Assembly (NCBI RefSeq): GCF_017357425.1
Contig: NZ_CP014571.1
Location: 3,844,001-3,908,000 of the forward strand
Reading direction: 5' to 3'
DNA length: 64,000 bases
Origin: Arthrobacter sp. D5-1
GTDB taxonomy: Bacteria > Actinomycetota > Actinomycetes > Actinomycetales > Micrococcaceae
Shown one piece after another: positions 1 to 64,000 of this stretch. Below the pieces are notes generated by a model that was not told the DNA's origin, ran no database searches, and was given only the letters and a program-made list of their open reading frames with translations. A program made the position numbers and the translations under genes. Position 1 is the stretch's first letter, and each line of letters opens with the position of its first letter.

Positions 1-385
1 ACTGGTCAACAGACAGCGAACCTACGCGAACGATGGTTCCCGGCTGCAATCTGCGGGCAACGAAAAGTGCCACCACAACCAACGGCAGAATGATGCCCAG
101 CAGCAGGAAGAACAGGTTTCCAAGGTTCCAGAGGTTGTAACGCTCTCCGAACATGGGCAGCAGGGACGCGACGAACATCAGCAGCGTGGAGCCGAAGACC
201 GTCAGGTCACGGATGGTGAACGGCCCTGCGACGGCGTCGTACTTGGTGGCGCCGTTCTTGGCAGCGTCGTTATTGGCGGCGTCAGGGTTCCCAGCAGCGT
301 TGCCACCTGGTGTGGTGGCCGTTCCAGCCGTGGTGTCCGGTCCCGTCCGGGGTGAGTCGTGCGGGCCTGGGCTCAGCTGGTTCAT
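1..385 (-). CDS. membrane protein, function unknown (3' end cut off)
   Basis: An open frame on the minus strand starts at ATG 385 and runs off the left edge, so at least 128 residues are visible and the C-terminus is missing. AAGGAG lies 6 nt upstream of the ATG, which fixes the start. Residues 1-55 are a hydrophilic tail rich in Pro, Thr, Gly, Asn and Ala. Two hydrophobic segments follow (about 63-77 and 83-107) with a short polar loop between them, then an Arg-rich turn. I do not recognise a family. It diverges from the acetyl-CoA synthetase gene. The call as a real gene rests on the ribosome binding site and the membrane-protein pattern. Confidence 0.75.
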   Translation of the reverse strand, partial: MNQLSPGPHDSPRTGPDTTAGTATTPGGNAAGNPDAANNDAAKNGATKYDAVAGPFTIRDLTVFGSTLLMFVASLLPMFGERYNLWNLGNLFFLLLGIILPLVVVALFVARRLQPGTIVRVGSLSVDQ

Positions 386-856
386 CTATTTCTCCTTCGT
401 ACGGCGGCGTCTTGGGCAGTCCGGACAGGTGACCCCCGCAGGATTCCGCGGAAAACCGGCCACGCTCGAGGTGCGTCCCAAGACTTCTTCAGCCTATGCC
501 ACCCCACTGACAGGGTTCTAGCTGAAAACGGCCATCCGGCTTCGCCCACAGCAAACTCCAAGGTCCCTTACAGATAGTGACCGGCTTCGGCAGCGCATAC
601 TACGGCGGGAGGGGGGCCGCCGTCGTGCGTCATGTAAACGGTTCCCGGCCGCCGGTGCCGCCATTCGTCGCTAAATTTGCGCCGCTCACTGGCGCGTTTG
701 TGACGACGCACACGTAGGACCTTTCAAAGCGATAGTGTTGATGGCGGACAGCACTCTGCGGACCTTTCGGGGAGACGTTCGACGCCGACGACGGCCCGGG
801 CGGGAACCTCGCGGCAGGTTCCGCGCAGCAAAGATCGATGAATGATGAGGTTCACC
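386..856. other. intergenic region between divergent genes
   Basis: No convincing gene was seen in this stretch. It must hold the promoters of the left membrane protein gene and of acs, but no clear -35/-10 pair stands out. The one site worth noting is a TGTG-N6-CACA palindrome at 699-712, listed separately. Confidence 0.6.
699..712. promoter_or_regulatory. candidate Crp/GlxR site upstream of acs
   Basis: TGTGACGACGCACA has perfect TGTG and CACA half sites six bases apart, the core of Crp/GlxR sites in actinobacteria. It is about 145 bp upstream of the acs start. A Crp/GlxR-type regulator is encoded at 16261-16938. Control of acetate genes by this regulator family is known from relatives; binding here is inference. 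Confidence 0.4.
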
Positions 857-2896
857 ATGTCCCAGGACACCACCGGATCCACGGCCACCGCTGCAGCTTC
901 AACTGCTCAGAACGGGGCACACGTCGAGGCGCTTGAAAATCTCCTCCACGAGAACCGCAAGTTCGCGCCTTCCGCAGACTTCGCCGCGAACAGCGTGACA
1001 AACGCGGACGCCTATAAAGAGGCAGAAGCGGACCGTCCCGCGTTTTGGGCCAAGCAGGCCCGTGAGCTGTTGACCTGGGACAAGGACTTCACCGAGGCCT
1101 TGGATTGGTCCAACCCGCCGTTCGCCAAGTGGTTTGTCGGCGGCGAGATCAACGCTGCGTACAACGCGCTGGACCGCCATGTGGAGAATGGCTTGGGCGA
1201 CCGGGTCGCCATTTACTTCGAAGGCGAACCCGGGGACACCCGGACCTACACCTATGCACAGCTGACCGAAGAGGTGAAGAAGGCCGCCAACGCCTTTGAG
1301 TCCCTCGGCGTGGCCAAGGGCGACCGCGTGGCTGTCTACCTGCCCATGATCCCCGAGGCCGTCATCACGCTCCTTGCCTGCGCCAGGATCGGGGCCGTGC
1401 ACTCAGTGGTGTTCGGTGGCTTCTCCGCTGACGCGTTGCGCTCCCGGATCGAGGACGCCGAGGCCAAGCTGGTGGTCACCGCCGACGGCACCTACCGCCG
1501 AGGCAAGCCCAGCGCCCTGAAGCCCGCAGTGGACGAAGCCCTCTCCAAAGAAGGTCACACTGTCCAGAACGTTGTGGTGGTCAAGCGCAACGGCGAGGAC
1601 GTCAACTGGGTGGAGGGCCGCGACCTCTGGTGGTCCGACACGGTTGATAAAGCCGACACCGAGCACACCGCCGTCGGGCATGACTCCGAGCACCCGCTGT
1701 TCATCCTCTACACCTCCGGTACCACCGGAAAGCCCAAGGGCATCCTGCACACCACCGGCGGCTACCTCACCCAGGGCGCCTACACCCACAAGGCCGTATT
1801 CGACCTCCACCCGGAAACGGATGTGTACTGGTGCACCGCAGACGTCGGATGGGTTACCGGCCACTCCTACGTCACCTACGCGCCGCTCATCAACGGCGCC
1901 ACCCAGGTCATGTACGAAGGCACCCCCGATTCCCCTCACCAGGGCCGCTGGTGGGAAATCGTGGAGAAGTACAAGGTCTCCATCCTCTACACCGCGCCCA
2001 CCGCAATCCGGACGTTCATGAAATGGGGCCGGGACATCCCGGACAAGTACGATCTCTCCTCCATCCGCGTCCTGGGCTCCGTGGGCGAATCCATCAACCC
2101 CGAAGCGTGGATGTGGTACCGCGACGTCATCGGTGCCAACGCCGGCAAGAACGGCGAAAAGAAGGAACACCCGGCACCGATCGTGGACACCTGGTGGCAG
2201 ACCGAAACCGGCGCACAGATGATCGCCCCGCTTCCCGGCGTCACAGCCACCAAACCCGGCTCGGCCCAGGTCCCACTGCCCGGCATCGCCGTAGACGTAG
2301 TGGACGAAGCCGGCCAGCCAGTAGCCAACGGTGAAGGCGGCTACTTGGTTGTCCGCGAACCGTGGCCGTCCATGCTGCGAGGCATCTGGGGCGACCCCGA
2401 GCGCTTCAAGGACACCTACTGGTCCCGCTTCGAGGCCATGTACTTCGCCGGCGACGGTGCCAAGAAGGACGAGGACGGCGACGTCTGGCTCCTGGGCCGC
2501 GTGGACGACGTCATGAACGTCTCCGGCCACCGCCTGTCCACTACGGAGATCGAGTCCGCACTGGTCAGCCACCCGTCCGTGGCTGAAGCAGCCGTGGTGG
2601 GTGCCGCTGACGAGACCACCGGACAGGCCGTGGTGGCGTTCGTCATCCTTCGCGGTGACGCCGTGAACAACGGCGACGAAACCGTCCTGGAACTGCGCAA
2701 CCACGTGGGCAAGGAAATCGGCCCGATCGCCAAGCCCAAGCAGCTGCTGATCGTCCCGGAACTTCCCAAGACCCGCTCCGGCAAGATCGTCCGACGCCTC
2801 CTGAAGGACATCGCAGAAGGTCGCGACACCGGTGACGCCACCACCCTGGCAGACCCCGGAATCATGACCCAGATCGCTGATTCGCTCCGCAAGTAA
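857..2896 (+). CDS. acs: acetyl-CoA synthetase
   Basis: This cytoplasmic AMP-forming enzyme activates acetate to acetyl-AMP and then acetyl-CoA. The 679-residue product has the usual family length. The adenylation-loop motif [11 protein letters not shown] lies near residue 285, and the C-terminal domain has the TRSGKIVRR motif near residue 643, whose lysine is the known acetylation control site in this family. ATGs also exist at 842 and 845, but GATGAGG sits 6 nt before the ATG at 857, so that start is preferred. The gene is monocistronic, bounded by a long upstream region and a strong hairpin downstream. Confidence 0.96.
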
Positions 2897-2903
2897 GTAG
2901 TGG

Positions 2904-2945
2904 ACGACGGCGCCGCTCGCCTCCCAGGGTGAGCGGCGCCGTCGT
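2904..2945 (+). terminator. acs terminator hairpin
   Basis: A perfect 15-bp stem (2904-2918 with 2931-2945) and a 12-nt loop begin 7 nt after the acs stop codon. The run of T after it is short (GCGTT), so termination may be partial. Confidence 0.7.
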
Positions 2946-3073
2946 GCGTTAATGCAGGTGCGTGACGCTTGAGTGAGGACGCCGCGACCCGATGAGCCGC
3001 CGGGCGGACGGGCCGCGTCCTAGACTGGAGCCAGACTCAGCCCCCTGTTTGACGAAGTTCCAGAAAGGCCCTG

Positions 3074-3862
3074 ATGCTTCAGGCAGCACGCCACTCCGCC
3101 ATCATCGACGCCGTCCAGCGTGAGCGCGTGGTCCGGGTCTCTGACCTCGCGCAATTGTTGGGGGTCTCCCCCATGACCGTCCGGCGGGACATCGAAGCAC
3201 TGGAGGAATCCGGCCGCGTGGAACGTATCCATGGCGGAGCCAAGCTGCCCGGTGATGCAAGCACCCATGAACCGGGCTTTGAGCTGAAGTCCACGCAGCT
3301 TACCGCGGAGAAGCATGCCATTGCCGTCGAGGCTGCCTCGATGGTCCAAGAAGGCATGGCGATCGGACTCAGCGCCGGAACCACCACGTGGGCCCTTGCC
3401 CAGGAACTGGTCCACGGCCCCCGCATTACTGTGGTCACCAACTCCATCAGGATCGCCGACCTCTTTCATCACGGGTCCTCATCAGGGCCCGCCCGGTTCG
3501 GCTCCACAGTGATCCTGATCGGCGGCGAGCGCACACCGTCGGACGCGCTGGTGGGTCCCATTGCCACCTCTTCGCTCAAACAACTTCACCTGGACGTCCT
3601 GTTCCTGGGAGTCCACGGCATGGATGCCCAGGCCGGCTTCACCACCCCGAACCTGCTGGAAGCAGAAACTGACCGGGCCTTCATGACGTCCGCACGGAGC
3701 ACCGTTGTGTTGGCCGACCACAGCAAGTGGGGCGTGGTGGGCATCGCTTCGATCGCCCAGTTGGAAGAGGCCGACGAGCTGATCACCGATTCGCTGCTGG
3801 GCGAGGACGCCCGACGCGTGCTGGCCGAGAATGTGGCCAAGTTGAAGATCGCCGGAGTCTAA
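3074..3862 (+). CDS. DeoR/GlpR-family transcriptional regulator
   Basis: The 262-residue protein starts with a DeoR-type winged helix (about residues 1-57, containing VSDLAQLLGVSPMTVRRDI) and continues into the sugar-phosphate-sensing DeoR C-terminal domain, with GLSAGTTTWALA and the LADHSKWG motif near the end. Members repress sugar or polyol operons until a phosphorylated sugar binds. AGAAAGG precedes the ATG. The next genes encode an ABC/FtsX exporter 99 bp downstream on the same strand. It may control that exporter or act elsewhere; the sequence does not decide. Confidence 0.9.
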   Translation: MLQAARHSAIIDAVQRERVVRVSDLAQLLGVSPMTVRRDIEALEESGRVERIHGGAKLPGDASTHEPGFELKSTQLTAEKHAIAVEAASMVQEGMAIGLSAGTTTWALAQELVHGPRITVVTNSIRIADLFHHGSSSGPARFGSTVILIGGERTPSDALVGPIATSSLKQLHLDVLFLGVHGMDAQAGFTTPNLLEAETDRAFMTSARSTVVLADHSKWGVVGIASIAQLEEADELITDSLLGEDARRVLAENVAKLKIAGV

Positions 3863-3961
3863 CCCAGCCACCTGCGTCTCATACCCCGGGTGGAGGCGTG
3901 GCCGCAGAGTTCAGCCGCGGGACTGACGCCGGCGGAGGTGCCCTTCGGGGAAGCTGGATTT

Positions 3962-4750
3962 ATGAACGCCATCCTCCACGCCCAGCAACTCACCAAGCAT
4001 TACCCCGGCAGCATTGCGCTGGACCACGTCGACTTCACCGCGAACTCCGGCGAATCCATCGCGATCATCGGACCCTCCGGGTCGGGCAAGACCACCCTGC
4101 TGCACTGCCTCGCCGGAATTTTGAGGCCCGACGCCGGTTCGATCACCTTGAACACGCCAACGGCACCTTTGCGCCTGGATACCCTGGACGACGCAGCGTT
4201 GTCCCGCCTGCGCAGGGAAGAGTTCGGCTTCGTGTTCCAGCAGGGCATGCTCCTCCCGGAACTGACCGCCGTGGAGAACGTTGCACTGGCGCTGATGCTC
4301 AACGGCACAGACCGCACAACCTCCGAGACCCGTGCCGCCGAATGGCTTGGAGCATTGGGGCTTGCAGGCATGGAGCAGCGCCGCTTGGGCGAGCTGTCCG
4401 GCGGACAGGTACAGCGTGTAGCCATCGCCCGGGCACAAGTCACGGGCGCCCGGGTTGTCTTCGCCGATGAGCCCACCGGCGCCTTGGACTCGACCACGTC
4501 CAATGAAGTCCTGGACGTCCTGCTTCGCTCGGTGGCAGCCAACGGTCGCACGTTGCTGGTAGTCACCCACGATCCCAACGTGGCAGCCCGATGCCAGCGC
4601 GTGGTCGAGTTGCGCGACGGCAGAATCGTGGCGGACAGCGGCGGAACCGCCCAGCCAGGGTCACCCGCTCAGCCGGGCACCACCCCCGCTGCACCGGTTG
4701 CCACGGCGGCACCGTCCACCCACAACTTCAAGGGTGCCTTCAATGTCTAG
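3962..4750 (+). CDS. ABC transporter ATP-binding protein (MacB/LolD-type)
   Basis: This 262-residue nucleotide-binding subunit has Walker A GPSGSGKTT near residue 36, a Q-loop (FVFQQGMLL), signature LSGGQVQR near 145 and Walker B VVFADEPTGALD near 163. This pattern is typical of the MacB/LolD class that pairs with FtsX-like permeases. An upstream GTG/ATG extension is open, but MNAIL at 3962 matches where homologues begin. The C-terminal 40 residues are a Pro/Ala/Thr-rich tail. The stop overlaps the permease start by 8 bp, indicating translational coupling. Confidence 0.9.
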   Translation: MNAILHAQQLTKHYPGSIALDHVDFTANSGESIAIIGPSGSGKTTLLHCLAGILRPDAGSITLNTPTAPLRLDTLDDAALSRLRREEFGFVFQQGMLLPELTAVENVALALMLNGTDRTTSETRAAEWLGALGLAGMEQRRLGELSGGQVQRVAIARAQVTGARVVFADEPTGALDSTTSNEVLDVLLRSVAANGRTLLVVTHDPNVAARCQRVVELRDGRIVADSGGTAQPGSPAQPGTTPAAPVATAAPSTHNFKGAFNV

Positions 4751-6113
4751 CCTCTCCATGGCCCTCAGGCTCACCCCGTACCTTGCGCGGAGCAACGGCA
4801 GCAGCCTCCGCGAAACAGGCCTCCGCGACGCCGGCCTGCCGGTCCTCGCTTTCGGAACCGTCACGGCCCTACTGCTCACTGTTGCCGGCGGCTCGCAGGT
4901 TTTCTGGTCCTGGTCCGACGACATCGCAGGCACTTACCAAGCGCTCGCCGTCGTCGCCATGGTCTTGCTCATCATCCCGCTCCTGACGCTGGGCGCCTCG
5001 GCCGCGCGACTGGCCGCCCGCCGTCGTGATGACCGCTTGGCTTCCTTGCGCCTGCTGGGCGCCAACAGCGCCACCGTGGTGTGGATGACCGTCATCGAGT
5101 CCACAGTGCTCGCGGCGGTGGGAGCGCTGGCGGGCGCGGGACTATACGCGTGCGTTGCACCGTTCCTCGGCCTGATCCAGTTCCGCGGCCAAGCCATAGG
5201 CGGCCATGCTTGGCTGTCCGTGCCCTCCATCCTCGGTTGCATCCTGGGCGTCTGCGTGCTGGCCGCTGCGAGCGCCGCCCTTGGACTGCGGAAAGTCGTG
5301 GTCACCCCGTTGGGCGTCAGGACCAGGCAAACGGCCGACGGCGCGCATTGGGTTCGCGGACTCATCGCCGCTGTCGTGGTGGTGGTCGGAGTCATCGCGA
5401 TGGGGATGCTCAGCAGCTTTGGTGCGTACATCGTCATCATCGCGGTGATGGGCGGCTGCTTTGGCTTGGCACTGCTCGCCTTGAACCTGATGGGTCCTTG
5501 GATCCTGCGGTTGCGCGCGTCCTCGCAGCTCAAGCGGGCCAAGCGACCCGAGCAGCTGCTGGCCGCCCGGACAGTTCTGGAGAGCCCCAAGGAATCGTGG
5601 CGGCAAGTTGGGGGCGTCGCGATGACCAGCTTTGTGGGGGTGTTCGTGGGCGTCGGCATGGCAGTGGCCGACACCATGGGCGGCAGCGCCACGGATGAGA
5701 CGGCGTTGTTGGTCCGGGACATCAACACCGGGGTAATGATCACCCTGTTGGGTTCATTCCTGATGGTGGCCTGCTCAGCCGGCGTGAACCAGGCGGCAGC
5801 AGTTCTTGACCGGGCGTCCACCTTGGTGGCCCTGGACCGGGTGGGCATGCCGCGCAAACTCATGGTCGCTGCGCGGGTCAAAGCCGTCATGTCCCCGCTG
5901 TTCCTGGTGGCCGGCATCTCTGCGGCTGCTGCGGCCGCGCTGGTCCTGCCGTTGACGGGCATGGTGTTGTTGACCCAGCCCGTGGTGTTCCTGACCATCG
6001 GCGGAGTGTTCGCCGCCGGTTTCCTGCTGGTCCGTCTGGCCGTCGCTGCCGGGACAGCGCAGATCAGCCAGGTGCTGGCCCGCCCGGAGCGTTACGCGAG
6101 CATGGACTCCTGA
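4743..6113 (+). CDS. FtsX-like permease of ABC transporter
   Basis: The 456-residue integral membrane protein has many hydrophobic segments and the layout of FtsX/MacB-type permeases, including the ARLAARRRDDRLASLRLLG stretch after the early membrane segments and a second repeat in the C-terminal half (VALDRVGMPRKLMVAARVK). ATG 4743 overlaps the ATPase stop and has AAGGGTG upstream. Together with the ATPase it probably exports a peptide, lipid or antibiotic. The substrate is not evident. Confidence 0.88.
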   Translation: MSSLSMALRLTPYLARSNGSSLRETGLRDAGLPVLAFGTVTALLLTVAGGSQVFWSWSDDIAGTYQALAVVAMVLLIIPLLTLGASAARLAARRRDDRLASLRLLGANSATVVWMTVIESTVLAAVGALAGAGLYACVAPFLGLIQFRGQAIGGHAWLSVPSILGCILGVCVLAAASAALGLRKVVVTPLGVRTRQTADGAHWVRGLIAAVVVVVGVIAMGMLSSFGAYIVIIAVMGGCFGLALLALNLMGPWILRLRASSQLKRAKRPEQLLAARTVLESPKESWRQVGGVAMTSFVGVFVGVGMAVADTMGGSATDETALLVRDINTGVMITLLGSFLMVACSAGVNQAAAVLDRASTLVALDRVGMPRKLMVAARVKAVMSPLFLVAGISAAAAAALVLPLTGMVLLTQPVVFLTIGGVFAAGFLLVRLAVAAGTAQISQVLARPERYASMDS

Positions 6114-6145
6114 CCCGGCCGTCCGCCGTCGCAACCTCCCGCGGG

Positions 6146-7165
6146 CTATTTGCAGCCGCAGGACTGTCGGATGATCAGCTCGGTGGGCAGGATGTGGTGC
6201 TGTGGTTCCTCGGCGCGGCCCTTGCCTACCAACGCACGAACGGCGGCTTCGGCCATCAGTTGGACCGGCTGCGCCACCGTAGTCAGTGCGGGCCAACTGT
6301 ATTCGGAGTCCAACGACCCATCGAAGGACACCAGCGCCATGTCCTCGGGCACCCGGACTCCGGCCTCGTGGAAGGCCCGGAGGATGCCGATGGCCTGCAT
6401 GTCGTTACTGGCAAAGATCGCAGTGGGCCGGTTGGCCATGGACAGGAATCGCTTGCCCACTTCGTAGCCGCCGGGCCGGGTGAACGGACTGTGCAGCATA
6501 GGGCCATCCGGCAGGCCCGCTTCACGCAGCGTGGCCAGCCAGCCAACTTCGCGTCCGTCCAGTTGATTGCCGGTGTTGGTGCCGATGGCCAGGCCGATGT
6601 TCGTGTGTCCATGGCCTATCAGGTGCTGGACAGCGGCACGGCCGCCAGCTTCCAAGTCCACGCCAACGCTGGCGAAACCCGGCGGGGATCCTGCGTTGTT
6701 CAAGAGGACTGACGGGATTTCCGAGGCCTCCAACTCCGTGACGTCAGGGTCGAACACACAGCTGGCCAGAAACACGCCGTCCACCTGGCGTGCGGCCAGG
6801 GTCCGGATATTCTTCCGCTCGCGGGTCAGGCTGCCATCCGAGTTGGTGAGAACCATGCCGTAGCCCAAGTCCGATGCCGCTTCTTCCACGGCATGGGCCA
6901 GATGCGTGAAGAACGGGTTGGTGTTGTCCGGCACCACAACGCCGATTGTCTCGCTGGAACCGAGCTTCAGCGCCCGCGCCGCAGCGTTGGGCCGGTACCC
7001 CAGCACACGGATGGCATCACGCACTTTGGCTTCCGTGGCGGGGGCAACGTTCTTGGGCCCACCGTTCACCACATAACTCACGACGGCGGTACTCACCCCG
7101 GCGTACCGGGCCACGTCTTTGCGTGTAACCGGGCCGCGCGGGGTTTGTACTGCTGTTGTTGTCAT
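6146..7165 (-). CDS. LacI-family transcriptional regulator
   Basis: The 339-residue protein has an N-terminal LacI helix-turn-helix (about residues 14-68, TRKDVARYAGVSTAVVSYVVNG) and a periplasmic-binding-like sensor domain. It is the likely repressor of the alpha-galactoside locus: it is second in a two-gene minus-strand unit after the Gfo/Idh oxidoreductase (14-bp gap), and operator-like palindromes lie in the divergent promoter region at 8456-8547. The C-terminus ends IIRQSCGCK, as in many actinobacterial LacI proteins. The ribosome binding site is weak, so translation may depend on the upstream gene. Confidence 0.92.
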   Translation of the reverse strand: MTTTAVQTPRGPVTRKDVARYAGVSTAVVSYVVNGGPKNVAPATEAKVRDAIRVLGYRPNAAARALKLGSSETIGVVVPDNTNPFFTHLAHAVEEAASDLGYGMVLTNSDGSLTRERKNIRTLAARQVDGVFLASCVFDPDVTELEASEIPSVLLNNAGSPPGFASVGVDLEAGGRAAVQHLIGHGHTNIGLAIGTNTGNQLDGREVGWLATLREAGLPDGPMLHSPFTRPGGYEVGKRFLSMANRPTAIFASNDMQAIGILRAFHEAGVRVPEDMALVSFDGSLDSEYSWPALTTVAQPVQLMAEAAVRALVGKGRAEEPQHHILPTELIIRQSCGCK

Positions 7166-7179
7166 GAGGTAAATGCTAG

Positions 7180-8379
7180 CTACTCCACAGGAGCATCACC
7201 GAAGTCGCGGATGGGGAGCCGTTCCCCATCACGAAGTGCGGATTCGTGGGCGACGATCCCGGGGAGGGTGAAGCGGGCCGCCACCCAGGCGTTGACCGGT
7301 GGAAGCGTCCGGTTGTTCACCGCCGTCACAAAGTCGTCCACCAGGAATTGGTGGCTGCCTTCGTGCCCGTTGGGTGCGCCCAGGAACTCGTCGGGCAAAC
7401 GGGACTGATCGTGAACCGGCGCAAGGCCTGAGATGAAGGCGTCGCGCAGTTCCGGCGCCACGTCTGCCAGGGAGGGATCATCGGCGGACATGGTCGGTTT
7501 GGTTTCCACCTGCTCGGATACGTCCTGCACGGAAGACTTGTCCTGCCACACGGTGGTGGTGGCGAGTTGTTCAAAGCTGGCCTCCGTGCCAAAGAAACGG
7601 AAGCGTGATTCCCGGATGTGCGAGGGGTAGCCGACGCGGCGCATCTCATTGGTGCGCATCGCGCCGCCGTCGTTCATTTCGAACAGCGCCGTGGCGTTGG
7701 AAAAGTCGTTGGCGAACATGCTGACTTCCTTGTCGAAGACACCGTCGCCGCGCTGGTCCTTCACTCCGATGCAGCTGACACTGACCGCGTGTCCGGGAAC
7801 AGCGCCAAGGACACCGCCGATTGCGTGGGTCGGGTAGAGCATGGGCGGGTAGCTGGCAGTTTCCTTCCAATGCTCTCCGCCGCTGTACTGGTAGGCCTCG
7901 TAGAATCCCAGGTCCATGTCGTGGACGTAGTCGCCCTCGGTATAGAAGATCCTGCCAAATTTGCCGGCGGCGTGCTGCTGGCGGGCGAACACCGTGGCGG
8001 GGTTGTAGTAGCTGGTCTCCCCCATCGCATACACAAGCTTGGTCTCCCGTACGGCTTCGATGATCCGGGCGATTTCTTCTTCGGAAATGGCCATCGGCAC
8101 GGCTGAATAGACGTGCTTTCCAGCGCGCAGGGCACGCTCGACCAAGGGCCCGTGGGTCCACCGCTGCGTGAAGATGGCAACAGCATCGACGTCGGACTCC
8201 AACAACTCCTCAAAGCTGCCCTTGACGCCGTCCAGGCCCCAGCGTTCCTGGGCTGCAGCTGCACGTTCGGGGAGTTCATCCACTGCGTAAACCGCACTGA
8301 CGCCCGGGTGGAGCTTGAACAAGTGCGCGAACTGGCTGCCGAACTGCCCGACACCCACAACACCGATCGAAAACGTCAT
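7180..8379 (-). CDS. Gfo/Idh/MocA-family oxidoreductase
   Basis: This 399-residue NAD(P)-dependent sugar dehydrogenase begins MTFSIGVVGVGQFGSQFA, a Rossmann GxGxxG motif, followed by the family's C-terminal alpha/beta domain. The ATG at 8379 is chosen because AGGAAAGG precedes it; a longer open frame to 8454 has no support. It is the first gene of the minus-strand unit with lacI and diverges from the sugar ABC transporter. It probably oxidises or epimerises a sugar released by the alpha-galactosidase; the exact substrate is inference. Confidence 0.88.
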   Translation of the reverse strand: MTFSIGVVGVGQFGSQFAHLFKLHPGVSAVYAVDELPERAAAAQERWGLDGVKGSFEELLESDVDAVAIFTQRWTHGPLVERALRAGKHVYSAVPMAISEEEIARIIEAVRETKLVYAMGETSYYNPATVFARQQHAAGKFGRIFYTEGDYVHDMDLGFYEAYQYSGGEHWKETASYPPMLYPTHAIGGVLGAVPGHAVSVSCIGVKDQRGDGVFDKEVSMFANDFSNATALFEMNDGGAMRTNEMRRVGYPSHIRESRFRFFGTEASFEQLATTTVWQDKSSVQDVSEQVETKPTMSADDPSLADVAPELRDAFISGLAPVHDQSRLPDEFLGAPNGHEGSHQFLVDDFVTAVNNRTLPPVNAWVAARFTLPGIVAHESALRDGERLPIRDFGDAPVE

Positions 8380-8455
8380 TGTTTGCCTTTCCTGAAGCTG
8401 CAGGCGCAGCTTGCGAAGCGTCCCTTTTTGGGTTCCACATGAGTCTTCCATCACG

Positions 8456-8467
8456 ATCTACACGAGT
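8456..8467. promoter_or_regulatory. operator-like site, oxidoreductase side
   Basis: ATCTACACGAGT is the exact reverse complement of a 12-bp segment (8536-8547) in the second site. It lies 77 bp upstream of the oxidoreductase start. It is probably a LacI-family operator. Confidence 0.5.
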
Positions 8468-8531
8468 CAACAAAAGAAACAGATTCGAACAATTTTCACC
8501 AAAATTTCCAGTCATGTCTTGCGCTTGCCAA

Positions 8532-8547
8532 ATCTACTCGTGTAGAT
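8532..8547. promoter_or_regulatory. operator-like palindrome, ABC operon side
   Basis: ATCTACTCGTGTAGAT has 6-bp inverted arms (ATCTAC/GTAGAT) around a 4-bp centre, typical of LacI-family operators. It lies 45 bp before the first permease gene. A loop between this site and 8456-8467 (about 76 bp apart) could repress both directions. Confidence 0.55.
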
Positions 8548-8592
8548 TCGCCTCCAGTTGTTACCCACATCACAGTCAGGAAAGGGTCGACG

Positions 8593-9555
8593 ATGACCAC
8601 GCTAACCAAGCAACCCGGGAAGGCTTCGGGGCGTTCCGGAGACAGCCACGGGCGCAAGCTCCAACCTGCCAAACGCAGCATGACCAGCCGCCTCGGCGAC
8701 CTGAAAATCGCTCTCTTCTTCATCTTCCCGGCCGTGATCGGCTTCGTAGCTTTCTTCCTGGTCCCCACCATCCGCGGCATTTACCTCAGCTTCACGGAAT
8801 ACAGCATCCTGGGTGAACCCACCTGGATCGGGATCAAGAACTACACCGCGATCTTCGCCGATGAACTGTTCTGGAACGCCATGGGGGTCACCCTCCAGTA
8901 CGTCGGCCTCAACATCGGATTCCAGACCGTCATTGCCTTGGGGCTGGCCTTGCTGATGCACCGGGTTGCCAAATCCACGTTCGTCCGCGGGGCACTGTTG
9001 CTCCCCTTCTTGGTGGCCAACGTCATCGTCGCCCTCCTTTGGTTCTGGATGCTTGACTACCAGCTGGGCATCGTCAATGAAGTCATGAGCTGGGTGGGAC
9101 TTCCCCGCGTCGCCTTCTTCGGCAGCGAACAATGGGCCATCCCCACCATCGCGTTCGTGAACGTGTGGCGGCACATGGGCTACACCGCGCTCCTGATTTT
9201 CGCCGGGCTGCAATCCATCCCCAACCACCTCTATGAGGTTGCAAACCTCGACGGCGCGTCCCCCACCAGGACGTTCTGGAGCGTCACCATGCCGCTGCTC
9301 CGCCCCGTGTTGGTGTTGGTGTTGGTAGTCACCGTGATCGGTTCCTTCCAGGTGTTCGACACTGTGGCCGTCACCACCAACGGTGGCCCCGTCAACGCCT
9401 CCCGCGTGATCCAGATGTACATCTACCAAAAAGCCTTCGGCGAGTCCGACTTCGGCTACGCCTCCGCCCTGTCCGTCATCCTCTTCGTCATTCTCGCCCT
9501 GGTGGCCTTCGTGCAAATGAAGTTCCTCAAGGGCAATGAATCGGACCTGGACTAA
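8593..9555 (+). CDS. sugar ABC transporter permease (MalF-type)
   Basis: The 320-residue membrane protein has six predicted membrane segments after a 40-residue cytoplasmic tail and the permease coupling motif near EVANLDGASPTRTFWSVTMPLL. It is the first permease of a carbohydrate uptake ABC-1 transporter. AGGAAAGG precedes the ATG. It is the first gene of the operon that includes the alpha-galactosidase, so the substrate is probably melibiose, raffinose or a related alpha-galactoside. No ATPase gene is present; a shared MsiK-type ATPase elsewhere is usual in actinobacteria. Confidence 0.92.
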   Translation: MTTLTKQPGKASGRSGDSHGRKLQPAKRSMTSRLGDLKIALFFIFPAVIGFVAFFLVPTIRGIYLSFTEYSILGEPTWIGIKNYTAIFADELFWNAMGVTLQYVGLNIGFQTVIALGLALLMHRVAKSTFVRGALLLPFLVANVIVALLWFWMLDYQLGIVNEVMSWVGLPRVAFFGSEQWAIPTIAFVNVWRHMGYTALLIFAGLQSIPNHLYEVANLDGASPTRTFWSVTMPLLRPVLVLVLVVTVIGSFQVFDTVAVTTNGGPVNASRVIQMYIYQKAFGESDFGYASALSVILFVILALVAFVQMKFLKGNESDLD

Positions 9556-9581
9556 GCCGGATGTGGACTAAGGAAACCGCC

Positions 9582-10484
9582 ATGACTACCTCAACCATTT
9601 CGCGTAAGAAGCCCCTCAACTGGCGCCGGATCGGCGCGTGGGTGCTGGTCGCCGTCGCCCTCGCCATCACCATCGCACCGTTCCTGTGGATGCTGCGGAC
9701 GGCATTGTCGAGCAACAGCGCGCTGGCCTCCAACGCCGGAAACCTCCTGCCGGCCGATTTCAGCTGGGGCGCGTTCAAACGCGTACTTGGCCTGCAAACC
9801 ACCGAAGAAGCGATAGCCGACGGCGGCTCAGGTGCGGCCATCAACTTCTGGCTTTACCTGCGCAACTCCATCATCTTCGCCACCATCACCACGGCCGGCC
9901 AGGTGTTCTTCAGCGCGATGGCCGCCTACGCCTTCGCACGGTTGCGATGGCCAGGCCGGAACAAAGTGTTCGCCATTTTCCTGACCACCATGATGGTTCC
10001 CCCGATCTTCACTGCCCTGCCCAACTTCCTGATGATCAAGAACCTCGGGCTGCTGAACACCATGGCCGGAATGTCCCTGCCGTTCCTGTTCATGACGCCC
10101 TTCGCCATCTTCTTCCTGCGGCAGTTCTTCCTGAGCATGTCCCGCGAGGTGGAGGAAGCGGCAATGCTCGACGGCGCCAAGCACCTGCGTATTTTCTTCC
10201 AGATTGTGCTTCCCAACGCCGCCGCCCCCATCGCCACCCTGGCGCTGCTGACCTTCATCGGTCAATGGAACGAATACTTCTGGCCACTGCTGGTGGGCCA
10301 GGACGAGAACGTCCGCGTGCTCACCGTGGGTCTGAGCGTCTTCAAATCGCAGTCCCCGCAAGGCGCCCTGGACTGGTCCGGGCTCATGGCCGGGACCCTC
10401 GTGGCTGCGCTGCCGATCTTCCTGCTGTTCATCGCCTTCGGCAAGAAGGTAGTCAACTCCATCGGATTCTCCGGAATCAAGTAA
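9582..10484 (+). CDS. sugar ABC transporter permease (MalG-type)
   Basis: The 300-residue second permease of the carbohydrate uptake transporter contains the coupling motif EEAAMLDGAKHLRIFFQIVLP. The frame is open from 9561, but AAGGAAA precedes the ATG at 9582, which is preferred. It follows the first permease by 26 bp and forms the membrane pore with it. Confidence 0.92.
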   Translation: MTTSTISRKKPLNWRRIGAWVLVAVALAITIAPFLWMLRTALSSNSALASNAGNLLPADFSWGAFKRVLGLQTTEEAIADGGSGAAINFWLYLRNSIIFATITTAGQVFFSAMAAYAFARLRWPGRNKVFAIFLTTMMVPPIFTALPNFLMIKNLGLLNTMAGMSLPFLFMTPFAIFFLRQFFLSMSREVEEAAMLDGAKHLRIFFQIVLPNAAAPIATLALLTFIGQWNEYFWPLLVGQDENVRVLTVGLSVFKSQSPQGALDWSGLMAGTLVAALPIFLLFIAFGKKVVNSIGFSGIK

Positions 10485-10514
10485 CCCCTCTGTAAAACCC
10501 CCGAAAGGTTCGCT

Positions 10515-11855
10515 ATGAAGAAAACCCTCGGCGTCGCCGCTGCTGCCGCCGCCATCGCCCTGACCCTGTCCGCCTGTGGCGGTTCCTCCCCTGCTTCCAC
10601 CGATGCCAAGGGTGAGATCAACTATTGGCTCTGGGACGCCAACCAACTCCCGGCGTACCAGCAATGCGCGGACGATTTCACCAAGGCCAACCCGGACATC
10701 AAGGTCAAGATCACCCAGCGCGGGTGGGACGACTACTGGACCACCCTGACCAATGGCTTCGTGGCCGGAACAGCACCTGACGTCTTTACCAACCACCTCT
10801 CCAAATACCCCGAGTACGCAGCCAAGAAGCAGTTGCTCTCCCTGGATGAGGCTGTGGAGAAGGACGGCATCAAGCTGGACGCGTACACCAAGGGACTTGC
10901 GGAGCTTTGGGTAGGCCAGGATGGCAAGCGCTACGGCCTTCCGAAGGACTGGGACACCGTGGGCCTGTTCTACAACAAGGCCATGACTGACGCCGCCGGA
11001 ATCACTGCGGAGCAAATGGCTTCGCTTGATTGGAACCCGAAGGATGGCGGCAGCTACGAGAAGACCATCGCCAGGCTGACCGTGGACAAGAACGGCAAGC
11101 GTGGCGACGAGGCAGGCTTCGATAAGAACAACGTCGCTACCTACGGGCTGGGCCTGACGGGCAGCGGCTCGGGCCAGGGCCAGACCGAGTGGAGCTTCCT
11201 CACCGCCACCACCGGCTGGACCGCAACCGACAAGAACCCGTGGGGCAGCAAGTTCAACTACGACGACCCCCGCTTCCAGGAGACCATCGCTTGGTGGGCC
11301 GGCTTGGTGGACAAGGGGTACATGCCCAAGCTGGAGACCACGGTGGGTGCCAGCATGCCGGACAGCTTCGGCGCTGGAAAGTCCGCGATCAACACCAACG
11401 GTGACTGGTTGATCGGCCAGTACCAGACCTACAAGGGCATCGAGACTGCCTTCGCCCCCACCCCCAAGGGCCCCAACGGCGAGCGCGCTTCCATGTTCAA
11501 CGGCTTGGCCGACTCCATTTGGGCCGGCACCAAGAACCCGGGCGCCAGCATCAAGTGGGTCGAGTACCTCGGCTCCTCCGCTTGCCAGGACGTAGTGGCC
11601 AGCAAGGCTGTGGTTTTCCCGGCCCTTACCAGCTCCTCCGAGATTGCCGCCAAGGCCTTCGCTGACAAGGGCACCGACGTCTCAGCCTTCACCACCCATG
11701 TCAAGGACGGCACCACGTTCCTCTTTCCCATCGCAGACAAGGCGGCCAAGGTTGACGGCATCATGAAGCCGGCCATGGATGCAGTGCTGTCCGGCAAGAA
11801 GCCCGCGTCCTCATTGACCGAAGCGAACAACCAGGTCAACAACCTCTTCAAATAG
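10515..11855 (+). CDS. sugar ABC transporter substrate-binding lipoprotein
   Basis: The 446-residue solute-binding protein has a lipoprotein signal peptide with lipobox LSAC (Cys about 21), so it is anchored to the outer face of the membrane. The body is a family 1 carbohydrate-binding protein with many aromatic residues for sugar stacking. It delivers sugar to the two permeases encoded upstream. It is separated from the alpha-galactosidase gene by a strong hairpin, which could raise its mRNA level relative to the next gene. Confidence 0.93.
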   Translation: MKKTLGVAAAAAAIALTLSACGGSSPASTDAKGEINYWLWDANQLPAYQQCADDFTKANPDIKVKITQRGWDDYWTTLTNGFVAGTAPDVFTNHLSKYPEYAAKKQLLSLDEAVEKDGIKLDAYTKGLAELWVGQDGKRYGLPKDWDTVGLFYNKAMTDAAGITAEQMASLDWNPKDGGSYEKTIARLTVDKNGKRGDEAGFDKNNVATYGLGLTGSGSGQGQTEWSFLTATTGWTATDKNPWGSKFNYDDPRFQETIAWWAGLVDKGYMPKLETTVGASMPDSFGAGKSAINTNGDWLIGQYQTYKGIETAFAPTPKGPNGERASMFNGLADSIWAGTKNPGASIKWVEYLGSSACQDVVASKAVVFPALTSSSEIAAKAFADKGTDVSAFTTHVKDGTTFLFPIADKAAKVDGIMKPAMDAVLSGKKPASSLTEANNQVNNLFK

Positions 11856-11903
11856 CCCCACCCCGTTCCAATCCCACACCCGTTGTAACCCCACCCGTTG
11901 TGT

Positions 11904-11950
11904 GGCCCGCTCTGCACGCTATTTCCCTCGCGAAGCGTGTAGAGCGGGCC
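11904..11950 (+). terminator. intercistronic hairpin
   Basis: A 17-bp stem (11904-11920 with 11934-11950, one G-T wobble) and 13-nt loop sits between the binding-protein and alpha-galactosidase genes. No T-run follows, so it is more likely a partial terminator or an mRNA stabiliser for the upstream genes than a full terminator. Confidence 0.5.
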
Positions 11951-11995
11951 CCGCAACACCCCTCCCGAACCCGAAACTGAAAGTGACCCACCTTT

Positions 11996-14194
11996 ATGCA
12001 ACCGCTCCACCTCCGTTCCGCAGGTATCAGCCTGGTGATCAGCACCCACCGTGGAGAGGCCGAGATATCCCACTGGGGAGCAGATTTGGGCGACACCCTT
12101 CCGGACCTGGCCATCCTCAACGAGCCCATCCCACCGTCCTCGATCGACGCCAACGTCTCCGCCGGCCTCCTCCCCCAGGCTTCCTCGGCGTGGCAGGGCA
12201 GGCCCGGACTCCGTGGCCACCGCATCACCGACGGCGTCCCCGGCTTTGATTTCTCCGTTCGCCTGCGCGTGGTGAGCGCGACGACGGACGGCAGCACCGC
12301 GGGCGGGTCCACCGCCGTCGTGGTTCAGTCAGATCCCGACGCCGGAATCACCGTCACGTCCAACCTCACCCTGCACCCGGGCGGACTGCTCGAACTGAAG
12401 CACACTGTGAGGAACGACGGCACCTCGCCTTACCAGGTGGACGAGTTGGCGACGATGCTCCCGGTGGCGCCGGACGCCGTCGAACTTTTGGATTTGACCG
12501 GCCGCTGGTGCCGTGAACGTCACCCGCAGCGCAGGTCCATCCAGCAGGGAACATGGGTCCGCACCGGGCGGCACGGCCGCACCGGGCACGACTCTTCACT
12601 CCTGCTGGCTGCCGGAACATCCGGCTTCGGCAACAGGCACGGCAAGGTGTGGGCCACGCATTTGGCATGGAGCGGCAACCACGAGGAATTCGCGGACAAC
12701 GTTGCTGATGGGCGCACCGTGATAGGTGGCTCCGAGCTGCTGGGACCGGCTGAAGTGGTCCTGCAACCCGGTGAAGGTTACACCACCCCTGCCCTGTTCG
12801 CGGCGTACTCAGACCGCGGCCTGGATGGCATCAGCGAGGCGTTCTACAGCTGGTTCCGCTCGCGGCCGCACCATGTGGGCGCGCTTTCGGGCAAGCCCCG
12901 CCCAGTAGTCCTCAACACCTGGGAAGCGGTCTACTTCGACCACAACCTGGACACCCTGATGGAGCTGGCCGAGTCCGCTGCCGACCTTGGCGTGGAGCGG
13001 TTCGTGCTCGACGACGGCTGGTTCCGCGGGCGCCGCGACGACCACGCCGGGCTGGGCGACTGGTACGTGGACGAGACTGTGTGGCCCCACGGGCTGACGC
13101 CGTTGATTGACGCCGTGACCTCGCGCGGCATGGAGTTTGGCCTCTGGGTGGAACCAGAAATGATCAACCTCGACTCCGACATCGCCCGGGCGCATCCGGA
13201 ATGGCTCGTAGGCCCCTCTGCCGCTTCCCACAAGGACGGCGGCAGGCTGCCGCTGGAGTGGCGGCAGCAGCACGTGATCGACCTCGTGAATCCGGACGCG
13301 TGGCAGTACATTTTCGAGCGCATGGACACTTTGCTGCGCGAGAATGACATCAGCTATCTCAAGTGGGACCAGAACCGGGACCTCGTGGAGCACGGGCATG
13401 CAGGCCGGGCCTCCGTTCACGAACAGACCTTGGCTGCGTACCGGCTCTTCGACGCGCTCCGTGCGGCCCACCCGGGGGTGGAGATCGAGAGTTGCTCCTC
13501 CGGTGGCGCGCGGGTTGACCTCGGGATCCTTGAGCGGACGGACCGCATCTGGGCTTCGGACTGCAACGACGCCCTGGAACGCCAAACCATCCAACGCTGG
13601 ACCGGCATGGTGGTTCCGCCGGAGCTGGTGGGTGGGCACATTGGTCCTACGACGTCGCACACCACGGGGCGGACGCACGACCTCTCCTTCCGTGCCATCA
13701 CCGCATTGTTTGGGCATTTCGGCATGGAGTGGGACGTCCGGTCCGTCACCGGGGCGGAACGCGGGGAACTCAAGCGGTTCATCGGCCTCTACAAGGACCA
13801 CCGCGGCCTCATCCACAGTGGACGAATGGTGCGCGCCGATGTGCAGGACGAGTCGCTGATGCTGCATGGCGTCGTGGCAGACGAGTCCGACGCCGACACC
13901 CCGGTGGGCGACACTGCGGCGCTGTTCGCTGTGGTGAAGACCCGGACAGGATTCGCTGAGCAGACCGGGCGGGTGGTGGTTCCGGGGCTCGATCCTGCGC
14001 GGTCGTACCGTGTAGAGGCGATCTTCCCCTCCCCAGGGGACGCCGACTACGGGCACACGTTCATTGAGGCAACACCTGCGCCATGGCTGGCATCCGGAGC
14101 AGAAGCAACGGGACTGTTCCTGGGCGAAGTGGGCCTCCCCATGCCGGTCTTGAACCCTGAGCACGCCATCCTGCTGCGGTTCACGGCCCTCTGA
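11996..14194 (+). CDS. alpha-galactosidase (GH36)
   Basis: The 732-residue cytoplasmic glycoside hydrolase has the family 36 layout: an N-terminal beta-sandwich domain (to about 290), a catalytic barrel (about 300-630) and a C-terminal beta domain. The barrel contains RFVLDDGWFRGRRDD, the nucleophile region SYLKWDQNRD and the acid/base region IWASDCNDALERQTIQ. It removes alpha-linked galactose from melibiose or raffinose-type sugars imported by the upstream transporter. It lacks a signal peptide, consistent with intracellular action. The stop codon runs straight into a 32-bp repeat cluster. Confidence 0.94.
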   Translation: MQPLHLRSAGISLVISTHRGEAEISHWGADLGDTLPDLAILNEPIPPSSIDANVSAGLLPQASSAWQGRPGLRGHRITDGVPGFDFSVRLRVVSATTDGSTAGGSTAVVVQSDPDAGITVTSNLTLHPGGLLELKHTVRNDGTSPYQVDELATMLPVAPDAVELLDLTGRWCRERHPQRRSIQQGTWVRTGRHGRTGHDSSLLLAAGTSGFGNRHGKVWATHLAWSGNHEEFADNVADGRTVIGGSELLGPAEVVLQPGEGYTTPALFAAYSDRGLDGISEAFYSWFRSRPHHVGALSGKPRPVVLNTWEAVYFDHNLDTLMELAESAADLGVERFVLDDGWFRGRRDDHAGLGDWYVDETVWPHGLTPLIDAVTSRGMEFGLWVEPEMINLDSDIARAHPEWLVGPSAASHKDGGRLPLEWRQQHVIDLVNPDAWQYIFERMDTLLRENDISYLKWDQNRDLVEHGHAGRASVHEQTLAAYRLFDALRAAHPGVEIESCSSGGARVDLGILERTDRIWASDCNDALERQTIQRWTGMVVPPELVGGHIGPTTSHTTGRTHDLSFRAITALFGHFGMEWDVRSVTGAERGELKRFIGLYKDHRGLIHSGRMVRADVQDESLMLHGVVADESDADTPVGDTAALFAVVKTRTGFAEQTGRVVVPGLDPARSYRVEAIFPSPGDADYGHTFIEATPAPWLASGAEATGLFLGEVGLPMPVLNPEHAILLRFTAL

Positions 14195-14270
14195 CCCTCT
14201 CTCACATCCCTAGGGCTTCCCGGGAACCCTCTCTCACATCCCTAGGGCTTCCCGGGAACCCTCTCTCACC
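14194..14270. repeat. 32-bp tandem repeat cluster (2.4 copies)
   Basis: Two identical 32-bp units (14194-14225, 14226-14257) and a 13-bp partial unit follow each other directly. Each starts ACCCTCTCTCACATCCC. They lie between the convergent alpha-galactosidase and aroQ genes. The reverse complement of the same family occurs at 16996-17104. Confidence 0.9.
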
Positions 14271-14281
14271 AAAAGCGTGGT

Positions 14282-14746
14282 TTAGACGGCGTCCGCCAAG
14301 TAGTCGATAGCCAGCTTGTAGCCAAGGACTCCTGCGCCCACGATGATTGCGCTGCAAACACCAGACAGGTACGAGTGGTGACGGAACTCTTCGCGCTGGT
14401 GGACGTTGGTGATGTGGACTTCGACGGCGGGTAGCTGCACTGCGGCCAGGGCGTCACGAAGTGCGACTGATGTATGCGTGTAGGCGCCGGCGTTGATCAC
14501 TATCCCGACAGCGGTGCCGCGCGCCGAGTGGATGGCGTCGAGCAGGTCACCTTCGTGGTTCGACTGCACACAGTCAACAGTGAAGCCATGGGCGGCAGCC
14601 GCCGACATGGCGAGTTGCTCGACGTCCGCGAGTGTTGACGTTCCGTACTTCTCTGGCTCGCGGGTGCCAAGAAGGTTGAGGTTGGGTCCATTGATGACAA
14701 GGATGGTGCCGCGACCGGCTTCGGTGGCGGGGGTGGCTTCAGTCAT
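14282..14746 (-). CDS. aroQ: type II 3-dehydroquinate dehydratase
   Basis: This 154-residue shikimate-pathway enzyme dehydrates 3-dehydroquinate to 3-dehydroshikimate. Motifs of the type II family are complete: NGPNLNLLG near the N-terminus, the [12 protein letters not shown] loop, [13 protein letters not shown], and [16 protein letters not shown] with the catalytic histidine. The ATG at 14746 has GGGAG just upstream; a longer open frame to 14947 is not needed. It stands alone, with no other aro gene adjacent. Confidence 0.94.
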
Positions 14747-14840
14747 GGCTCCCAATCTATAGCGGCCCGGGAACGCAGGGTAAATATGCCCGCTCCATGA
14801 GCGGTGGCAGCCCGAAAACACCCACGATGCGGGAGGGCCC

Positions 14841-16025
14841 CTACTTACGCGTGCATTGACCTGGCGATACGGGGCTGTTGAGTCCCGGGGCCTGCGCTGC
14901 CACAGGCGACAGGTCTGCCATGGTGAGGGCAAAGCCGAGGGCGGCATCGGTGGTGGTCTTGGCGAAGATCAACCCGGCCACCTCGCCCTGCATGGTCAGC
15001 AGCGGACCGCCGGAGTTCCCCGGCTGGACGTCACCGGCCAGCTTGTAGACGAGCTCCGGAGAGGGATTGTCGCCGTAGATGTCCGGGACAATGATGGTCG
15101 AAATTCCTTGGACGGTTGCGGGCTTCGATTGGAAGGGACCGCCGTGCGGGTACCCGGCAAAGGCCGCAGGGCTGCCTTCGGGCAGGTCGACACTCATCGG
15201 CAGTGGACTGGACTGCAGGCCGTCCACGGCCAGGACTGCGATGTCCCGCTGGGGGTCGAAGTACACCACCCGACCCGGCAACGCACCGCCGTCGGGAACT
15301 TCCACCACCGGCTGCGACACGCCCGCCACAACGTGTGCGTTGGTCACGACGCGCCCGGGCGATACGACGAATCCGGAACCCGTCTGGTTCTGGCCACATT
15401 CAAACGCTGTACCCGCGATCTTGAGGACGGACTCTGCAGCCTGGTTAAGGGCAGGAGTGTCCGTTGAGGCATTGGGGACGGGGACCGGAGTCACGGGGCC
15501 GATGCCCTCGATGAGCTTAGGGATGCCGTCGCCGATCACCGTGGACCGCAACTGCGCCATGGTGCTCTTGACGGGCGTTGGAGTGATGGTGTCGATGTAG
15601 CGGATCACGCGGGAGCCGGCCAGTTGCTGCGAAACAAAGGGCACACCCAGCGAACTGATGCTGAACGCCAGCATGGACATGACCAGCGCCGCCACCACCA
15701 CGCTCACCACGCCACCGATCAACCGGTCAACGGCGTGCAGCGGCTTGATCCGCACGGCGTGGCGGATTTTGCGCCCGATCATGGTTCCCAGCCCATGACC
15801 CAAAGCAATAAGCACGACGGCGGCACCCACCGTGGCGGTCAGCCTCCAGCCGCTGTCCGTCACCCAGCCACTCACGAGCGGCACGGCAACGAACGCAGCG
15901 ATGGCGCCGACCACAAATCCTGCAATTCCACCCAGCGTGACCATAAAGCCGTTGCGCAGGCCATAGATCAGGTAGGACAGCAGCATCAAGATCAATGCCA
16001 AATCCAATATCGTCAAGCCAAACAC
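14841..16025 (-). CDS. MarP-type membrane serine protease (CvpA domain + trypsin-like domain)
   Basis: The 394-residue protein has four N-terminal membrane segments of the CvpA/colicin V family (about 1-130), a linker, then a periplasmic chymotrypsin-like domain with the full triad: His in VVTNAHVV (about 231), Asp in QRDIAVLAV (about 261) and Ser in GNSGGPLL (about 338). Two cysteines (about 210 and 392) could form the disulfide known in M. tuberculosis MarP, needed for acid and oxidative stress survival. GTG 16025 is preferred because AGGAG lies 5 nt before it; a TTG one codon earlier is possible. It is adjacent to crp and a Nudix gene, as in mycobacteria. Confidence 0.9.
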
Positions 16026-16260
16026 CAATGCTCCTCATAGCCGGGTAGCGCCAATTGTAGTTGTGGACCCTGACAACCAACCGTTAGTCACATCACCCGC
16101 AGCAGCCACCAAAAGCCGGTTCGGGGCAGCCATTTGCGGTGTTCCGTGGCCGAAATCCGCGTCGTTTCAGCGTTTCACGTGCCAAGTACGTCACAGAAGC
16201 CTAAAAATTCTGAAACAATGGCCTGAGCGCCACGACCGAAACTTATATTCAGGAGATTTC

Positions 16261-16938
16261 ATGGACATCGAGGTATTGCGCCGCGCACCCCTCTTCGCCA
16301 CCCTTGACGACGACGCATTCCGCTTGCTGACGGACGAACTCACCGAGGTGGACCTTTCACGTGGGGCTTCGGTGTTCCGCGAAGGCGACCAGGGTGACCA
16401 GCTCTACTTCATCGTTTCCGGCAAGGTGAAGCTCGGCCGCACCTCCCCCGATGGCCGCGAGTCCCTGCTGGCCATCCTCGGCCCGGGCGAGCTCTTCGGC
16501 GAAATGGCGTTGTTCGACCCCAGCCCGCGTACCGCCACGGCGACCGCCGTTTCTGAGACCCGCCTGGCCGGCCTCAAGAACGAGAGCCTTAACGCACTGC
16601 TCCGCACGCGTCCCGAGGTTTCCGCGCAGCTGCTGCAGGCCCTGGCCCGCCGCCTCCGCCGCACCAACGACTCCCTGTCCGACCTCGTCTTCTCGGACGT
16701 TCCGGGCCGCGTGGCCAAGGCCCTGCTGGACCTGGCCGACCGCTTCGGCCGTCCGGCGACCGACGGCGTTCTGGTGGCACACGAGCTCACGCAGGAAGAA
16801 CTGGCCCAGTTGGTTGGCGCTTCCCGCGAAACCGTCAACAAGGCACTGGCCGAGTTCGTTCAGCGCGGCTGGCTCCGTCTGGAAGCCCGCGCCGTCGTGA
16901 TCCTGGACATGCAGCGACTCCGTCAGCGTTCACGCTAA
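16261..16938 (+). CDS. crp: Crp/Fnr-family regulator, GlxR-type
   Basis: The 225-residue cAMP receptor protein has an N-terminal cyclic-nucleotide domain with the phosphate-binding cassette GELFGEMALFDPSPRTAT and a C-terminal winged helix with recognition helix VGASRETVNKALAEF. This matches the actinobacterial global regulator called GlxR or Crp. ATG 16261 has AGGAG 6 nt upstream. It is monocistronic, with a strong terminator after it. A possible target site lies before acs at 699-712. Confidence 0.95.
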   Translation: MDIEVLRRAPLFATLDDDAFRLLTDELTEVDLSRGASVFREGDQGDQLYFIVSGKVKLGRTSPDGRESLLAILGPGELFGEMALFDPSPRTATATAVSETRLAGLKNESLNALLRTRPEVSAQLLQALARRLRRTNDSLSDLVFSDVPGRVAKALLDLADRFGRPATDGVLVAHELTQEELAQLVGASRETVNKALAEFVQRGWLRLEARAVVILDMQRLRQRSR

Positions 16939-16952
16939 ACGCCTCAGCTCAA

Positions 16953-16987
16953 AAGCCGCCCCGGTCGTAACCGGGGCGGCTTTTTTT
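16953..16987 (+). terminator. crp terminator
   Basis: A 12-bp GC-rich stem (16953-16964 with 16971-16982), a 6-nt loop and a run of seven T form a textbook rho-independent terminator 15 nt after the crp stop. Confidence 0.95.
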
Positions 16988-16995
16988 GGTTGAAA

Positions 16996-17104
16996 GTGAG
17001 AGAGGGTCCGGCTCAAGCCCTAGGGACGTGAGAGAAGGTCCGGCTCAAGCCCGAGGGATGTGAGAGAGGGACCCGCTCAAGCCCGAGGGATGTGAGAGAG
17101 GGTC
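16996..17104. repeat. 32-bp tandem repeat cluster (3.4 copies)
   Basis: Units at 16996-17027, 17028-17059 and 17060-17091, plus a 13-bp partial to 17104, each begin GTGAGAGA and differ by a few bases. They are the reverse complement of the cluster at 14194-14270. They lie between the convergent crp and Nudix genes. Confidence 0.9.
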
Positions 17105-17107
17105 CTG

Positions 17108-18019
17108 CTAGCGTTCGCGCTGGGGCTCTCCGGCGACGGTACGGGCGGCTTCGACCTCGAGCATCAGGATTCCGCCCTCGTCGATGAGCTTCGCCTGGTA
17201 CACGTGTGCTTTGCGTTTGTAGCTCAGGTAGGCGATGCACCCATTGGAGGCCGCCATTTTCTCGAGCATGATTTCGGACCCGGGAACCAAAAGCTGACCC
17301 AGGGTGAGGCCCACAGTATTCGGCTGGCCAATCTCATCTCCGAGCGCCGGGGTGTCCCTGAGGGCAATCGCTTCGGCGGCCGTAACCCAGCGCCCCCATA
17401 CGCCTTTGCTTCCCAGGATGCTGGGTTGCTGGTTCACGGGGACCGTTGCGGCAAAGTATCGCGTGTTGAAGCGGGTATGGGCAAAATCCGGGCTGAGCCA
17501 ATTCACCAAGGGCTTCAACAGATCCGTCCGGAGGGAGAGCCCGCGCTTGGAGAGCATCTCCGTGAAGGACTTTTCCTGGGCCGCCACGGCTTCACGGGCC
17601 CGCATCCAATCGACCGTCGAGTTGGCCTCAACGGTGGAGGAAGCATCCGGTCCGGCGAGCAGCACGCCGGTTTCTTCGAAGAGTTCGCGGATGGCGCCCA
17701 CCACGTGACGGCGGGCGAGTCCGACGTCGTCCGTTCCCATGTGCTCAGCCCACTGCTGCGGCGTGGGGCCTACCCACCCGACGGGATCGTCGTCGGACGC
17801 GTCCAGGGAGCCGCCCGGGAACGCGACAACACCCAACGGCGAGGATCCCGGCCTGTAACCAAGCCAGGTCTCCAAACCGGTGGGCGAGTCGCGCAAGAGC
17901 ACAACGGACGATGCGTAGCGGGCGGCCCTGGGGGTCCGCTCGCCGAGCTCAAGCCAGTTTCGTGCTGCCCCTTCGAGTTCGGGAGGCAGTACAAACAGGC
18001 GACGGGCAAGCTGCGGCAA
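17108..18019 (-). CDS. Nudix hydrolase
   Basis: The 303-residue protein has a Nudix domain (about 35-230) with FPGGSLD and the Nudix box end AIRELFEETGVLL, separated by a longer insertion than usual. It cleaves a nucleoside diphosphate linked to another group; the substrate is unknown. The frame begins at TTG 18019, 17 nt after the ridA stop, with AAGGAA upstream; no ATG lies nearby. It is last in a minus-strand unit with DUF4177 and RidA genes. A Nudix gene near crp and marP is conserved in mycobacteria. Confidence 0.85.
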   Translation of the reverse strand: MPQLARRLFVLPPELEGAARNWLELGERTPRAARYASSVVLLRDSPTGLETWLGYRPGSSPLGVVAFPGGSLDASDDDPVGWVGPTPQQWAEHMGTDDVGLARRHVVGAIRELFEETGVLLAGPDASSTVEANSTVDWMRAREAVAAQEKSFTEMLSKRGLSLRTDLLKPLVNWLSPDFAHTRFNTRYFAATVPVNQQPSILGSKGVWGRWVTAAEAIALRDTPALGDEIGQPNTVGLTLGQLLVPGSEIMLEKMAASNGCIAYLSYKRKAHVYQAKLIDEGGILMLEVEAARTVAGEPQRER

Positions 18020-18036
18020 TTGGGTGAACCGGTTCC

Positions 18037-18573
18037 TTAGCTGAATTCAGCGATGAGCTCGACTTCAACAGGAGAGTCGAGCGGCAGGACAGAAACGCCG
18101 ACGGCGGAGCGTGCGTGCTTGCCCGCGTCGCCAAGGACCTGGCCGAGGAGTTCGGACGCGCCGTTGATGACGCCAGGCTGGCCGGTGAACGTCGGTTCGG
18201 AGGAGACGAAGCCGACGACCTTCACGATGCGGGTGATGCGGTCGAGGTCGCCGATGACGCTCTTGACTGCCGCCAGGGCGTTAATGGCGCAGACGGCGGC
18301 GTAGCGCTTGGCGTCTTCGGGATCAACGGTGGGTTCGTCGGATGTGCCCAACTCGCCGAGGGAGACCTTGCCCGTAGCTTCGAGTTTGCCGTTAATAAAG
18401 GGCAGCTGTCCGGACGTGTAAACGTAGTTGCCGGAGACGATGGCCGGGACGTAGTCCGCAACGGGTGCGGCGACCTCGGGGAGGGTCAAACCGAGCTCGG
18501 CCAGGCGCTGCTCGACAGCCGACGTGGGTGCGCCGGATTCCGCGGGAGACGTGGTTTCTGCGGGGGTGGTCAT
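18037..18573 (-). CDS. RidA/YjgF-family protein
   Basis: The 178-residue protein has a YjgF/RidA fold from about residue 28 (VEQRLAELGLTLPEV) onward, including YVPAIVSGNYVYTSGQLPF and the C-terminal SVLPLDSPVEVELIAEF. Related proteins hydrolyse reactive enamine or imine intermediates. It is longer than classic RidA (about 130) because of an N-terminal Thr/Ala-rich stretch. The ATG at 18573 follows the DUF4177 stop by 2 nt, indicating coupled translation. Confidence 0.88.
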   Translation of the reverse strand: MTTPAETTSPAESGAPTSAVEQRLAELGLTLPEVAAPVADYVPAIVSGNYVYTSGQLPFINGKLEATGKVSLGELGTSDEPTVDPEDAKRYAAVCAINALAAVKSVIGDLDRITRIVKVVGFVSSEPTFTGQPGVINGASELLGQVLGDAGKHARSAVGVSVLPLDSPVEVELIAEFS

Positions 18574-18575
18574 GG

Positions 18576-18731
18576 TTACTGCTTCTCCCTCTTCAGGTAT
18601 GCAACAAGGCCTTTGCCATCGGGGCCACCGACGACCTGGACAAGCTCCCAGCCGTCTTCGCCCCACTGGTCCAGGATCTGCTTAGTGGCGTGAATAATGA
18701 GCGGAATCGTGGCGTACTCCCATTTGGTCAT
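18576..18731 (-). CDS. DUF4177-family small protein
   Basis: This 51-residue protein matches the DUF4177 pattern: MTKWEYATIPLI, then DQWGEDGWELVQV and a C-terminal VAYLKREKQ. Its function is unknown. The start at 18731 matches where the family begins; the open frame upstream is not used. It is first in the minus-strand unit with RidA and Nudix genes and is divergent from the penicillin-binding protein gene, with only 37 bp between starts. Confidence 0.82.
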   Translation of the reverse strand: MTKWEYATIPLIIHATKQILDQWGEDGWELVQVVGGPDGKGLVAYLKREKQ

Positions 18732-18768
18732 GACAGAAAGCCTAGCCCTTGACGGTAAAGTGGAAAAC

Positions 18769-21072
18769 ATGGTGACTCGCAAGAACCCACTATTCGACAC
18801 TGCCACCACCCTCGGAAAGATTCTAGGTTTCCTCGGTGTGAGCGCGATTTGTGGCGTCCTGGTGGCGGGCCTTTTGGTCCCCGCAGCCGCCGTTTCGGGC
18901 AGTGCCGCCAGTGGTTCAATACAGTTCTTTGACACTCTGCCGGCGGAACTGCAGGTGGATCCGCCCAGCCAGAACACCACGATCCTGGCCAAGGACGGTA
19001 CGCCGATCGCTTCGATCTACGCGGAGAACCGGACCAAGGTTCCCTTGGATTCGATGAGCCCGTTCATCAAGGACGCTGTCATCGCGATCGAGGACAGCCG
19101 TTTCTATGAGCACGGCGGCATCGACACCACGGGCATCATGCGAGCCATCGTCAGCACCGCCCGCGGCAACAAGCAGGGCGCGTCCACCATCACGCAGCAG
19201 TACGTGAACAACGTCATCAACGAGTCCCTGGTGGCGTCCGACCGTGAAGAAGACGTCAAGCTCAACGGTGGCGGCAAGGGCGTGGGCGACAAGCTCCGCG
19301 AAATGAAGCTCGCCATCGCGTTGGAGAAGAAGTTCTCCAAAGAGCAGATCCTTGAGGGCTACCTCAACATCGTATTCTTCAACCGTGACGCCTACGGCAT
19401 TGAAGCCGCCTCCAAGTTCTTCTTCAGCACCACCGCCAAGGACCTGACGCTTCCGCAGGCCGCCCTGTTGGCCGGCCTCGTGAACAGCCCCTCGGCCTTC
19501 GATCCCATCGCGAACCCGGACAACGCGCAGAAGCGCCGCGACCTGGTGCTCGCTGCCATGGTGAACCAGGGCAAGATCACGCAGGCCGAGTACGACGAAG
19601 CCGTAGCCACCCCGGTGACCACCAAGGTCACTCCCGCCCGCCAGGGTTGCGCGTACGCCACCATGGCGCCTTACTTCTGTGACTACGTCCTGCACCTTCT
19701 GTTCAACAACCCGGCATATGGCGACACCACCGAAGAGCGTGTCAAGCGCGTCCAGCGTGGCGGCCTCACCATCCAGACCACCCTTGATCCGACAGCCCAG
19801 ACCGTGGCCCAGCAGCAGGTTGATGCCACGGCCGGCGCCAACCCGGATAAGTGGGGCGCGTCCATCACCTCCGTTCAGCCGGGTACGGGCCAGATCGTCA
19901 GCATGGCCCAGAACACCGTCTGGCTGCCTCAAGAAGGCAAGTTCGATCAGACCCAGAACTTTAACGTTGACGTCCTGGACGCCAACGGAAATGACCTCAA
20001 CGGCATTGGTGGCTTCCAGCCCGGCTCGACCATGAAACCCTTTACGTTCGCCCAGTGGCTGAACGAGGGCAAGTCGATGAACCAGAACGTCAACGCGAGC
20101 GTCCGCAGGTACGGTGTGAACTTCCCTTGGCGGAACACCTGTCCCACGCCCGTGAATGGTTTCTACGACAGGAACGTGGCCGGTAGCTTCGACCTCCAGA
20201 ACTCGGATGAGGGCTACTACCGGAACATGACCGTCCTGTACGGCCTCATGAACTCCATCAACACCGCGACGTTTGCTTCGGCTTCCCAGGTTGACCTCTG
20301 CGGCATCCAGGGCATCGTGGACGCCACCGGCATCCACGGCGGACTGCCGACGCGCGATGACACAGGCAAGGTCACCGACCCGAACCCCAAGGTCCCGATG
20401 ACCACACTGTCCAACCTGATCGGCGCCACCCAGACTGCGCCGTTGACCATGGCGGCTGCTTTCGCGACCTTCGCCGCTGACGGCAAGTACTGCGAACCGA
20501 TCGCGATCACGTCGGTGAAGGACCAGTCAGGCGCTGAACTGCCGGCGCAGTCCTCCAACTGCAAGGACGCCGTGAAGCCCGAGGTTGCCCGTGGCGTGGC
20601 CTACGCCATGCAGGAAGTCCTGAATGCCGGCTCGGGCTCACTGATCCGCCCATCGCTTTCCACGAAGGGCAACTTCCCGGTTGCGGCCAAGACGGGTACC
20701 AACGACTCCAACGGCTCCACCTGGGTGGTGGGTTACACCACCGGCTTGGCCACAGCCTCTTGGTTCGGTGATCCGCTGGATAACCAGCTGCGCCCGGGCC
20801 GCAATCTGACCGTCAACGGCAAGTTCTACCCGGCCATCGACGGTTACATGATCGCCGGTCCGCAGTTCACCAACTACATGTTGTCGGTGGCTCCTGCCTA
20901 CGGCACCAACCCCTTCCCTGCGCCGCCGTCCAACCTGCTGGGCACGGCGGCCCCGCAGCGCAACACCACGCCTGCGCCGTCCAATCCGAACCCCGCCCCG
21001 CCTTCCAATAACGGAAACGGCGGCAACGGAAACAATGGCAATAACGGCAACGGCAACAACGATAAGGACTAA
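18769..21072 (+). CDS. class A penicillin-binding protein (transglycosylase/transpeptidase)
   Basis: The 767-residue bifunctional cell-wall enzyme has one N-terminal membrane anchor (about 19-45), a GT51 glycosyltransferase domain with EDSRFYEHGG (about 108) and GASTITQQYVNN, and a transpeptidase domain with the catalytic S-T-M-K near 420, SIN, and K-T-G near 641. The last 40 residues are a disordered Pro/Asn/Gly-rich tail. It polymerises and cross-links peptidoglycan outside the membrane. The position resembles ponA2 near crp in mycobacteria. ATG 18769 is chosen; upstream in-frame ATGs would overlap the divergent gene. Confidence 0.94.
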   Translation: MVTRKNPLFDTATTLGKILGFLGVSAICGVLVAGLLVPAAAVSGSAASGSIQFFDTLPAELQVDPPSQNTTILAKDGTPIASIYAENRTKVPLDSMSPFIKDAVIAIEDSRFYEHGGIDTTGIMRAIVSTARGNKQGASTITQQYVNNVINESLVASDREEDVKLNGGGKGVGDKLREMKLAIALEKKFSKEQILEGYLNIVFFNRDAYGIEAASKFFFSTTAKDLTLPQAALLAGLVNSPSAFDPIANPDNAQKRRDLVLAAMVNQGKITQAEYDEAVATPVTTKVTPARQGCAYATMAPYFCDYVLHLLFNNPAYGDTTEERVKRVQRGGLTIQTTLDPTAQTVAQQQVDATAGANPDKWGASITSVQPGTGQIVSMAQNTVWLPQEGKFDQTQNFNVDVLDANGNDLNGIGGFQPGSTMKPFTFAQWLNEGKSMNQNVNASVRRYGVNFPWRNTCPTPVNGFYDRNVAGSFDLQNSDEGYYRNMTVLYGLMNSINTATFASASQVDLCGIQGIVDATGIHGGLPTRDDTGKVTDPNPKVPMTTLSNLIGATQTAPLTMAAAFATFAADGKYCEPIAITSVKDQSGAELPAQSSNCKDAVKPEVARGVAYAMQEVLNAGSGSLIRPSLSTKGNFPVAAKTGTNDSNGSTWVVGYTTGLATASWFGDPLDNQLRPGRNLTVNGKFYPAIDGYMIAGPQFTNYMLSVAPAYGTNPFPAPPSNLLGTAAPQRNTTPAPSNPNPAPPSNNGNGGNGNNGNNGNGNNDKD

Positions 21073-21074
21073 GC

Positions 21075-22022
21075 GTGTCCTTCCGTGATTCACTGGCAAA
21101 CCGCGTCCGCACCGTCGGGCGCGGTTTCGCCGTCACTACAGCTCTCGGTGCAACAGCCGGGGCAGCAGCCGCCGCCTATGGCTGGTGGGAGAAGGACCAA
21201 TTTGAGGTCCGCCAGGAAACTTTGCCAGTCCTCCCTGAGGGTTCAGCACCATTCCGGATCCTGCACCTCAGTGACATCCACTTCGTGCCGGGCCAGGACA
21301 AGAAAGCCCTCTGGCTTGAGTCGTTGGCTGAGTTGAAGCCCGACCTCGTGGTCAATACAGGCGACAACCTGAGCCACGCGAAAGCCATCGATCCCCTGAT
21401 CCAGGCACTGCGTCCGCTCTTGGAGTTCCCCGGCGTGTTCGTTCCAGGGTCCAACGACTACTACGCCCCGCGGATCAAGAATCCTGCCGGCTACTTCCGC
21501 GGACCGTCGAGGCACAAGAAGGACCCCATCAAGCTCGATTGGCCAAAGCTCCGCTCCGCGTTCGGGATGGGTGGTTGGATCGATCTGACCAACCGCGCCC
21601 AGTCGGTGGTCCTGAATGGACTCCGCTTCGATTTCTCCGGAGTGGACGATCCCCACCTCAAACGCGAACGGTACGCCGGTTGGCCCCGCGGAACCGTGAA
21701 CCAGGATGCGCGCCGCCACCTGAAAGTCGCTGTGATCCACGCTCCCTATCAGCGCGTACTGGACCACTTCACCGAAGCCGGAGCTGACCTCATCCTCGCC
21801 GGCCACACACATGGCGGTCAGATTTGCATCCCCGGCTACGGCGCTTTGGTCTCCAACTGCGACCTCCCCACGTGGCGCGCCAAAGGCCTCCACGACTGGG
21901 AAAGCAATGAATTCACGACGCCGGTGAACGTCTCAGGCGGCATCGGCACGTCGCGCTTCGCGCCAGTCCGGATCGCCTGCCGCCCGGAAGCAGTGCTGCT
22001 CACCCTCACGGCACGCAGCTGA
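21075..22022 (+). CDS. calcineurin-like metallophosphoesterase
   Basis: The 315-residue protein has an N-terminal membrane-anchor-like segment and a metallophosphoesterase domain with the metal ligands in LHLSDIHFVPG, VNTGDNLSH, PGSNDYY and AGHTHGGQI. It resembles YaeI-type phosphodiesterases acting at the membrane face; the substrate is unknown. The GTG start is 2 nt after the penicillin-binding protein stop, so the two are co-transcribed. Confidence 0.9.
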   Translation: MSFRDSLANRVRTVGRGFAVTTALGATAGAAAAAYGWWEKDQFEVRQETLPVLPEGSAPFRILHLSDIHFVPGQDKKALWLESLAELKPDLVVNTGDNLSHAKAIDPLIQALRPLLEFPGVFVPGSNDYYAPRIKNPAGYFRGPSRHKKDPIKLDWPKLRSAFGMGGWIDLTNRAQSVVLNGLRFDFSGVDDPHLKRERYAGWPRGTVNQDARRHLKVAVIHAPYQRVLDHFTEAGADLILAGHTHGGQICIPGYGALVSNCDLPTWRAKGLHDWESNEFTTPVNVSGGIGTSRFAPVRIACRPEAVLLTLTARS

Positions 22023-22063
22023 ACGTCGGGGATCATTACGATCCTCAATAACTGGGTCAAACA

Positions 22064-22135
22064 TTTCACCTAGGTTGCGTGGTCCTGTGAAACGAATCAC
22101 GCCATGGCATAGGGTAGTTGCTACGGGAAACTACC
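22064..22135. promoter_or_regulatory. inverted repeats upstream of ABC exporter operon
   Basis: Two small inverted repeats lie in this 151-bp gap: TTTCAC/GTGAAA (22064-22069, 22087-22092) and GGTAGTT/AACTACC (22113-22119, 22129-22135). They could be operators. No clear promoter hexamers were seen. Confidence 0.25.
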
Positions 22136-22173
22136 TCCGCACCATCTGAAGATCCAGCTGTTGAGAAGCGGGC

Positions 22174-23973
22174 ATGTCCAAGCAAACGTCATTTTTCACC
22201 TCCGTCGGCCGCCTGTACCCTCATGTGCGGCCAATCCTCCCACGCCTGTTCATGGGCCTGATCTGCGCCTTGCTCGCGAGCATTGTTGCACTGACGATTC
22301 CGCAGGTACTGCGGGTACTCGTCAACAACTCTTTGCAGCCCGGCGGTTCCACGGACGCAGTCTGGATTGCCGCCGTCGTGATTCTTGCGTTGGGCGTGGC
22401 TGAAGCGGGTCTGGTGGCATTGCGCCGGCAGTTCGTTATCAACCCGGCCACCACGGTTGAGACCAGGATGCGCGTGACCCTGTACGGCCACCTGCAAGAG
22501 CTCACCGTGGCGTTCCACGATCGCTGGGGCTCGGGCCAACTGCTTTCCCGCGCGATGACGGACCTGAGCTTCCTGCGCCGCTGGATGGCCTTCGGCGCCA
22601 TCATGCTGGTGGTCACCACGCTGACGGTCATCATTGGCGTCGGCGTGATGTTCTCCATGAGCTGGCAGTTGGCGCTGATCTTCCTGGCAGCGGCCGTGCC
22701 GATCATGATCAACTCCTTCCGTTTCCGCCGCCGCTTCAGCCTGGTCACCCGCCTCAGCCAGGACCAGGCCGGCGACCTCGCCACCACCGTGGAGGAATCC
22801 GTCCACGGCATTCGCGTGCTGAAGGCTTTCGGCCGGAGCCGCGAAGCACTGGAAAATTTCAACGGCCAGGCCGAGGAACTCCGTCAGACCGAGATCGCGA
22901 AAGCCAAGCAGCAGGCCGGCTTCACGCTGGTGGTCACGCTGCTGCCCGAACTTGCCCTGGGCGTCGGGCTGGTGGTGGGTATCATGCTCGCTGCCAGTGG
23001 CCAGCTGAGCATTGGCTCGTTGGTCGCCTTCTTTGCCACAGCCGCGGTAGTAGCCACTCCCGTGGAATTCTCGGGCATGCTGCTGGCCATGGCTCTGACC
23101 GCGAAGACCGCGCTGGACCGCCACTTCGAAGTCATGGACACCGAAAACACCATCACCTCCCCGGTTCACGCGAAGGTACCGGAGACCGTGCAGGGCGCCT
23201 TGCGCTTTGAGCACGCTGGCTTCGGGTTCGAGGACGGCGGTTCGCTCCTCCACGATCTCACCCTGGATATCCGTCCCGGCGAGACCATGGCCCTGGTGGG
23301 TATCACTGGCAGCGGCAAGAGCGCCATGCTCCAGCTGGTCCCCCGCCTCTACGACGTGACCGAGGGCGCTGTGACGATCGACGGCGTGGATGTCCGCGAC
23401 TACGACATTGACGAGCTTCGCAGGATCGTCGCCGTGGCCTTCGAGGACACCACGCTGTTCTCCAGCTCAGTGCGCGACAACGTCCTTCTGGGAGCTCCCG
23501 ATCCCAGCGATGCCGCTTTGGACGAGGCCTTGGATGTGGCGCAGGCCCAGTTCGCCTACTCGTTGCCCGATGGCGTGGACACGCTGATCGGTGAAGAGGG
23601 ATTGAGTTTATCCGGCGGCCAGCGCCAGCGTATTGCCTTGGCGCGGGCCATCGCGGCCAAGCCGAAGGTCCTGGTACTTGATGATCCCCTGTCCGCGTTG
23701 GACGTGAACACCGAGGAACGAGTGGAAGCCCGTCTACGGGAGGTCCTCCGCGAGACCACCACGTTGATCGTCGCGCATCGCCCATCCACTGTGGCGTTGG
23801 CGGACCGGGTGGCGTTGCTCGAAAACGGCACCATCACCGCCGTCGGGACCCACACGGAACTGTTGGCCGAAAACGACCATTACCGCTACGTCATTGCCAG
23901 CCTGGACACCGGTCCCAAAGACCTGGACACCGAACTGGACGAGCTCGAAGAAGCTGAGGAGGCCCGCCGGTGA
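22174..23973 (+). CDS. ABC exporter half-transporter, degenerate-site subunit
   Basis: The 599-residue protein has six membrane segments (about 1-330) and a nucleotide-binding domain with Walker [10 protein letters not shown], signature LSLSGGQRQ and Walker [12 protein letters not shown]. The catalytic glutamate after Walker B is aspartate, as in the non-catalytic member of heterodimeric exporters. Its stop overlaps the next gene by 4 bp (GTGA). The substrate is unknown; multidrug or lipid export is typical. Confidence 0.92.
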
Positions 23974-25582
23974 GTGCCACAACGTTTGGAACCGCCAACG
24001 AGGACAACACGCTCCTCACCAAAGCAGACAGCAAAGCCGTACGACGCCGGTCGCTCACCTTGCTTGCCTCGCTCATCCGCCCGGTGCGGTTGCGTTTCTG
24101 GCTGACGATCGTGATGGTGGTGGTCTCGCAGCTCACCCGGGTTGCCGGTCCGGCGCTGATCGCCTTCGGCATCGACAACGCCCTCCCGGCGCTGCAGGCG
24201 GGTGACAACGGGCCGCTGGTACTTGCGGGTGCCCTGTATTTGGCCGCTGCGATCGCCACCGCCGGCATGACTGCGCTGTACGTGACCTCCACGGCTAGGC
24301 TCAGCCAAGCCATGCTCCTGGATCTCCGGCTCCGCGTCTTCCGGCACACCCAGCGGCTGAGCTTGGAATTCCACGAGAAATACACGTCCGGGCGCATCAT
24401 TGCCCGGCAGACCTCGGACCTTGAAGCACTCCGCGAACTCCTCGATTCCGGTGTCAGTTCCCTGGCGTCCGGCATGCTGTTCATGGTGTTCACCGCTTTT
24501 ACGATCTTTGCGCTCGACTGGCGCAGTGGACTGATCGTCCTCGGCGCCGGCGTCCCCATGTTCTTCCTGGCCCGCTGGTACCAGAAGCACTCGCAGATCG
24601 CGTTCCGTGAATCCCGGGTGGTGTCCGCCCGCTTGATTGTGCACTTCGTGGAGACCATGACCGGCATCCGCGCTGTGAAGGCCTTCCGCAAGGAGCCTGA
24701 GAACGCTGAGCGTTACGGCGAGTTGGCTGAGGATTACCGCAAAAACACCGTCCGCTCCATCAACCTGAACGGCATCTTCCAGCCGGGCCTGGTGCTGATC
24801 GGCAATGTTTGCGTGGCCGTGGTGCTGCTGTTCGGTGGATTCCGGGTGCTCAGCGGTGACCTCGCGGTCGGTGTGTTGCTCGCGTTGATCCTCTCCACCA
24901 AGCGCTTCTTCCAGCCCGTGGACCAGATGGCCATGTTCTACAACTCCTTCCAGAGCGCCCAGGCCGCACTGGAGAAGGTATCCGGGCTCCTCGAAGAAGT
25001 TCCCACGGTCCGCCCACCCAAGAACCCGGTGCCGCTGAAGAGTTCCCGGGGCGAGATCGACTTCAAGGGCGTGGAATTCGGCTACGGCGACGGCAACCTG
25101 GTTGTTCCCAGGATGGATCTGCATATCCCGGCCGGACAGACCATCGCGCTGGTGGGACAGACAGGGGCCGGCAAGTCCACGTTGGCCAAGCTCGTAGCGC
25201 GTTTCTACGACGTCACGTCCGGTTCGATCACTCTGGATGGGGTGGATCTCAGGGACTTGTCCACCACCGACCTCCGCCGAGCGGTAGTAATGGTGACCCA
25301 GGAAGCATTCCTCTTCAGCGGTTCCGTGGCGGACAACATCGCGTTGGGCCGGCCTGAGGCTTCACGGGCCGAGATCGAGGCTGCTGCAGCCGCTGTGGGA
25401 GCCCACGAGTTTATCGTGAGCCTCCCTGAGGGCTACGACACGGACGTCAACAAGCGCGGTGGGCGCGTGTCCTCAGGCCAGCGCCAGCTCATTGGTTTCG
25501 CCCGGGCCTTCCTTGCCGCGCCGGCCGTGCTGATCCTTGACGAAGCAACGTCCTCGCTGGACATTCCGTCAGAGCGGATGGT

Positions 25583-27733
<2,151 letters not shown>

Positions 27734-27735
27734 AG

Positions 27736-28383
27736 TCATACTCCTTGTGTTTGGGCGCGGTGACTCATGCGGTACTGCCATGAACGGGAGAACGGTGCGC
27801 TTTTGGGTGTGCAACGCGGAGCGGCCTCGGCGATGCCTGTTTGTCGCAGTCGCACGGTCATTGCGGCCTCGGATACTTGAAAGTGTGCAGCGAGATCGGC
27901 CGTTCGCTGCATGCCACCGTAGTATGCGCGCTTGAGAAGCTTTTTTGGAACGAGCAGGCATCCCGCGAAGTAGTCGGCAGCTTGCTCGGCTTGCTCGGCA
28001 GGAGTGACGTCGCGGTTTCCGATGTATAGTGCATCGGCCCGATTGTGGTCGACGATGTGCTTGTACTCATGAGCGAGCGTGAACCGCTGTCGACTGTAAC
28101 TCTCATACTTGTTCAGCTGGATGATCCAATTGCTACCGTTCCAGAAGCTAGCCCCTGAGACTGGAGCATTAACCATCTCAATTTCAATCTTGGGCAGGTC
28201 GGCGATAAGTTCAACCGGCACTGGCCCATCCTCGATGCCGTGCAGCTCCAGTAGTCGGGTGGCTTGGTGCTCAGCTACTTGTTTCGCCTCAGAGTGGGAA
28301 CGAACCTCTCGGTTCGGGATAAGCGCGCGGAGAGTAGCCAGGACGCTCCGTTCGATAAATGGGGTGATAGTTTCGTTGGTCAT
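27736..28383 (-). CDS. ImmA/IrrE-family metallopeptidase
   Basis: The 215-residue protein has the zinc-protease motif HEYKH at about 105-109 in the context FTLAHEYKHIVDH, and the AADYFAGCLLVPKKLL motif of the ImmA/IrrE family. In ICEBs1-like elements ImmA cleaves the ImmR repressor on DNA damage or cell-cell signals, inducing excision. Here it lies between an XRE regulator and the recombinase gene, an arrangement that suggests the same role. Its C-terminus has a small helix-turn-helix-like stretch (ADLAAHFQVSEAAMTVRL). Confidence 0.9.
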   Translation of the reverse strand: MTNETITPFIERSVLATLRALIPNREVRSHSEAKQVAEHQATRLLELHGIEDGPVPVELIADLPKIEIEMVNAPVSGASFWNGSNWIIQLNKYESYSRQRFTLAHEYKHIVDHNRADALYIGNRDVTPAEQAEQAADYFAGCLLVPKKLLKRAYYGGMQRTADLAAHFQVSEAAMTVRLRQTGIAEAAPRCTPKSAPFSRSWQYRMSHRAQTQGV

Positions 28384-28413
28384 GGCTTTCTCCTTTCTCT
28401 GAGAAGTCGTTGG

Positions 28414-28797
28414 TTATTCGTCCTCGCCGGGTGCGGGGCCGGTATTTATATTGATGCCATGCCGGGCGGCGACATCGCGAAAATGCTCTTCGATCTCACG
28501 GACCGCGCTGTCCGGCATACCTTTGAATTTCGTGCGCAGGTATGGATTGAGTGTTGGTAGGTCAGAGCCGCGCAGCATGCTCGATTCGGCCAGAAGGTCG
28601 GTCAGTGGAAGTTGGAGGACGTCGGCGATGGCACGAAGATTGTCCATGCGGGGATTGGCAATCTGTCCCAGCTCCAGCCGGGTGATGGTTCCCTTGGCGA
28701 CCCCCGCTTGCCGAGCAACTTCGCTTGCTGAAAGTGCCAGCTTCTGGCGCTGCTTCCGGATTGTTTCGGCTAGGCCTTGTATGTCTTTTTCCTGCAT
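28414..28797 (-). CDS. XRE-family regulator (ImmR-like)
   Basis: The 127-residue protein has a Cro/CI helix-turn-helix at about 8-62 (LALSASEVARQAGVAKGTITRLE). ATG 28797 has AGGAAAA upstream; an in-frame ATG at 28812 is possible. It is first in the unit with immA and the recombinase. A palindromic operator overlapping its own promoter (28837-28854) recurs before the conjugation genes (34395-34449), so it is the likely repressor of the element. Confidence 0.88.
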   Translation of the reverse strand: MQEKDIQGLAETIRKQRQKLALSASEVARQAGVAKGTITRLELGQIANPRMDNLRAIADVLQLPLTDLLAESSMLRGSDLPTLNPYLRTKFKGMPDSAVREIEEHFRDVAARHGININTGPAPGEDE

Positions 28798-28823
28798 TTT
28801 TCCTGTCTCCAATTTCTGTTTGT

Positions 28824-28854
28824 ATTATGAATCGATCGTTCAATTCCTTCAACG
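28824..28854 (-). promoter_or_regulatory. promoter and operator of the XRE-immA-recombinase unit
   Basis: On the minus strand TTGAAG (28852-28847) and CATAAT (28829-28824) are 17 bp apart. The near-palindrome CGTTGAAGGAATTGAACG (28837-28854) covers the -35 box, so the bound regulator would block its own promoter. Confidence 0.6.
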
Positions 28855-28919
28855 ATTTAAGAGAATTCCACAACAGAAAATTCGTCAAGAAAGGAAGGGC
28901 TTCCTAATATCGGGGAAGG

Positions 28920-29501
28920 TCAAATTCGGCTATTGAAAACGTAGACCCCGGAGTCAGATTCGATCACGTAGATCTCACCACTGAGTCGCAAGTCCTCCCC
29001 CATCGCTTCCGCATCGATCTTGGCGTACGTCTTCAGCGATTCAGGCAAGTACGCGTCGATTTGCTGCTGCCATCCCATGTCGGCGATGATCCGCTCGGCG
29101 TAAGCCTCCAGCGTGGGATAGTCGCCGAGGTAGGCATCCTCGAAGTAGTGCCAATCTTCAGCATCTAAGCCGGAGTAATCCACCCACGCGGCGAAGGCGG
29201 GACCATGTTTGGCGATACCTTCCGCCAGCGCGGCGACTTCCTCAACGCGTTCAAATTCACTAAGTTGTTTGCTGCCGAAGCCTTCGTAGTCATGGATGGC
29301 CCATTCCTCTGGCGCAGGTTCACGAGACCGCGCCAGCATGGCATGGATCTGCTCGTAGATGGCATCCGCGCCTATGGTTGCGTCTATCCAGGTACCGAGT
29401 AGTCGCCCGTTGTTGTAGTCAGCCAGCGACGCGACGTAGATGGCGGGGGCCGTGCGATTCTCTCGTTCCGGAGTGGGCTCGGATAGTTGTTCGTGGTTCA
29501 T
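28920..29501 (-). CDS. ardA: ArdA-type antirestriction protein
   Basis: The 193-residue acidic protein fits ArdA: IYVASLADYNNGRLLGTWIDA near the N-terminus, then AIHDYEGFG, AWVDYSG and FEDAYLGDYPTLEAYAE. ArdA mimics DNA and inhibits type I restriction enzymes, protecting an element on entry to a new host. A perfect AAAGGAGG precedes ATG 29501. The same region carries its own type I system (37283-46491). It is last in the minus-strand transfer gene run. Confidence 0.9.
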   Translation of the reverse strand: MNHEQLSEPTPERENRTAPAIYVASLADYNNGRLLGTWIDATIGADAIYEQIHAMLARSREPAPEEWAIHDYEGFGSKQLSEFERVEEVAALAEGIAKHGPAFAAWVDYSGLDAEDWHYFEDAYLGDYPTLEAYAERIIADMGWQQQIDAYLPESLKTYAKIDAEAMGEDLRLSGEIYVIESDSGVYVFNSRI

Positions 29502-29600
29502 GTGTCCTCCTTTCATTTATTCGGATGGATGGGCGGCAAGGACAGCGGAGGCACTCTCGATAGAGCGCTGCTCACGCCGTCCCTGCCGGTGGTGCTCGAA

Positions 29601-29915
29601 CTAGCGTCCGCGCGATGCGCGGGGCTTGGTCGCCTCCTGATCGTTGCCGAACAGATGTGCGATAGCCTCACGTCGGGCAGCAGCTTCCCGGTCGATTTCC
29701 GCAATGGCGGTTTCGGCTTGAGATGCCAGATCGGTGTTTTCCTTAACGCTGGCGATGTGCGCCGTCAAGGCCTTTCTGATCTCATCGGTGATAGTGCTTC
29801 CCCGTAGCTGCGCGATGAGCGTCAGCTGGGTGTGGACGTCCGGTTCGAGCCGGATAGCAAGAGTCTTCACTCCTGCCGGATTCTGGCGTTCCCCGCCAGT
29901 CGTGGGTGTCGTCAT
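29601..29915 (-). CDS. small ribbon-helix-helix-like protein
   Basis: The 104-residue protein has a segment at about 16-50 (LAIRLEPDVHTQLTLIAQL then STITDEIRKAL) that fits a ribbon-helix-helix DNA-binding fold, followed by a charged helical tail. ATG 29915 has GAGGAG upstream. It lies between the methyltransferase and ardA in the transfer region; a role in regulation or relaxosome formation is inference. Confidence 0.7.
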   Translation of the reverse strand: MTTPTTGGERQNPAGVKTLAIRLEPDVHTQLTLIAQLRGSTITDEIRKALTAHIASVKENTDLASQAETAIAEIDREAAARREAIAHLFGNDQEATKPRASRGR

Positions 29916-30001
29916 GACAACTCCTCGGATTGTGCGACCGGCGAGATTCCGGAATGGAATCCTCTTCACCGGCCGCAGCGCACCGACGAGCTGTCCGAGT
30001 G

Positions 30002-31006
30002 CTATCCCCCTGGTGGCGAACGCGGACGAGCTGCGGTGATCCGATCTCGCGCCTCCTTCGCAAAGATCGGATTGAGTTCAATACCCAACCAATTACGACC
30101 AAGCGATTCAGCGACGACGGCGGTCGAGCCACTGCCAATAAATGGGTCAAGGACCATGCCGGGCTCTGGATCACCTTTATGGCTGCAGCCCGCCTGAAGC
30201 GCCAGCCGCGTTGCGATCTGTCCTAGTCTGCGGATCGGTCGCCGCCACGGGGCGCGGCAAATGGCGCAGCGCGCTTCGGGGGTTCCGGCCTGGATACATC
30301 GGATGGCAAGCGGCTCAGGAAATGTGGCATGGTGACTGCCCTTGCCAGCGGCTGTGGCGATTGTCCATACGTCTCCAGGGTTCTTGCCGAGCGGATGGCC
30401 GACAATTCCTCGAGCCTTCATGGCGGTGAGGCCGGTCGTCGTATCGGCATTCGGACCCCGCCATCTTTCCTTGGCGGGACGCCGCGATGCGGCACGAGGC
30501 GGGCGACCTGGCTTCGACAGATGGGGCACACGAATCGCGTCGAGATCGAAGTAGTAACGTTCCTGCTTCGCGAACAGGTAAATCACCTCATGGGACGCTG
30601 TCAGCCGGTCACGCACGCTAGTTGGCATCGGGTTTGGCTTGGCCCAGATGATCTTGTTGCGGACTATCCACCCGTCCTCTTGCAGCAGCTGCGCTACACG
30701 TTCCGGTGCCAGAAGCAGACTCTTGGACGGCGCGCCTTGCCGAGGATGGTTGGCGTACGTATCGCCGAGATTGAGCCAGAAGGTGCCCGTCGGGACCAGC
30801 ACGCGGTCGATCTCGCGTGCAACGGCCCGAATCACTTCAGCCCACGCCTCCACATCTGCTTCGAGCCCTATCTGGCCGTCAGCATCATAGTCACGTAGAC
30901 GGAAGTACGGCGGGCTCGTCAGACACATATCCACCGACCCGGTTGGGAGCTTTCGGAGCTTGTCCAACGCGTCCCCAACGTACAAGACATTTACCGGATT
31001 AGTCAT
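30002..31006 (-). CDS. DNA methyltransferase, beta-class
   Basis: The 334-residue enzyme has the catalytic motif SPPY at about 31-34 and the S-adenosylmethionine motif DPFIGSGST near the C-terminus, the order of beta-class N4-cytosine/N6-adenine methyltransferases. A Cys/His-rich insertion (CAICRAPWRR ... CSHKG) could bind zinc. No restriction partner is adjacent, so it is an orphan enzyme, probably protecting the element from host restriction. ATG 31006 overlaps the upstream stop and has GGGAGG before it. Confidence 0.88.
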   Translation of the reverse strand: MTNPVNVLYVGDALDKLRKLPTGSVDMCLTSPPYFRLRDYDADGQIGLEADVEAWAEVIRAVAREIDRVLVPTGTFWLNLGDTYANHPRQGAPSKSLLLAPERVAQLLQEDGWIVRNKIIWAKPNPMPTSVRDRLTASHEVIYLFAKQERYYFDLDAIRVPHLSKPGRPPRAASRRPAKERWRGPNADTTTGLTAMKARGIVGHPLGKNPGDVWTIATAAGKGSHHATFPEPLAIRCIQAGTPEARCAICRAPWRRPIRRLGQIATRLALQAGCSHKGDPEPGMVLDPFIGSGSTAVVAESLGRNWLGIELNPIFAKEARDRITAARPRSPPGG

Positions 31007-31973
31007 GGCGAACCTCCCGGACAAGTTGAGTCGAAGCCTCCGCCAAGGCGCTGATGCGGTAGAGCTCCGGCGTCACCCTGGTGCTCCGATTCAGCGCCAG
31101 TGAGAATGCTTGGCGACGGCGCTCTGCCACGTTCGGACGGTAGGCATCCATAGCCCAGACGACCTTCGGAAACGCCCCGAATTCACGTTGCTCGATACCC
31201 GTTTCGAGATATTCCTCGTACAACAGACACTTGCCGAGGACAGTTGGTAGGCTCTCATGACCAAGGTCCACTTCAACGAAGAACGCCTCAACATCCTGGT
31301 CCCCGACACGGGCAGCGAGCTCAACATACAGGTCTGGTCGAAGCACTTGACCGACGCCGAGACGGTCCGTGTAGTGGCGACGAGCCTCGCCCTCCGGAAC
31401 CAGTTTCACAACTTCCGCACCCGACTCGGATGCAGCGGCGATGATGCCGACGGCAACGTCAGCTATTGCCAAAGTGTGATCAAGGAACCGTGACGATGGT
31501 TCGTCAAACCGCCGGCGTCGGCGATGAGTGTCCTCCTTGCGTTGGATACGTTCGCCTGCCGTATCCATGAAATAAACCAGCCCCTCCGAGCCTGCCCGAA
31601 CACCACCGATCCGCCGATTGAGAACGCCCAGAATGCGATGGCGTCGTAGTCTTGCCAGGACTCGGCGGCAGGTTCGAGCACCCGATTCCGCTGTCGCGTG
31701 CTCTGCAAAATGCAAGGTTTCGATGTGCCGTGCCGTCAAGAAGCGATACCGACCAACAGACGACAAGACAGCTCGATCGCGTTCGCTGAGGCGGTCTTCG
31801 ATGTCGCTTAAGCGGCGCCGACTTATCCGCGGGCCAGTGTGGGCTCCGGTGCTAGGTACAGCACCGGTATTCGGCGCCCCAATTCGTGCAGATTCGTCGC
31901 TGACCTGCGCAGACGCACCCGATGGCTTCGACGCGGGCGGGTAGCCGGTCGGTAGAGCCCGTTCGACACTCAT
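30999..31973 (-). CDS. replication-relaxation family protein
   Basis: The 324-residue protein resembles the replication-relaxation family common in actinobacterial and firmicute conjugative elements: a winged helix near 50-110 (LSERDRAVLSSVGRYRFLTARHIETLHF) and a C-terminal nuclease-like part with RPDLYVEL and FFVEVDLGHE. The first 45 residues are disordered. AAGGAG precedes ATG 31973, which overlaps the stop of the ATPase gene by 4 bp. It may act in DNA processing for transfer. Confidence 0.82.
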   Translation of the reverse strand: MSVERALPTGYPPASKPSGASAQVSDESARIGAPNTGAVPSTGAHTGPRISRRRLSDIEDRLSERDRAVLSSVGRYRFLTARHIETLHFAEHATAESGARTCRRVLARLRRHRILGVLNRRIGGVRAGSEGLVYFMDTAGERIQRKEDTHRRRRRFDEPSSRFLDHTLAIADVAVGIIAAASESGAEVVKLVPEGEARRHYTDRLGVGQVLRPDLYVELAARVGDQDVEAFFVEVDLGHESLPTVLGKCLLYEEYLETGIEQREFGAFPKVVWAMDAYRPNVAERRRQAFSLALNRSTRVTPELYRISALAEASTQLVREVRHD

Positions 31974-34141
31974 GGCTGACTCCTTCTGCGGCGGCCATCA
32001 GTTCCGCCGGTTTCTGGAGAAGGAGTCAGAATGCTTCGAAGCCCACGTTCGATGACGTCTTTTGATTGTCCGTACTGACTGCGACTTAGGGCCCGGATCT
32101 TGTCCGGTGACGAGGTCGGTTTCGGGATGTCTAACGTGACGCCAGATGCCCAGTCGGTCACTGCGCTCTTGCGGACGAGCTGCGCGTAGATGTGACGCGA
32201 CGACAACGCCATGAAGTCTTCTGGTTCAAGACCAGGTGCCATAGCGGCGGCCGCTTTGGCATCCCTGGATGCAAGTTGAAAGAAGACTCGAGATCGGCAG
32301 TTGGCCTCGAAGGCCGTCCGCATGCTTTGGGGCAATTGGTCAAGGTACTGGTGCGCCACATGGAACCCAGCCCCAAGACTGCGTGAAGTTGCCAGCGCAT
32401 CGCTTATATCGGTCGGTAGTCGCAGGTACTCCTGCACCTCATCGAGATAGATCATGACCGGGTGACGATTCTTGGCTGCGATACTGGCGCGCTCCTGAAT
32501 CGCCTGCCACAGTTCCGCGACGACCATGGCGCCTAATAGTTGCGCCGCCTCAGGACCGAGCACCCCCTTCTGCAGTGGGACGAGCAGAATCTTTCGCTCT
32601 GTCAGCACTTGGCGAAGATTGAATTGTGGAGTTGGCTGTGCCAGAACGTGACGAAGATGCGGGTCGAGCAACGGGCGCAGCTTGTTCATTAGCGGTGCCG
32701 TCACCTGCGCACTGGCCTCTGGAGATAGCTGGTCGTACCAGTGCCAGAAAGGTCCTGCCGAAAAGGGGTCGTCACTCGCGCTCTGGCGTGTCACCTGCTG
32801 ACGGAACTTTCTGTTATTGAGCAAAACAGGCAGCATGGCCAGGCTCGCATCATCCCGCTGAGCGAGGGCTAGTAAGGAGTGCCGCAGAATGTCCGAGCTT
32901 CGAGGCCCTAGCTGGTCGCCGTAGAGGGCATGGAACGTGCCGAAGAGCTGGTCGGCAACGAGCGCCGGACTTCGCCCATGACCATCGAGTGGATTGATCC
33001 CTACAGGCAAGTCATCCAGCGGATCCAACACGATGACATCACCCTGACGGTCTGGAGGAACATGCTTTAGTACATCGCGAATCAGATCCTTGGGCTCGAC
33101 GACGACACAGCTGCGCCCAGCTTCCATGTCACCGATAATGAGTGAGAGGAGCATCGAGCTCTTGCCCACGCCGGTCGGCCCCATCGCCCACAGATGGTGG
33201 CAGCTATCCTCTGGTGTTAGGCCCAGCCGGGCATCGCTAGCACCGGGGGCCGTCGCTCGCCCCACAATGCGATCTGTGTCCGACGCGGCAAAGGAAGGCC
33301 GGATTTGCCGTGGATGAGCTGGCGGCTGCCCGGGGTAGGCAACCTTCCCATCGCCAACCGGCCAAGCACTAAGCATGCCCACCTCGACGGCAGATAGTCG
33401 CTGGCCGAAAGCGAGGCGCGGCCATTCAGGGCTAGGGTTATTCAGCTTATGGCTCTGATCGAAGTGAACACGGAAGCGGAGCCCTGGCGCCACCATCGAG
33501 CGGAATGCATTGACGACACCGCCTATTAGCGCTCGCCGACGATCTTCCTCGGAGGCGCTGACTCCTATGCGAACGAAGGTAGCGAACCCGTGGTCGCCTT
33601 GCTTTTCTTCGATTCGCCGGCTGATCGCCCGACGTCGCTCTGGCCGAACGCCAGTGAGGATAAGCGACGTGATTCCCTGATCGACTTGGGCAATTGCGTG
33701 GGGAGTCAGCTGAGGCCTGAACCTCGGGCCCAATACGATCTGGACCACCAGGCTTTCATTTCCACGGACCGCCGTCAGGCTTGCCAAGAGAGCTCGCGTT
33801 GAACCTTCCGGATTCCGAGGCTCCAGAGATTGGGCAGGCGTGTTGACAGTAACCCGCCGCGCAGACTGGGCCGGTAGCCGGTCGGCATCATCGGCAACAA
33901 CGATGGTCCCAACGACCATACGTTCGATGTCGCGGCGGACAGCAGATGCGTGCCGTCGCTGCGTGCCGACAATGTAGCGGATGCCCTGTTTATCCGATCT
34001 GGCTTCCAGAATGATCTGCGGTGCGTGGCTCTGCGCACTCCATACGCGGAGCAGGTTGATGGCTTGCTCGTCGTCGAGTGGGCGGGGCCAGAAAACCTCC
34101 TGCCACACCAATTTTCGAAGGCTAGGCGCGGAGTTATTCAT
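31970..34141 (-). CDS. conjugation-type ATPase (TraG/VirD4-like)
   Basis: The 723-residue motor protein has Walker A GPTGVGKSS at about 321-329 and Walker B VMIYLDEVQEYL near 570, with TraG/D-type C-terminal sequence (ALATSRSLGAGFHVAHQYLDQLP). It would pump DNA during transfer. No membrane segment is obvious, unlike classic VirD4. It overlaps genes on both sides by 4-8 bp. No VirB4 or relaxase gene was recognised in the window, so the element may be mobilisable rather than self-transmissible. Confidence 0.86.
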   Translation of the reverse strand: MNNSAPSLRKLVWQEVFWPRPLDDEQAINLLRVWSAQSHAPQIILEARSDKQGIRYIVGTQRRHASAVRRDIERMVVGTIVVADDADRLPAQSARRVTVNTPAQSLEPRNPEGSTRALLASLTAVRGNESLVVQIVLGPRFRPQLTPHAIAQVDQGITSLILTGVRPERRRAISRRIEEKQGDHGFATFVRIGVSASEEDRRRALIGGVVNAFRSMVAPGLRFRVHFDQSHKLNNPSPEWPRLAFGQRLSAVEVGMLSAWPVGDGKVAYPGQPPAHPRQIRPSFAASDTDRIVGRATAPGASDARLGLTPEDSCHHLWAMGPTGVGKSSMLLSLIIGDMEAGRSCVVVEPKDLIRDVLKHVPPDRQGDVIVLDPLDDLPVGINPLDGHGRSPALVADQLFGTFHALYGDQLGPRSSDILRHSLLALAQRDDASLAMLPVLLNNRKFRQQVTRQSASDDPFSAGPFWHWYDQLSPEASAQVTAPLMNKLRPLLDPHLRHVLAQPTPQFNLRQVLTERKILLVPLQKGVLGPEAAQLLGAMVVAELWQAIQERASIAAKNRHPVMIYLDEVQEYLRLPTDISDALATSRSLGAGFHVAHQYLDQLPQSMRTAFEANCRSRVFFQLASRDAKAAAAMAPGLEPEDFMALSSRHIYAQLVRKSAVTDWASGVTLDIPKPTSSPDKIRALSRSQYGQSKDVIERGLRSILTPSPETGGTDGRRRRSQP

Positions 34142-34352
34142 CGTTCAGATCCTCCGTCGTGCGCCGGACGCTTTTCTGCTCGTACTGAATCTGGGCTTCC
34201 CGCTCGGCTTCCGCCTGAGCCATGGCGATGACGGCGCGGCTCAACTTACGTAGATCAGGACGATCGCGCTCAACTCCCCTGATGACAATTCTGCCGTCCC
34301 TACGTGGTCGCGCCTGGCGGCTCCGATTAGGACGTTTATTGCTAGTAGACAT
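34134..34352 (-). CDS. small basic protein of the transfer operon
   Basis: The 72-residue, Arg-rich protein of unknown function has AAGGAGGG upstream of ATG 34352 and overlaps the ATPase gene by 8 bp. The N-terminus is strongly basic and the C-terminus acidic and helical. It is first after the operator-bearing promoter at 34395-34454. Confidence 0.75.
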   Translation of the reverse strand: MSTSNKRPNRSRQARPRRDGRIVIRGVERDRPDLRKLSRAVIAMAQAEAEREAQIQYEQKSVRRTTEDLNDE

Positions 34353-34394
34353 AGTTGTTTCCCTCCTTCCTTCGGTGTTGTGATTTGCGGCAAT

Positions 34395-34454
34395 CGTTCA
34401 ACGAATTGAACGGTGTCTGGGGCTTAGTATGCGTTCAACATGTTGAACGTTCAA
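34395..34454 (-). promoter_or_regulatory. promoter with two operator palindromes before the transfer genes
   Basis: CGTTCAACATGTTGAACG (34432-34449) is a perfect 18-bp palindrome and CGTTCAACGAATTGAACG (34395-34412) has perfect 7-bp arms; they are 37 bp apart. On the minus strand TTGAAC (34454-34449) and CATACT (34431-34426) are 17 bp apart with the first palindrome filling the spacer. The related site at 28837-28854 links this to the XRE regulator. Confidence 0.7.
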
Positions 34455-34518
34455 GCATTTTTGCGCAAACCACAACACCGACTGGAAGAGCTGTAGTTGC
34501 CGCGTTGCGGCGATGGAT

Positions 34519-34719
34519 TTAGTACCTATCTCGTCGATACTGGACGACGGCCCATACAGCCCAGATGATGGCAACGACACCGACGCATGCGACCAGAAAC
34601 GGCAGAATGGACTGCAACACCTGGGTCGCGCAGTAGAGTGCAACGACGGCAAGCAGGACCGACATGCAGGCGCCTATCGCCCGGTCAAACCAGGACCTGG
34701 GACTCGGATCAACACTCAC
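34519..34719 (-). CDS. small membrane protein
   Basis: The 66-residue protein has two hydrophobic segments (about 14-34 and 36-58) and a basic C-terminus (QYRRDRY). GTG 34719 overlaps the upstream stop (GTGA), with GATGGAG upstream. Its function is unknown; such proteins are common in transfer regions. Confidence 0.68.
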   Translation of the reverse strand: MSVDPSPRSWFDRAIGACMSVLLAVVALYCATQVLQSILPFLVACVGVVAIIWAVWAVVQYRRDRY

Positions 34720-35243
34720 CGTTGACGCTCCATCTCCAGGAAGATCCCGGTGCTCAGGCCGTGCCGTACGCAGTCGAGTGCGAACTGCAGTTGGTCCCCC
34801 ACGTACTGCTTAGTAACGGCATAGAACATGACTTGGCCTACCGCATCAGCTTCGAACAGATGCCATTCGAGATCACCCCGGCTGAAGCCCGCGCGCTCGA
34901 ATCGCCGCATCAGCCATCGAGCCAACACGAACTCATCGGGCGACGAGAAGCTCAGGCCCTGTTCGACGTGAGCAACATCGTGAACGTAGCGGTAGGCCAT
35001 ATTGACCTCGGGCGAGCCGAAAACGACGCTGCCAGTATTCTCGTTCGAGACAGGCAGTGGACGTCCATTCTCGCGCGAGGAGACGAACGCTTCGCACAGG
35101 TCCTTATACCTTTCCGGCGCGTCACCGGCAGGCTCCCATCCGAAGTACAGACGCTGCTCAATCTTGTGGGCTTGGTCGAGGACGTAGTCAGAGAGTCGCT
35201 GTTGCGCTGCGAGCAGCTCCGTTGAAGTGAAGGATTTGGGCAT
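34716..35243 (-). CDS. hypothetical protein of the transfer region
   Basis: The 175-residue soluble protein is not recognised. It contains AYRYVHDVAHVEQGLSF with a HDxAH pattern and a Trp/Phe-rich middle (ARWLMRRFERAGFS). ATG 35243 has AAGGGG upstream; the frame upstream of it is open but basic and repeat-free, and is left out. It is coupled to the following small membrane protein gene by a 4-bp overlap. Confidence 0.7.
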   Translation of the reverse strand: MPKSFTSTELLAAQQRLSDYVLDQAHKIEQRLYFGWEPAGDAPERYKDLCEAFVSSRENGRPLPVSNENTGSVVFGSPEVNMAYRYVHDVAHVEQGLSFSSPDEFVLARWLMRRFERAGFSRGDLEWHLFEADAVGQVMFYAVTKQYVGDQLQFALDCVRHGLSTGIFLEMERQR

Positions 35244-35313
35244 GACAAGTAACCCCTTTCTAGAGGCGTGTAATGGTGGGGGTGATCGAGAGGTCGGGCT
35301 GAGTGGCCGACCG

Positions 35314-35517
35314 TTACTGGCGGCGCATATCTCGCAAGGCTTGTTGATATGCCGCATCGAGACGGCTAGTCGTTTCCTGAGCATCCTGAGCGATACGGAC
35401 AATCTGGGCCCGAGAGTGAGGCGTCCGGTCGCGCCAGTAGTCTGCAACGACAAGGTAAGCGGCAACGATAGATGCCGCGCACGTAATTATGATGGCAATC
35501 GAAAGCACGGCAGTCAT
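35314..35517 (-). CDS. small membrane protein with coiled-coil tail
   Basis: The 67-residue protein has one membrane segment (about 3-27) followed by a soluble helix rich in Ala, Gln and Arg. ATG 35517 forms an ATGA overlap with the upstream stop, which decides the start over a TTG at 35541. Function unknown. Confidence 0.65.
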   Translation of the reverse strand: MTAVLSIAIIITCAASIVAAYLVVADYWRDRTPHSRAQIVRIAQDAQETTSRLDAAYQQALRDMRRQ

Positions 35518-35765
35518 GACCGTCGTGGTCCCTTCGGCCAAGTTTCCAGCGCCGTCAGCGCCATGGACGACATCTGCTGCGAAACGAGGCGAAGATGACG
35601 CGCAGTCGCTGGGGAGTCAGCATTCACTGCCCTTGCTACGGCATCCATCTCATCCACCAGGCTCGCGACCCGTCCAATGAAGAGACGGACAGCGGCCTCA
35701 TGCTGCAGCACTTCGGGATCCGGGGAGCCAATAGGCTTCAGCGGATTTGTAAATTCGTGATTCAT
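35514..35765 (-). CDS. hypothetical helical protein
   Basis: The 83-residue protein starts MNHEFTNPLKPIG and is predicted helical from about 18 on. It is not recognised. ATG 35765 is chosen over the longer open frame because it follows a G-rich site and the upstream part overlaps the neighbouring gene. It is followed directly by the small membrane protein gene (ATGA). Confidence 0.6.
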   Translation of the reverse strand: MNHEFTNPLKPIGSPDPEVLQHEAAVRLFIGRVASLVDEMDAVARAVNADSPATARHLRLVSQQMSSMALTALETWPKGPRRS

Positions 35766-35778
35766 GACCAAGCCCCCG

Positions 35779-36087
35779 TTACCGCTGAAACCGTCGTACT
35801 TCCCATGCCGCGTACTCGGCGAAGGAATCTGCGATGTAATTGAGCCGCTCGGATGTGCGTGGGTCGCCATCGGACTGAAACTGCGCTTCCCGGCTCAACA
35901 TGCCGGTCAGGTGCATGCCCGTTGCGGCGACATAACCGGCCGCCTGGACGCGCGTTGCCGCAACGATGCCATTGGCCGCTTCGGCGTTCTGGCGGCGTTG
36001 GAGGGACTTGCCCTCGGAACGCGCGAACCCCTCGGGGGCGCTGAATGGGGTGATTTTGCCACTCGGGCGGGGAGTGAGGTCTGTCAT
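35779..36087 (-). CDS. hypothetical protein, first gene of the transfer unit
   Basis: The 102-residue protein starts MTDLTPRPSGKITPFSAPEGF and contains an Ala-rich helical region (AANGIVAATRVQAAGYVAATG). It is not recognised. ATG 36087 has AAAGGCAGGG upstream. It is divergent from the gene at 36209. Confidence 0.65.
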   Translation of the reverse strand: MTDLTPRPSGKITPFSAPEGFARSEGKSLQRRQNAEAANGIVAATRVQAAGYVAATGMHLTGMLSREAQFQSDGDPRTSERLNYIADSFAEYAAWEVRRFQR

Positions 36088-36208
36088 GACCCTGCCTTTC
36101 GATTCTGAATTCTTCCTGCTCCGGTGAGCAGCTGATAAAGCTATTGGACAGGGCGATCGGTAGGCATGTCGTGACAGAAAAGTGCACATCCGAGAGATTC
36201 CGGCAACG

Positions 36209-37048
36209 ATGGAATCTATGGAAGGAGTCATCACCCAGGATCTTGGCGATCACAGCGAGTTAACCTCGCGCGTTCTGAGCGAGCTGACCGCGCTTCGCAG
36301 TAAGCCGGGTCGGCTCACCATTCAAAAATTCATCGACTTCGAGACGCTGCACCTGGTATGCGGCGGCAACGATCTGCTTGACGCGTACATGATGTTCGAA
36401 CGCGAAATGCGTCGTTTTCAATCTGGCGCACGAAACGAGGCCGCCGCCGCCTTCTCAATATGTGCCGAAGCTGACAGCGTTCTCGACAGGCTACAGCTGA
36501 CCGCGGAGGCACTCTCTGGTGTAGATGATGTGAAGGATCAACGAAGCGCACGACGATGGAGTGACGCCGGCCTAAAAACGATTGCTACGGAGCTGGTTTA
36601 TCTAGCTGATATCCAGGGGCGGCTCGGCAGTGAGCTACTCGGCATTGAAGTGACGGGAACAGCCGAATCAGGCCTGATGGTAGTTATCGACCAGATGACA
36701 ACAGCCTCCCTGCCTAGTCGCGCACCCCTGATCCGATTGTGGGCCTATAGCGTCGACGACGAACCAGAGGAACGCGAGCTCGTGGTCGACCTCGAAGACC
36801 ACCCCGTCACCACCGCGAGTCGTGGCATATACGCGATGAGGCGACACCGCGTCACCCTCCCGCTGCCCCATTTGCCCGCTACCGATGACGAGTTGAAACT
36901 GCTCAGCATCTCAGTTGAAGGACGGGACGCACCTATGCGCACAGTCACGCTCGAAAACCACGCCAAGCTCCCCCATGGCTTCGACGTCCGCTTCGCCATC
37001 TACCGCACGATCGCGACTATCGACCTTCTGGCTATTGGCAATGACTGA
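36209..37048 (+). CDS. hypothetical protein
   Basis: The 279-residue acidic protein has no family I recognise. The N-terminal half is helical (LTSRVLSELTALRSKPGRLT) and the C-terminal half is predicted beta-rich with Pro/Leu strands. A GTG at 36182 and an ATG at 36218 are alternative starts, and no strong ribosome binding site decides. It lies between the divergent transfer unit and the type I restriction operon and may belong to either. Confidence 0.65.
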   Translation: MESMEGVITQDLGDHSELTSRVLSELTALRSKPGRLTIQKFIDFETLHLVCGGNDLLDAYMMFEREMRRFQSGARNEAAAAFSICAEADSVLDRLQLTAEALSGVDDVKDQRSARRWSDAGLKTIATELVYLADIQGRLGSELLGIEVTGTAESGLMVVIDQMTTASLPSRAPLIRLWAYSVDDEPEERELVVDLEDHPVTTASRGIYAMRRHRVTLPLPHLPATDDELKLLSISVEGRDAPMRTVTLENHAKLPHGFDVRFAIYRTIATIDLLAIGND

Positions 37049-37082
37049 CACATTCAGGGACCTATAAGATATATGCCGAATG

Positions 37083-37091
37083 TGGTATAAT
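37083..37091 (+). promoter_or_regulatory. extended -10 promoter of the hsd operon
   Basis: TGGTATAAT is a perfect -10 hexamer with a TGn extension, in an AT-rich stretch about 190 bp before hsdM. No matching -35 hexamer is evident, as is usual for extended -10 promoters. Confidence 0.55.
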
Positions 37092-37282
37092 TTAGGCCAG
37101 TTAGCGGGGCGTGGTTGAGACCTCTCCCCACCCGCAAACCTACCTAGCGCAGCCCGACTTCACCTGATTTGTCGTTGCTCCCCGGTAGATTGAAATCAAC
37201 ACTAAGTGGCTGCCGTCGTGTGGCTGGAGACTGCTGCATGACAAGTTCAACTGAATCAGGACTAACGCAAGGGGTACGAGCC

Positions 37283-39718
37283 GTGGCGCTCAAGAAATCG
37301 GATCTCTACAGCTCGCTTTGGAAGAGCTGCGACGAGCTGCGTGGCGGCATGGACGCCAGCCAATACAAGGACTACATCCTCACGATACTGTTCGTGAAGT
37401 TCGTTTCCGACAAGGCCAAGACCGACCCGAATTCCCTAATCGATGTTCCTGCCGGCGGTTCATTTGACGACATGATCGCGCTCAAGGGCGATAAGGAGAT
37501 CGGCGACAAAGTCAACAAAATCATAGCCAAGCTCGCCGAAGCCAATGCCCTGCAAAAGGTCATCGACCTGGCCGACTTCAACGACGAGGAAAAACTCGGC
37601 AGTGGCAAAGACATGCAGGACCGCCTGAGCTCACTGATCACAATATTCCAGGACCTCGACTTCCGCGGTTCCCGAGCGGAGGGCGACGACCTCCTAGGTG
37701 ACGCATACGAGTACCTGATGCGCCATTTTGCCACCGAGTCAGGCAAGTCTAAGGGGCAGTTCTACACGCCTGCGGAAGTATCGCGAACCGTGGCGAAGCT
37801 AATCGGCGTCGATTCCAAGACTCAACGGTCAGCAACTGTCTATGACCCGACGTGCGGTTCTGGATCACTTTTGCTCAAGGTGTCTGCCGAAGCCCCTAAC
37901 GGGCTAACCATCTACGGTCAAGAGAATGACGTAGCCACGTGGGCACTCTCAAAGATGAACATGATTCTGCACGGCAATGAGATCGCAGACATCCGCAAAG
38001 GCAACACCATAGCAAGCCCTCAGTTTGTTACTGGGAACAATCTCGACACTTTTGACTTCATTGTTGCGAATCCACCGTTCTCTAACAAGACATGGACTAA
38101 CGGTCTTGAAAATGAATTCGGCCGATTCGAGTTCGGGCGCCCACCCGAGAAAAATGGCGATTACGCCTTCCTGCTCCATGTCTTGAAGTCGATGAAGAGC
38201 ACTGGCAAAGCGGCTGTAATTCTTCCCCACGGTGTTCTATTTCGAGGGAACGCCGAGGCTTCTATCCGCAAGCAATTGCTGAAACGCGGCTTCATCAAGG
38301 GCATCATCGGCCTTCCTGCCAACCTCTTTTACGGCACCACCATCCCTGCCTGCATCATTGTCCTCGACAAAGAAAATGCTCAAAGCCGTACCGGAGTTTT
38401 TATGATCGATGCTTCGAAAGGGTTCCTGAAAGATGGCAACAAGAACCGCTTGCGTTCCCAAGACATGCACAAGATTGTCGACGTCTTTACCAAACAACAA
38501 GAAGTTGAACGATACTCGCGAATGGTTCCTCTAGCCGAAATAAGTAATGAGGCAAACGAGTTCACGCTCAACATTTCACGCTACATAGATTCATCTGAGC
38601 CAGAAGACATTCAAGACCTCTATGCGCACCTCCATGGGGGTATTCCTAACCGCGATATCGATGCCCTCAGCCCCAGCTGGGACGCCTTTCCATCGCTGCG
38701 TCAACACTTGTTCACCAACAAAGACCAGGCGGGCTACAGCCAGCTCACCGTAGATATTTCCGAAGTTCGTCAGGCAATCCTTGATTCGCCGGAGTTCAAA
38801 ATGTTCTCTGACGATGTCCGCCGGCAGATATCTGACTGGTACGCAGCTCACAGACATGCTCTGGAATCGATCGACTCCAACACCAATCCGAACGACCTAA
38901 TCGCTACTATTGGCGACGACCTGCTTGAACGATTCAAGAAAACGCCATTGCTGGATGAATACAACGTTTATGAACAGCTCATGACCTATTGGCACAGTGT
39001 GATGCACGATGATGTCTTCCTGATCATGAACGAAGGCTGGGAGTCCGCAGCGAAACCACGCAAGACCATAGAAGATAAAGACCGCAAGATCACTGAAACC
39101 CCAGATATTGTCATCGGTTCCGGTCGGAATTCGAGCAAATACAAGACAGATCTCATTCCGCCCTCGCTCATCGTAGGGAGATATTTTGACGCTGATCGAA
39201 CATCTATAGAGAGCCTCACCGCGATTGCCGAAGGTGTCGCGACTCAAATAGAGGAGTACGTCGGGGAACACGGCGCCGAAGATGGTCTCCTGTCTGAAGC
39301 CATGGAAGACGGCAAAATCAGCAAGGCATTGGCCACGTCCAGACTTAAGGATGCGAAGCGAGATAACTCAGACCCGGAGGAGATAAAGGCGCTTGAATAT
39401 TTAGTGAAGCTTTATAATGGCGAAGCCGGCGCTAAGAAATTGGCAAAGGACGCTCAGACCAAGCTCGATATTGCCACATTGGCCCGTTATGGAACTCTCA
39501 CCGAACAAGACATCAAGTTCCTAGTGTTAGATCAAAAGTGGGAGCAAGCAATTTCCACGGCGATCATCCGCGAAGTCACCAAGCTTACTCATCACCTCGT
39601 CGCCCGCATTAAACAGTTGGGCGTTCGTTACGATGAAACAGTTGGCGATCTGGAAAGTGAGCTTGAGCAGCTGAACGAAAGGGTTTCTCAACACTTGGCA
39701 GAAATGGGGGTGAAATAA
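37283..39718 (+). CDS. hsdM: type I restriction-modification methyltransferase subunit
   Basis: The 811-residue N6-adenine methyltransferase starts (M)ALKKSDLYSSLWKSCDELRGGMDASQYKDY in family style. It has the AdoMet motif DPTCGSGSLLL and the catalytic motif NPPF (VANPPFSNK). The C-terminal 250 residues form a helical extension. GTG 37283 has AAGGGG upstream and matches family starts; ATG 37238 is an alternative. It forms the M2S1 methylase with HsdS and the full enzyme with HsdR. Confidence 0.93.
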   Translation: MALKKSDLYSSLWKSCDELRGGMDASQYKDYILTILFVKFVSDKAKTDPNSLIDVPAGGSFDDMIALKGDKEIGDKVNKIIAKLAEANALQKVIDLADFNDEEKLGSGKDMQDRLSSLITIFQDLDFRGSRAEGDDLLGDAYEYLMRHFATESGKSKGQFYTPAEVSRTVAKLIGVDSKTQRSATVYDPTCGSGSLLLKVSAEAPNGLTIYGQENDVATWALSKMNMILHGNEIADIRKGNTIASPQFVTGNNLDTFDFIVANPPFSNKTWTNGLENEFGRFEFGRPPEKNGDYAFLLHVLKSMKSTGKAAVILPHGVLFRGNAEASIRKQLLKRGFIKGIIGLPANLFYGTTIPACIIVLDKENAQSRTGVFMIDASKGFLKDGNKNRLRSQDMHKIVDVFTKQQEVERYSRMVPLAEISNEANEFTLNISRYIDSSEPEDIQDLYAHLHGGIPNRDIDALSPSWDAFPSLRQHLFTNKDQAGYSQLTVDISEVRQAILDSPEFKMFSDDVRRQISDWYAAHRHALESIDSNTNPNDLIATIGDDLLERFKKTPLLDEYNVYEQLMTYWHSVMHDDVFLIMNEGWESAAKPRKTIEDKDRKITETPDIVIGSGRNSSKYKTDLIPPSLIVGRYFDADRTSIESLTAIAEGVATQIEEYVGEHGAEDGLLSEAMEDGKISKALATSRLKDAKRDNSDPEEIKALEYLVKLYNGEAGAKKLAKDAQTKLDIATLARYGTLTEQDIKFLVLDQKWEQAISTAIIREVTKLTHHLVARIKQLGVRYDETVGDLESELEQLNERVSQHLAEMGVK

Positions 39719-39719
39719 C

Positions 39720-41003
39720 GTGAACCCTTCGGCGGCGGAACCCAGTTATAACACGACTGACGCAGGCGTAATACCCCAAGACTGGCAGGCGCTTCCCCTT
39801 GCAGACTTCTGCTCGACGTACAGTGGTGGTACGCCATCAACTTCACGGTCAGACTACTACGGAGGAGATATTCCCTGGATTGCCTCCGGCGATCTCAATC
39901 AAGGAATTATCGAGGACGTTAACGGCCGAATTACTGCGGCCGGACTGCAGAATTCGTCAGCGAAGTTGGTCGAGGCCAACACTCTTTTAATGGCGCTGTA
40001 CGGTGCAACCGCAGGCATTCCTGCCATCACTAAAATTTCCGGAGCTATTAATCAAGCCGTTTTGGCAATCAAGCCTCGAGGTGCAGATCCGGAATACCTC
40101 TACGCATGGCTCGCACACAACAAGGATCGGATAATCGATACCTACACACAGGGCGGCCAGCCGAACTTGAGTGGCGAGATTGTCCGGAAAATAGTCGTGC
40201 CACTTCCTGGAAAAACCGAACAGCGACAGATCTCAAGTCATCTCAGCGACGTGACCTCGCTTATTTCTGCCCTTGAGCGATCGATCACGAAGAAGCAGTC
40301 CATCAAGCACGGCATGATGCAGGAACTCCTGACCGGCAGAACTAGGCTGCCTGGTTTCACAAAGCAGTGGGAGGATGTTCTCCTTGGCCAGCATGTCACC
40401 TACGTCAAAACCATCGCTCTTTCGCGGGCTCAGCTTGATGAAGAATCGCCTTGTCGGTATCTCCACTATGGAGACATTCACACGACTAGAGACATTAGGC
40501 TTGCGGCAGCCACCCGCGATATGCCAAGAGCTGCCGCTGCGCTAGTAGGCGCGGCCGGTTTTCTAAAGGTTGGTGATCTTGTTTTCGCTGATGCTTCTGA
40601 AGATCCGGATGGGGTTGGCAAATCCATTGAAATCACATCGGTCCCAGCCGAAGGTGTAGTTCCTGGCCTTCACACCATTGCGGCACGTTTCGACAAGAAA
40701 GTGCTTGCTGATGGGTTCAAAGCCTACTTGCAGTTCATGCCAGATCTTCGAAATTCGCTCTTGCGCTTAGCTGCTGGGACTAAGGTATTGGCAACGACAA
40801 GAAGTTACATTTCGAGCATTACACTTCATCTACCGGACGTAGAAGAACAGATTGCAATAGCTCAGATACTCCATGATGTAGATGATGAGATCGACGCACT
40901 ACAACATCGTCTTCTCAAAGCCAGGGCAATGAAGCAAGGCGTTATGCAGGAACTCCTGACAGGACGGACAAGATTACAGCCAGTTAGTGAGTCCTCACTA
41001 TGA
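39720..41003 (+). CDS. hsdS: type I restriction-modification specificity subunit
   Basis: The 427-residue protein has two target-recognition domains, each followed by a central helix ending in nearly the same motif (MMQELLTGRTRLPGF near 204, VMQELLTGRTRLQPV near 415). The first domain opens with FCSTYSGGTPSTSRSDYYGG. It sets the DNA sequence recognised by the complex. GTG 39720 is 2 nt after the hsdM stop; its own stop overlaps the next gene (ATGA). Confidence 0.93.
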   Translation: MNPSAAEPSYNTTDAGVIPQDWQALPLADFCSTYSGGTPSTSRSDYYGGDIPWIASGDLNQGIIEDVNGRITAAGLQNSSAKLVEANTLLMALYGATAGIPAITKISGAINQAVLAIKPRGADPEYLYAWLAHNKDRIIDTYTQGGQPNLSGEIVRKIVVPLPGKTEQRQISSHLSDVTSLISALERSITKKQSIKHGMMQELLTGRTRLPGFTKQWEDVLLGQHVTYVKTIALSRAQLDEESPCRYLHYGDIHTTRDIRLAAATRDMPRAAAALVGAAGFLKVGDLVFADASEDPDGVGKSIEITSVPAEGVVPGLHTIAARFDKKVLADGFKAYLQFMPDLRNSLLRLAAGTKVLATTRSYISSITLHLPDVEEQIAIAQILHDVDDEIDALQHRLLKARAMKQGVMQELLTGRTRLQPVSESSL

Positions 41004-41825
41004 GCGTAGGTAAGTCAGTCCGCCTCTTCCTGGCTGACGGCACACCCGGCGGCCTTCTGACGGCTGAAATCATGAACTGGACTGGTCACGTTGCTGCTGC
41101 CCCACGATCAGACCTTGGTGCGCTGTTGAAACGTCCCGAAGCGTCGCGGACGGGCATTTATATTCTTCTTGGAGACGATCCAGAAAGTATGGGTGGATCG
41201 CTCGCTTACATCGGCGAAGGTGATGATGTCGCCAAACGTCTCTATCATCACTCTCGCAATGAGGATCAGGGTGGAAAGGACTTCTGGGATCGGGCAATCG
41301 TCCTCACCAGCAAGGACACGAACCTAACCAAAGCACACGCCCGCTACTTGGAGTCGCGGTTCATCTCACTTGCGCAAGAGGCCAACCGTTCACGGCTAAC
41401 CAACGGCACAGCGCCTCCCCTCCTGCCACTTCCAGAGTCCGATATATCGGATATGGAGTACTTCGTGACACAGGCCAAAATCATCTTGCCCGTCCTGGGT
41501 GTCAACATCTTTCGAACAACGACAACACTCCGGCAGCCGTCAGACCCGATAGATTTAGCAGCTCCGGCCGATCCTTCTGTCTCGCCGATTTTCGAGATAT
41601 TCGTCAAGAAGTACGGCATCAGAGCGGCGGCGCAAGAAATTGATGGTGAGTTCACCGTCAAGAAGGGGTCAATGGCCCGACTCTCCTTCACCGAGAATTC
41701 AAGCAATTACGAACTCCTCCACGGCGAGCTCCTCAAGAGTGGGCAGCTTGTTCAGGACGGAGAAGACACCGCGATCTTTGCCCAAGACATCGTCTTTCGC
41801 AGCCCATCGGCTGCGGCGGCAATCG

Positions 41826-43272
41826 GGCTCTTCGCGGTTGATGGTGAAACAGGTTCCGTGTCTTGAAATCTGAAGGGCTCGTAGCCCTGCTGTGATGGAT
41901 GTTCTCTACGCATTCATCAAGAGTCAGGAGCTACGAGCCTTGAACGAGCCTACTTCGCCGCGCCCCGATGCTGCCACCGCCATTTTCAACCTGCCCGACT
42001 ACCGGGTCACCGGCACCGAGGTCCTCGCCTTCGGGCAGCGACGGATCCGCGTCGTGGCCACCGCCGAGGCCGGCTGCCCGTCCTGCGGCGTGATCAGCAC
42101 CCGCGTGCATTCACGCCGGTCACAACGCCTGCGTGACATCCCTGTCGCCGGCCCGGTCGAAGTGGTCTGGGCCAAGCGGAGGTTCTTCTGCGATGAGTAC
42201 CTGTGCCCCCGCCGGACATTCACCGAGGAGACAGCCGAGGTACCGCGCCGGGCACGGTCCACCCGCCGGCTCCGTGAGGCCCTGGTGGCCGCCGTGATCG
42301 GTTCCGGGAGGGCCGCCGCCGAGGCTGCCTCTTCATTCGGTGTCTCGTGGTGGCTTGTCCAGCGGGCACTGGATTCCGCGGCGCTGACGCTGCCCGATGT
42401 CGATGCCCTGGCACCGCGGATGCTCGGCATCGATGAACACCGCTACCGGTCCGTGCGGTTCTTCCGCGACCCTGCCACGAAGGCCTGGAAACGCTACGAA
42501 CCCTGGATGACCACCATCGTCGATCTCGACACCGGACAAGTCCTCGGGATCGTTGACGGCCGCGACAGCGAGGGGGTAGGAGACTGGCTGTTCGCCCGCC
42601 CGCTTCAGTGGCGGCTGGGCGTGCAGGTCGTTGCCATCGACCCCTCGGCGGCGTTCCGCAAGGCCCTGCGGATGTGGCTTCCACGCACCGCTGTCTCAGT
42701 CGACGCGTTCCACCTGGTCAAGCTCGGCAACGACATGCTCACCGAAGTCCGGCAACGACTCACCCAGCAGACCCATGGTCGGCGGGGGCGCTCCATCGAT
42801 CCGGTCTGGGCCAACCGGCGACTGCTCCTGCGCGCCGGGGACACGCTCTCGGATCGGGCCCGGGACAGGCTCAGCAACGTGTTCGCGACCGACGATGTCA
42901 CCGGGAAGCTGCAGGCCGCGTGGCTGGTCAAGGAACAGCTCCGGGCCCTGCTGACTACCGGCTCTCTTGCCGACGCTGCCGCCGCGAAGGACCGGCTGCA
43001 GGTCCTGGTCGAGCGAGCCGCGCAGCCGGAGACGAACCGGCTGTGGCGCACAATCTGCCGGTGGTGGAAAGAGATCGAAGTCCTCATTGTCACCGGTGCG
43101 ACAACCGCGAAAGTGGAAGCCAACAACACCGCGATAAAACACATAAAGAGGACGGGTCGGGGATTCACCAACGCACGCAACTACAAAACCCGTATCCTGT
43201 TGCGCAGTGCCGCCAGAACAGCGGCATGAACATCCCTCACGGCAGAACGTTCACCACGAACCGTGAAGAGCC
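41826..43272 (+). mobile_element. ISL3-like insertion sequence, copy 1
   Basis: The 1,447-bp element has imperfect terminal inverted repeats starting GGCTCTTCGCGGTTGATGG (left) and GGCTCTTCACGGTTCGTGG (right, read inward). It is flanked by a perfect 8-bp duplication, GGCAATCG (41818-41825 and 43273-43280). One transposase gene fills it. The length, 8-bp duplication and transposase type fit the ISL3 family. Confidence 0.95.
41892..43229 (+). CDS. ISL3-family transposase, copy 1
   Basis: The 445-residue DDE transposase has an N-terminal zinc finger (AGCPSCG), a helix-turn-helix (VSWWLVQRALDSA), and acidic residues in IDEHRYR, VDGRDSEG and EANNTAIKHIKRTGRGFTNARNY. GTG 41892 or ATG 41895 are possible starts; a TTG at 41940 with AGGAG 9 nt upstream may be the true start. 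It is identical in protein sequence to copy 2. Confidence 0.93.
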   Translation: MMDVLYAFIKSQELRALNEPTSPRPDAATAIFNLPDYRVTGTEVLAFGQRRIRVVATAEAGCPSCGVISTRVHSRRSQRLRDIPVAGPVEVVWAKRRFFCDEYLCPRRTFTEETAEVPRRARSTRRLREALVAAVIGSGRAAAEAASSFGVSWWLVQRALDSAALTLPDVDALAPRMLGIDEHRYRSVRFFRDPATKAWKRYEPWMTTIVDLDTGQVLGIVDGRDSEGVGDWLFARPLQWRLGVQVVAIDPSAAFRKALRMWLPRTAVSVDAFHLVKLGNDMLTEVRQRLTQQTHGRRGRSIDPVWANRRLLLRAGDTLSDRARDRLSNVFATDDVTGKLQAAWLVKEQLRALLTTGSLADAAAAKDRLQVLVERAAQPETNRLWRTICRWWKEIEVLIVTGATTAKVEANNTAIKHIKRTGRGFTNARNYKTRILLRSAARTAA

Positions 43273-43392
43273 GGCAATCGTGGCGGGCAGAGCGGCAAAC
43301 GGCCGAGTCGAATGGCGTATTCCAGGAACGGGCATAAGCTTCGGAAGCTGGCAGAATCAGGATGTTGAAAGTAATTTTGGGGGAAATGAATC

Positions 43393-46300
43393 ATGAGCAC
43401 AGTCGGACAGATTGAACGTAAGACACAGGACCGTGTTGTCGACCTGTTCCAAAATGAACTTGGATACGAGTACCTGGGCAACTGGGAGTATCGCGAAAAC
43501 AATTCGCACATCGAAGTCAGCCTGCTTGAGCAGAATCTAGAGGCCCGTGGCTATGACGCCAATCTGATCAACAAAGCCGTTGAGCAGTTCAAGAAGACCG
43601 CGTCGCTCGGCGGCGGCCGCAACCTATACGAAGCTAACCACGAGGTCTACAACCTTCTCCGTTACGGTGTGAAGGTCAAGCCCGGTATTGGCGAACAGAC
43701 CGAGACGGTCTGGCTCGTGGACTGGCACAACCCCGAGGCAAACCACTTCGTGGTTACCGAAGAAGTCTCGATCAAGGGTGAACACAACAAGCGACCGGAT
43801 GTCGTTCTCTACGTCAACGGCCTGGCGCTCGGCGTCATCGAACTCAAGCGCTCAAAGGTCGCTGTCTCCGAAGGTATCCGCCAGAATATCGGCAACCAGA
43901 AGAAGGACTTCATTCGTCCCTTCTTTTCCACTGTGCAGCTGGTCATGGCCGGCAACGACGTCGAGGGCCTGCGCTACGGCGTCATCGACACGGCCGAGAA
44001 GTACTGGCTTGAATGGAAAGAGCCGTCCGACATCGAGGAACCGCTCGATCGTGCGCTCGTTCAGATGTGTTCAAAGAGCCGTTTCCTGGAGATAATCCAT
44101 GACTTCATGGTGTTTGACGGTGGTACGAAGAAAACTTGCCGCCATAACCAGTTCTTCGGCGTCAAGGCTGCCCAGGACCGCATCGCCAAGCGCGAAGGCG
44201 GAATCATCTGGCACACCCAAGGTTCGGGTAAATCCCTCACAATGGTGTGGCTGGCTAAGTGGATCCGCGAACATCAGACGCGCGGCGATAGCCAGGCGCG
44301 CGTCCTAATTATCACCGACCGTACTGAGCTGGACGATCAGATCAAGCGAGTCTTCAGCGGTGTCAACGAGGATATCTACCGCACGAAGAGCGGCGCCGAT
44401 CTTATCGGTTCCCTAAACAGCAATGACCCCTGGCTAATGTGTTCGCTCGTGCACAAGTTCCGCGGCGGCGATGACGATCAGGCTCAGAATGACGCCGACG
44501 GAGACTTCATCGCCGAGCTCAACTCCAAGATTCCGCCTGGCTTCTCAGCTAAGGGCAATCTGTTCGTCTTCGTCGACGAAGCCCATCGCACCCAGTCCGG
44601 CAAAATGCACAAGGCCATGAAGCAATTGCTGCCTGGGGCTATGTTCATCGGTTTCACCGGTACCCCGCTGCTGAAGGCGGACAAAGCAACCAGCATCGAG
44701 ACGTTCGGAAGCTTCATCCACACGTACAAGTTCAACGAAGCGGTCGAAGACGGCGTGGTGCTCGACCTACGCTACGAGGCCCGCAACATCGATCAGGATC
44801 TCATCTCGTCAGCCAAAATCGATCAATGGTTCGAGGCAAAGACTAAGGGCATGACTGACCTTTCCAAGGCTGAACTCAAGAAGCGTTGGGGCACGATGCA
44901 AAAAGTCGTCAGCTCCGAGCCGCGATCCAAGCAGATCGTCAATGACATCCTGCTCGACATGGAGACGAAGCCGCGCCTCATGGACAACCAGGGCAACGCC
45001 ATGCTCGTTGGATCCAGCATCTATCAGGCATGCAAGTTCTACGAAATGTTCTGCCAGGCCGGGTTCAAAGGCAAGTGCGCCATCGTCACGAGCTATGTCC
45101 CTCAGGCCAGCGACATCTCCAAAGAGGATTCAGGCCACGGTGCAACTGAGAAGCTGCGCCAATACGACATCTATCGGCAAATGTTGGCCGATCATTTCGA
45201 TGAACCGGCTGACCAAGCGGTGACGAAGATCGAGCAGTTCGAAAAAGAAGTCAAAGACCGCTTCATCAACGAGCCCGGTCAGATGCGCCTCCTGATCGTT
45301 GTCGACAAGCTGCTGACTGGCTTCGACGCGCCAGCAGCCACGTACCTGTACATCGACAAGAAAATGCGTGATCACGGACTCTTCCAAGCCATCTGCCGCG
45401 TCAACCGTCTCGACGGTGATGACAAGGATTACGGCTACATCGTTGACTATCAGGACCTCTTCAACTCTCTGGAAGACGCCATCACGGACTACACGTCTGG
45501 GGCTCTCGACGGTTACGAGAAGTCCGACATCGAGGGGTTGCTCAAAGACCGCGTCCAACAAGCACGTGAAGACCTCGACGAAGCCCTCGAACGCATCAGA
45601 GCTCTCTGTGAAGCCGTCGAGCCACCCCAGGGAACCCTTCAGTACCAGCGCTACTTCTGCGCGATTGAACAGGGCAACGCCCAGCAGATCAAGAACAACG
45701 AAGCCAAGCGCGTCGAACTCTACAAGTCCGTGGCCGCATTGGTTCGTACCTACGGAGCAATCGCCAACGACATGGCGGAGGCTGGATACAGCGCGACTGA
45801 AACTGCAGCTATTGCCAAGGAAGTCACCCACTACGTCGCTGTGCGTGATGAAGTGAAACTCGGTGCTGGCGAGAATGTCGACTTCAAACAATATGAAGCC
45901 GGCATGCGGTTCCTGCTCGATACATACATCCGGGCCGATGCATCTGAAGTCGTCGCCGACTTCCAAAGCGTTGGGCTCGTTGACCTGATCGTTGAACAAG
46001 GAGCGGCTGCGGTTGACAAGCTCCCCTCTGGGATCAAAAAGGATCCTGAAGCTGTCGCCGAAACCATCGCGAACAACATCCGCAAAGTCATCATCGATGA
46101 GAACGCGATGAATCCGAAGTACTACGAGAGCATGTCCACCCTTCTCGACGCCATAATCGAGCAACGCCGCAAGGGTGCTATCGATTACAAAGAATATCTT
46201 GAGCAGCTAATCGCCCACGCTAAGAAGGTTGGCTCAAAAGAGTCTGACACTGTCTACCCTGCCTGGGCATCAAACGGTGCGCAGCGTGCCATCGTCGACT

Positions 46301-46491
46301 TCGGCTGGCCAGATCCGGCCACTCCGATCCAAGTCGACACCGCGATCATGACCAGCAAGCCGCACGGTTGGGTTGGCAACACGTTCAAGGAGAAGGAAGT
46401 GGCACGAGCAATTCGTCGTATCCTACCGCCTGACTTCGACCGTTTCGATGAACTCTTTGAGTTGGTAAAGGCCCGAAATGAGTACCGCTAG
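43393..46491 (+). CDS. hsdR: type I restriction enzyme R subunit
   Basis: The 1,032-residue restriction and translocation subunit has a PD-(D/E)xK nuclease near 135-157 (RPDVVLYVNGLALGVIELKR), a superfamily 2 helicase with Walker A GSGKS near 277, DEAH near 395-398 and GFTGTPLL, and a helical C-terminus that binds HsdM. ATG 43393 overlaps the ancestral stop of the GIY-YIG gene. The insertion sequence upstream could reduce its expression, or an element promoter could drive it. Confidence 0.95.
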   Translation: MSTVGQIERKTQDRVVDLFQNELGYEYLGNWEYRENNSHIEVSLLEQNLEARGYDANLINKAVEQFKKTASLGGGRNLYEANHEVYNLLRYGVKVKPGIGEQTETVWLVDWHNPEANHFVVTEEVSIKGEHNKRPDVVLYVNGLALGVIELKRSKVAVSEGIRQNIGNQKKDFIRPFFSTVQLVMAGNDVEGLRYGVIDTAEKYWLEWKEPSDIEEPLDRALVQMCSKSRFLEIIHDFMVFDGGTKKTCRHNQFFGVKAAQDRIAKREGGIIWHTQGSGKSLTMVWLAKWIREHQTRGDSQARVLIITDRTELDDQIKRVFSGVNEDIYRTKSGADLIGSLNSNDPWLMCSLVHKFRGGDDDQAQNDADGDFIAELNSKIPPGFSAKGNLFVFVDEAHRTQSGKMHKAMKQLLPGAMFIGFTGTPLLKADKATSIETFGSFIHTYKFNEAVEDGVVLDLRYEARNIDQDLISSAKIDQWFEAKTKGMTDLSKAELKKRWGTMQKVVSSEPRSKQIVNDILLDMETKPRLMDNQGNAMLVGSSIYQACKFYEMFCQAGFKGKCAIVTSYVPQASDISKEDSGHGATEKLRQYDIYRQMLADHFDEPADQAVTKIEQFEKEVKDRFINEPGQMRLLIVVDKLLTGFDAPAATYLYIDKKMRDHGLFQAICRVNRLDGDDKDYGYIVDYQDLFNSLEDAITDYTSGALDGYEKSDIEGLLKDRVQQAREDLDEALERIRALCEAVEPPQGTLQYQRYFCAIEQGNAQQIKNNEAKRVELYKSVAALVRTYGAIANDMAEAGYSATETAAIAKEVTHYVAVRDEVKLGAGENVDFKQYEAGMRFLLDTYIRADASEVVADFQSVGLVDLIVEQGAAAVDKLPSGIKKDPEAVAETIANNIRKVIIDENAMNPKYYESMSTLLDAIIEQRRKGAIDYKEYLEQLIAHAKKVGSKESDTVYPAWASNGAQRAIVDFGWPDPATPIQVDTAIMTSKPHGWVGNTFKEKEVARAIRRILPPDFDRFDELFELVKARNEYR

Positions 46492-47206
46492 CGCCTACCT
46501 CACCGTCTCCGGGATCGATGTCGATGTCATCTACAAGAACATCAAAAACCTGCATATCGCCGTTTACCCTCCCCTTGGCCGGGTGCGCGTAGCAGCGCCT
46601 GAACGACTCGATGACGATGCCATCAGGCTTGCTGTAGTGCAGCGATTGCCATGGATCAAAAAACAGCGCGAGCAACTTCGTAGTGCCGTACGTCAGACCG
46701 AACGCGAAATGGTCACAGGCGAATCCCACTATGTTTGGGGCCAGCGATACCGCCTAAGCGTCGTAAACGAACCTGGTCGGATTCGGTTTGATATCACCGG
46801 CAAGCGACTGACCTTGCACGCCCCCGAAGAAAGTACTCCGGACACTCGTCGCGAAGCTATGGACGAGTGGTACCGCGCTGCTCTCAAGCACGAAATCCCT
46901 GAACTCATAGACAAGTGGCAGCCGATCATTGGGCGCAATGTGGCGAAGTGGACTGTGCGCCGCATGAAGACCAAGTGGGGCAGCTGCAACCGCGAGTCTG
47001 CACACATCTGGTTCAATCTGGAGCTCGTCAAAAAGCATCCAAACTGCCTGGAATATATCGTCGTACACGAGATGACTCATCTCCTGGAACGGAATCACAA
47101 CGACCACTTCACCGAACTGATGGACGGGTTTCTGCCGGACTGGCGAGCCCGCCGCGACGAGCTAAATACAGCGCCATTAGCTGAAGAGAACTGGGGGAAG
47201 AAATGA
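46478..47206 (+). CDS. YgjP-like zinc metallopeptidase
   Basis: The 242-residue protein belongs to the YgjP/DUF45 family: WGSCNRESAHIWFNLELVK, then HEMTHLLERNHNDHF with the HExxH zinc motif and a third histidine. These proteins often sit at the end of type I restriction operons, and may degrade HsdR or other targets. It overlaps hsdR by 14 bp. Confidence 0.88.
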   Translation: MSTASAYLTVSGIDVDVIYKNIKNLHIAVYPPLGRVRVAAPERLDDDAIRLAVVQRLPWIKKQREQLRSAVRQTEREMVTGESHYVWGQRYRLSVVNEPGRIRFDITGKRLTLHAPEESTPDTRREAMDEWYRAALKHEIPELIDKWQPIIGRNVAKWTVRRMKTKWGSCNRESAHIWFNLELVKKHPNCLEYIVVHEMTHLLERNHNDHFTELMDGFLPDWRARRDELNTAPLAEENWGKK

Positions 47207-47321
47207 AAACAAGAGACATATCGATTCCACGCTCCGCGGCACCATCCAGCCGTGTGAACAACGCATCGGTTCCTAGTCATTGGAATCTCACTTGTGGTGT
47301 GAATTCAAAGGGGCGCGCACT

Positions 47322-49205
47322 ATGAAAGCGACATTCCCGCTGTTGTCGGATGAACCAGCCATCCAAGACCTTCTGGCCTTCCGCGCAGTTGCCGAAACTG
47401 TTGCCGATGCCTTGTTCGATGACGAACTTGATCCGGTCGCCGTTGGCCTTTCAGGCGCGTGGGGTAGCGGCAAGACCAGTGTCTTGGAACTAGTTAAGGC
47501 CGAAATCGAAGAGCGATCCGACACCGCGGACGGAAAGGTGTTGGTGATTCCGACGCAACCCTGGGGCTACGACCCTGCAGTCGGGCCCAAAGAGAGCCTC
47601 ATTGCCGAAGTTCTTACCGCATTGAACGATGAATTCGATACCGAGGACCCCATCGGCAAGGCGGGTCTCGAGGCCTTCAAGAAACTCGTAAAAAAGGTCA
47701 ATTGGTCGAAAGCGGTCAAGATGGCCACTCGCACGGCTATCACGATGCAGCTCCCCCGCGTCGATGACGTCTTCGATCTTGTCAGCGATGACCCGGAAAG
47801 CCTCGAAACTGAAAAGGGGATGGCGGCATTCCGGAAGGATTTCGAAGATCTCCTCGCCGATCCTGCCCTTCAACACCTGTCTCGGGTGGTCGTGCTTGTT
47901 GACGACCTTGATCGGTGCCTACCCGACACAGTCGTCGAAACACTTGAGGCCATCCGACTCTTCCTATCTGCCAAGGGAATGTCATTCGTTATTGCGGCGG
48001 ATGAGGATCGTGTTGCCGAAGCTATTCAGCAGAAGTTTGGAACGCGCCCTGGTGGCCCAGAAGATGAAGACCCAGCGAAGCTCTATCTACACAAGATCGT
48101 CCAAACCACGATCCCATTGCCAGCCCTGAGTCGTTTCGACACTGAGGCCTACCTCTTTCTCTTGCTAGCGAAGAGCGACAGCGAAATCGATGATGCCACC
48201 TACGAGGAACTCGTTACCCAGTGCGACGATCTTCGAATCGACGGCGGCAGCCTCGATGACATTGAAGTGCAGGAAGGCGGTGGGCTTGGCGACCACCTGA
48301 TTACGGCCGCACGTCTGACGCCGATTCTTTACGAGAAGTTCCACGGGAACCCGCGCCGCATCAAGCGCTTCCTAAATGACCTGAATGTCCGCCGAGCTAT
48401 TTCAAGCCGCCGAGGGTTCACGCTGAAAGCCGACGAGGTCGCCAAGCTGATGGTGCTTGAGCGAATTCTTACCGATGACTTCCGCATCGTTCTCGGTTGG
48501 CTGGCGTCTAATCAATTACGAGACAAGCTTGAAGCGCTGGAACTCGCTGCCAACGGCACCGCACAGCCGACGGACACTGAGAGTAGCAACACGGTCGAGG
48601 AAACACCCGTCAAAGGCAAGCGCGCATCAACAGCAAAGCCCGAGGAGAAGACACCTGCTGCAACGCGAGAGGATGCTTTCACAGACACCCTCCGGCGCTG
48701 GGCAAAGCTCCCCCCTGCCCTGGACGCAACAGCAATATCCGGTTACCTGTACTTGGCGGCGTCGTTCGCAAAGATCGAAGTTATCGATACTGGCCTGCCG
48801 GAACGTCTTCGTGACCTTGCCGCTGCACTGACCTCTGGCCTCAAACTTGATCGTGCCGGCGTTACCGATGAAACGCTCAAGGCTCTGCCCGAGCTCGATG
48901 CTCAGACATTAGTGAGTCATCTTGGCCGGCGTACCCGTGATCAGCCAAGCATCCAGAAATTCACCGTAGAGAGTCTCCTTCGTATAGCACACGAACAACC
49001 TGTCACTCTGCCGAACGTCATTGCTGCACTCAAGGGATTGCCGGCTGCCGACGTAGAGCCTGCAACCATCGTCAAGCTGCGGCCACTCGATGCAGCATCA
49101 TTCCAACCTGTACTCGACGTCTGGAAGACATCAACTGACGACGAGCAGCTACAGGCGGCGATCAGAGTTGTTGAGGGAGGCTGGAGCAAAATCAATGGGA
49201 ACTAG
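47322..49205 (+). CDS. qatA: KAP-family P-loop ATPase of Qat system
   Basis: The 627-residue protein has Walker A GAWGSGKTS near 44 and a KAP-type Walker B VVVLVDDLDRC near 188, with the KAP-domain PRRIKRFLNDL motif further on. It is the first of four overlapping genes matching the order of the QatABCD anti-phage system (KAP ATPase, QatB, QueC-like, TatD-like). ATG 47322 has AAAGGGG upstream. It overlaps qatB by 11 bp. The middle part (about 425-460) is a low-complexity linker. Confidence 0.9.
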   Translation: MKATFPLLSDEPAIQDLLAFRAVAETVADALFDDELDPVAVGLSGAWGSGKTSVLELVKAEIEERSDTADGKVLVIPTQPWGYDPAVGPKESLIAEVLTALNDEFDTEDPIGKAGLEAFKKLVKKVNWSKAVKMATRTAITMQLPRVDDVFDLVSDDPESLETEKGMAAFRKDFEDLLADPALQHLSRVVVLVDDLDRCLPDTVVETLEAIRLFLSAKGMSFVIAADEDRVAEAIQQKFGTRPGGPEDEDPAKLYLHKIVQTTIPLPALSRFDTEAYLFLLLAKSDSEIDDATYEELVTQCDDLRIDGGSLDDIEVQEGGGLGDHLITAARLTPILYEKFHGNPRRIKRFLNDLNVRRAISSRRGFTLKADEVAKLMVLERILTDDFRIVLGWLASNQLRDKLEALELAANGTAQPTDTESSNTVEETPVKGKRASTAKPEEKTPAATREDAFTDTLRRWAKLPPALDATAISGYLYLAASFAKIEVIDTGLPERLRDLAAALTSGLKLDRAGVTDETLKALPELDAQTLVSHLGRRTRDQPSIQKFTVESLLRIAHEQPVTLPNVIAALKGLPAADVEPATIVKLRPLDAASFQPVLDVWKTSTDDEQLQAAIRVVEGGWSKINGN

Positions 49206-50037
49206 CGGCTCATTTGGGGGAAGCGGCGGCAAAGACGCTAGTGATCTGCGCGATAACATCGCCGACTGGCTTGACGGGCCGGGGATACCTGGACCTGCCG
49301 ACGGCGCGGATTCGAGCGGCCCTGATGAATCGGGCAACCCTAGCGAGTCATCGCCATCCACACTTCCGGTGCAGGGCCCCGGAATAGATCTTGGGCCAGC
49401 GCTGCGCGTGCTCCTGCGCCCGCGTGGTGGCGGCGGAGGAGGTGACGGCCCTGGTTCCGGTGGCGGTGGTGGCCGGGGTGGCGGCGGAGGCCGATCCTCG
49501 GGTGGCGCCACACGCTCTGTCGGACGAGTATCGCGAGCTGCCGGCCGAGCTGGTCGCCTCGCTTTGGCGTACTCATCTGCAAATCGCGAAGTTCTGCAGC
49601 AGGCTGGACTCAACTATGACGATCTGAAGGCGCTTGGTGATCCTGTATCGATCGGTATCAAGATCGTCGAGGCTGCGTTTGGAGCCCCGGCGGATAGCAC
49701 CATTGCAGACGCCGAGGAGCGCGACATCGTCGCTGATGTCGTCGCCTGGATTCTTGAGCAGCCAATCAATCAACCGCCGACACCAGAAGAGGTTGTACGG
49801 AAGTCAATCGAGACGACCATCGCTGAGACTGCACTGACGGAGGTTTCGTCTACCATCTACGCGAAGGACATCAGTTATGAGAAGCGCCACGGCGTCGAGC
49901 GGCAGATCCGCGATGTTGCCGCCGAGTATGCGGCGCAGGCATCTCTTAATCCCACTGGTGCAACCGAACAAGAGATGGCGCAGGCTATCGAAACTGGCAT
50001 CCGGGATATCGGAATGATCTTCGGAGTGCAGTCATGA
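49195..50037 (+). CDS. qatB: QatB-type protein
   Basis: The 280-residue protein has a glycine-rich N-terminal half with runs of Gly and Arg (about 75-105), then a helical C-terminal domain. There is no recognised catalytic motif. Its identity rests on position between the KAP ATPase and the QueC-like gene, and on the Gly-rich start MGTSGSFGGSGG that QatB proteins often show. ATG 49195 has GGAG upstream; it overlaps qatC by 4 bp. Confidence 0.8.
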   Translation: MGTSGSFGGSGGKDASDLRDNIADWLDGPGIPGPADGADSSGPDESGNPSESSPSTLPVQGPGIDLGPALRVLLRPRGGGGGGDGPGSGGGGGRGGGGGRSSGGATRSVGRVSRAAGRAGRLALAYSSANREVLQQAGLNYDDLKALGDPVSIGIKIVEAAFGAPADSTIADAEERDIVADVVAWILEQPINQPPTPEEVVRKSIETTIAETALTEVSSTIYAKDISYEKRHGVERQIRDVAAEYAAQASLNPTGATEQEMAQAIETGIRDIGMIFGVQS

Positions 50038-51335
50038 CCCGGATACTACTGACCATCTCTGACGCTAACGCTGAGGCGGCTCAACAAAACGGCGGCTACG
50101 ACGAGACGTTCCTGTGGACACGAGATGGACGATCAACATTCGTTGGATCAGTCGACCCTCATCTGGGCGGAATCGGAGCTGTTAATCCACTGAATGTGGA
50201 TTTGGTGCGGATTGCCCTAGCGGTTTTCGGGGCCGATAGATCAGTACGCCGCAAAGGTGGAGGATCGAACTGGAATGCCCGCGACTTCGATATCACAGTC
50301 GAGGTTAATGATCCCTCCACGTGGACCGCGCACGCCCAGAAGCTCAGTCAGACGGTCGGATTCCTTTCTGGCGACCGCTGGTCGTTTCAGTTTGCACAAG
50401 CTACAGCCCCTGAGGTGGCTGCACTACCCCTCGACGAACAACATTTCGACCGTACGGTACTCCTTAGTGGCGGCGCTGACTCCGCAGCGGGCGCCCTGTT
50501 GTCAGCGATAGAGCTTGGTGAAGGCAAATCCCATGCTTTAGTTTCCCAATTCAGCTCGACCGCGCTCTCGCCCGTTCAACAGAACATCGTGTCATCAATT
50601 GGAGAACTCGCGCCGGGAGTACGACAAGTTCATCACCAATTCAGACTCCACCGCGGGTCGAAACGGCTCGATGGTTCAACGTTTCGAGATGAGCCCTCGA
50701 GCCGATCGCGCTCATTGCTATTCCTCGCCCTTGGACTTGCCGTGGCTGAACGGGCCAACTCGAAACTATGGATCCCCGAGAACGGTTTCGCATCACTGAA
50801 CCCTCCACTTGGTGCTGATCGCCGCGGCAGCCTATCCACGCACACAACCCATCCCCGGTTCCTCTGTGAATTGAGCGAACTAATGCGAAGCGTCGGAGGT
50901 CACGGAGAAATCGAAAATCCTTTCGAGCGCCTCACTAAAGGAGAGATGTTTCAACGGGTCGCAGATGCGATTGGTGCCGACGCGGCATCAACGTATCTCT
51001 CTGCAACCAACTCTTGCTCCCACACGGATGCGCGCTATAGCGGCGCGCCAGCAGGCTCCTCTTGTGGGGTGTGCTTTGGATGCCTTGTAAGAAAGTCGTC
51101 GTTCACTGCCTCAGGAGTGCCGGACAAGAGTACCTACCTCGTCGATGACACTAGCGGCCAGTTCAACGCTTTCGTCAAGCAAAAGTCCATTGTGGAACCT
51201 ATGCGCGACTTCGCTCGTCGCGGCATCCGTTCACGTGACGTGATGACTATGTCGTTACCGCAAGATTATCCCGCAAAGGGCGCACTTGCACTCTGCCAGC
51301 GCGGCATCGACGAGCTTAGGAGTGTCCTCGGATGA
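50034..51335 (+). CDS. qatC: QueC-like ATPase of Qat system
   Basis: The 433-residue protein has the PP-loop motif LLSGGADSAAG near 143 and a C-terminal cysteine cluster (SCSHTDARYSG ... SCGVCFGCLVRK) like the zinc site of QueC, the 7-cyano-7-deazaguanine synthase. In the Qat system this protein is required for phage resistance. ATGA overlaps link it to qatB and qatD. Confidence 0.9.
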   Translation: MTRILLTISDANAEAAQQNGGYDETFLWTRDGRSTFVGSVDPHLGGIGAVNPLNVDLVRIALAVFGADRSVRRKGGGSNWNARDFDITVEVNDPSTWTAHAQKLSQTVGFLSGDRWSFQFAQATAPEVAALPLDEQHFDRTVLLSGGADSAAGALLSAIELGEGKSHALVSQFSSTALSPVQQNIVSSIGELAPGVRQVHHQFRLHRGSKRLDGSTFRDEPSSRSRSLLFLALGLAVAERANSKLWIPENGFASLNPPLGADRRGSLSTHTTHPRFLCELSELMRSVGGHGEIENPFERLTKGEMFQRVADAIGADAASTYLSATNSCSHTDARYSGAPAGSSCGVCFGCLVRKSSFTASGVPDKSTYLVDDTSGQFNAFVKQKSIVEPMRDFARRGIRSRDVMTMSLPQDYPAKGALALCQRGIDELRSVLG

Positions 51336-52105
51336 CCAAGTCCCTTCCCCCATTAGATCTTCACGCGCATGTCAGCCCAAAGATCAGCACCGCTGATCTG
51401 GAGCGGCTAGGCGCCGTTGTTTTTGCGGCCACAAGGACACTCGACGAATACAAGAGCGTCAAGAGTCGCAAGGATCAGGTCACCATCTGGGGGGTGGGCT
51501 GTCACCCTGGCATCACCGAAGCACAAAATGCCTACGAACCATCTAAGTTTGCAGAACTCATATCCTCGAGTGCCTATGTCAGTGAGGTTGGGCTGGATGG
51601 TCGATCCAGGGTATCGATAGCAGACCAAGACAGGGTCTTCCGGTCGATCCTCACACAGCTACAAGAAACCCCAAGAATTCTGTCCGTACACAGCGCGGGC
51701 GCTGCAGGACGAACCATCGACGCCCTAGAAGCTGTAAGAGTCAAGGGTGTAGTACTTCACTGGTGGCGAGGCACAGAAGCCCAGACGAAACGAGCCCTTG
51801 ATCTTGGTTGCCGATTCTCCGTCAACGCGGCCAACATGCAGAGAGCTAACGAACTAGCAATGATCCCGCTTGATCGACTCCTAGTGGAGACTGATCATCC
51901 GTCCGGGAACCGTCACTCCTCGTCTCCCAGGCAGCCGGGTGCTATTGCCGAAGTCGAAATAGCGCTGGCCATGCTGCACGGAACGACAGCGGAGAACATT
52001 CGACAACAGACCTGGGTCAACTTCTCTTATCTGGTCGATGAGGTCAAAGTTCTGTCGATGCTACCGAAGGCAGTCCGGAATATGATCGCGGCCGCCCAGA
52101 ACTGA
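51332..52105 (+). CDS. qatD: TatD-like metal-dependent hydrolase of Qat system
   Basis: The 257-residue TatD-family nuclease has the metal ligands in LDLHAH (9-13), the VSEVGLDG motif, LSVHSAGA, VLHWW and LLVETDHPSG. It is the last gene of the four-gene Qat operon. Confidence 0.9.
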   Translation: MTKSLPPLDLHAHVSPKISTADLERLGAVVFAATRTLDEYKSVKSRKDQVTIWGVGCHPGITEAQNAYEPSKFAELISSSAYVSEVGLDGRSRVSIADQDRVFRSILTQLQETPRILSVHSAGAAGRTIDALEAVRVKGVVLHWWRGTEAQTKRALDLGCRFSVNAANMQRANELAMIPLDRLLVETDHPSGNRHSSSPRQPGAIAEVEIALAMLHGTTAENIRQQTWVNFSYLVDEVKVLSMLPKAVRNMIAAAQN

Positions 52106-52411
52106 GAGCCCACGCCATGGTCCTCGAATTGGATATACGGACTAGGAAAAGCTCTCCTCTCACTCCGAGTCAACAAAGACGAAGCACTACCGAGTAGAAG
52201 AAGACTCACTATGAAGTGCACATCGGGTGCGCCCGGTGAGAATATCAAACTCGATCGCTACCGATTCCGGGCGAGCAGGAATTTTCCACCACCGCTACCC
52301 AAGGTGTTCGGGTACAACAGACAGCTGTTATACTGGATCAGTTTGACTACGGGACGGTTCTTGCTTGTACCTGCGTCAAGCGACATAGCAGCTTACTAGG
52401 GAGGGGCTATC
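52106..52411 (+). other. intergenic region with candidate promoter
   Basis: No gene was accepted here. TGTTATACT at 52326-52334 is an extended -10 element about 78 bp before the GTP-cyclohydrolase-like gene. A short open frame at 52211-52399 lacks a ribosome binding site and is not supported. Confidence 0.5.
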
Positions 52412-53005
52412 GTGATAAAGGAACTGGCTCGAGGTCAACTTGAGACGCTGTGCGGAGAATGGACACACATCGTCTACTGGGACGGGATGCAGCAGGCTAT
52501 CGCTATGGTCTATGGCGACGTAGCTGGTCAGGAAGACGTATTGTGCCGAGTCCATTCGTCATGCATCACAGCCCACGTTTTCCTCAGTACTGAGTGTGAT
52601 TGTCGCGAGCAGCTCGCGATCACCATGGAGTACATTCGCGAACAGGGTCGAGGCGTCGTGCTATGGCTGGATCACGAGGGCAGAGCGAACGGCATGATGG
52701 CTCACATCGCTTCGCAGTCGATAAAGCGTACGGGTGTCTCGCAGTCGGAAGCTTACGAGCAGCTCGGATACCCGCGAGATAGTCGCCGTTACTTCGTCGC
52801 TTCAGAAATGCTTAAAGATCTCCAGGTGAAGTCCATCGTTGTCATGACTAACAACCCATTGAAGGTTGAAGCGCTTCGTAGCGCGGGGCTTCCTGTAGTT
52901 CATGGTGATAGGCGCGTCATGATCGAGCCCACGAATGACCTGCTGAAGAAGCAGTACAGCGACAAACTCTACGTCGACAACCATTTCCTCGAGGATCCGG
53001 CCTAA
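52412..53005 (+). CDS. GTP cyclohydrolase II-like protein with altered active site
   Basis: The 197-residue protein aligns over its full length with RibA-type GTP cyclohydrolase II. The three zinc cysteines are kept (51, 62, 64 in SSC and ECDC), as are the D-x-R pair (123, 125) and TNNPLKVEAL. The tyrosine equal to E. coli RibA Tyr105 is Gln102. In Streptomyces, replacing this tyrosine with methionine changes the product to the formylated pyrimidine, so an altered product is likely. No riboflavin gene is adjacent. GTG 52412 has GGGAGGGG upstream. It is closed by a strong terminator. Confidence 0.88.
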   Translation: MIKELARGQLETLCGEWTHIVYWDGMQQAIAMVYGDVAGQEDVLCRVHSSCITAHVFLSTECDCREQLAITMEYIREQGRGVVLWLDHEGRANGMMAHIASQSIKRTGVSQSEAYEQLGYPRDSRRYFVASEMLKDLQVKSIVVMTNNPLKVEALRSAGLPVVHGDRRVMIEPTNDLLKKQYSDKLYVDNHFLEDPA

Positions 53006-53012
53006 AACGGTC

Positions 53013-53055
53013 AAACACAGGTGCGGCGGCGCAACCGCCCGCCGCACCTGTGTTT
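53013..53055 (+). terminator. terminator after the GTP cyclohydrolase-like gene
   Basis: A perfect 17-bp stem (53013-53029 with 53039-53055) with a 9-nt loop begins AAACACAGG and ends CCTGTGTTT. It ends the transcript, so the following three genes are a separate unit unless read-through occurs. Confidence 0.85.
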
Positions 53056-53140
53056 ACAGCATCCAAGGCACTCAGACTCACAATTCAGATATGGTCGCCA
53101 CTTAATTCGATGACGACACATCCAGGAGCTTACAGATTCA

Positions 53141-54139
53141 ATGATTTCATCAACCACGGTAAAAGGTGCTATTTCTGATGCGGTGGAGAGTGGCGCTCCC
53201 GTAGAACTGGATCGCTACGAGGGCACCACAAGTGTTGTGAACGAACTCTGCCTCTTCCTGAAGCCTGAGATTACATCCCTGCCGGCCAGTAACTTTGACA
53301 AGATTCTCAATCTTCTTCTTACGGCCCTCGACGAGTATGGGCTTGAGATCGCCGGAGCGTTCGTGATCCCTGGCGCGTGTCTGGCCTCGCATTCGGTTAT
53401 GCGAAGCCACTACGGCGTTATAGACAAAGTGTCACGAGAAGGCGCGTCGGCGCTCAATGTAGACGCATTAGAGAACCTGTACGCGCAAGCCCCCGAGAAA
53501 GGTCGCGATGCGGAACTCCTCGGCGGACATCAATTTCTTGAATCACATCCTAGTTTCACCGGTGAAGCGCTAACGGTCTTATACGAGAACTCAACGTCTT
53601 ACCGCGCGGCTGGCGGTGTTCATTGCGGCTGGATCAAGTATCGCGGCCGACTTACAGGCATACTGAATGGCTTCCATCCAGACCAAGTGGACCGCTACGA
53701 GGATTCTGAGTCAGCAATTCTGATGCTGGTCCTGCGAGGCCAGACTGATTGGGCGTCGTTGCGCAGAAATATGGTAGGCGCAACCAATCCGGCAGTTGCA
53801 GAACCAGGATCATTGCGACGAACAATTTTCGACAACGCGGAGGCCCTCGGGCTGCACTACTTCAATCCGAGTCTCAATGGAGTACACCTATCAGCTGGCC
53901 CCGTGGAGGGGATGGCTGAAATCGTGCGCTTCGTTGCTTTGACTCGATCGAAGTTCGCTGCCGAAGACACTTCGTTCGGCAAGCTTCTGCTGAAGGCGGG
54001 AAGCAACGTCGATCAGCTGCACGCTTTAGTGAGCGATGCGATCATCGACACGGTGGATGGGCCAGTCAATATTTATGACATCACGGAGGAGAAGGACGCC
54101 GCTGAAGCATTGAACGACGTCATAAAGATAGAGAACTAG
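53141..54139 (+). CDS. nucleoside-diphosphate-kinase-like protein
   Basis: The 332-residue protein has a C-terminal region resembling NDP kinase: GATNPAVAEPGSLRRTIF near 212, then NGVHLSAGPVEGMAEIV with N246-x-x-H249 spaced like the catalytic Asn115/His118, and a serine two residues on. The usual aspartate of HGSD is Ala. The N-terminal half is extended and not recognised. It could transfer phosphate to a nucleotide or nucleotide-like product of the neighbouring cyclohydrolase. AGGAG lies 13 nt before the ATG. Confidence 0.75.
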   Translation: MISSTTVKGAISDAVESGAPVELDRYEGTTSVVNELCLFLKPEITSLPASNFDKILNLLLTALDEYGLEIAGAFVIPGACLASHSVMRSHYGVIDKVSREGASALNVDALENLYAQAPEKGRDAELLGGHQFLESHPSFTGEALTVLYENSTSYRAAGGVHCGWIKYRGRLTGILNGFHPDQVDRYEDSESAILMLVLRGQTDWASLRRNMVGATNPAVAEPGSLRRTIFDNAEALGLHYFNPSLNGVHLSAGPVEGMAEIVRFVALTRSKFAAEDTSFGKLLLKAGSNVDQLHALVSDAIIDTVDGPVNIYDITEEKDAAEALNDVIKIEN

Positions 54140-54141
54140 TT

Positions 54142-54828
54142 GTGGACGATGTTGCATCCCAGTTGACTCGAATGACAGGCACTTCTCTTCTCACGGTTGC
54201 CCTGGCGCGTCTTGGGATCATCGAATCCCCGGATGACAACTTCGAGATCAGACAACACGGAGAGTGGACCCTTGGCGGCGGGGAGACGTACGTCCTGCCG
54301 TTTGACGTAGTGAAGGCATCCGGAGATTTGGAGGCCTTCATTTTGAAGGCTTGCGTGACAATGTCGCGACCCATTGCAGAGACATTGTCAACGTGGCAGC
54401 AGAGACACGCTGACCTCCGTGAGCTCGGTCTAGATGTCCCGCGGCGGTTCTGGGTGGGTGACGGCACGATTCTTGAAGAGCGTATCGAGTACTCCTTTTG
54501 GGAGAGACTCAACGCGGCCGATGCGCCTCGACGGAGTGGCATGATCGGTGCGCTGTCGGCAGCTTTTGAGATTCTTGCCGAGGGGGGATATCTGCCTCTG
54601 GGGTTTCATGACTTGCGATCAAGAGACCGAGACTGCGTTTGGATAGACTTCGGGCAAGACCTCGGCACCGATAGTCAGTCCGGCGCGACAGCTGAGACTG
54701 TTCTAAAGCGTTTCACCCAGGGAAACTCTGCCAGGAACATAAGACCAGATGAATTAGCTTATCTGAGGAAAGCCGCAAAGCAGAAAAATACGCCAACTTA
54801 CGTGCATAATAGCACTGAGGATATGTAA
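54142..54828 (+). CDS. kinase-fold protein
   Basis: The 228-residue protein shows signs of the protein-kinase/aminoglycoside-phosphotransferase fold: a lysine in AFILKAC (69) where the ATP lysine is expected, and HDLRSRDRDCVWIDFG with H156-D157 and D169-F170-G171. Sequence similarity to known families is weak. GTG 54142 is 2 nt after the NDK-like stop; its stop overlaps the next start by 1 nt. It probably phosphorylates a small molecule. Confidence 0.7.
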   Translation: MDDVASQLTRMTGTSLLTVALARLGIIESPDDNFEIRQHGEWTLGGGETYVLPFDVVKASGDLEAFILKACVTMSRPIAETLSTWQQRHADLRELGLDVPRRFWVGDGTILEERIEYSFWERLNAADAPRRSGMIGALSAAFEILAEGGYLPLGFHDLRSRDRDCVWIDFGQDLGTDSQSGATAETVLKRFTQGNSARNIRPDELAYLRKAAKQKNTPTYVHNSTEDM

Positions 54829-55178
54829 TGATTGATTTAATTCCTTTTGTGGATAAATACCAAACCCATCGAGGCGGATACTCCGTTTTTCTACGATGCA
54901 CGTGTGCTGCCTGTGGTCATCCGTTGTTCGTTTACCAGAAGGATGGGCCAGGTCCGCTCCTCCGTTGCTACTGGAATCGAATCCGGATAAATATCGGTGC
55001 TGGCATGGACGACGGACTGTCGTGCTCTGCGTGTGAGCGCCAGTTGGGTGAACTTTTTCAGTATAAGGACGGACGCCCTGCATTTGCGCTCAATGAAGAC
55101 GCCTTGAAAACTGAAGAAATGGGCGAATCCGTCGTGCTCGATATCTTGGACGCTAAGAGCAAACCGGCTTTCCACTAA
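54828..55178 (+). CDS. small zinc-ribbon-like protein
   Basis: The 116-residue protein has CTCAAC (24, 26, 29), C47 and CSAC (66, 69), likely a zinc-binding site, with an acidic C-terminus. It is not recognised. It is the last gene of the three-gene unit, joined by a TAATG overlap. Its base composition is more AT-rich than the flanking genes. Confidence 0.65.
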   Translation: MIDLIPFVDKYQTHRGGYSVFLRCTCAACGHPLFVYQKDGPGPLLRCYWNRIRINIGAGMDDGLSCSACERQLGELFQYKDGRPAFALNEDALKTEEMGESVVLDILDAKSKPAFH

Positions 55179-55508
55179 GCTTCGTCAGCCTCATAGATAC
55201 TTCGTGGTAAGAAGCTACAGCCGACGCGCTTGAAGATCTCTGATGATAATTCCCCGCTTAGATGGTCAGCATGCTCGGTACGCTGAGGGCCAAGAAACGA
55301 AAATTAGCCAGCTTCTACATTCCGCTTCAGTCCTTGCCCAACCACCCCGTACCATAGCCGTTCAGGAAGCTTTTGTGTCACTCTCAGCGGCTATGTCAGT
55401 CCACCGATACGGCGGGCTGGGGGCCTTTTCAGCCTACTACTTGGCATCACCGGGGTCTTGAGGAAGGCCTGTATTCGAGGAGAAGACAAAGATAACAAGA
55501 CCCGGGGA
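55179..55508. other. decayed region with gene remnants
   Basis: No intact gene was seen. It contains a degenerate piece of a helix-turn-helix gene (55205-55290, listed separately) and unrecognised sequence before the split helix-turn-helix gene. It looks like a graveyard left by repeated insertion and deletion. Confidence 0.55.
55205..55290 (-). pseudogene. remnant of a helix-turn-helix gene
   Basis: On the minus strand this encodes K-R-G-I-I-I-R-D-L, then after a frameshift R-V-G-C-S-F, matching the end of the split gene (KQGMVIREIAKRVGCSYD). The shared CATGCTCGGTA further upstream suggests an internal deletion. It is a third, decayed copy of this family. Confidence 0.55.
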
Positions 55509-55826
55509 CTAATCCGAGACACTGGCCAAGAGAAACAGTCGGGCGGTGTCATAGCTGCAGCCGACGCGCTTCGCGATCTCACGGATAACCATCCCTTGCT
55601 TACGCAGTCGAAGAATCTCCTTCTTTTTGGCTGGCGTTAGGCCGCGAGGTCGAGCGTCGACGCCATGCTCGGTAAGCATCCGAAGGAAGGTTGACGGCTC
55701 TTCACGGTTCGTGGTGAACGTTCTGCCGTGAGGGATGTTCATGCCGCTGTTCTGGCGGCACTGCGCAACAGGATACGGGTTTTGTAGTTGCGTGCGTTGG
55801 TGAATCCCCGACCCGTCCTCTTTATG

Positions 55827-57273
55827 GGCTCTTCGCGGTTGATGGTGAAACAGGTTCCGTGTCTTGAAATCTGAAGGGCTCGTAGCCCTGCTGTGATGGA
55901 TGTTCTCTACGCATTCATCAAGAGTCAGGAGCTACGAGCCTTGAACGAGCCTACTTCGCCGCGCCCCGATGCTGCCACCGCCATTTTCAACCTGCCCGAC
56001 TACCGGGTCACCGGCACCGAGGTCCTCGCCTTCGGGCAGCGACGGATCCGCGTCGTGGCCACCGCCGAGGCCGGCTGCCCGTCCTGCGGCGTGATCAGCA
56101 CCCGCGTGCATTCACGCCGGTCACAACGCCTGCGTGACATCCCTGTCGCCGGCCCGGTCGAAGTGGTCTGGGCCAAGCGGAGGTTCTTCTGCGATGAGTA
56201 CCTGTGCCCCCGCCGGACATTCACCGAGGAGACAGCCGAGGTACCGCGCCGGGCACGGTCCACCCGCCGGCTCCGTGAGGCCCTGGTGGCCGCCGTGATC
56301 GGTTCCGGGAGGGCCGCCGCCGAGGCTGCCTCTTCATTCGGTGTCTCGTGGTGGCTTGTCCAGCGGGCACTGGATTCCGCGGCGCTGACGCTGCCCGATG
56401 TCGATGCCCTGGCACCGCGGATGCTCGGCATCGATGAACACCGCTACCGGTCCGTGCGGTTCTTCCGCGACCCTGCCACGAAGGCCTGGAAACGCTACGA
56501 ACCCTGGATGACCACCATCGTCGATCTCGACACCGGACAAGTCCTCGGGATCGTTGACGGCCGCGACAGCGAGGGGGTAGGAGACTGGCTGTTCGCCCGC
56601 CCGCTTCAGTGGCGGCTGGGCGTGCAGGTCGTTGCCATCGACCCCTCGGCGGCGTTCCGCAAGGCCCTGCGGATGTGGCTTCCACGCACCGCTGTCTCAG
56701 TCGACGCGTTCCACCTGGTCAAGCTCGGCAACGACATGCTCACCGAAGTCCGGCAACGACTCACCCAGCAGACCCATGGTCGGCGGGGGCGCTCCATCGA
56801 TCCGGTCTGGGCCAACCGGCGACTGCTCCTGCGCGCCGGGGACACGCTCTCGGATCGGGCCCGGGACAGGCTCAGCAACGTGTTCGCGACCGACGATGTC
56901 ACCGGGAAGCTGCAGGCCGCGTGGCTGGTCAAGGAACAGCTCCGGGCCCTGCTGACTACCGGCTCTCTTGCCGACGCTGCCGCCGCGAAGGACCGGCTGC
57001 AGGTCCTGGTCGAGCGAGCCGCGCAGCCGGAGACGAACCGGCTGTGGCGCACAATCTGCCGGTGGTGGAAAGAGATCGAAGTCCTCATTGTCACCGGTGC
57101 GACAACCGCGAAAGTGGAAGCCAACAACACCGCGATAAAACACATAAAGAGGACGGGTCGGGGATTCACCAACGCACGCAACTACAAAACCCGTATCCTG
57201 TTGCGCAGTGCCGCCAGAACAGCGGCATGAACATCCCTCACGGCAGAACGTTCACCACGAACCGTGAAGAGCC
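55827..57273 (+). mobile_element. ISL3-like insertion sequence, copy 2 (nested in copy 3)
   Basis: This full-length 1,447-bp copy is inserted in copy 3 in opposite orientation, with a perfect 8-bp duplication TCTTTATG (55819-55826 and 57274-57281). It is the youngest insertion here. Confidence 0.95.
55893..57230 (+). CDS. ISL3-family transposase, copy 2
   Basis: The 445-residue product is identical to the copy 1 transposase, with the same start options 48-66 bp inside the left end. Intact and presumably active. Confidence 0.93.
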   Translation: MMDVLYAFIKSQELRALNEPTSPRPDAATAIFNLPDYRVTGTEVLAFGQRRIRVVATAEAGCPSCGVISTRVHSRRSQRLRDIPVAGPVEVVWAKRRFFCDEYLCPRRTFTEETAEVPRRARSTRRLREALVAAVIGSGRAAAEAASSFGVSWWLVQRALDSAALTLPDVDALAPRMLGIDEHRYRSVRFFRDPATKAWKRYEPWMTTIVDLDTGQVLGIVDGRDSEGVGDWLFARPLQWRLGVQVVAIDPSAAFRKALRMWLPRTAVSVDAFHLVKLGNDMLTEVRQRLTQQTHGRRGRSIDPVWANRRLLLRAGDTLSDRARDRLSNVFATDDVTGKLQAAWLVKEQLRALLTTGSLADAAAAKDRLQVLVERAAQPETNRLWRTICRWWKEIEVLIVTGATTAKVEANNTAIKHIKRTGRGFTNARNYKTRILLRSAARTAA

Positions 57274-58531
57274 TCTTTATGTGTTTTATCGCGGTGTTGT
57301 TGGCTTCCACTTTCGCGGTTGTCGCACCGGTGACAATGAGGACTTCGATCTCTTTCCACCACCGGCAGATTGTGCGCCACAGCCGGTTCGTCTCCGGCTG
57401 CGCGGCTCGCTCGACCAGGACCTGCAGCCGGTCCTTCGCGGCGGCAGCGTCGGCAAGAGAGCCGGTAGTCAGCAGGGCCCGGAGCTGTTCCTTGACCAGC
57501 CACGCGGCCTGCAGCTTCCCGGTGACATCGTCGGTCGCGAACACGTTGCTGAGCCTGTCCCGGGCCCGATCCGAGAGCGTGTCCCCGGCGCGCAGGAGCA
57601 GTCGCCGGTTGGCCCAGACCGGATCGATGGAGCGCCCCCGCCGACCATGGGTCTGCTGGGTGAGTCGTTGCCGGACTTCGGTGAGCATGTCGTTGCCGAG
57701 CTTGACCAGGTGGAACGCGTCGACTGAGACAGCGGTGCGTGGAAGCCACATCCGCAGGGCCTTGCGGAACGCCGCCGAGGGGTCGATGGCAACGACCTGC
57801 ACGCCCAGCCGCCACTGAAGCGGGCGGGCGAACAGCCAGTCTCCTACCCCCTCGCTGTCGCGGCCGTCAACGATCCCGAGGACTTGTCCGGTGTCGAGAT
57901 CGACGATGGTGGTCATCCAGGGTTCGTAGCGTTTCCAGGCCTTCGTGGCAGGGTCGCGGAAGAACCGCACGGACCGGTAGCGGTGTTCATCGATGCCGAG
58001 CATCCGCGGTGCCAGGGCATCGACATCGGGCAGCGTCAGCGCCGCGGAATCCAGTGCCCGCTGGACAAGCCACCACGAGACACCGAATGAAGAGGCAGCC
58101 TCGGCGGCGGCCCTCCCGGAACCGATCACGGCGGCCACCAGGGCCTCACGGAGCCGGCGGGTGGACCGTGCCCGGCGCGGTACCTCGGCTGTCTCCTCGG
58201 TGAATGTCCGGCGGGGGCACAGGTACTCATCGCAGAAGAACCTCCGCTTGGCCCAGACCACTTCGACCGGGCCGGCGACAGGGATGTCACGCAGGCGTTG
58301 TGACCGGCGTGAATGCACGCGGGTGCTGATCACGCCGCAGGACGGGCAGCCGGCCTCGGCGGTGGCCACGACGCGGATCCGTCGCTGCCCGAAGGCGAGG
58401 ACCTCGGTGCCGGTGACCCGGTAGTCGGGCAGGTTGAAAATGGCGGTGGCAGCATCGGGGCGCGGCGAAGTAGGCTCGTTCAAGGCTCGTAGCTCCTGAC
58501 TCTTGATGAATGCGTAGAGAACATCCATCAC
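57182..58531 (-). pseudogene. ISL3-family transposase, copy 3, 3' end replaced
   Basis: The frame matches the other copies up to AIKHIKR and then reads into copy 2, replacing the last 24 residues (including the conserved GRGFTNARNYKTR region) with about 28 unrelated ones. The enzyme is probably inactive. Confidence 0.9.
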
Positions 58532-58901
58532 AGCAGGGCTACGAGCCCTTCAGATTTCAAGACACGGAACCTGTTTCACCATCAACCGCGAAGAGCCAGG
58601 TTGACTTGGCGATGCCGCATTCACGTGCCAGTGCCGTACTCATCTCGCCGGCTTGGTAGCGAGCTACGAACTGAGCCAGTTCATCCGAGCTGAAGCGATC
58701 GGCGATGCGGTAGCGCTGAGTCTTCAGAATAGCTTGCGGCGGGCGTGACTTCATATGGCCAGCATCCACACGTTCGAGGGCAGCGGCGATCGTCATGAGC
58801 TGGTCCAATTTGTGGAGGGCATGCCTGGAATAACATGCAAGGACCTCGACCAATTGATACCTAAGGATGCTTACTCGAAACAAAAAGCATCAATCGATAA
58901 G

Positions 58902-58926
58902 AAAAGAGCTCTCTGGAGCTCTTTTT
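58902..58926. terminator. hairpin upstream of the split helix-turn-helix gene
   Basis: A perfect 10-bp stem (58902-58911 with 58916-58925), loop TCTG, flanked by A-run and T-run, so it can act on both strands. It lies about 50 nt before the presumed TTG start of the split gene. Confidence 0.75.
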
Positions 58927-58960
58927 GTATAGAGATACAAAAGCAAACAGCCAACAATGC

Positions 58961-58989
58961 TTGACATTTCAAGTAAAATCGTATATAAT
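58961..58989 (+). promoter_or_regulatory. consensus sigma-70-type promoter
   Basis: TTGACA (58961-58966) and TATAAT (58984-58989) are separated by exactly 17 bp: a full-consensus vegetative promoter. It reads towards the beta-helix gene, giving a leader of about 170 nt. Confidence 0.9.
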
Positions 58990-59060
58990 GATTAGGTCGT
59001 AAGCCTCCCTTTAGGTCGAGCGCTCTTCGAGTACATAATCATCACTCAGCTCACGAGACA

Positions 59061-59120
59061 TGTGGCAACCAGCCCTTCTGACGACGGAATTATCAGTCGC
59101 CTGTTCAGCTGGTTGCCACA
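59061..59120 (+). promoter_or_regulatory. leader stem-loop before the beta-helix gene
   Basis: TGTGGCAACCAGC (59061-59073) and its exact reverse complement (59108-59120) form a 13-bp stem with a 34-nt loop inside the leader, ending 46 nt before the start codon. It could be an RNA regulator or a protein-binding site. Confidence 0.55.
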
Positions 59121-59166
59121 CAGGCGCAACCTCCCTTGCCAGGAAAGGCCAGCAGAGAGGTTTCAC

Positions 59167-59811
59167 ATGTCTACAGTCATTGAAACGAAAGAAATTGCAG
59201 GTCAGATCTGCCACCGTCATCCAAATGGCGGAGGGTGGGTATCTGAGTCTGCAACTGTCGCCGAGACAGCGTACATTGGCCCTCGCGCCATGGTCTTAGG
59301 CCATGCGAAGGTTCTTGATACGGCTCGTATCGACGGCAACAGCAGTGTCTTCGGCAATGCTGTCGTGTGTGACAATGCGAGAGTCCAAGATGCCAGCCCC
59401 GTTGACATACTCAAATCCATATTTGAGCGAACTACCAAGGGTCCCGTGGGCGGCGTCCGGATTTGCGGCAATGCCCGCGTATCCGGCAACACCTGGATCG
59501 CTGGCAATGCCCTCATCACAGACCACGCAGTCATTTCCGGACAGGCATGGGTATATGACCATGCCGAAGTTGGAGGTAACGCGCAAGTGGGCGACAGGTC
59601 GAGAGTTTATGGTCACGCAAAGGTGCGAGGTAACGCTCGCATCGGCGACAGAGCCTTTGTCTTCGACCAGTCAACTGTCTCCGGCGCCTCTGAGGTCGCC
59701 GACCACGCACACGTCAAGGGCAAAGCCAAGATATATGGCAAGTCCAAGATCGGTGGCAAGTCGGTTGTCTCCGGAGATCAACGACTCGTTAGCCGAGTTC
59801 TGAGTGACTGA
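59167..59811 (+). CDS. left-handed beta-helix (hexapeptide repeat) protein
   Basis: The 214-residue protein is built of repeated six-residue units typical of left-handed beta-helices, seen as GNARVS, GNTWIA, GNALIT, DHAVIS, GQAWVY, DHAEVG, GNAQVG and onward to the C-terminus. A 40-residue insertion (about 82-98 region, SPVDILKSIFERTTKG) breaks the coil. No acyltransferase catalytic site is recognisable. ATG 59167 has AGAGAGG upstream; the longer open frame from 59062 covers the leader stem-loop and is rejected. A bidirectional hairpin ends it. Confidence 0.8.
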   Translation: MSTVIETKEIAGQICHRHPNGGGWVSESATVAETAYIGPRAMVLGHAKVLDTARIDGNSSVFGNAVVCDNARVQDASPVDILKSIFERTTKGPVGGVRICGNARVSGNTWIAGNALITDHAVISGQAWVYDHAEVGGNAQVGDRSRVYGHAKVRGNARIGDRAFVFDQSTVSGASEVADHAHVKGKAKIYGKSKIGGKSVVSGDQRLVSRVLSD

Positions 59812-59817
59812 GTACGC

Positions 59818-59862
59818 AAGCCCCGCACCACATGCGATTTAGCATGGTGGTGCGGGGCTTTC
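59818..59862. terminator. bidirectional terminator
   Basis: A stem of about 18 bp with one bulge (AAGCCCCGCACC ... GGTGCGGGGCTT) and a T-run on the plus side lies between the convergent beta-helix and helix-turn-helix genes. Confidence 0.9.
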
Positions 59863-59868
59863 TCATTT

Positions 59869-60312
59869 CTACGCACTTTTTCCCTCGCTGCTCGTCAGCA
59901 AGAAGATTCTCGCCGTGTCGTAGCTACAGCCGACTTGCTTGGCGATAGTACGGATGGTCATTCCCTGCCTTCGGAGCTGGAGAATCTTCTCTCCTTGGGC
60001 GGCGGTGAGCTTACGCGACCGAGTGCGGACATTTCGTTCAGCCAGGAGGCGAAGGAAAGCCGTTTTTGAGATACCGCTCTCTTTTGCCAGTGCCGTGCTC
60101 ATCTCGCCGGCTTGGTAGCGAGCGACGAGCTGATTGAGTTCGTCGGGTGTGAAGCGATCAGTCAGGCGGTAGCGATGCGCGGGACGAGGCTTCTTGGCTG
60201 GAGGACGGCGGAGTTCAGCTGCATCGATCCGATCCAGGGCGTCGCGGATGACATCGAGCTTGTCGATAGTCCAGCTGGCCCGGTTCGAGTAACATCCTAG
60301 GACCTCGACCAA
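59869..60312 (-). CDS. helix-turn-helix protein, intact paralogue
   Basis: The product of about 147 residues has a helical N-terminus (LVEVLGCYSNRASWTIDKLD), then HRYRLTDRFTPDELNQLVARY, MSTALAKESGISKTAFLRLL and a second HTH-like unit ending IAKQVGCSYDTARIFLL, like a resolvase/invertase DNA-binding end without a catalytic domain. The start is unsure: TTG 60312 matches the paralogue; an ATG at 60405 would require reading through a terminator hairpin. Function unknown; DNA binding is likely. Confidence 0.75.
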   Translation of the reverse strand: MVEVLGCYSNRASWTIDKLDVIRDALDRIDAAELRRPPAKKPRPAHRYRLTDRFTPDELNQLVARYQAGEMSTALAKESGISKTAFLRLLAERNVRTRSRKLTAAQGEKILQLRRQGMTIRTIAKQVGCSYDTARIFLLTSSEGKSA

Positions 60313-60314
60313 AC

Positions 60315-60347
60315 AAAGAGGGTCTTCCACATGGAAGACCCTCTTTT
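60315..60347. terminator. hairpin upstream of the intact helix-turn-helix gene
   Basis: A perfect 14-bp stem (60315-60328 with 60333-60346), loop ACAT, with T-runs on both strands. It lies just before the presumed start of the minus-strand gene, as in the split paralogue. Confidence 0.85.
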
Positions 60348-60375
60348 GTGTTTCCCCTGTCCTTGCGAATGAGCA

Positions 60376-60422
60376 AAAAGAAAACCCCGGAGCATCGCTC
60401 GTCACGCTCCGGGGTTTCTTTT
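60376..60422. terminator. terminator after the peptide gene
   Basis: A stem of about 17 bp with one bulged A (ACCCCGGAGC/GCTCCGGGGT core) and A/T runs on both sides follows the minus-strand peptide gene by 12 nt. It could also be the original right-hand flank of the element. Confidence 0.9.
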
Positions 60423-60434
60423 ACTACAATTGAT

Positions 60435-60650
60435 TTACATGGGGTCCGGCCAGTTGCCGATGGACATCGGCGTGTACGTGGTGTCCGTTGACTTGGTCGG
60501 CGCCGCTACGCGCATAGGATCGGGCCAGTTGCCAATAGCACTGACGGTGCTGGAATCGGCTGCGGGAGCAGCAGAGACCACACCGGGAGCCGCGACTGCG
60601 AACGTCAGTGCGCCCGCCACGGCCACTGAAGCGATGATTTTCTTGAACAT
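60435..60650 (-). CDS. secreted repeat peptide precursor (candidate signal peptide pheromone)
   Basis: The 71-residue precursor has a classic Sec signal peptide (FKK, hydrophobic core, cleavage near residues 27-31 in VSAAPA) followed by a 40-residue secreted part with IGNWPDPM twice: residues 39-46 and at the very C-terminus 64-71. The two copies differ at four codons, all synonymous, so the peptide sequence is under selection. It diverges from a helix-turn-helix/TPR regulator gene. This is the layout of peptide-pheromone and receptor pairs such as Phr/Rap, PapR/PlcR. ATG 60650 has only a weak G-rich site upstream. Confidence 0.8.
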   Translation of the reverse strand: MFKKIIASVAVAGALTFAVAAPGVVSAAPAADSSTVSAIGNWPDPMRVAAPTKSTDTTYTPMSIGNWPDPM

Positions 60651-60710
60651 GATGTAGTACCCCAATGCGAGTCGGATTCGTTACGGAAATTGCACGGTCC
60701 CTGTTGACAT

Positions 60711-60743
60711 ACATTGTAAAATGTTTTCCACAGAGACTGTCAA
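60711..60743 (-). promoter_or_regulatory. promoter/operator between peptide and regulator genes
   Basis: On the minus strand TTGACA (60743-60738) is followed after 19 bp by TACAAT (60718-60713), or after 17 bp by TTTACA. The interrupted palindrome ACATT-GTAA-AATGT (60711-60724) covers the -10 region. TTGACA at 60704-60709 and its complement at 60738-60743 form a wider inverted repeat. The regulator could act here. Confidence 0.5.
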
Positions 60744-60777
60744 GGTTTTGGTCAAAAGACACCTGTAGGAGGGACCC

Positions 60778-62043
60778 GTGGGAAACGGATTCGGCGAGAA
60801 GCTACGTGCCGAACGGCTCGAACGTGGGTTGACGCAGGCAGAGCTCGGCAAAAACCTGTATTCGCCCAGCTACATTTCGCTGCTGGAAACAGGCCGTCGC
60901 GAACCAACGGCTGAGGTCATCGAAGAACTGGCGCGCCGGCTCGAACTCGCGCCCAAAGCCTTGGAAGCGTGGAGCCAACCCGTTTCCGTGAGCGACGCAG
61001 AGTACGTCCTCGCCGGACTCTACGCCCGGCAAGCCTGGGACCTCCGCGACTACCAACTCGCTGCCAGCCACGCCGCCACCGCCGCGCAGATCGCCCTTGA
61101 GGCCAAGAACAACAGCGCCTGGTGGAACATGACGTACATGCAGGCCGAATGCGTCATGAAACAAGGGCAGCTGAAGGAATGCCAGCAAATCGTTGAGCAC
61201 CTCCTGGAGCACCCTATGGGCACCGAATCCGCCGGCCTGGGAGTGCGCGCCTGGCAGATGCTTGCCGCGGTGTGTCACGGACAAGGTCAGCTGGCCACCG
61301 CCGTCGAGCATGCCAAGCAAGCCGTCAAACTCAGCGAACAGCTGCCCAAGGGTTCCACTCTCATCATCGGCGCGCACCGCGCGCTGATTGGTGCACTTGC
61401 CGAGAGCGGCAAGCTTGATGAGGCCTGGGAGTATTGCCTGGCCATGATCGAGCACATGGACGAGCACTCCATGTCCCAGCTCGCCGGCGAGGTGGCGTGG
61501 GTGGTAGGCAACGTGGCCTTCATGCGCCACGACTATGTGGAGGGGATCAAGCACCACGAGCGCGCGGCCAAGCTCCTCTCCCCCGCCAACGACATCGAAC
61601 TGTGGGCCCGCTTCAACAAAGCCTCCGCAGCGGTCCGGCTGTCCTCGGGGATCGTGGAACCGGAAACCCTTTCCGCCATTGAACGTGCGGAACTCGCGCT
61701 GTCCATTGTGGGCGGAAACAAGACGGATCAGCTGGAGGTTGCCTTCATTCGCGCCCGCTGGCTGTACCTGACCGGCGACATTCCGGCCGCCGTCGAAAAG
61801 CTCCGCGAAATCCATGCAGACCGCAAGGTCCTGGCCCGCCACACTGCCGGCGAAGTCTCGCTGTTGCTCGGGAAGTCACTAAAAGCCGCCGGCGAAGCCT
61901 TTGAGGCCCTCCAGTTCCTGGAAGAGGCCCAGCACGACTTCAGCGCGGCCGGAGCTTCAGACAGGGTCCAGCAGGCCATGGACGCCGTGCTGGAGATCCG
62001 ACTGGCTGAGCGCCGTGCGGCGAAGGAGCACTCGGAAGCGTAG
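60778..62043 (+). CDS. helix-turn-helix/TPR regulator (RRNPP-like)
   Basis: The 421-residue protein has an XRE helix-turn-helix (about 8-62, LTQAELGKNLYSPSYISLLETGRREP) followed by about 350 residues of TPR-type helical repeats (ARQAWDLRDYQLAASHAATAA, AWQMLAAVCHGQGQLATAVEHAKQA, ARWLYLTGDIPAAVEKL). This is the layout of the RRNPP receptors, whose TPR part binds re-imported peptides. GTG 60778 has AGGAGGG upstream. It diverges from the peptide precursor gene, 127 bp apart. Confidence 0.88.
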   Translation: MGNGFGEKLRAERLERGLTQAELGKNLYSPSYISLLETGRREPTAEVIEELARRLELAPKALEAWSQPVSVSDAEYVLAGLYARQAWDLRDYQLAASHAATAAQIALEAKNNSAWWNMTYMQAECVMKQGQLKECQQIVEHLLEHPMGTESAGLGVRAWQMLAAVCHGQGQLATAVEHAKQAVKLSEQLPKGSTLIIGAHRALIGALAESGKLDEAWEYCLAMIEHMDEHSMSQLAGEVAWVVGNVAFMRHDYVEGIKHHERAAKLLSPANDIELWARFNKASAAVRLSSGIVEPETLSAIERAELALSIVGGNKTDQLEVAFIRARWLYLTGDIPAAVEKLREIHADRKVLARHTAGEVSLLLGKSLKAAGEAFEALQFLEEAQHDFSAAGASDRVQQAMDAVLEIRLAERRAAKEHSEA

Positions 62044-62058
62044 CCCGCGTCAAAGCAT

Positions 62059-62090
62059 AACTGCCCCGGACCAGACGGTCCGGGGCAGTT
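62059..62090. terminator. bidirectional terminator
   Basis: A perfect 14-bp stem (62059-62072 with 62077-62090) and 4-nt loop between the convergent regulator and purC genes. Confidence 0.92.
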
Positions 62091-62101
62091 TGCGTTAACG
62101 C

Positions 62102-63040
62102 TTAGGCGAACGTACGGCCGGTGAGTTTCTCGTAAGCCTCCACATAGCGGGCGCGGGTGCGCTCCACAACCTCGGCAGGCAGGGCGGGCGGCGGTATGTC
62201 GGAGGACTTGTCCCAGCCGGACTCGGCGGACGTCAGCCAGTCGCGGACGTACTGCTTGTCATAGGAGGGCTGCGACTTGCCCGGGGCGTACGTGGACGCG
62301 TCCCAGAAGCGCGAAGAATCCGGGGTGAGGACTTCGTCGCCCAGCGTGATGATGCCAGTGGCTGCATCAATGCCGAACTCCACCTTGGTGTCGGCCAGGA
62401 TGATGCCGCGTTCGCGGGCGATCTCCTCGGCGCGGGTGTAGATCTTCAACGTCAGCTCGCTGAGTCGTGCGGCGATATCATCGCCCACCATGGCCACAAC
62501 GTCGTCGTAGGTGATGTTGACGTCGTGTTCGCCCACCTCGGCCTTGGCCGACGGAGTGAACAGCGCCTTGTCCAGGCGGGAGCCGTCCACGAGGCCTTCG
62601 GGCAACGGAATCTCGCAGACCGTACCGGATTCCTTGTACTCCACCAGGCCGGAGCCAGTGAGGTAGCCGCGGGCAATGCACTCCACCGGGAACATGTCCA
62701 GCTTCTTGCAGATCATGGCCCGGCCCTCGACGGCGGCAGGAACGCCACCGTCAACCGTGGACGCCAGCACATGGTGCTCCACGTCCAACTGGTCGAACCA
62801 CCACAGGCTCAGCTGCGTCAGGACGCGGCCCTTGTCCGGAATTTCGCTGCTCAGAACATGGTCGTAGGCGCTGATGCGGTCGCTGGCCACTACCAGGACG
62901 CACTCTTGGCCGATCTTCTCCGTGATGGCTTCATCGGCCGGGATGTAGAGGTCGCGGACCTTGCCGGAGTAGACGTGCGTCCAGCCCGGAAGCTCCAGGG
63001 TCTCCGTTTCGAACCCGCCGGTGGGGAGTCCTTCAGTCAT
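62102..63040 (-). CDS. purC: phosphoribosylaminoimidazole-succinocarboxamide synthase
   Basis: The 312-residue SAICAR synthase joins aspartate to CAIR with ATP in purine synthesis. It has the family motifs SGKVRDLY, VASDRISAYDHVL, ECIARGYLTGSG and ADTKVEFGID. The length fits the longer, SAICAR-synthase-only type seen in actinobacteria and yeast. It starts 2 nt after the purD stop and is the last gene of the pair. Confidence 0.95.
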   Translation of the reverse strand: MTEGLPTGGFETETLELPGWTHVYSGKVRDLYIPADEAITEKIGQECVLVVASDRISAYDHVLSSEIPDKGRVLTQLSLWWFDQLDVEHHVLASTVDGGVPAAVEGRAMICKKLDMFPVECIARGYLTGSGLVEYKESGTVCEIPLPEGLVDGSRLDKALFTPSAKAEVGEHDVNITYDDVVAMVGDDIAARLSELTLKIYTRAEEIARERGIILADTKVEFGIDAATGIITLGDEVLTPDSSRFWDASTYAPGKSQPSYDKQYVRDWLTSAESGWDKSSDIPPPALPAEVVERTRARYVEAYEKLTGRTFA

Positions 63041-63042
63041 GC

Positions 63043-64000
63043 CTAGGCCTGCACTTTCGGGATGGTTCCGGTGGCCGTGTGCGGTACGCGGATTTCACCC
63101 CGGGCGGCCTTGCCACCGATGTCCGTGCGGAACTGTGAGCCTTCAAGCTGAACCAGCTCCACGCCGTCGTACGCTTTTTCGCGCGCTTCCACCAGATCGG
63201 AACCAAGCGCGACAACCGCAAGGACGCGGCCGCCTGCGGAGATCACCTTGCCTTCGTCATCCAGCTTGGTGCCGGCGTGGACCACGTGCACGCCGTCCAG
63301 CTCATCAACCTTCTTCAGCCCGCGGATGCGGTCACCCGTCCGGGGTGCGTCCGGGTAGTTTTCGGCGGCTACGACGACGGCGACTGCTGTGTCCTTGGAC
63401 CAGCGCAGCTCCTCGGCGGTGTCCAGTTCGCCCTTGGCAGCTGCCAGCAGCAGCGCGCCGAGCGGCGTCTTGAGGCGGGCCAGGACAGCCTGCGTCTCGG
63501 GATCGCCGAAGCGGACGTTGAACTCGATGACTCGGGTTCCGCGGGAGGTCAGGGCCAGGCCGCAGTAGAGCACGCCGACGAAGGGGGTGCCGCGGCGGGC
63601 CATCTCGTCCACGGTGGGCTGGGCCACGCGGTCGATGACTTCCTGGACCAGGCCTTCGGGAGCCCACTCAAGCGGGGTGTACGCACCCATGCCGCCGGTG
63701 TTGGGGCCTTCGTCGTTGTCGAAGATGCGCTTGAAATCCTGCGCCGGGGACAGCGGGACAGTGGTGCGGCCGTCGCAGAGGACGAACAGGGAAACCTCGG
63801 GGCCGTCAAGGAATTCCTCGATCACCACGGTTCCACCGGCGTCGAAGCAAGCCTGCGCGTGGGCCAAAGCCTCCGCGCGGTCCTTGGTGACCACGACGCC
63901 CTTACCTGCGGCAAGGCCGTCGTCCTTGACGACGTGCGGCGCGCCGAACGTGTCCAGGGCGTCAGCAGCTTCCTCGGCGTTGGTGGCCACGCGGGCCATG
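63043..64000 (-). CDS. purD: phosphoribosylamine-glycine ligase (N-terminus cut off)
   Basis: At least 319 residues of the ATP-grasp enzyme that makes GAR are visible: VKDDGLAAGKGV, EEFLDGPEVSLF, GPNTGGMGAYTP and EFNVRFGDPETQ. About 110 N-terminal residues are missing because the window ends; the ATG near 63999 is internal. Confidence 0.95.
   Translation of the reverse strand, partial: MARVATNAEEAADALDTFGAPHVVKDDGLAAGKGVVVTKDRAEALAHAQACFDAGGTVVIEEFLDGPEVSLFVLCDGRTTVPLSPAQDFKRIFDNDEGPNTGGMGAYTPLEWAPEGLVQEVIDRVAQPTVDEMARRGTPFVGVLYCGLALTSRGTRVIEFNVRFGDPETQAVLARLKTPLGALLLAAAKGELDTAEELRWSKDTAVAVVVAAENYPDAPRTGDRIRGLKKVDELDGVHVVHAGTKLDDEGKVISAGGRVLAVVALGSDLVEAREKAYDGVELVQLEGSQFRTDIGGKAARGEIRVPHTATGTIPKVQA

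Follow-up and report, generated by a model that had tools for sequence, protein, structure and literature searches.

The window analysed here, the whole 64,000-nucleotide stretch of contig NZ_CP014571.1 of Arthrobacter sp. D5-1, a soil actinobacterium, carries towards its end a small gene for a putative secreted peptide and, divergent from it, a gene for a regulator that combines a helix-turn-helix (HTH) domain with TPRs. The features of the pair are as follows.

60435-60650, minus strand: peptide precursor gene (71 aa, stop codon included), with a signal-peptide-like N terminus and two IGNWPDPM copies; 44 homologues
60438-60461, minus strand: C-terminal IGNWPDPM copy, residues 64-71
60513-60536, minus strand: internal IGNWPDPM copy, residues 39-46, with four synonymous codon differences from the C-terminal copy
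60651-60777, no strand: divergent intergenic region of 127 bp, presumed to hold both promoters
60704-60743, no strand: conserved block TTGACA..CATTGTAAAATG..TTCCACAG..CTGTCAA with inverted TTGACA/TGTCAA ends, a probable operator and promoter (46 distinct sequences)
60711-60724, no strand: palindrome ACATT-GTAA-AATGT
60778-62043, plus strand: HTH-TPR regulator, the probable peptide receptor (421 aa, GTG start, stop codon included; AlphaFold2 mean pLDDT 92.1)
60790-60969, plus strand: HTH domain of the regulator, residues 5-64 (PF13560)

The product of the peptide gene is MFKKIIASVAVAGALTFAVAAPGVVSAAPAADSSTVSAIGNWPDPMRVAAPTKSTDTTYTPMSIGNWPDPM, in which a Lys-rich start, a hydrophobic core and A-x-A sites, judged by eye and by hydrophobicity, make up a predicted Sec signal peptide. 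Its length is inside the range of 10-100 aa for a small ORF adjoining an RRNPP(A) receptor gene, and the codons for I1, P5, D6 and P7 of the octapeptide differ between the two 24-nt copies, every difference being synonymous. The initial annotation had described a 71-residue precursor with a C-terminal IGNWPDPM and a second copy at residues 39-46, DNA copies that differ at four codons and encode the same eight residues, and divergence over 127 bp from an HTH-plus-TPR regulator; translation of the ORF, comparison of the codons, the coordinates and the Pfam matches confirmed all of these. In the 44 precursor homologues found by protein search the spacers are variable and the copies near-identical. 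Codons for [IVM]GxWP[DN] occur seven times in the 5.1-Mb genome, against four occurrences of a reversed control pattern; just two peptide genes, namely the IGNWPDPM precursor and the neighbour of a TPR paralogue described below, account for four of these seven.

The earlier claim that the octapeptide itself is selected held up in a wider sample. In 133 within-precursor pairs of copies from 53 distinct precursors, 356 of the 380 codon differences were synonymous. Between precursors, non-synonymous differences affected 600 of the 5,624 codons compared in the C-terminal copy (38 distinct sequences) and 5,945 of the 28,200 compared in the 25-codon signal region (48 distinct sequences). We take these counts to show purifying selection on the octapeptide.

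Several other genes lie close to the pair. Directly downstream of the peptide gene is a 178-aa ORF (59869-60405, minus strand) with a resolvase-type helix-turn-helix (PF02796, E 1.1e-12), which a shorter ORF at 58557-58883 resembles by eye. Two near-identical ORFs of 445 and 449 aa, transposase-like by eye, lie inverted with overlapping ends at 55893-57230 (plus strand) and 57182-58531 (minus strand), and a 249-aa ORF of uncertain start (59062-59811, plus strand) carries hexapeptide-type repeats (..GNA.V..) that look, by eye, like a left-handed beta-helix. Downstream of the regulator, on the opposite strand, are ORFs 62102-63040 and 63043-63999 (both minus strand), which we take to be the purine-biosynthesis genes purC and purD.

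The palindrome that the initial annotation placed over the promoter region of the peptide gene is present, and it is conserved as part of the 40-bp block, most columns of which are more than 90% conserved among the 46 distinct intergenic sequences of the genus. The 20-bp core of this block has one exact occurrence in the genome, the next best matches being two sites with three mismatches each. The block fits a putative autoregulated operator, and the regulator may control the promoter directly.

In the regulator itself, the Pfam matches above the cut-offs were HTH_31, at residues 5-64 (E 8.4e-12), and TPR_12 (E 2.9e-8), while PF18768 gave an E value of 0.22. Its AlphaFold2 model, made from a 36-sequence alignment, begins with an HTH head, after which paired helices continue as far as the C terminus; residues W241, N245, W276 and N280 are invariant in alignment A1. 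By profile, the best natural relative of solved structure was PlcR (E 2.5e-10), over positions 3-196 only and with the HTH contributing part of the match; in the fold comparison, eukaryotic TPR proteins matched the regulator better than did Rap or NprR, a point against an RRNPP-like reading, and PlcR, although among the Foldseek matches, was absent from the 50 matches listed in a second look. Ten SBP_bac_5 proteins were counted, which bears indirectly on a possible re-import of the peptide. The size of 421 aa and the HTH/TPR layout agree with the rule for an RRNPP(A) receptor (about 250-500 aa, TPRs, HTH optional) as given in the part of PMC10075063 available to us.

The regulator was present in all 61 genomes sampled from the genus; in one of them (G053, C1:3486053-3487296), an assembly of 79% completeness, the orthologue is broken into two frames. 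A divergent small secreted ORF with a WP motif was present at all 50 genus loci fetched (of the 61), and a divergent WPDP frame at all 80 named loci, which are the best 80 of 323 relatives, belong to Paenarthrobacter, Arthrobacter and Pseudarthrobacter, and may in part share assemblies with the genus sample. The number of motif copies could be counted in 77 of these 80 precursors, the start and hydrophobicity rules having missed three in which the frame is present; there were two copies in 41 precursors, three in 17, four in 15 and one in 4, comprising 130 IGNWPDPM, 49 VGNWPDPM, 10 IGNWPDPA, 5 IGNWPDPV and 3 other motifs. The remaining slots around the receptors of the Micrococcaceae sets (upstream on the same strand, and downstream on either strand) held secreted ORFs passing the WP/CC rule in at most 2/50, 1/56 and 3/69 rows. 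Because the divergent WPDP frame is found at 50/50 genus and 80/80 named loci, the pairing of the peptide and regulator genes is, judged from gene neighbourhoods, not due to chance; the slot comparison, the synonymous drift and the whole-genome pattern count likewise rule out chance or artefact.

These loci also answer the suggestion that peptide genes adjoining HTH/TPR genes be sought in other actinobacterial genomes, with positive results throughout the genus and named sets. The initial annotation had in addition named regulators lacking an adjacent peptide gene as evidence against a signalling pair, and here the outcome was divided: no such regulator was found among the orthologues (50/50 and 80/80 paired), but paralogues of this kind do exist. 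Among family-level HTH-TPR rows from more distant Micrococcaceae, 36 of 56 had no peptide gene in the divergent slot (and one of the other 20, L146, is doubtful), and a search upstream and on both sides revealed no convincing secreted ORF beside those 36 regulators. The no-peptide label clusters on the tree, with 25 changes compared with 64 in shuffles (all rows, near-copies included); the 36 rows include L107-L112, L122-L124, L154-L155 and L157. These regulators may be orphan receptors, may use a peptide made elsewhere or may have lost their input, and it is possible that they are eavesdropping or repurposed receptors. Receptors of the RRNPPA family without a pheromone gene are termed 'eavesdroppers' in Firmicutes, in the portion of PMC9765709 that we consulted.

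By homology and gene order, the pattern extends well beyond the genus. Full-length relatives occur in other families of the order and class, Jiangellaceae among them (L269, Phytoactinopolyspora halophila, from the protein name), and with a class profile 102 of 394 class genomes, the regulator's own family included, matched at E values up to 1e-20. We examined 91 distant HTH-TPR rows from outside the Micrococcaceae sets; a divergent secreted ORF with WP near its end or CC at its end was found in 49, the CC criterion having been fixed after the first class loci had been viewed. The same-strand slots of these rows gave three such ORFs upstream and none downstream, the downstream antiparallel slot gave 16 (five of them in rows that also have a divergent ORF), and in 28 rows there was a peptide ORF in no slot. 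The antiparallel slot had been meant as a control, but its ORFs look, post hoc, like genuine peptide genes in another position, 13 CC rows falling in one set (set D), nine of which are beside receptors without an upstream one. The endings are diverse (PDWPGMCC, SPGDFCC, DPGMYCC, AGPPVCC, HPPTCC, GGTWCC, NWPKCC, and DIGWP and DIEWP twice each), and some rows scored as negative end in other short motifs, such as WNHPG, GPWGYPI and WNGPW. At four loci (L296, L297, L299 and L302), two different CC-ending secreted peptides flank the same receptor, one on each side. Nine of 30 class loci had been fetched before, and by reading of the listing 18 of the other 21 end in CC or carry WP, although these 18 are not independent because most belong to one family; among 40 lower-scoring loci, again by reading, only about 13 had CC or WP in the divergent slot.

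Distant relatives, at less than 60% identity, are also found in 25 plasmid records, and of the five inspected, two have a WP or CC peptide and three have none. On a Streptomyces plasmid, NVEWP occurs within, and DVEWP at the end of, a 'hypothetical' protein encoded at a distance of one annotated gene from the regulator; on an S. goshikiensis plasmid, a small protein ending in IPLCC lies just downstream of the regulator. A phage origin was considered and rejected, as neither viral contigs (seven pattern matches, none confirmed) nor phage records held a relative.

In the window's genome we found a single further relative of the regulator, a TPR protein of 355 aa that has no HTH and shares 39% identity with it across the TPR part. 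Divergent from its gene, as in the first pair, is one for a secreted precursor that holds two copies and ends in IGWWPN, and immediately downstream of the TPR gene lies a GGDEF-EAL gene, whose HAMP match is below the cut-off. A second match of this kind, starting at residue 51 or later and hence with no HTH, was counted manually in 33 of the 61 genus genomes. Among TPR-only rows, nearly all from Micrococcaceae, 66 of 69 have a WP peptide, and the three doubtful rows, apparently the three misses by tree labels, are L094 and L258, with apparently broken frames, and L249, which belongs to another family. The endings observed were IGWWPN, VGWWPH, IGSWPN, VGNWPF, VNNWPY, IGNWPY, MGNWPH, GNNNWPL and AGGLWPY; in other TPR-only precursors a short tail comes after repeats of the motif.

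A co-directional ORF with a GGDEF motif was found in the downstream flank (mostly about 1.5 kb) of 32 of 56 TPR-only rows, compared with none of 106 HTH-TPR rows, the 32 including L121_0, where the GGDEF gene follows the second receptor of the locus; cyclic-di-GMP is therefore a likely output of the TPR-only branch. In a quick tree of 210 rows, a single group of 46 (SH-aLRT 96) among the HTH-TPR receptors takes in most of the TPR-only rows, and a second group of seven sits apart. Because of this grouping and the GGDEF genes beside the TPR-only rows, we believe that the receptor lineage has probably given rise to two branches, one transcriptional and the other acting on a cyclic-di-GMP enzyme. 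At one locus (L044:1027-1383, minus strand), a DUF7793 gene (PF25056, E 5e-13) lies between the TPR-only receptor and the GGDEF gene, and ORFs of similar size were seen in some other loci; this gene may be a further output component.

Variation in the peptide was then compared with variation in the receptor, for which three codons of the regulator gene need to be given.

61156-61158, plus strand: codon of receptor residue 127, Met here, Ile in 38/42 receptors of Val-type peptides
61171-61173, plus strand: codon of receptor residue 132, Leu here, Trp in 38/42 receptors of Val-type peptides
61276-61278, plus strand: codon of receptor residue 167, His here, Gln in 39/42 receptors of Val-type peptides

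The comparison covered 112 distinct receptors of GNWPDP-type pairs, identical receptors, receptors shorter than 400 aa, genus or family rows below 65% identity and loci without a GNWPDP motif having been left out. Residue 1 of the peptide is Ile in 70 and Val in 42. All 70 Ile-type receptors have Met127, Leu132 and His167, while the 42 Val-type receptors comprise 38 with Ile127-Trp132-Gln167, three with Leu-Tyr-His and one with Met-Leu-Gln at these positions. By parsimony, peptide residue 1 changes five times on the tree, four of the changes being forced by well-supported branches, in quick trees where several forks in the Ile/Val part have support below 80. Receptor columns 127, 132 and 167 change four times each, every time coinciding with a peptide switch, and these three are the only ones of 231 variable columns that coincide with four of the five switches; the probability of such a coincidence by chance is roughly 1e-5 over all columns, assuming equal branches. 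Within a Val clade, L026 has reverted to Ile and has Met-Leu-His. In the AlphaFold2 model, residues 127 and 167, 40 residues apart, lie at the ends of equivalent helices in successive repeats, and the bulkier Trp132 goes together with the smaller Val, as would be expected if these residues formed a contact pocket.

Linkage of this kind could come from recombination that moved both genes together, but other columns in that stretch show no such tracking of the peptide. Position 8 of the peptide (Met, Ala, Val and others) was tried in the same way and rejected, as the best columns share three of five changes, change 11-29 times themselves and are scattered. The linked switching adds to the earlier reading a further, sequence-based argument for direct recognition, and is the strongest sign of what we infer, namely that the TPR domain reads the peptide.

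We consider it likely that the pair is an actinobacterial RRNPP-like peptide signalling system, a proposal in which export, processing, re-import and binding are inferred and for which the sequences show the pairing itself, purifying selection on the octapeptide, linked residue switching and a conserved operator-like block. The precursor would be exported by Sec and cleaved outside the cell to give copies of IGNWPDPM or a slightly longer form, which would re-enter via an oligopeptide transporter and bind to the neighbouring regulator, in the groove of its TPR superhelix. This would alter the hold of the HTH on the conserved operator, and because of this the pair would regulate itself and perhaps a few other genes. 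Secretion, processing, import, binding, the sign of regulation and any dependence on cell density are all put forward here conditionally.

The peptide might instead be a secreted effector (antimicrobial, metal-binding or an envelope peptide) whose expression the regulator controls on another cue. Secreted small repeat proteins can indeed be bacteriocins or metal binders, the peptide gene and regulator have their upstream region in common, and many relatives in the class end in CC, possibly metal-binding or redox active; there are also NCBIfam matches, very weak and non-significant, to HvfA (E 0.35) and an HHHH protein (E 0.77). We nevertheless think this account unlikely, as switching of position 1 with three receptor residues would be unexpected if the regulator did not read the peptide, and the TPR-only relatives, which have no DNA-binding domain, retain a peptide in 66/69 rows. 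The covariation is also compatible with intracellular sensing of the precursor, either ahead of its export or on failure of export or processing, by which the pair would monitor the state of secretion or of the envelope rather than density. The same cell makes both receptor and precursor, and import is a conjectural step in our proposal; multiple copies with variable spacers, on the other hand, suggest that several mature peptides are released by cleavage, and we regard intracellular sensing as improbable. Linkage by history only, with the octapeptide repeats a low-complexity expansion, would suit a copy number that ranges from one to four, but it is very hard to reconcile with 356 synonymous differences out of 380 between copies, with the different but related peptides of paralogous receptors elsewhere in the genomes and with the peptide-receptor covariation, and we give it almost no credence.

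Extending the peptide signalling proposal to the whole class, we are inclined, with somewhat less assurance, towards a class-wide pheromone system in which intracellular HTH-TPR and TPR-only receptors each have a neighbouring secreted peptide, of at least two ligand classes (G-x-W-P, either C-terminal or repeated, and cysteine-pair-ending). The system would have diversified through coupled peptide-receptor switches and would feed into transcription or into cyclic-di-GMP enzymes. If true, such a class-wide peptide code, whose relatives extend to Streptomyces plasmids, would make cell-cell communication in these bacteria accessible to genetics and chemistry. Ligands of 6-8 residues are readily synthesised, the coupled switch of Ile/Val and residues 127/132/167 is a ready-made test of specificity, and the TPR-only branch is a possible peptide input to cyclic-di-GMP signalling. 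Recurring as they do with varied peptide endings, the pairs suggest that peptides serve as a language in a phylum from which little signalling of this kind has been described.

Quorum sensing in actinobacteria has mainly been described via small molecules (PMC10075063; compare PMC4748050), and the sections seen of a 2016 review of the subject have no pair of this type (PMC4748050). The surveys of RRNPP-type systems, as far as their accessible parts go, covered Firmicutes and viruses (PMC10075063) and Firmicutes (PMC9765709). In the open-licence PMC literature, seen in part, in which preprints are absent and subscription journals few, we found no description of an actinobacterial receptor-peptide pair like the present one. 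The NsdA family of Streptomyces (NCBIfam NF053720) is similar in consisting of actinobacterial TPR regulators, but membership of it was rejected: the regulator of the window gave no match to the model at E up to 1, and three of six relatives scanned scored weakly, at 24 to 48 bits, below the 75-bit cut-off. Titles and abstract openings of the literature searched contained no link between NsdA and a peptide.

By architecture and gene pairing, the present pair would work like an RRNPP system, a likeness that does not in itself establish descent from one. It differs from PlcR-PapR and NprR-NprX, the RRNPPA systems of the Bacillus cereus group, in being found in Actinomycetota and in having ligands of the G-x-W-P or C-terminal CC families, neither of which, to our knowledge, occurs among RRNPPA ligands. 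The genes papR and nprX lie downstream of the receptor gene, whereas here the peptide gene is divergent from it, and the present orthologues are mostly repeat-bearing, with at least two copies in 73 of 77 precursors (of the 80 named loci). Tandem pheromones are described for phage Phr propeptides in the part of PMC11343458 open to us. The TPR-only branch is like Rap-Phr, the RRNPPA system of Bacillus and phages, in that each exported peptide has a cognate TPR-only receptor, which lacks a DNA-binding domain of its own. The targets of Rap are response regulators, whereas the GGDEF-motif gene downstream of 32 of the 56 TPR-only rows suggests that the output of the present branch is cyclic-di-GMP.
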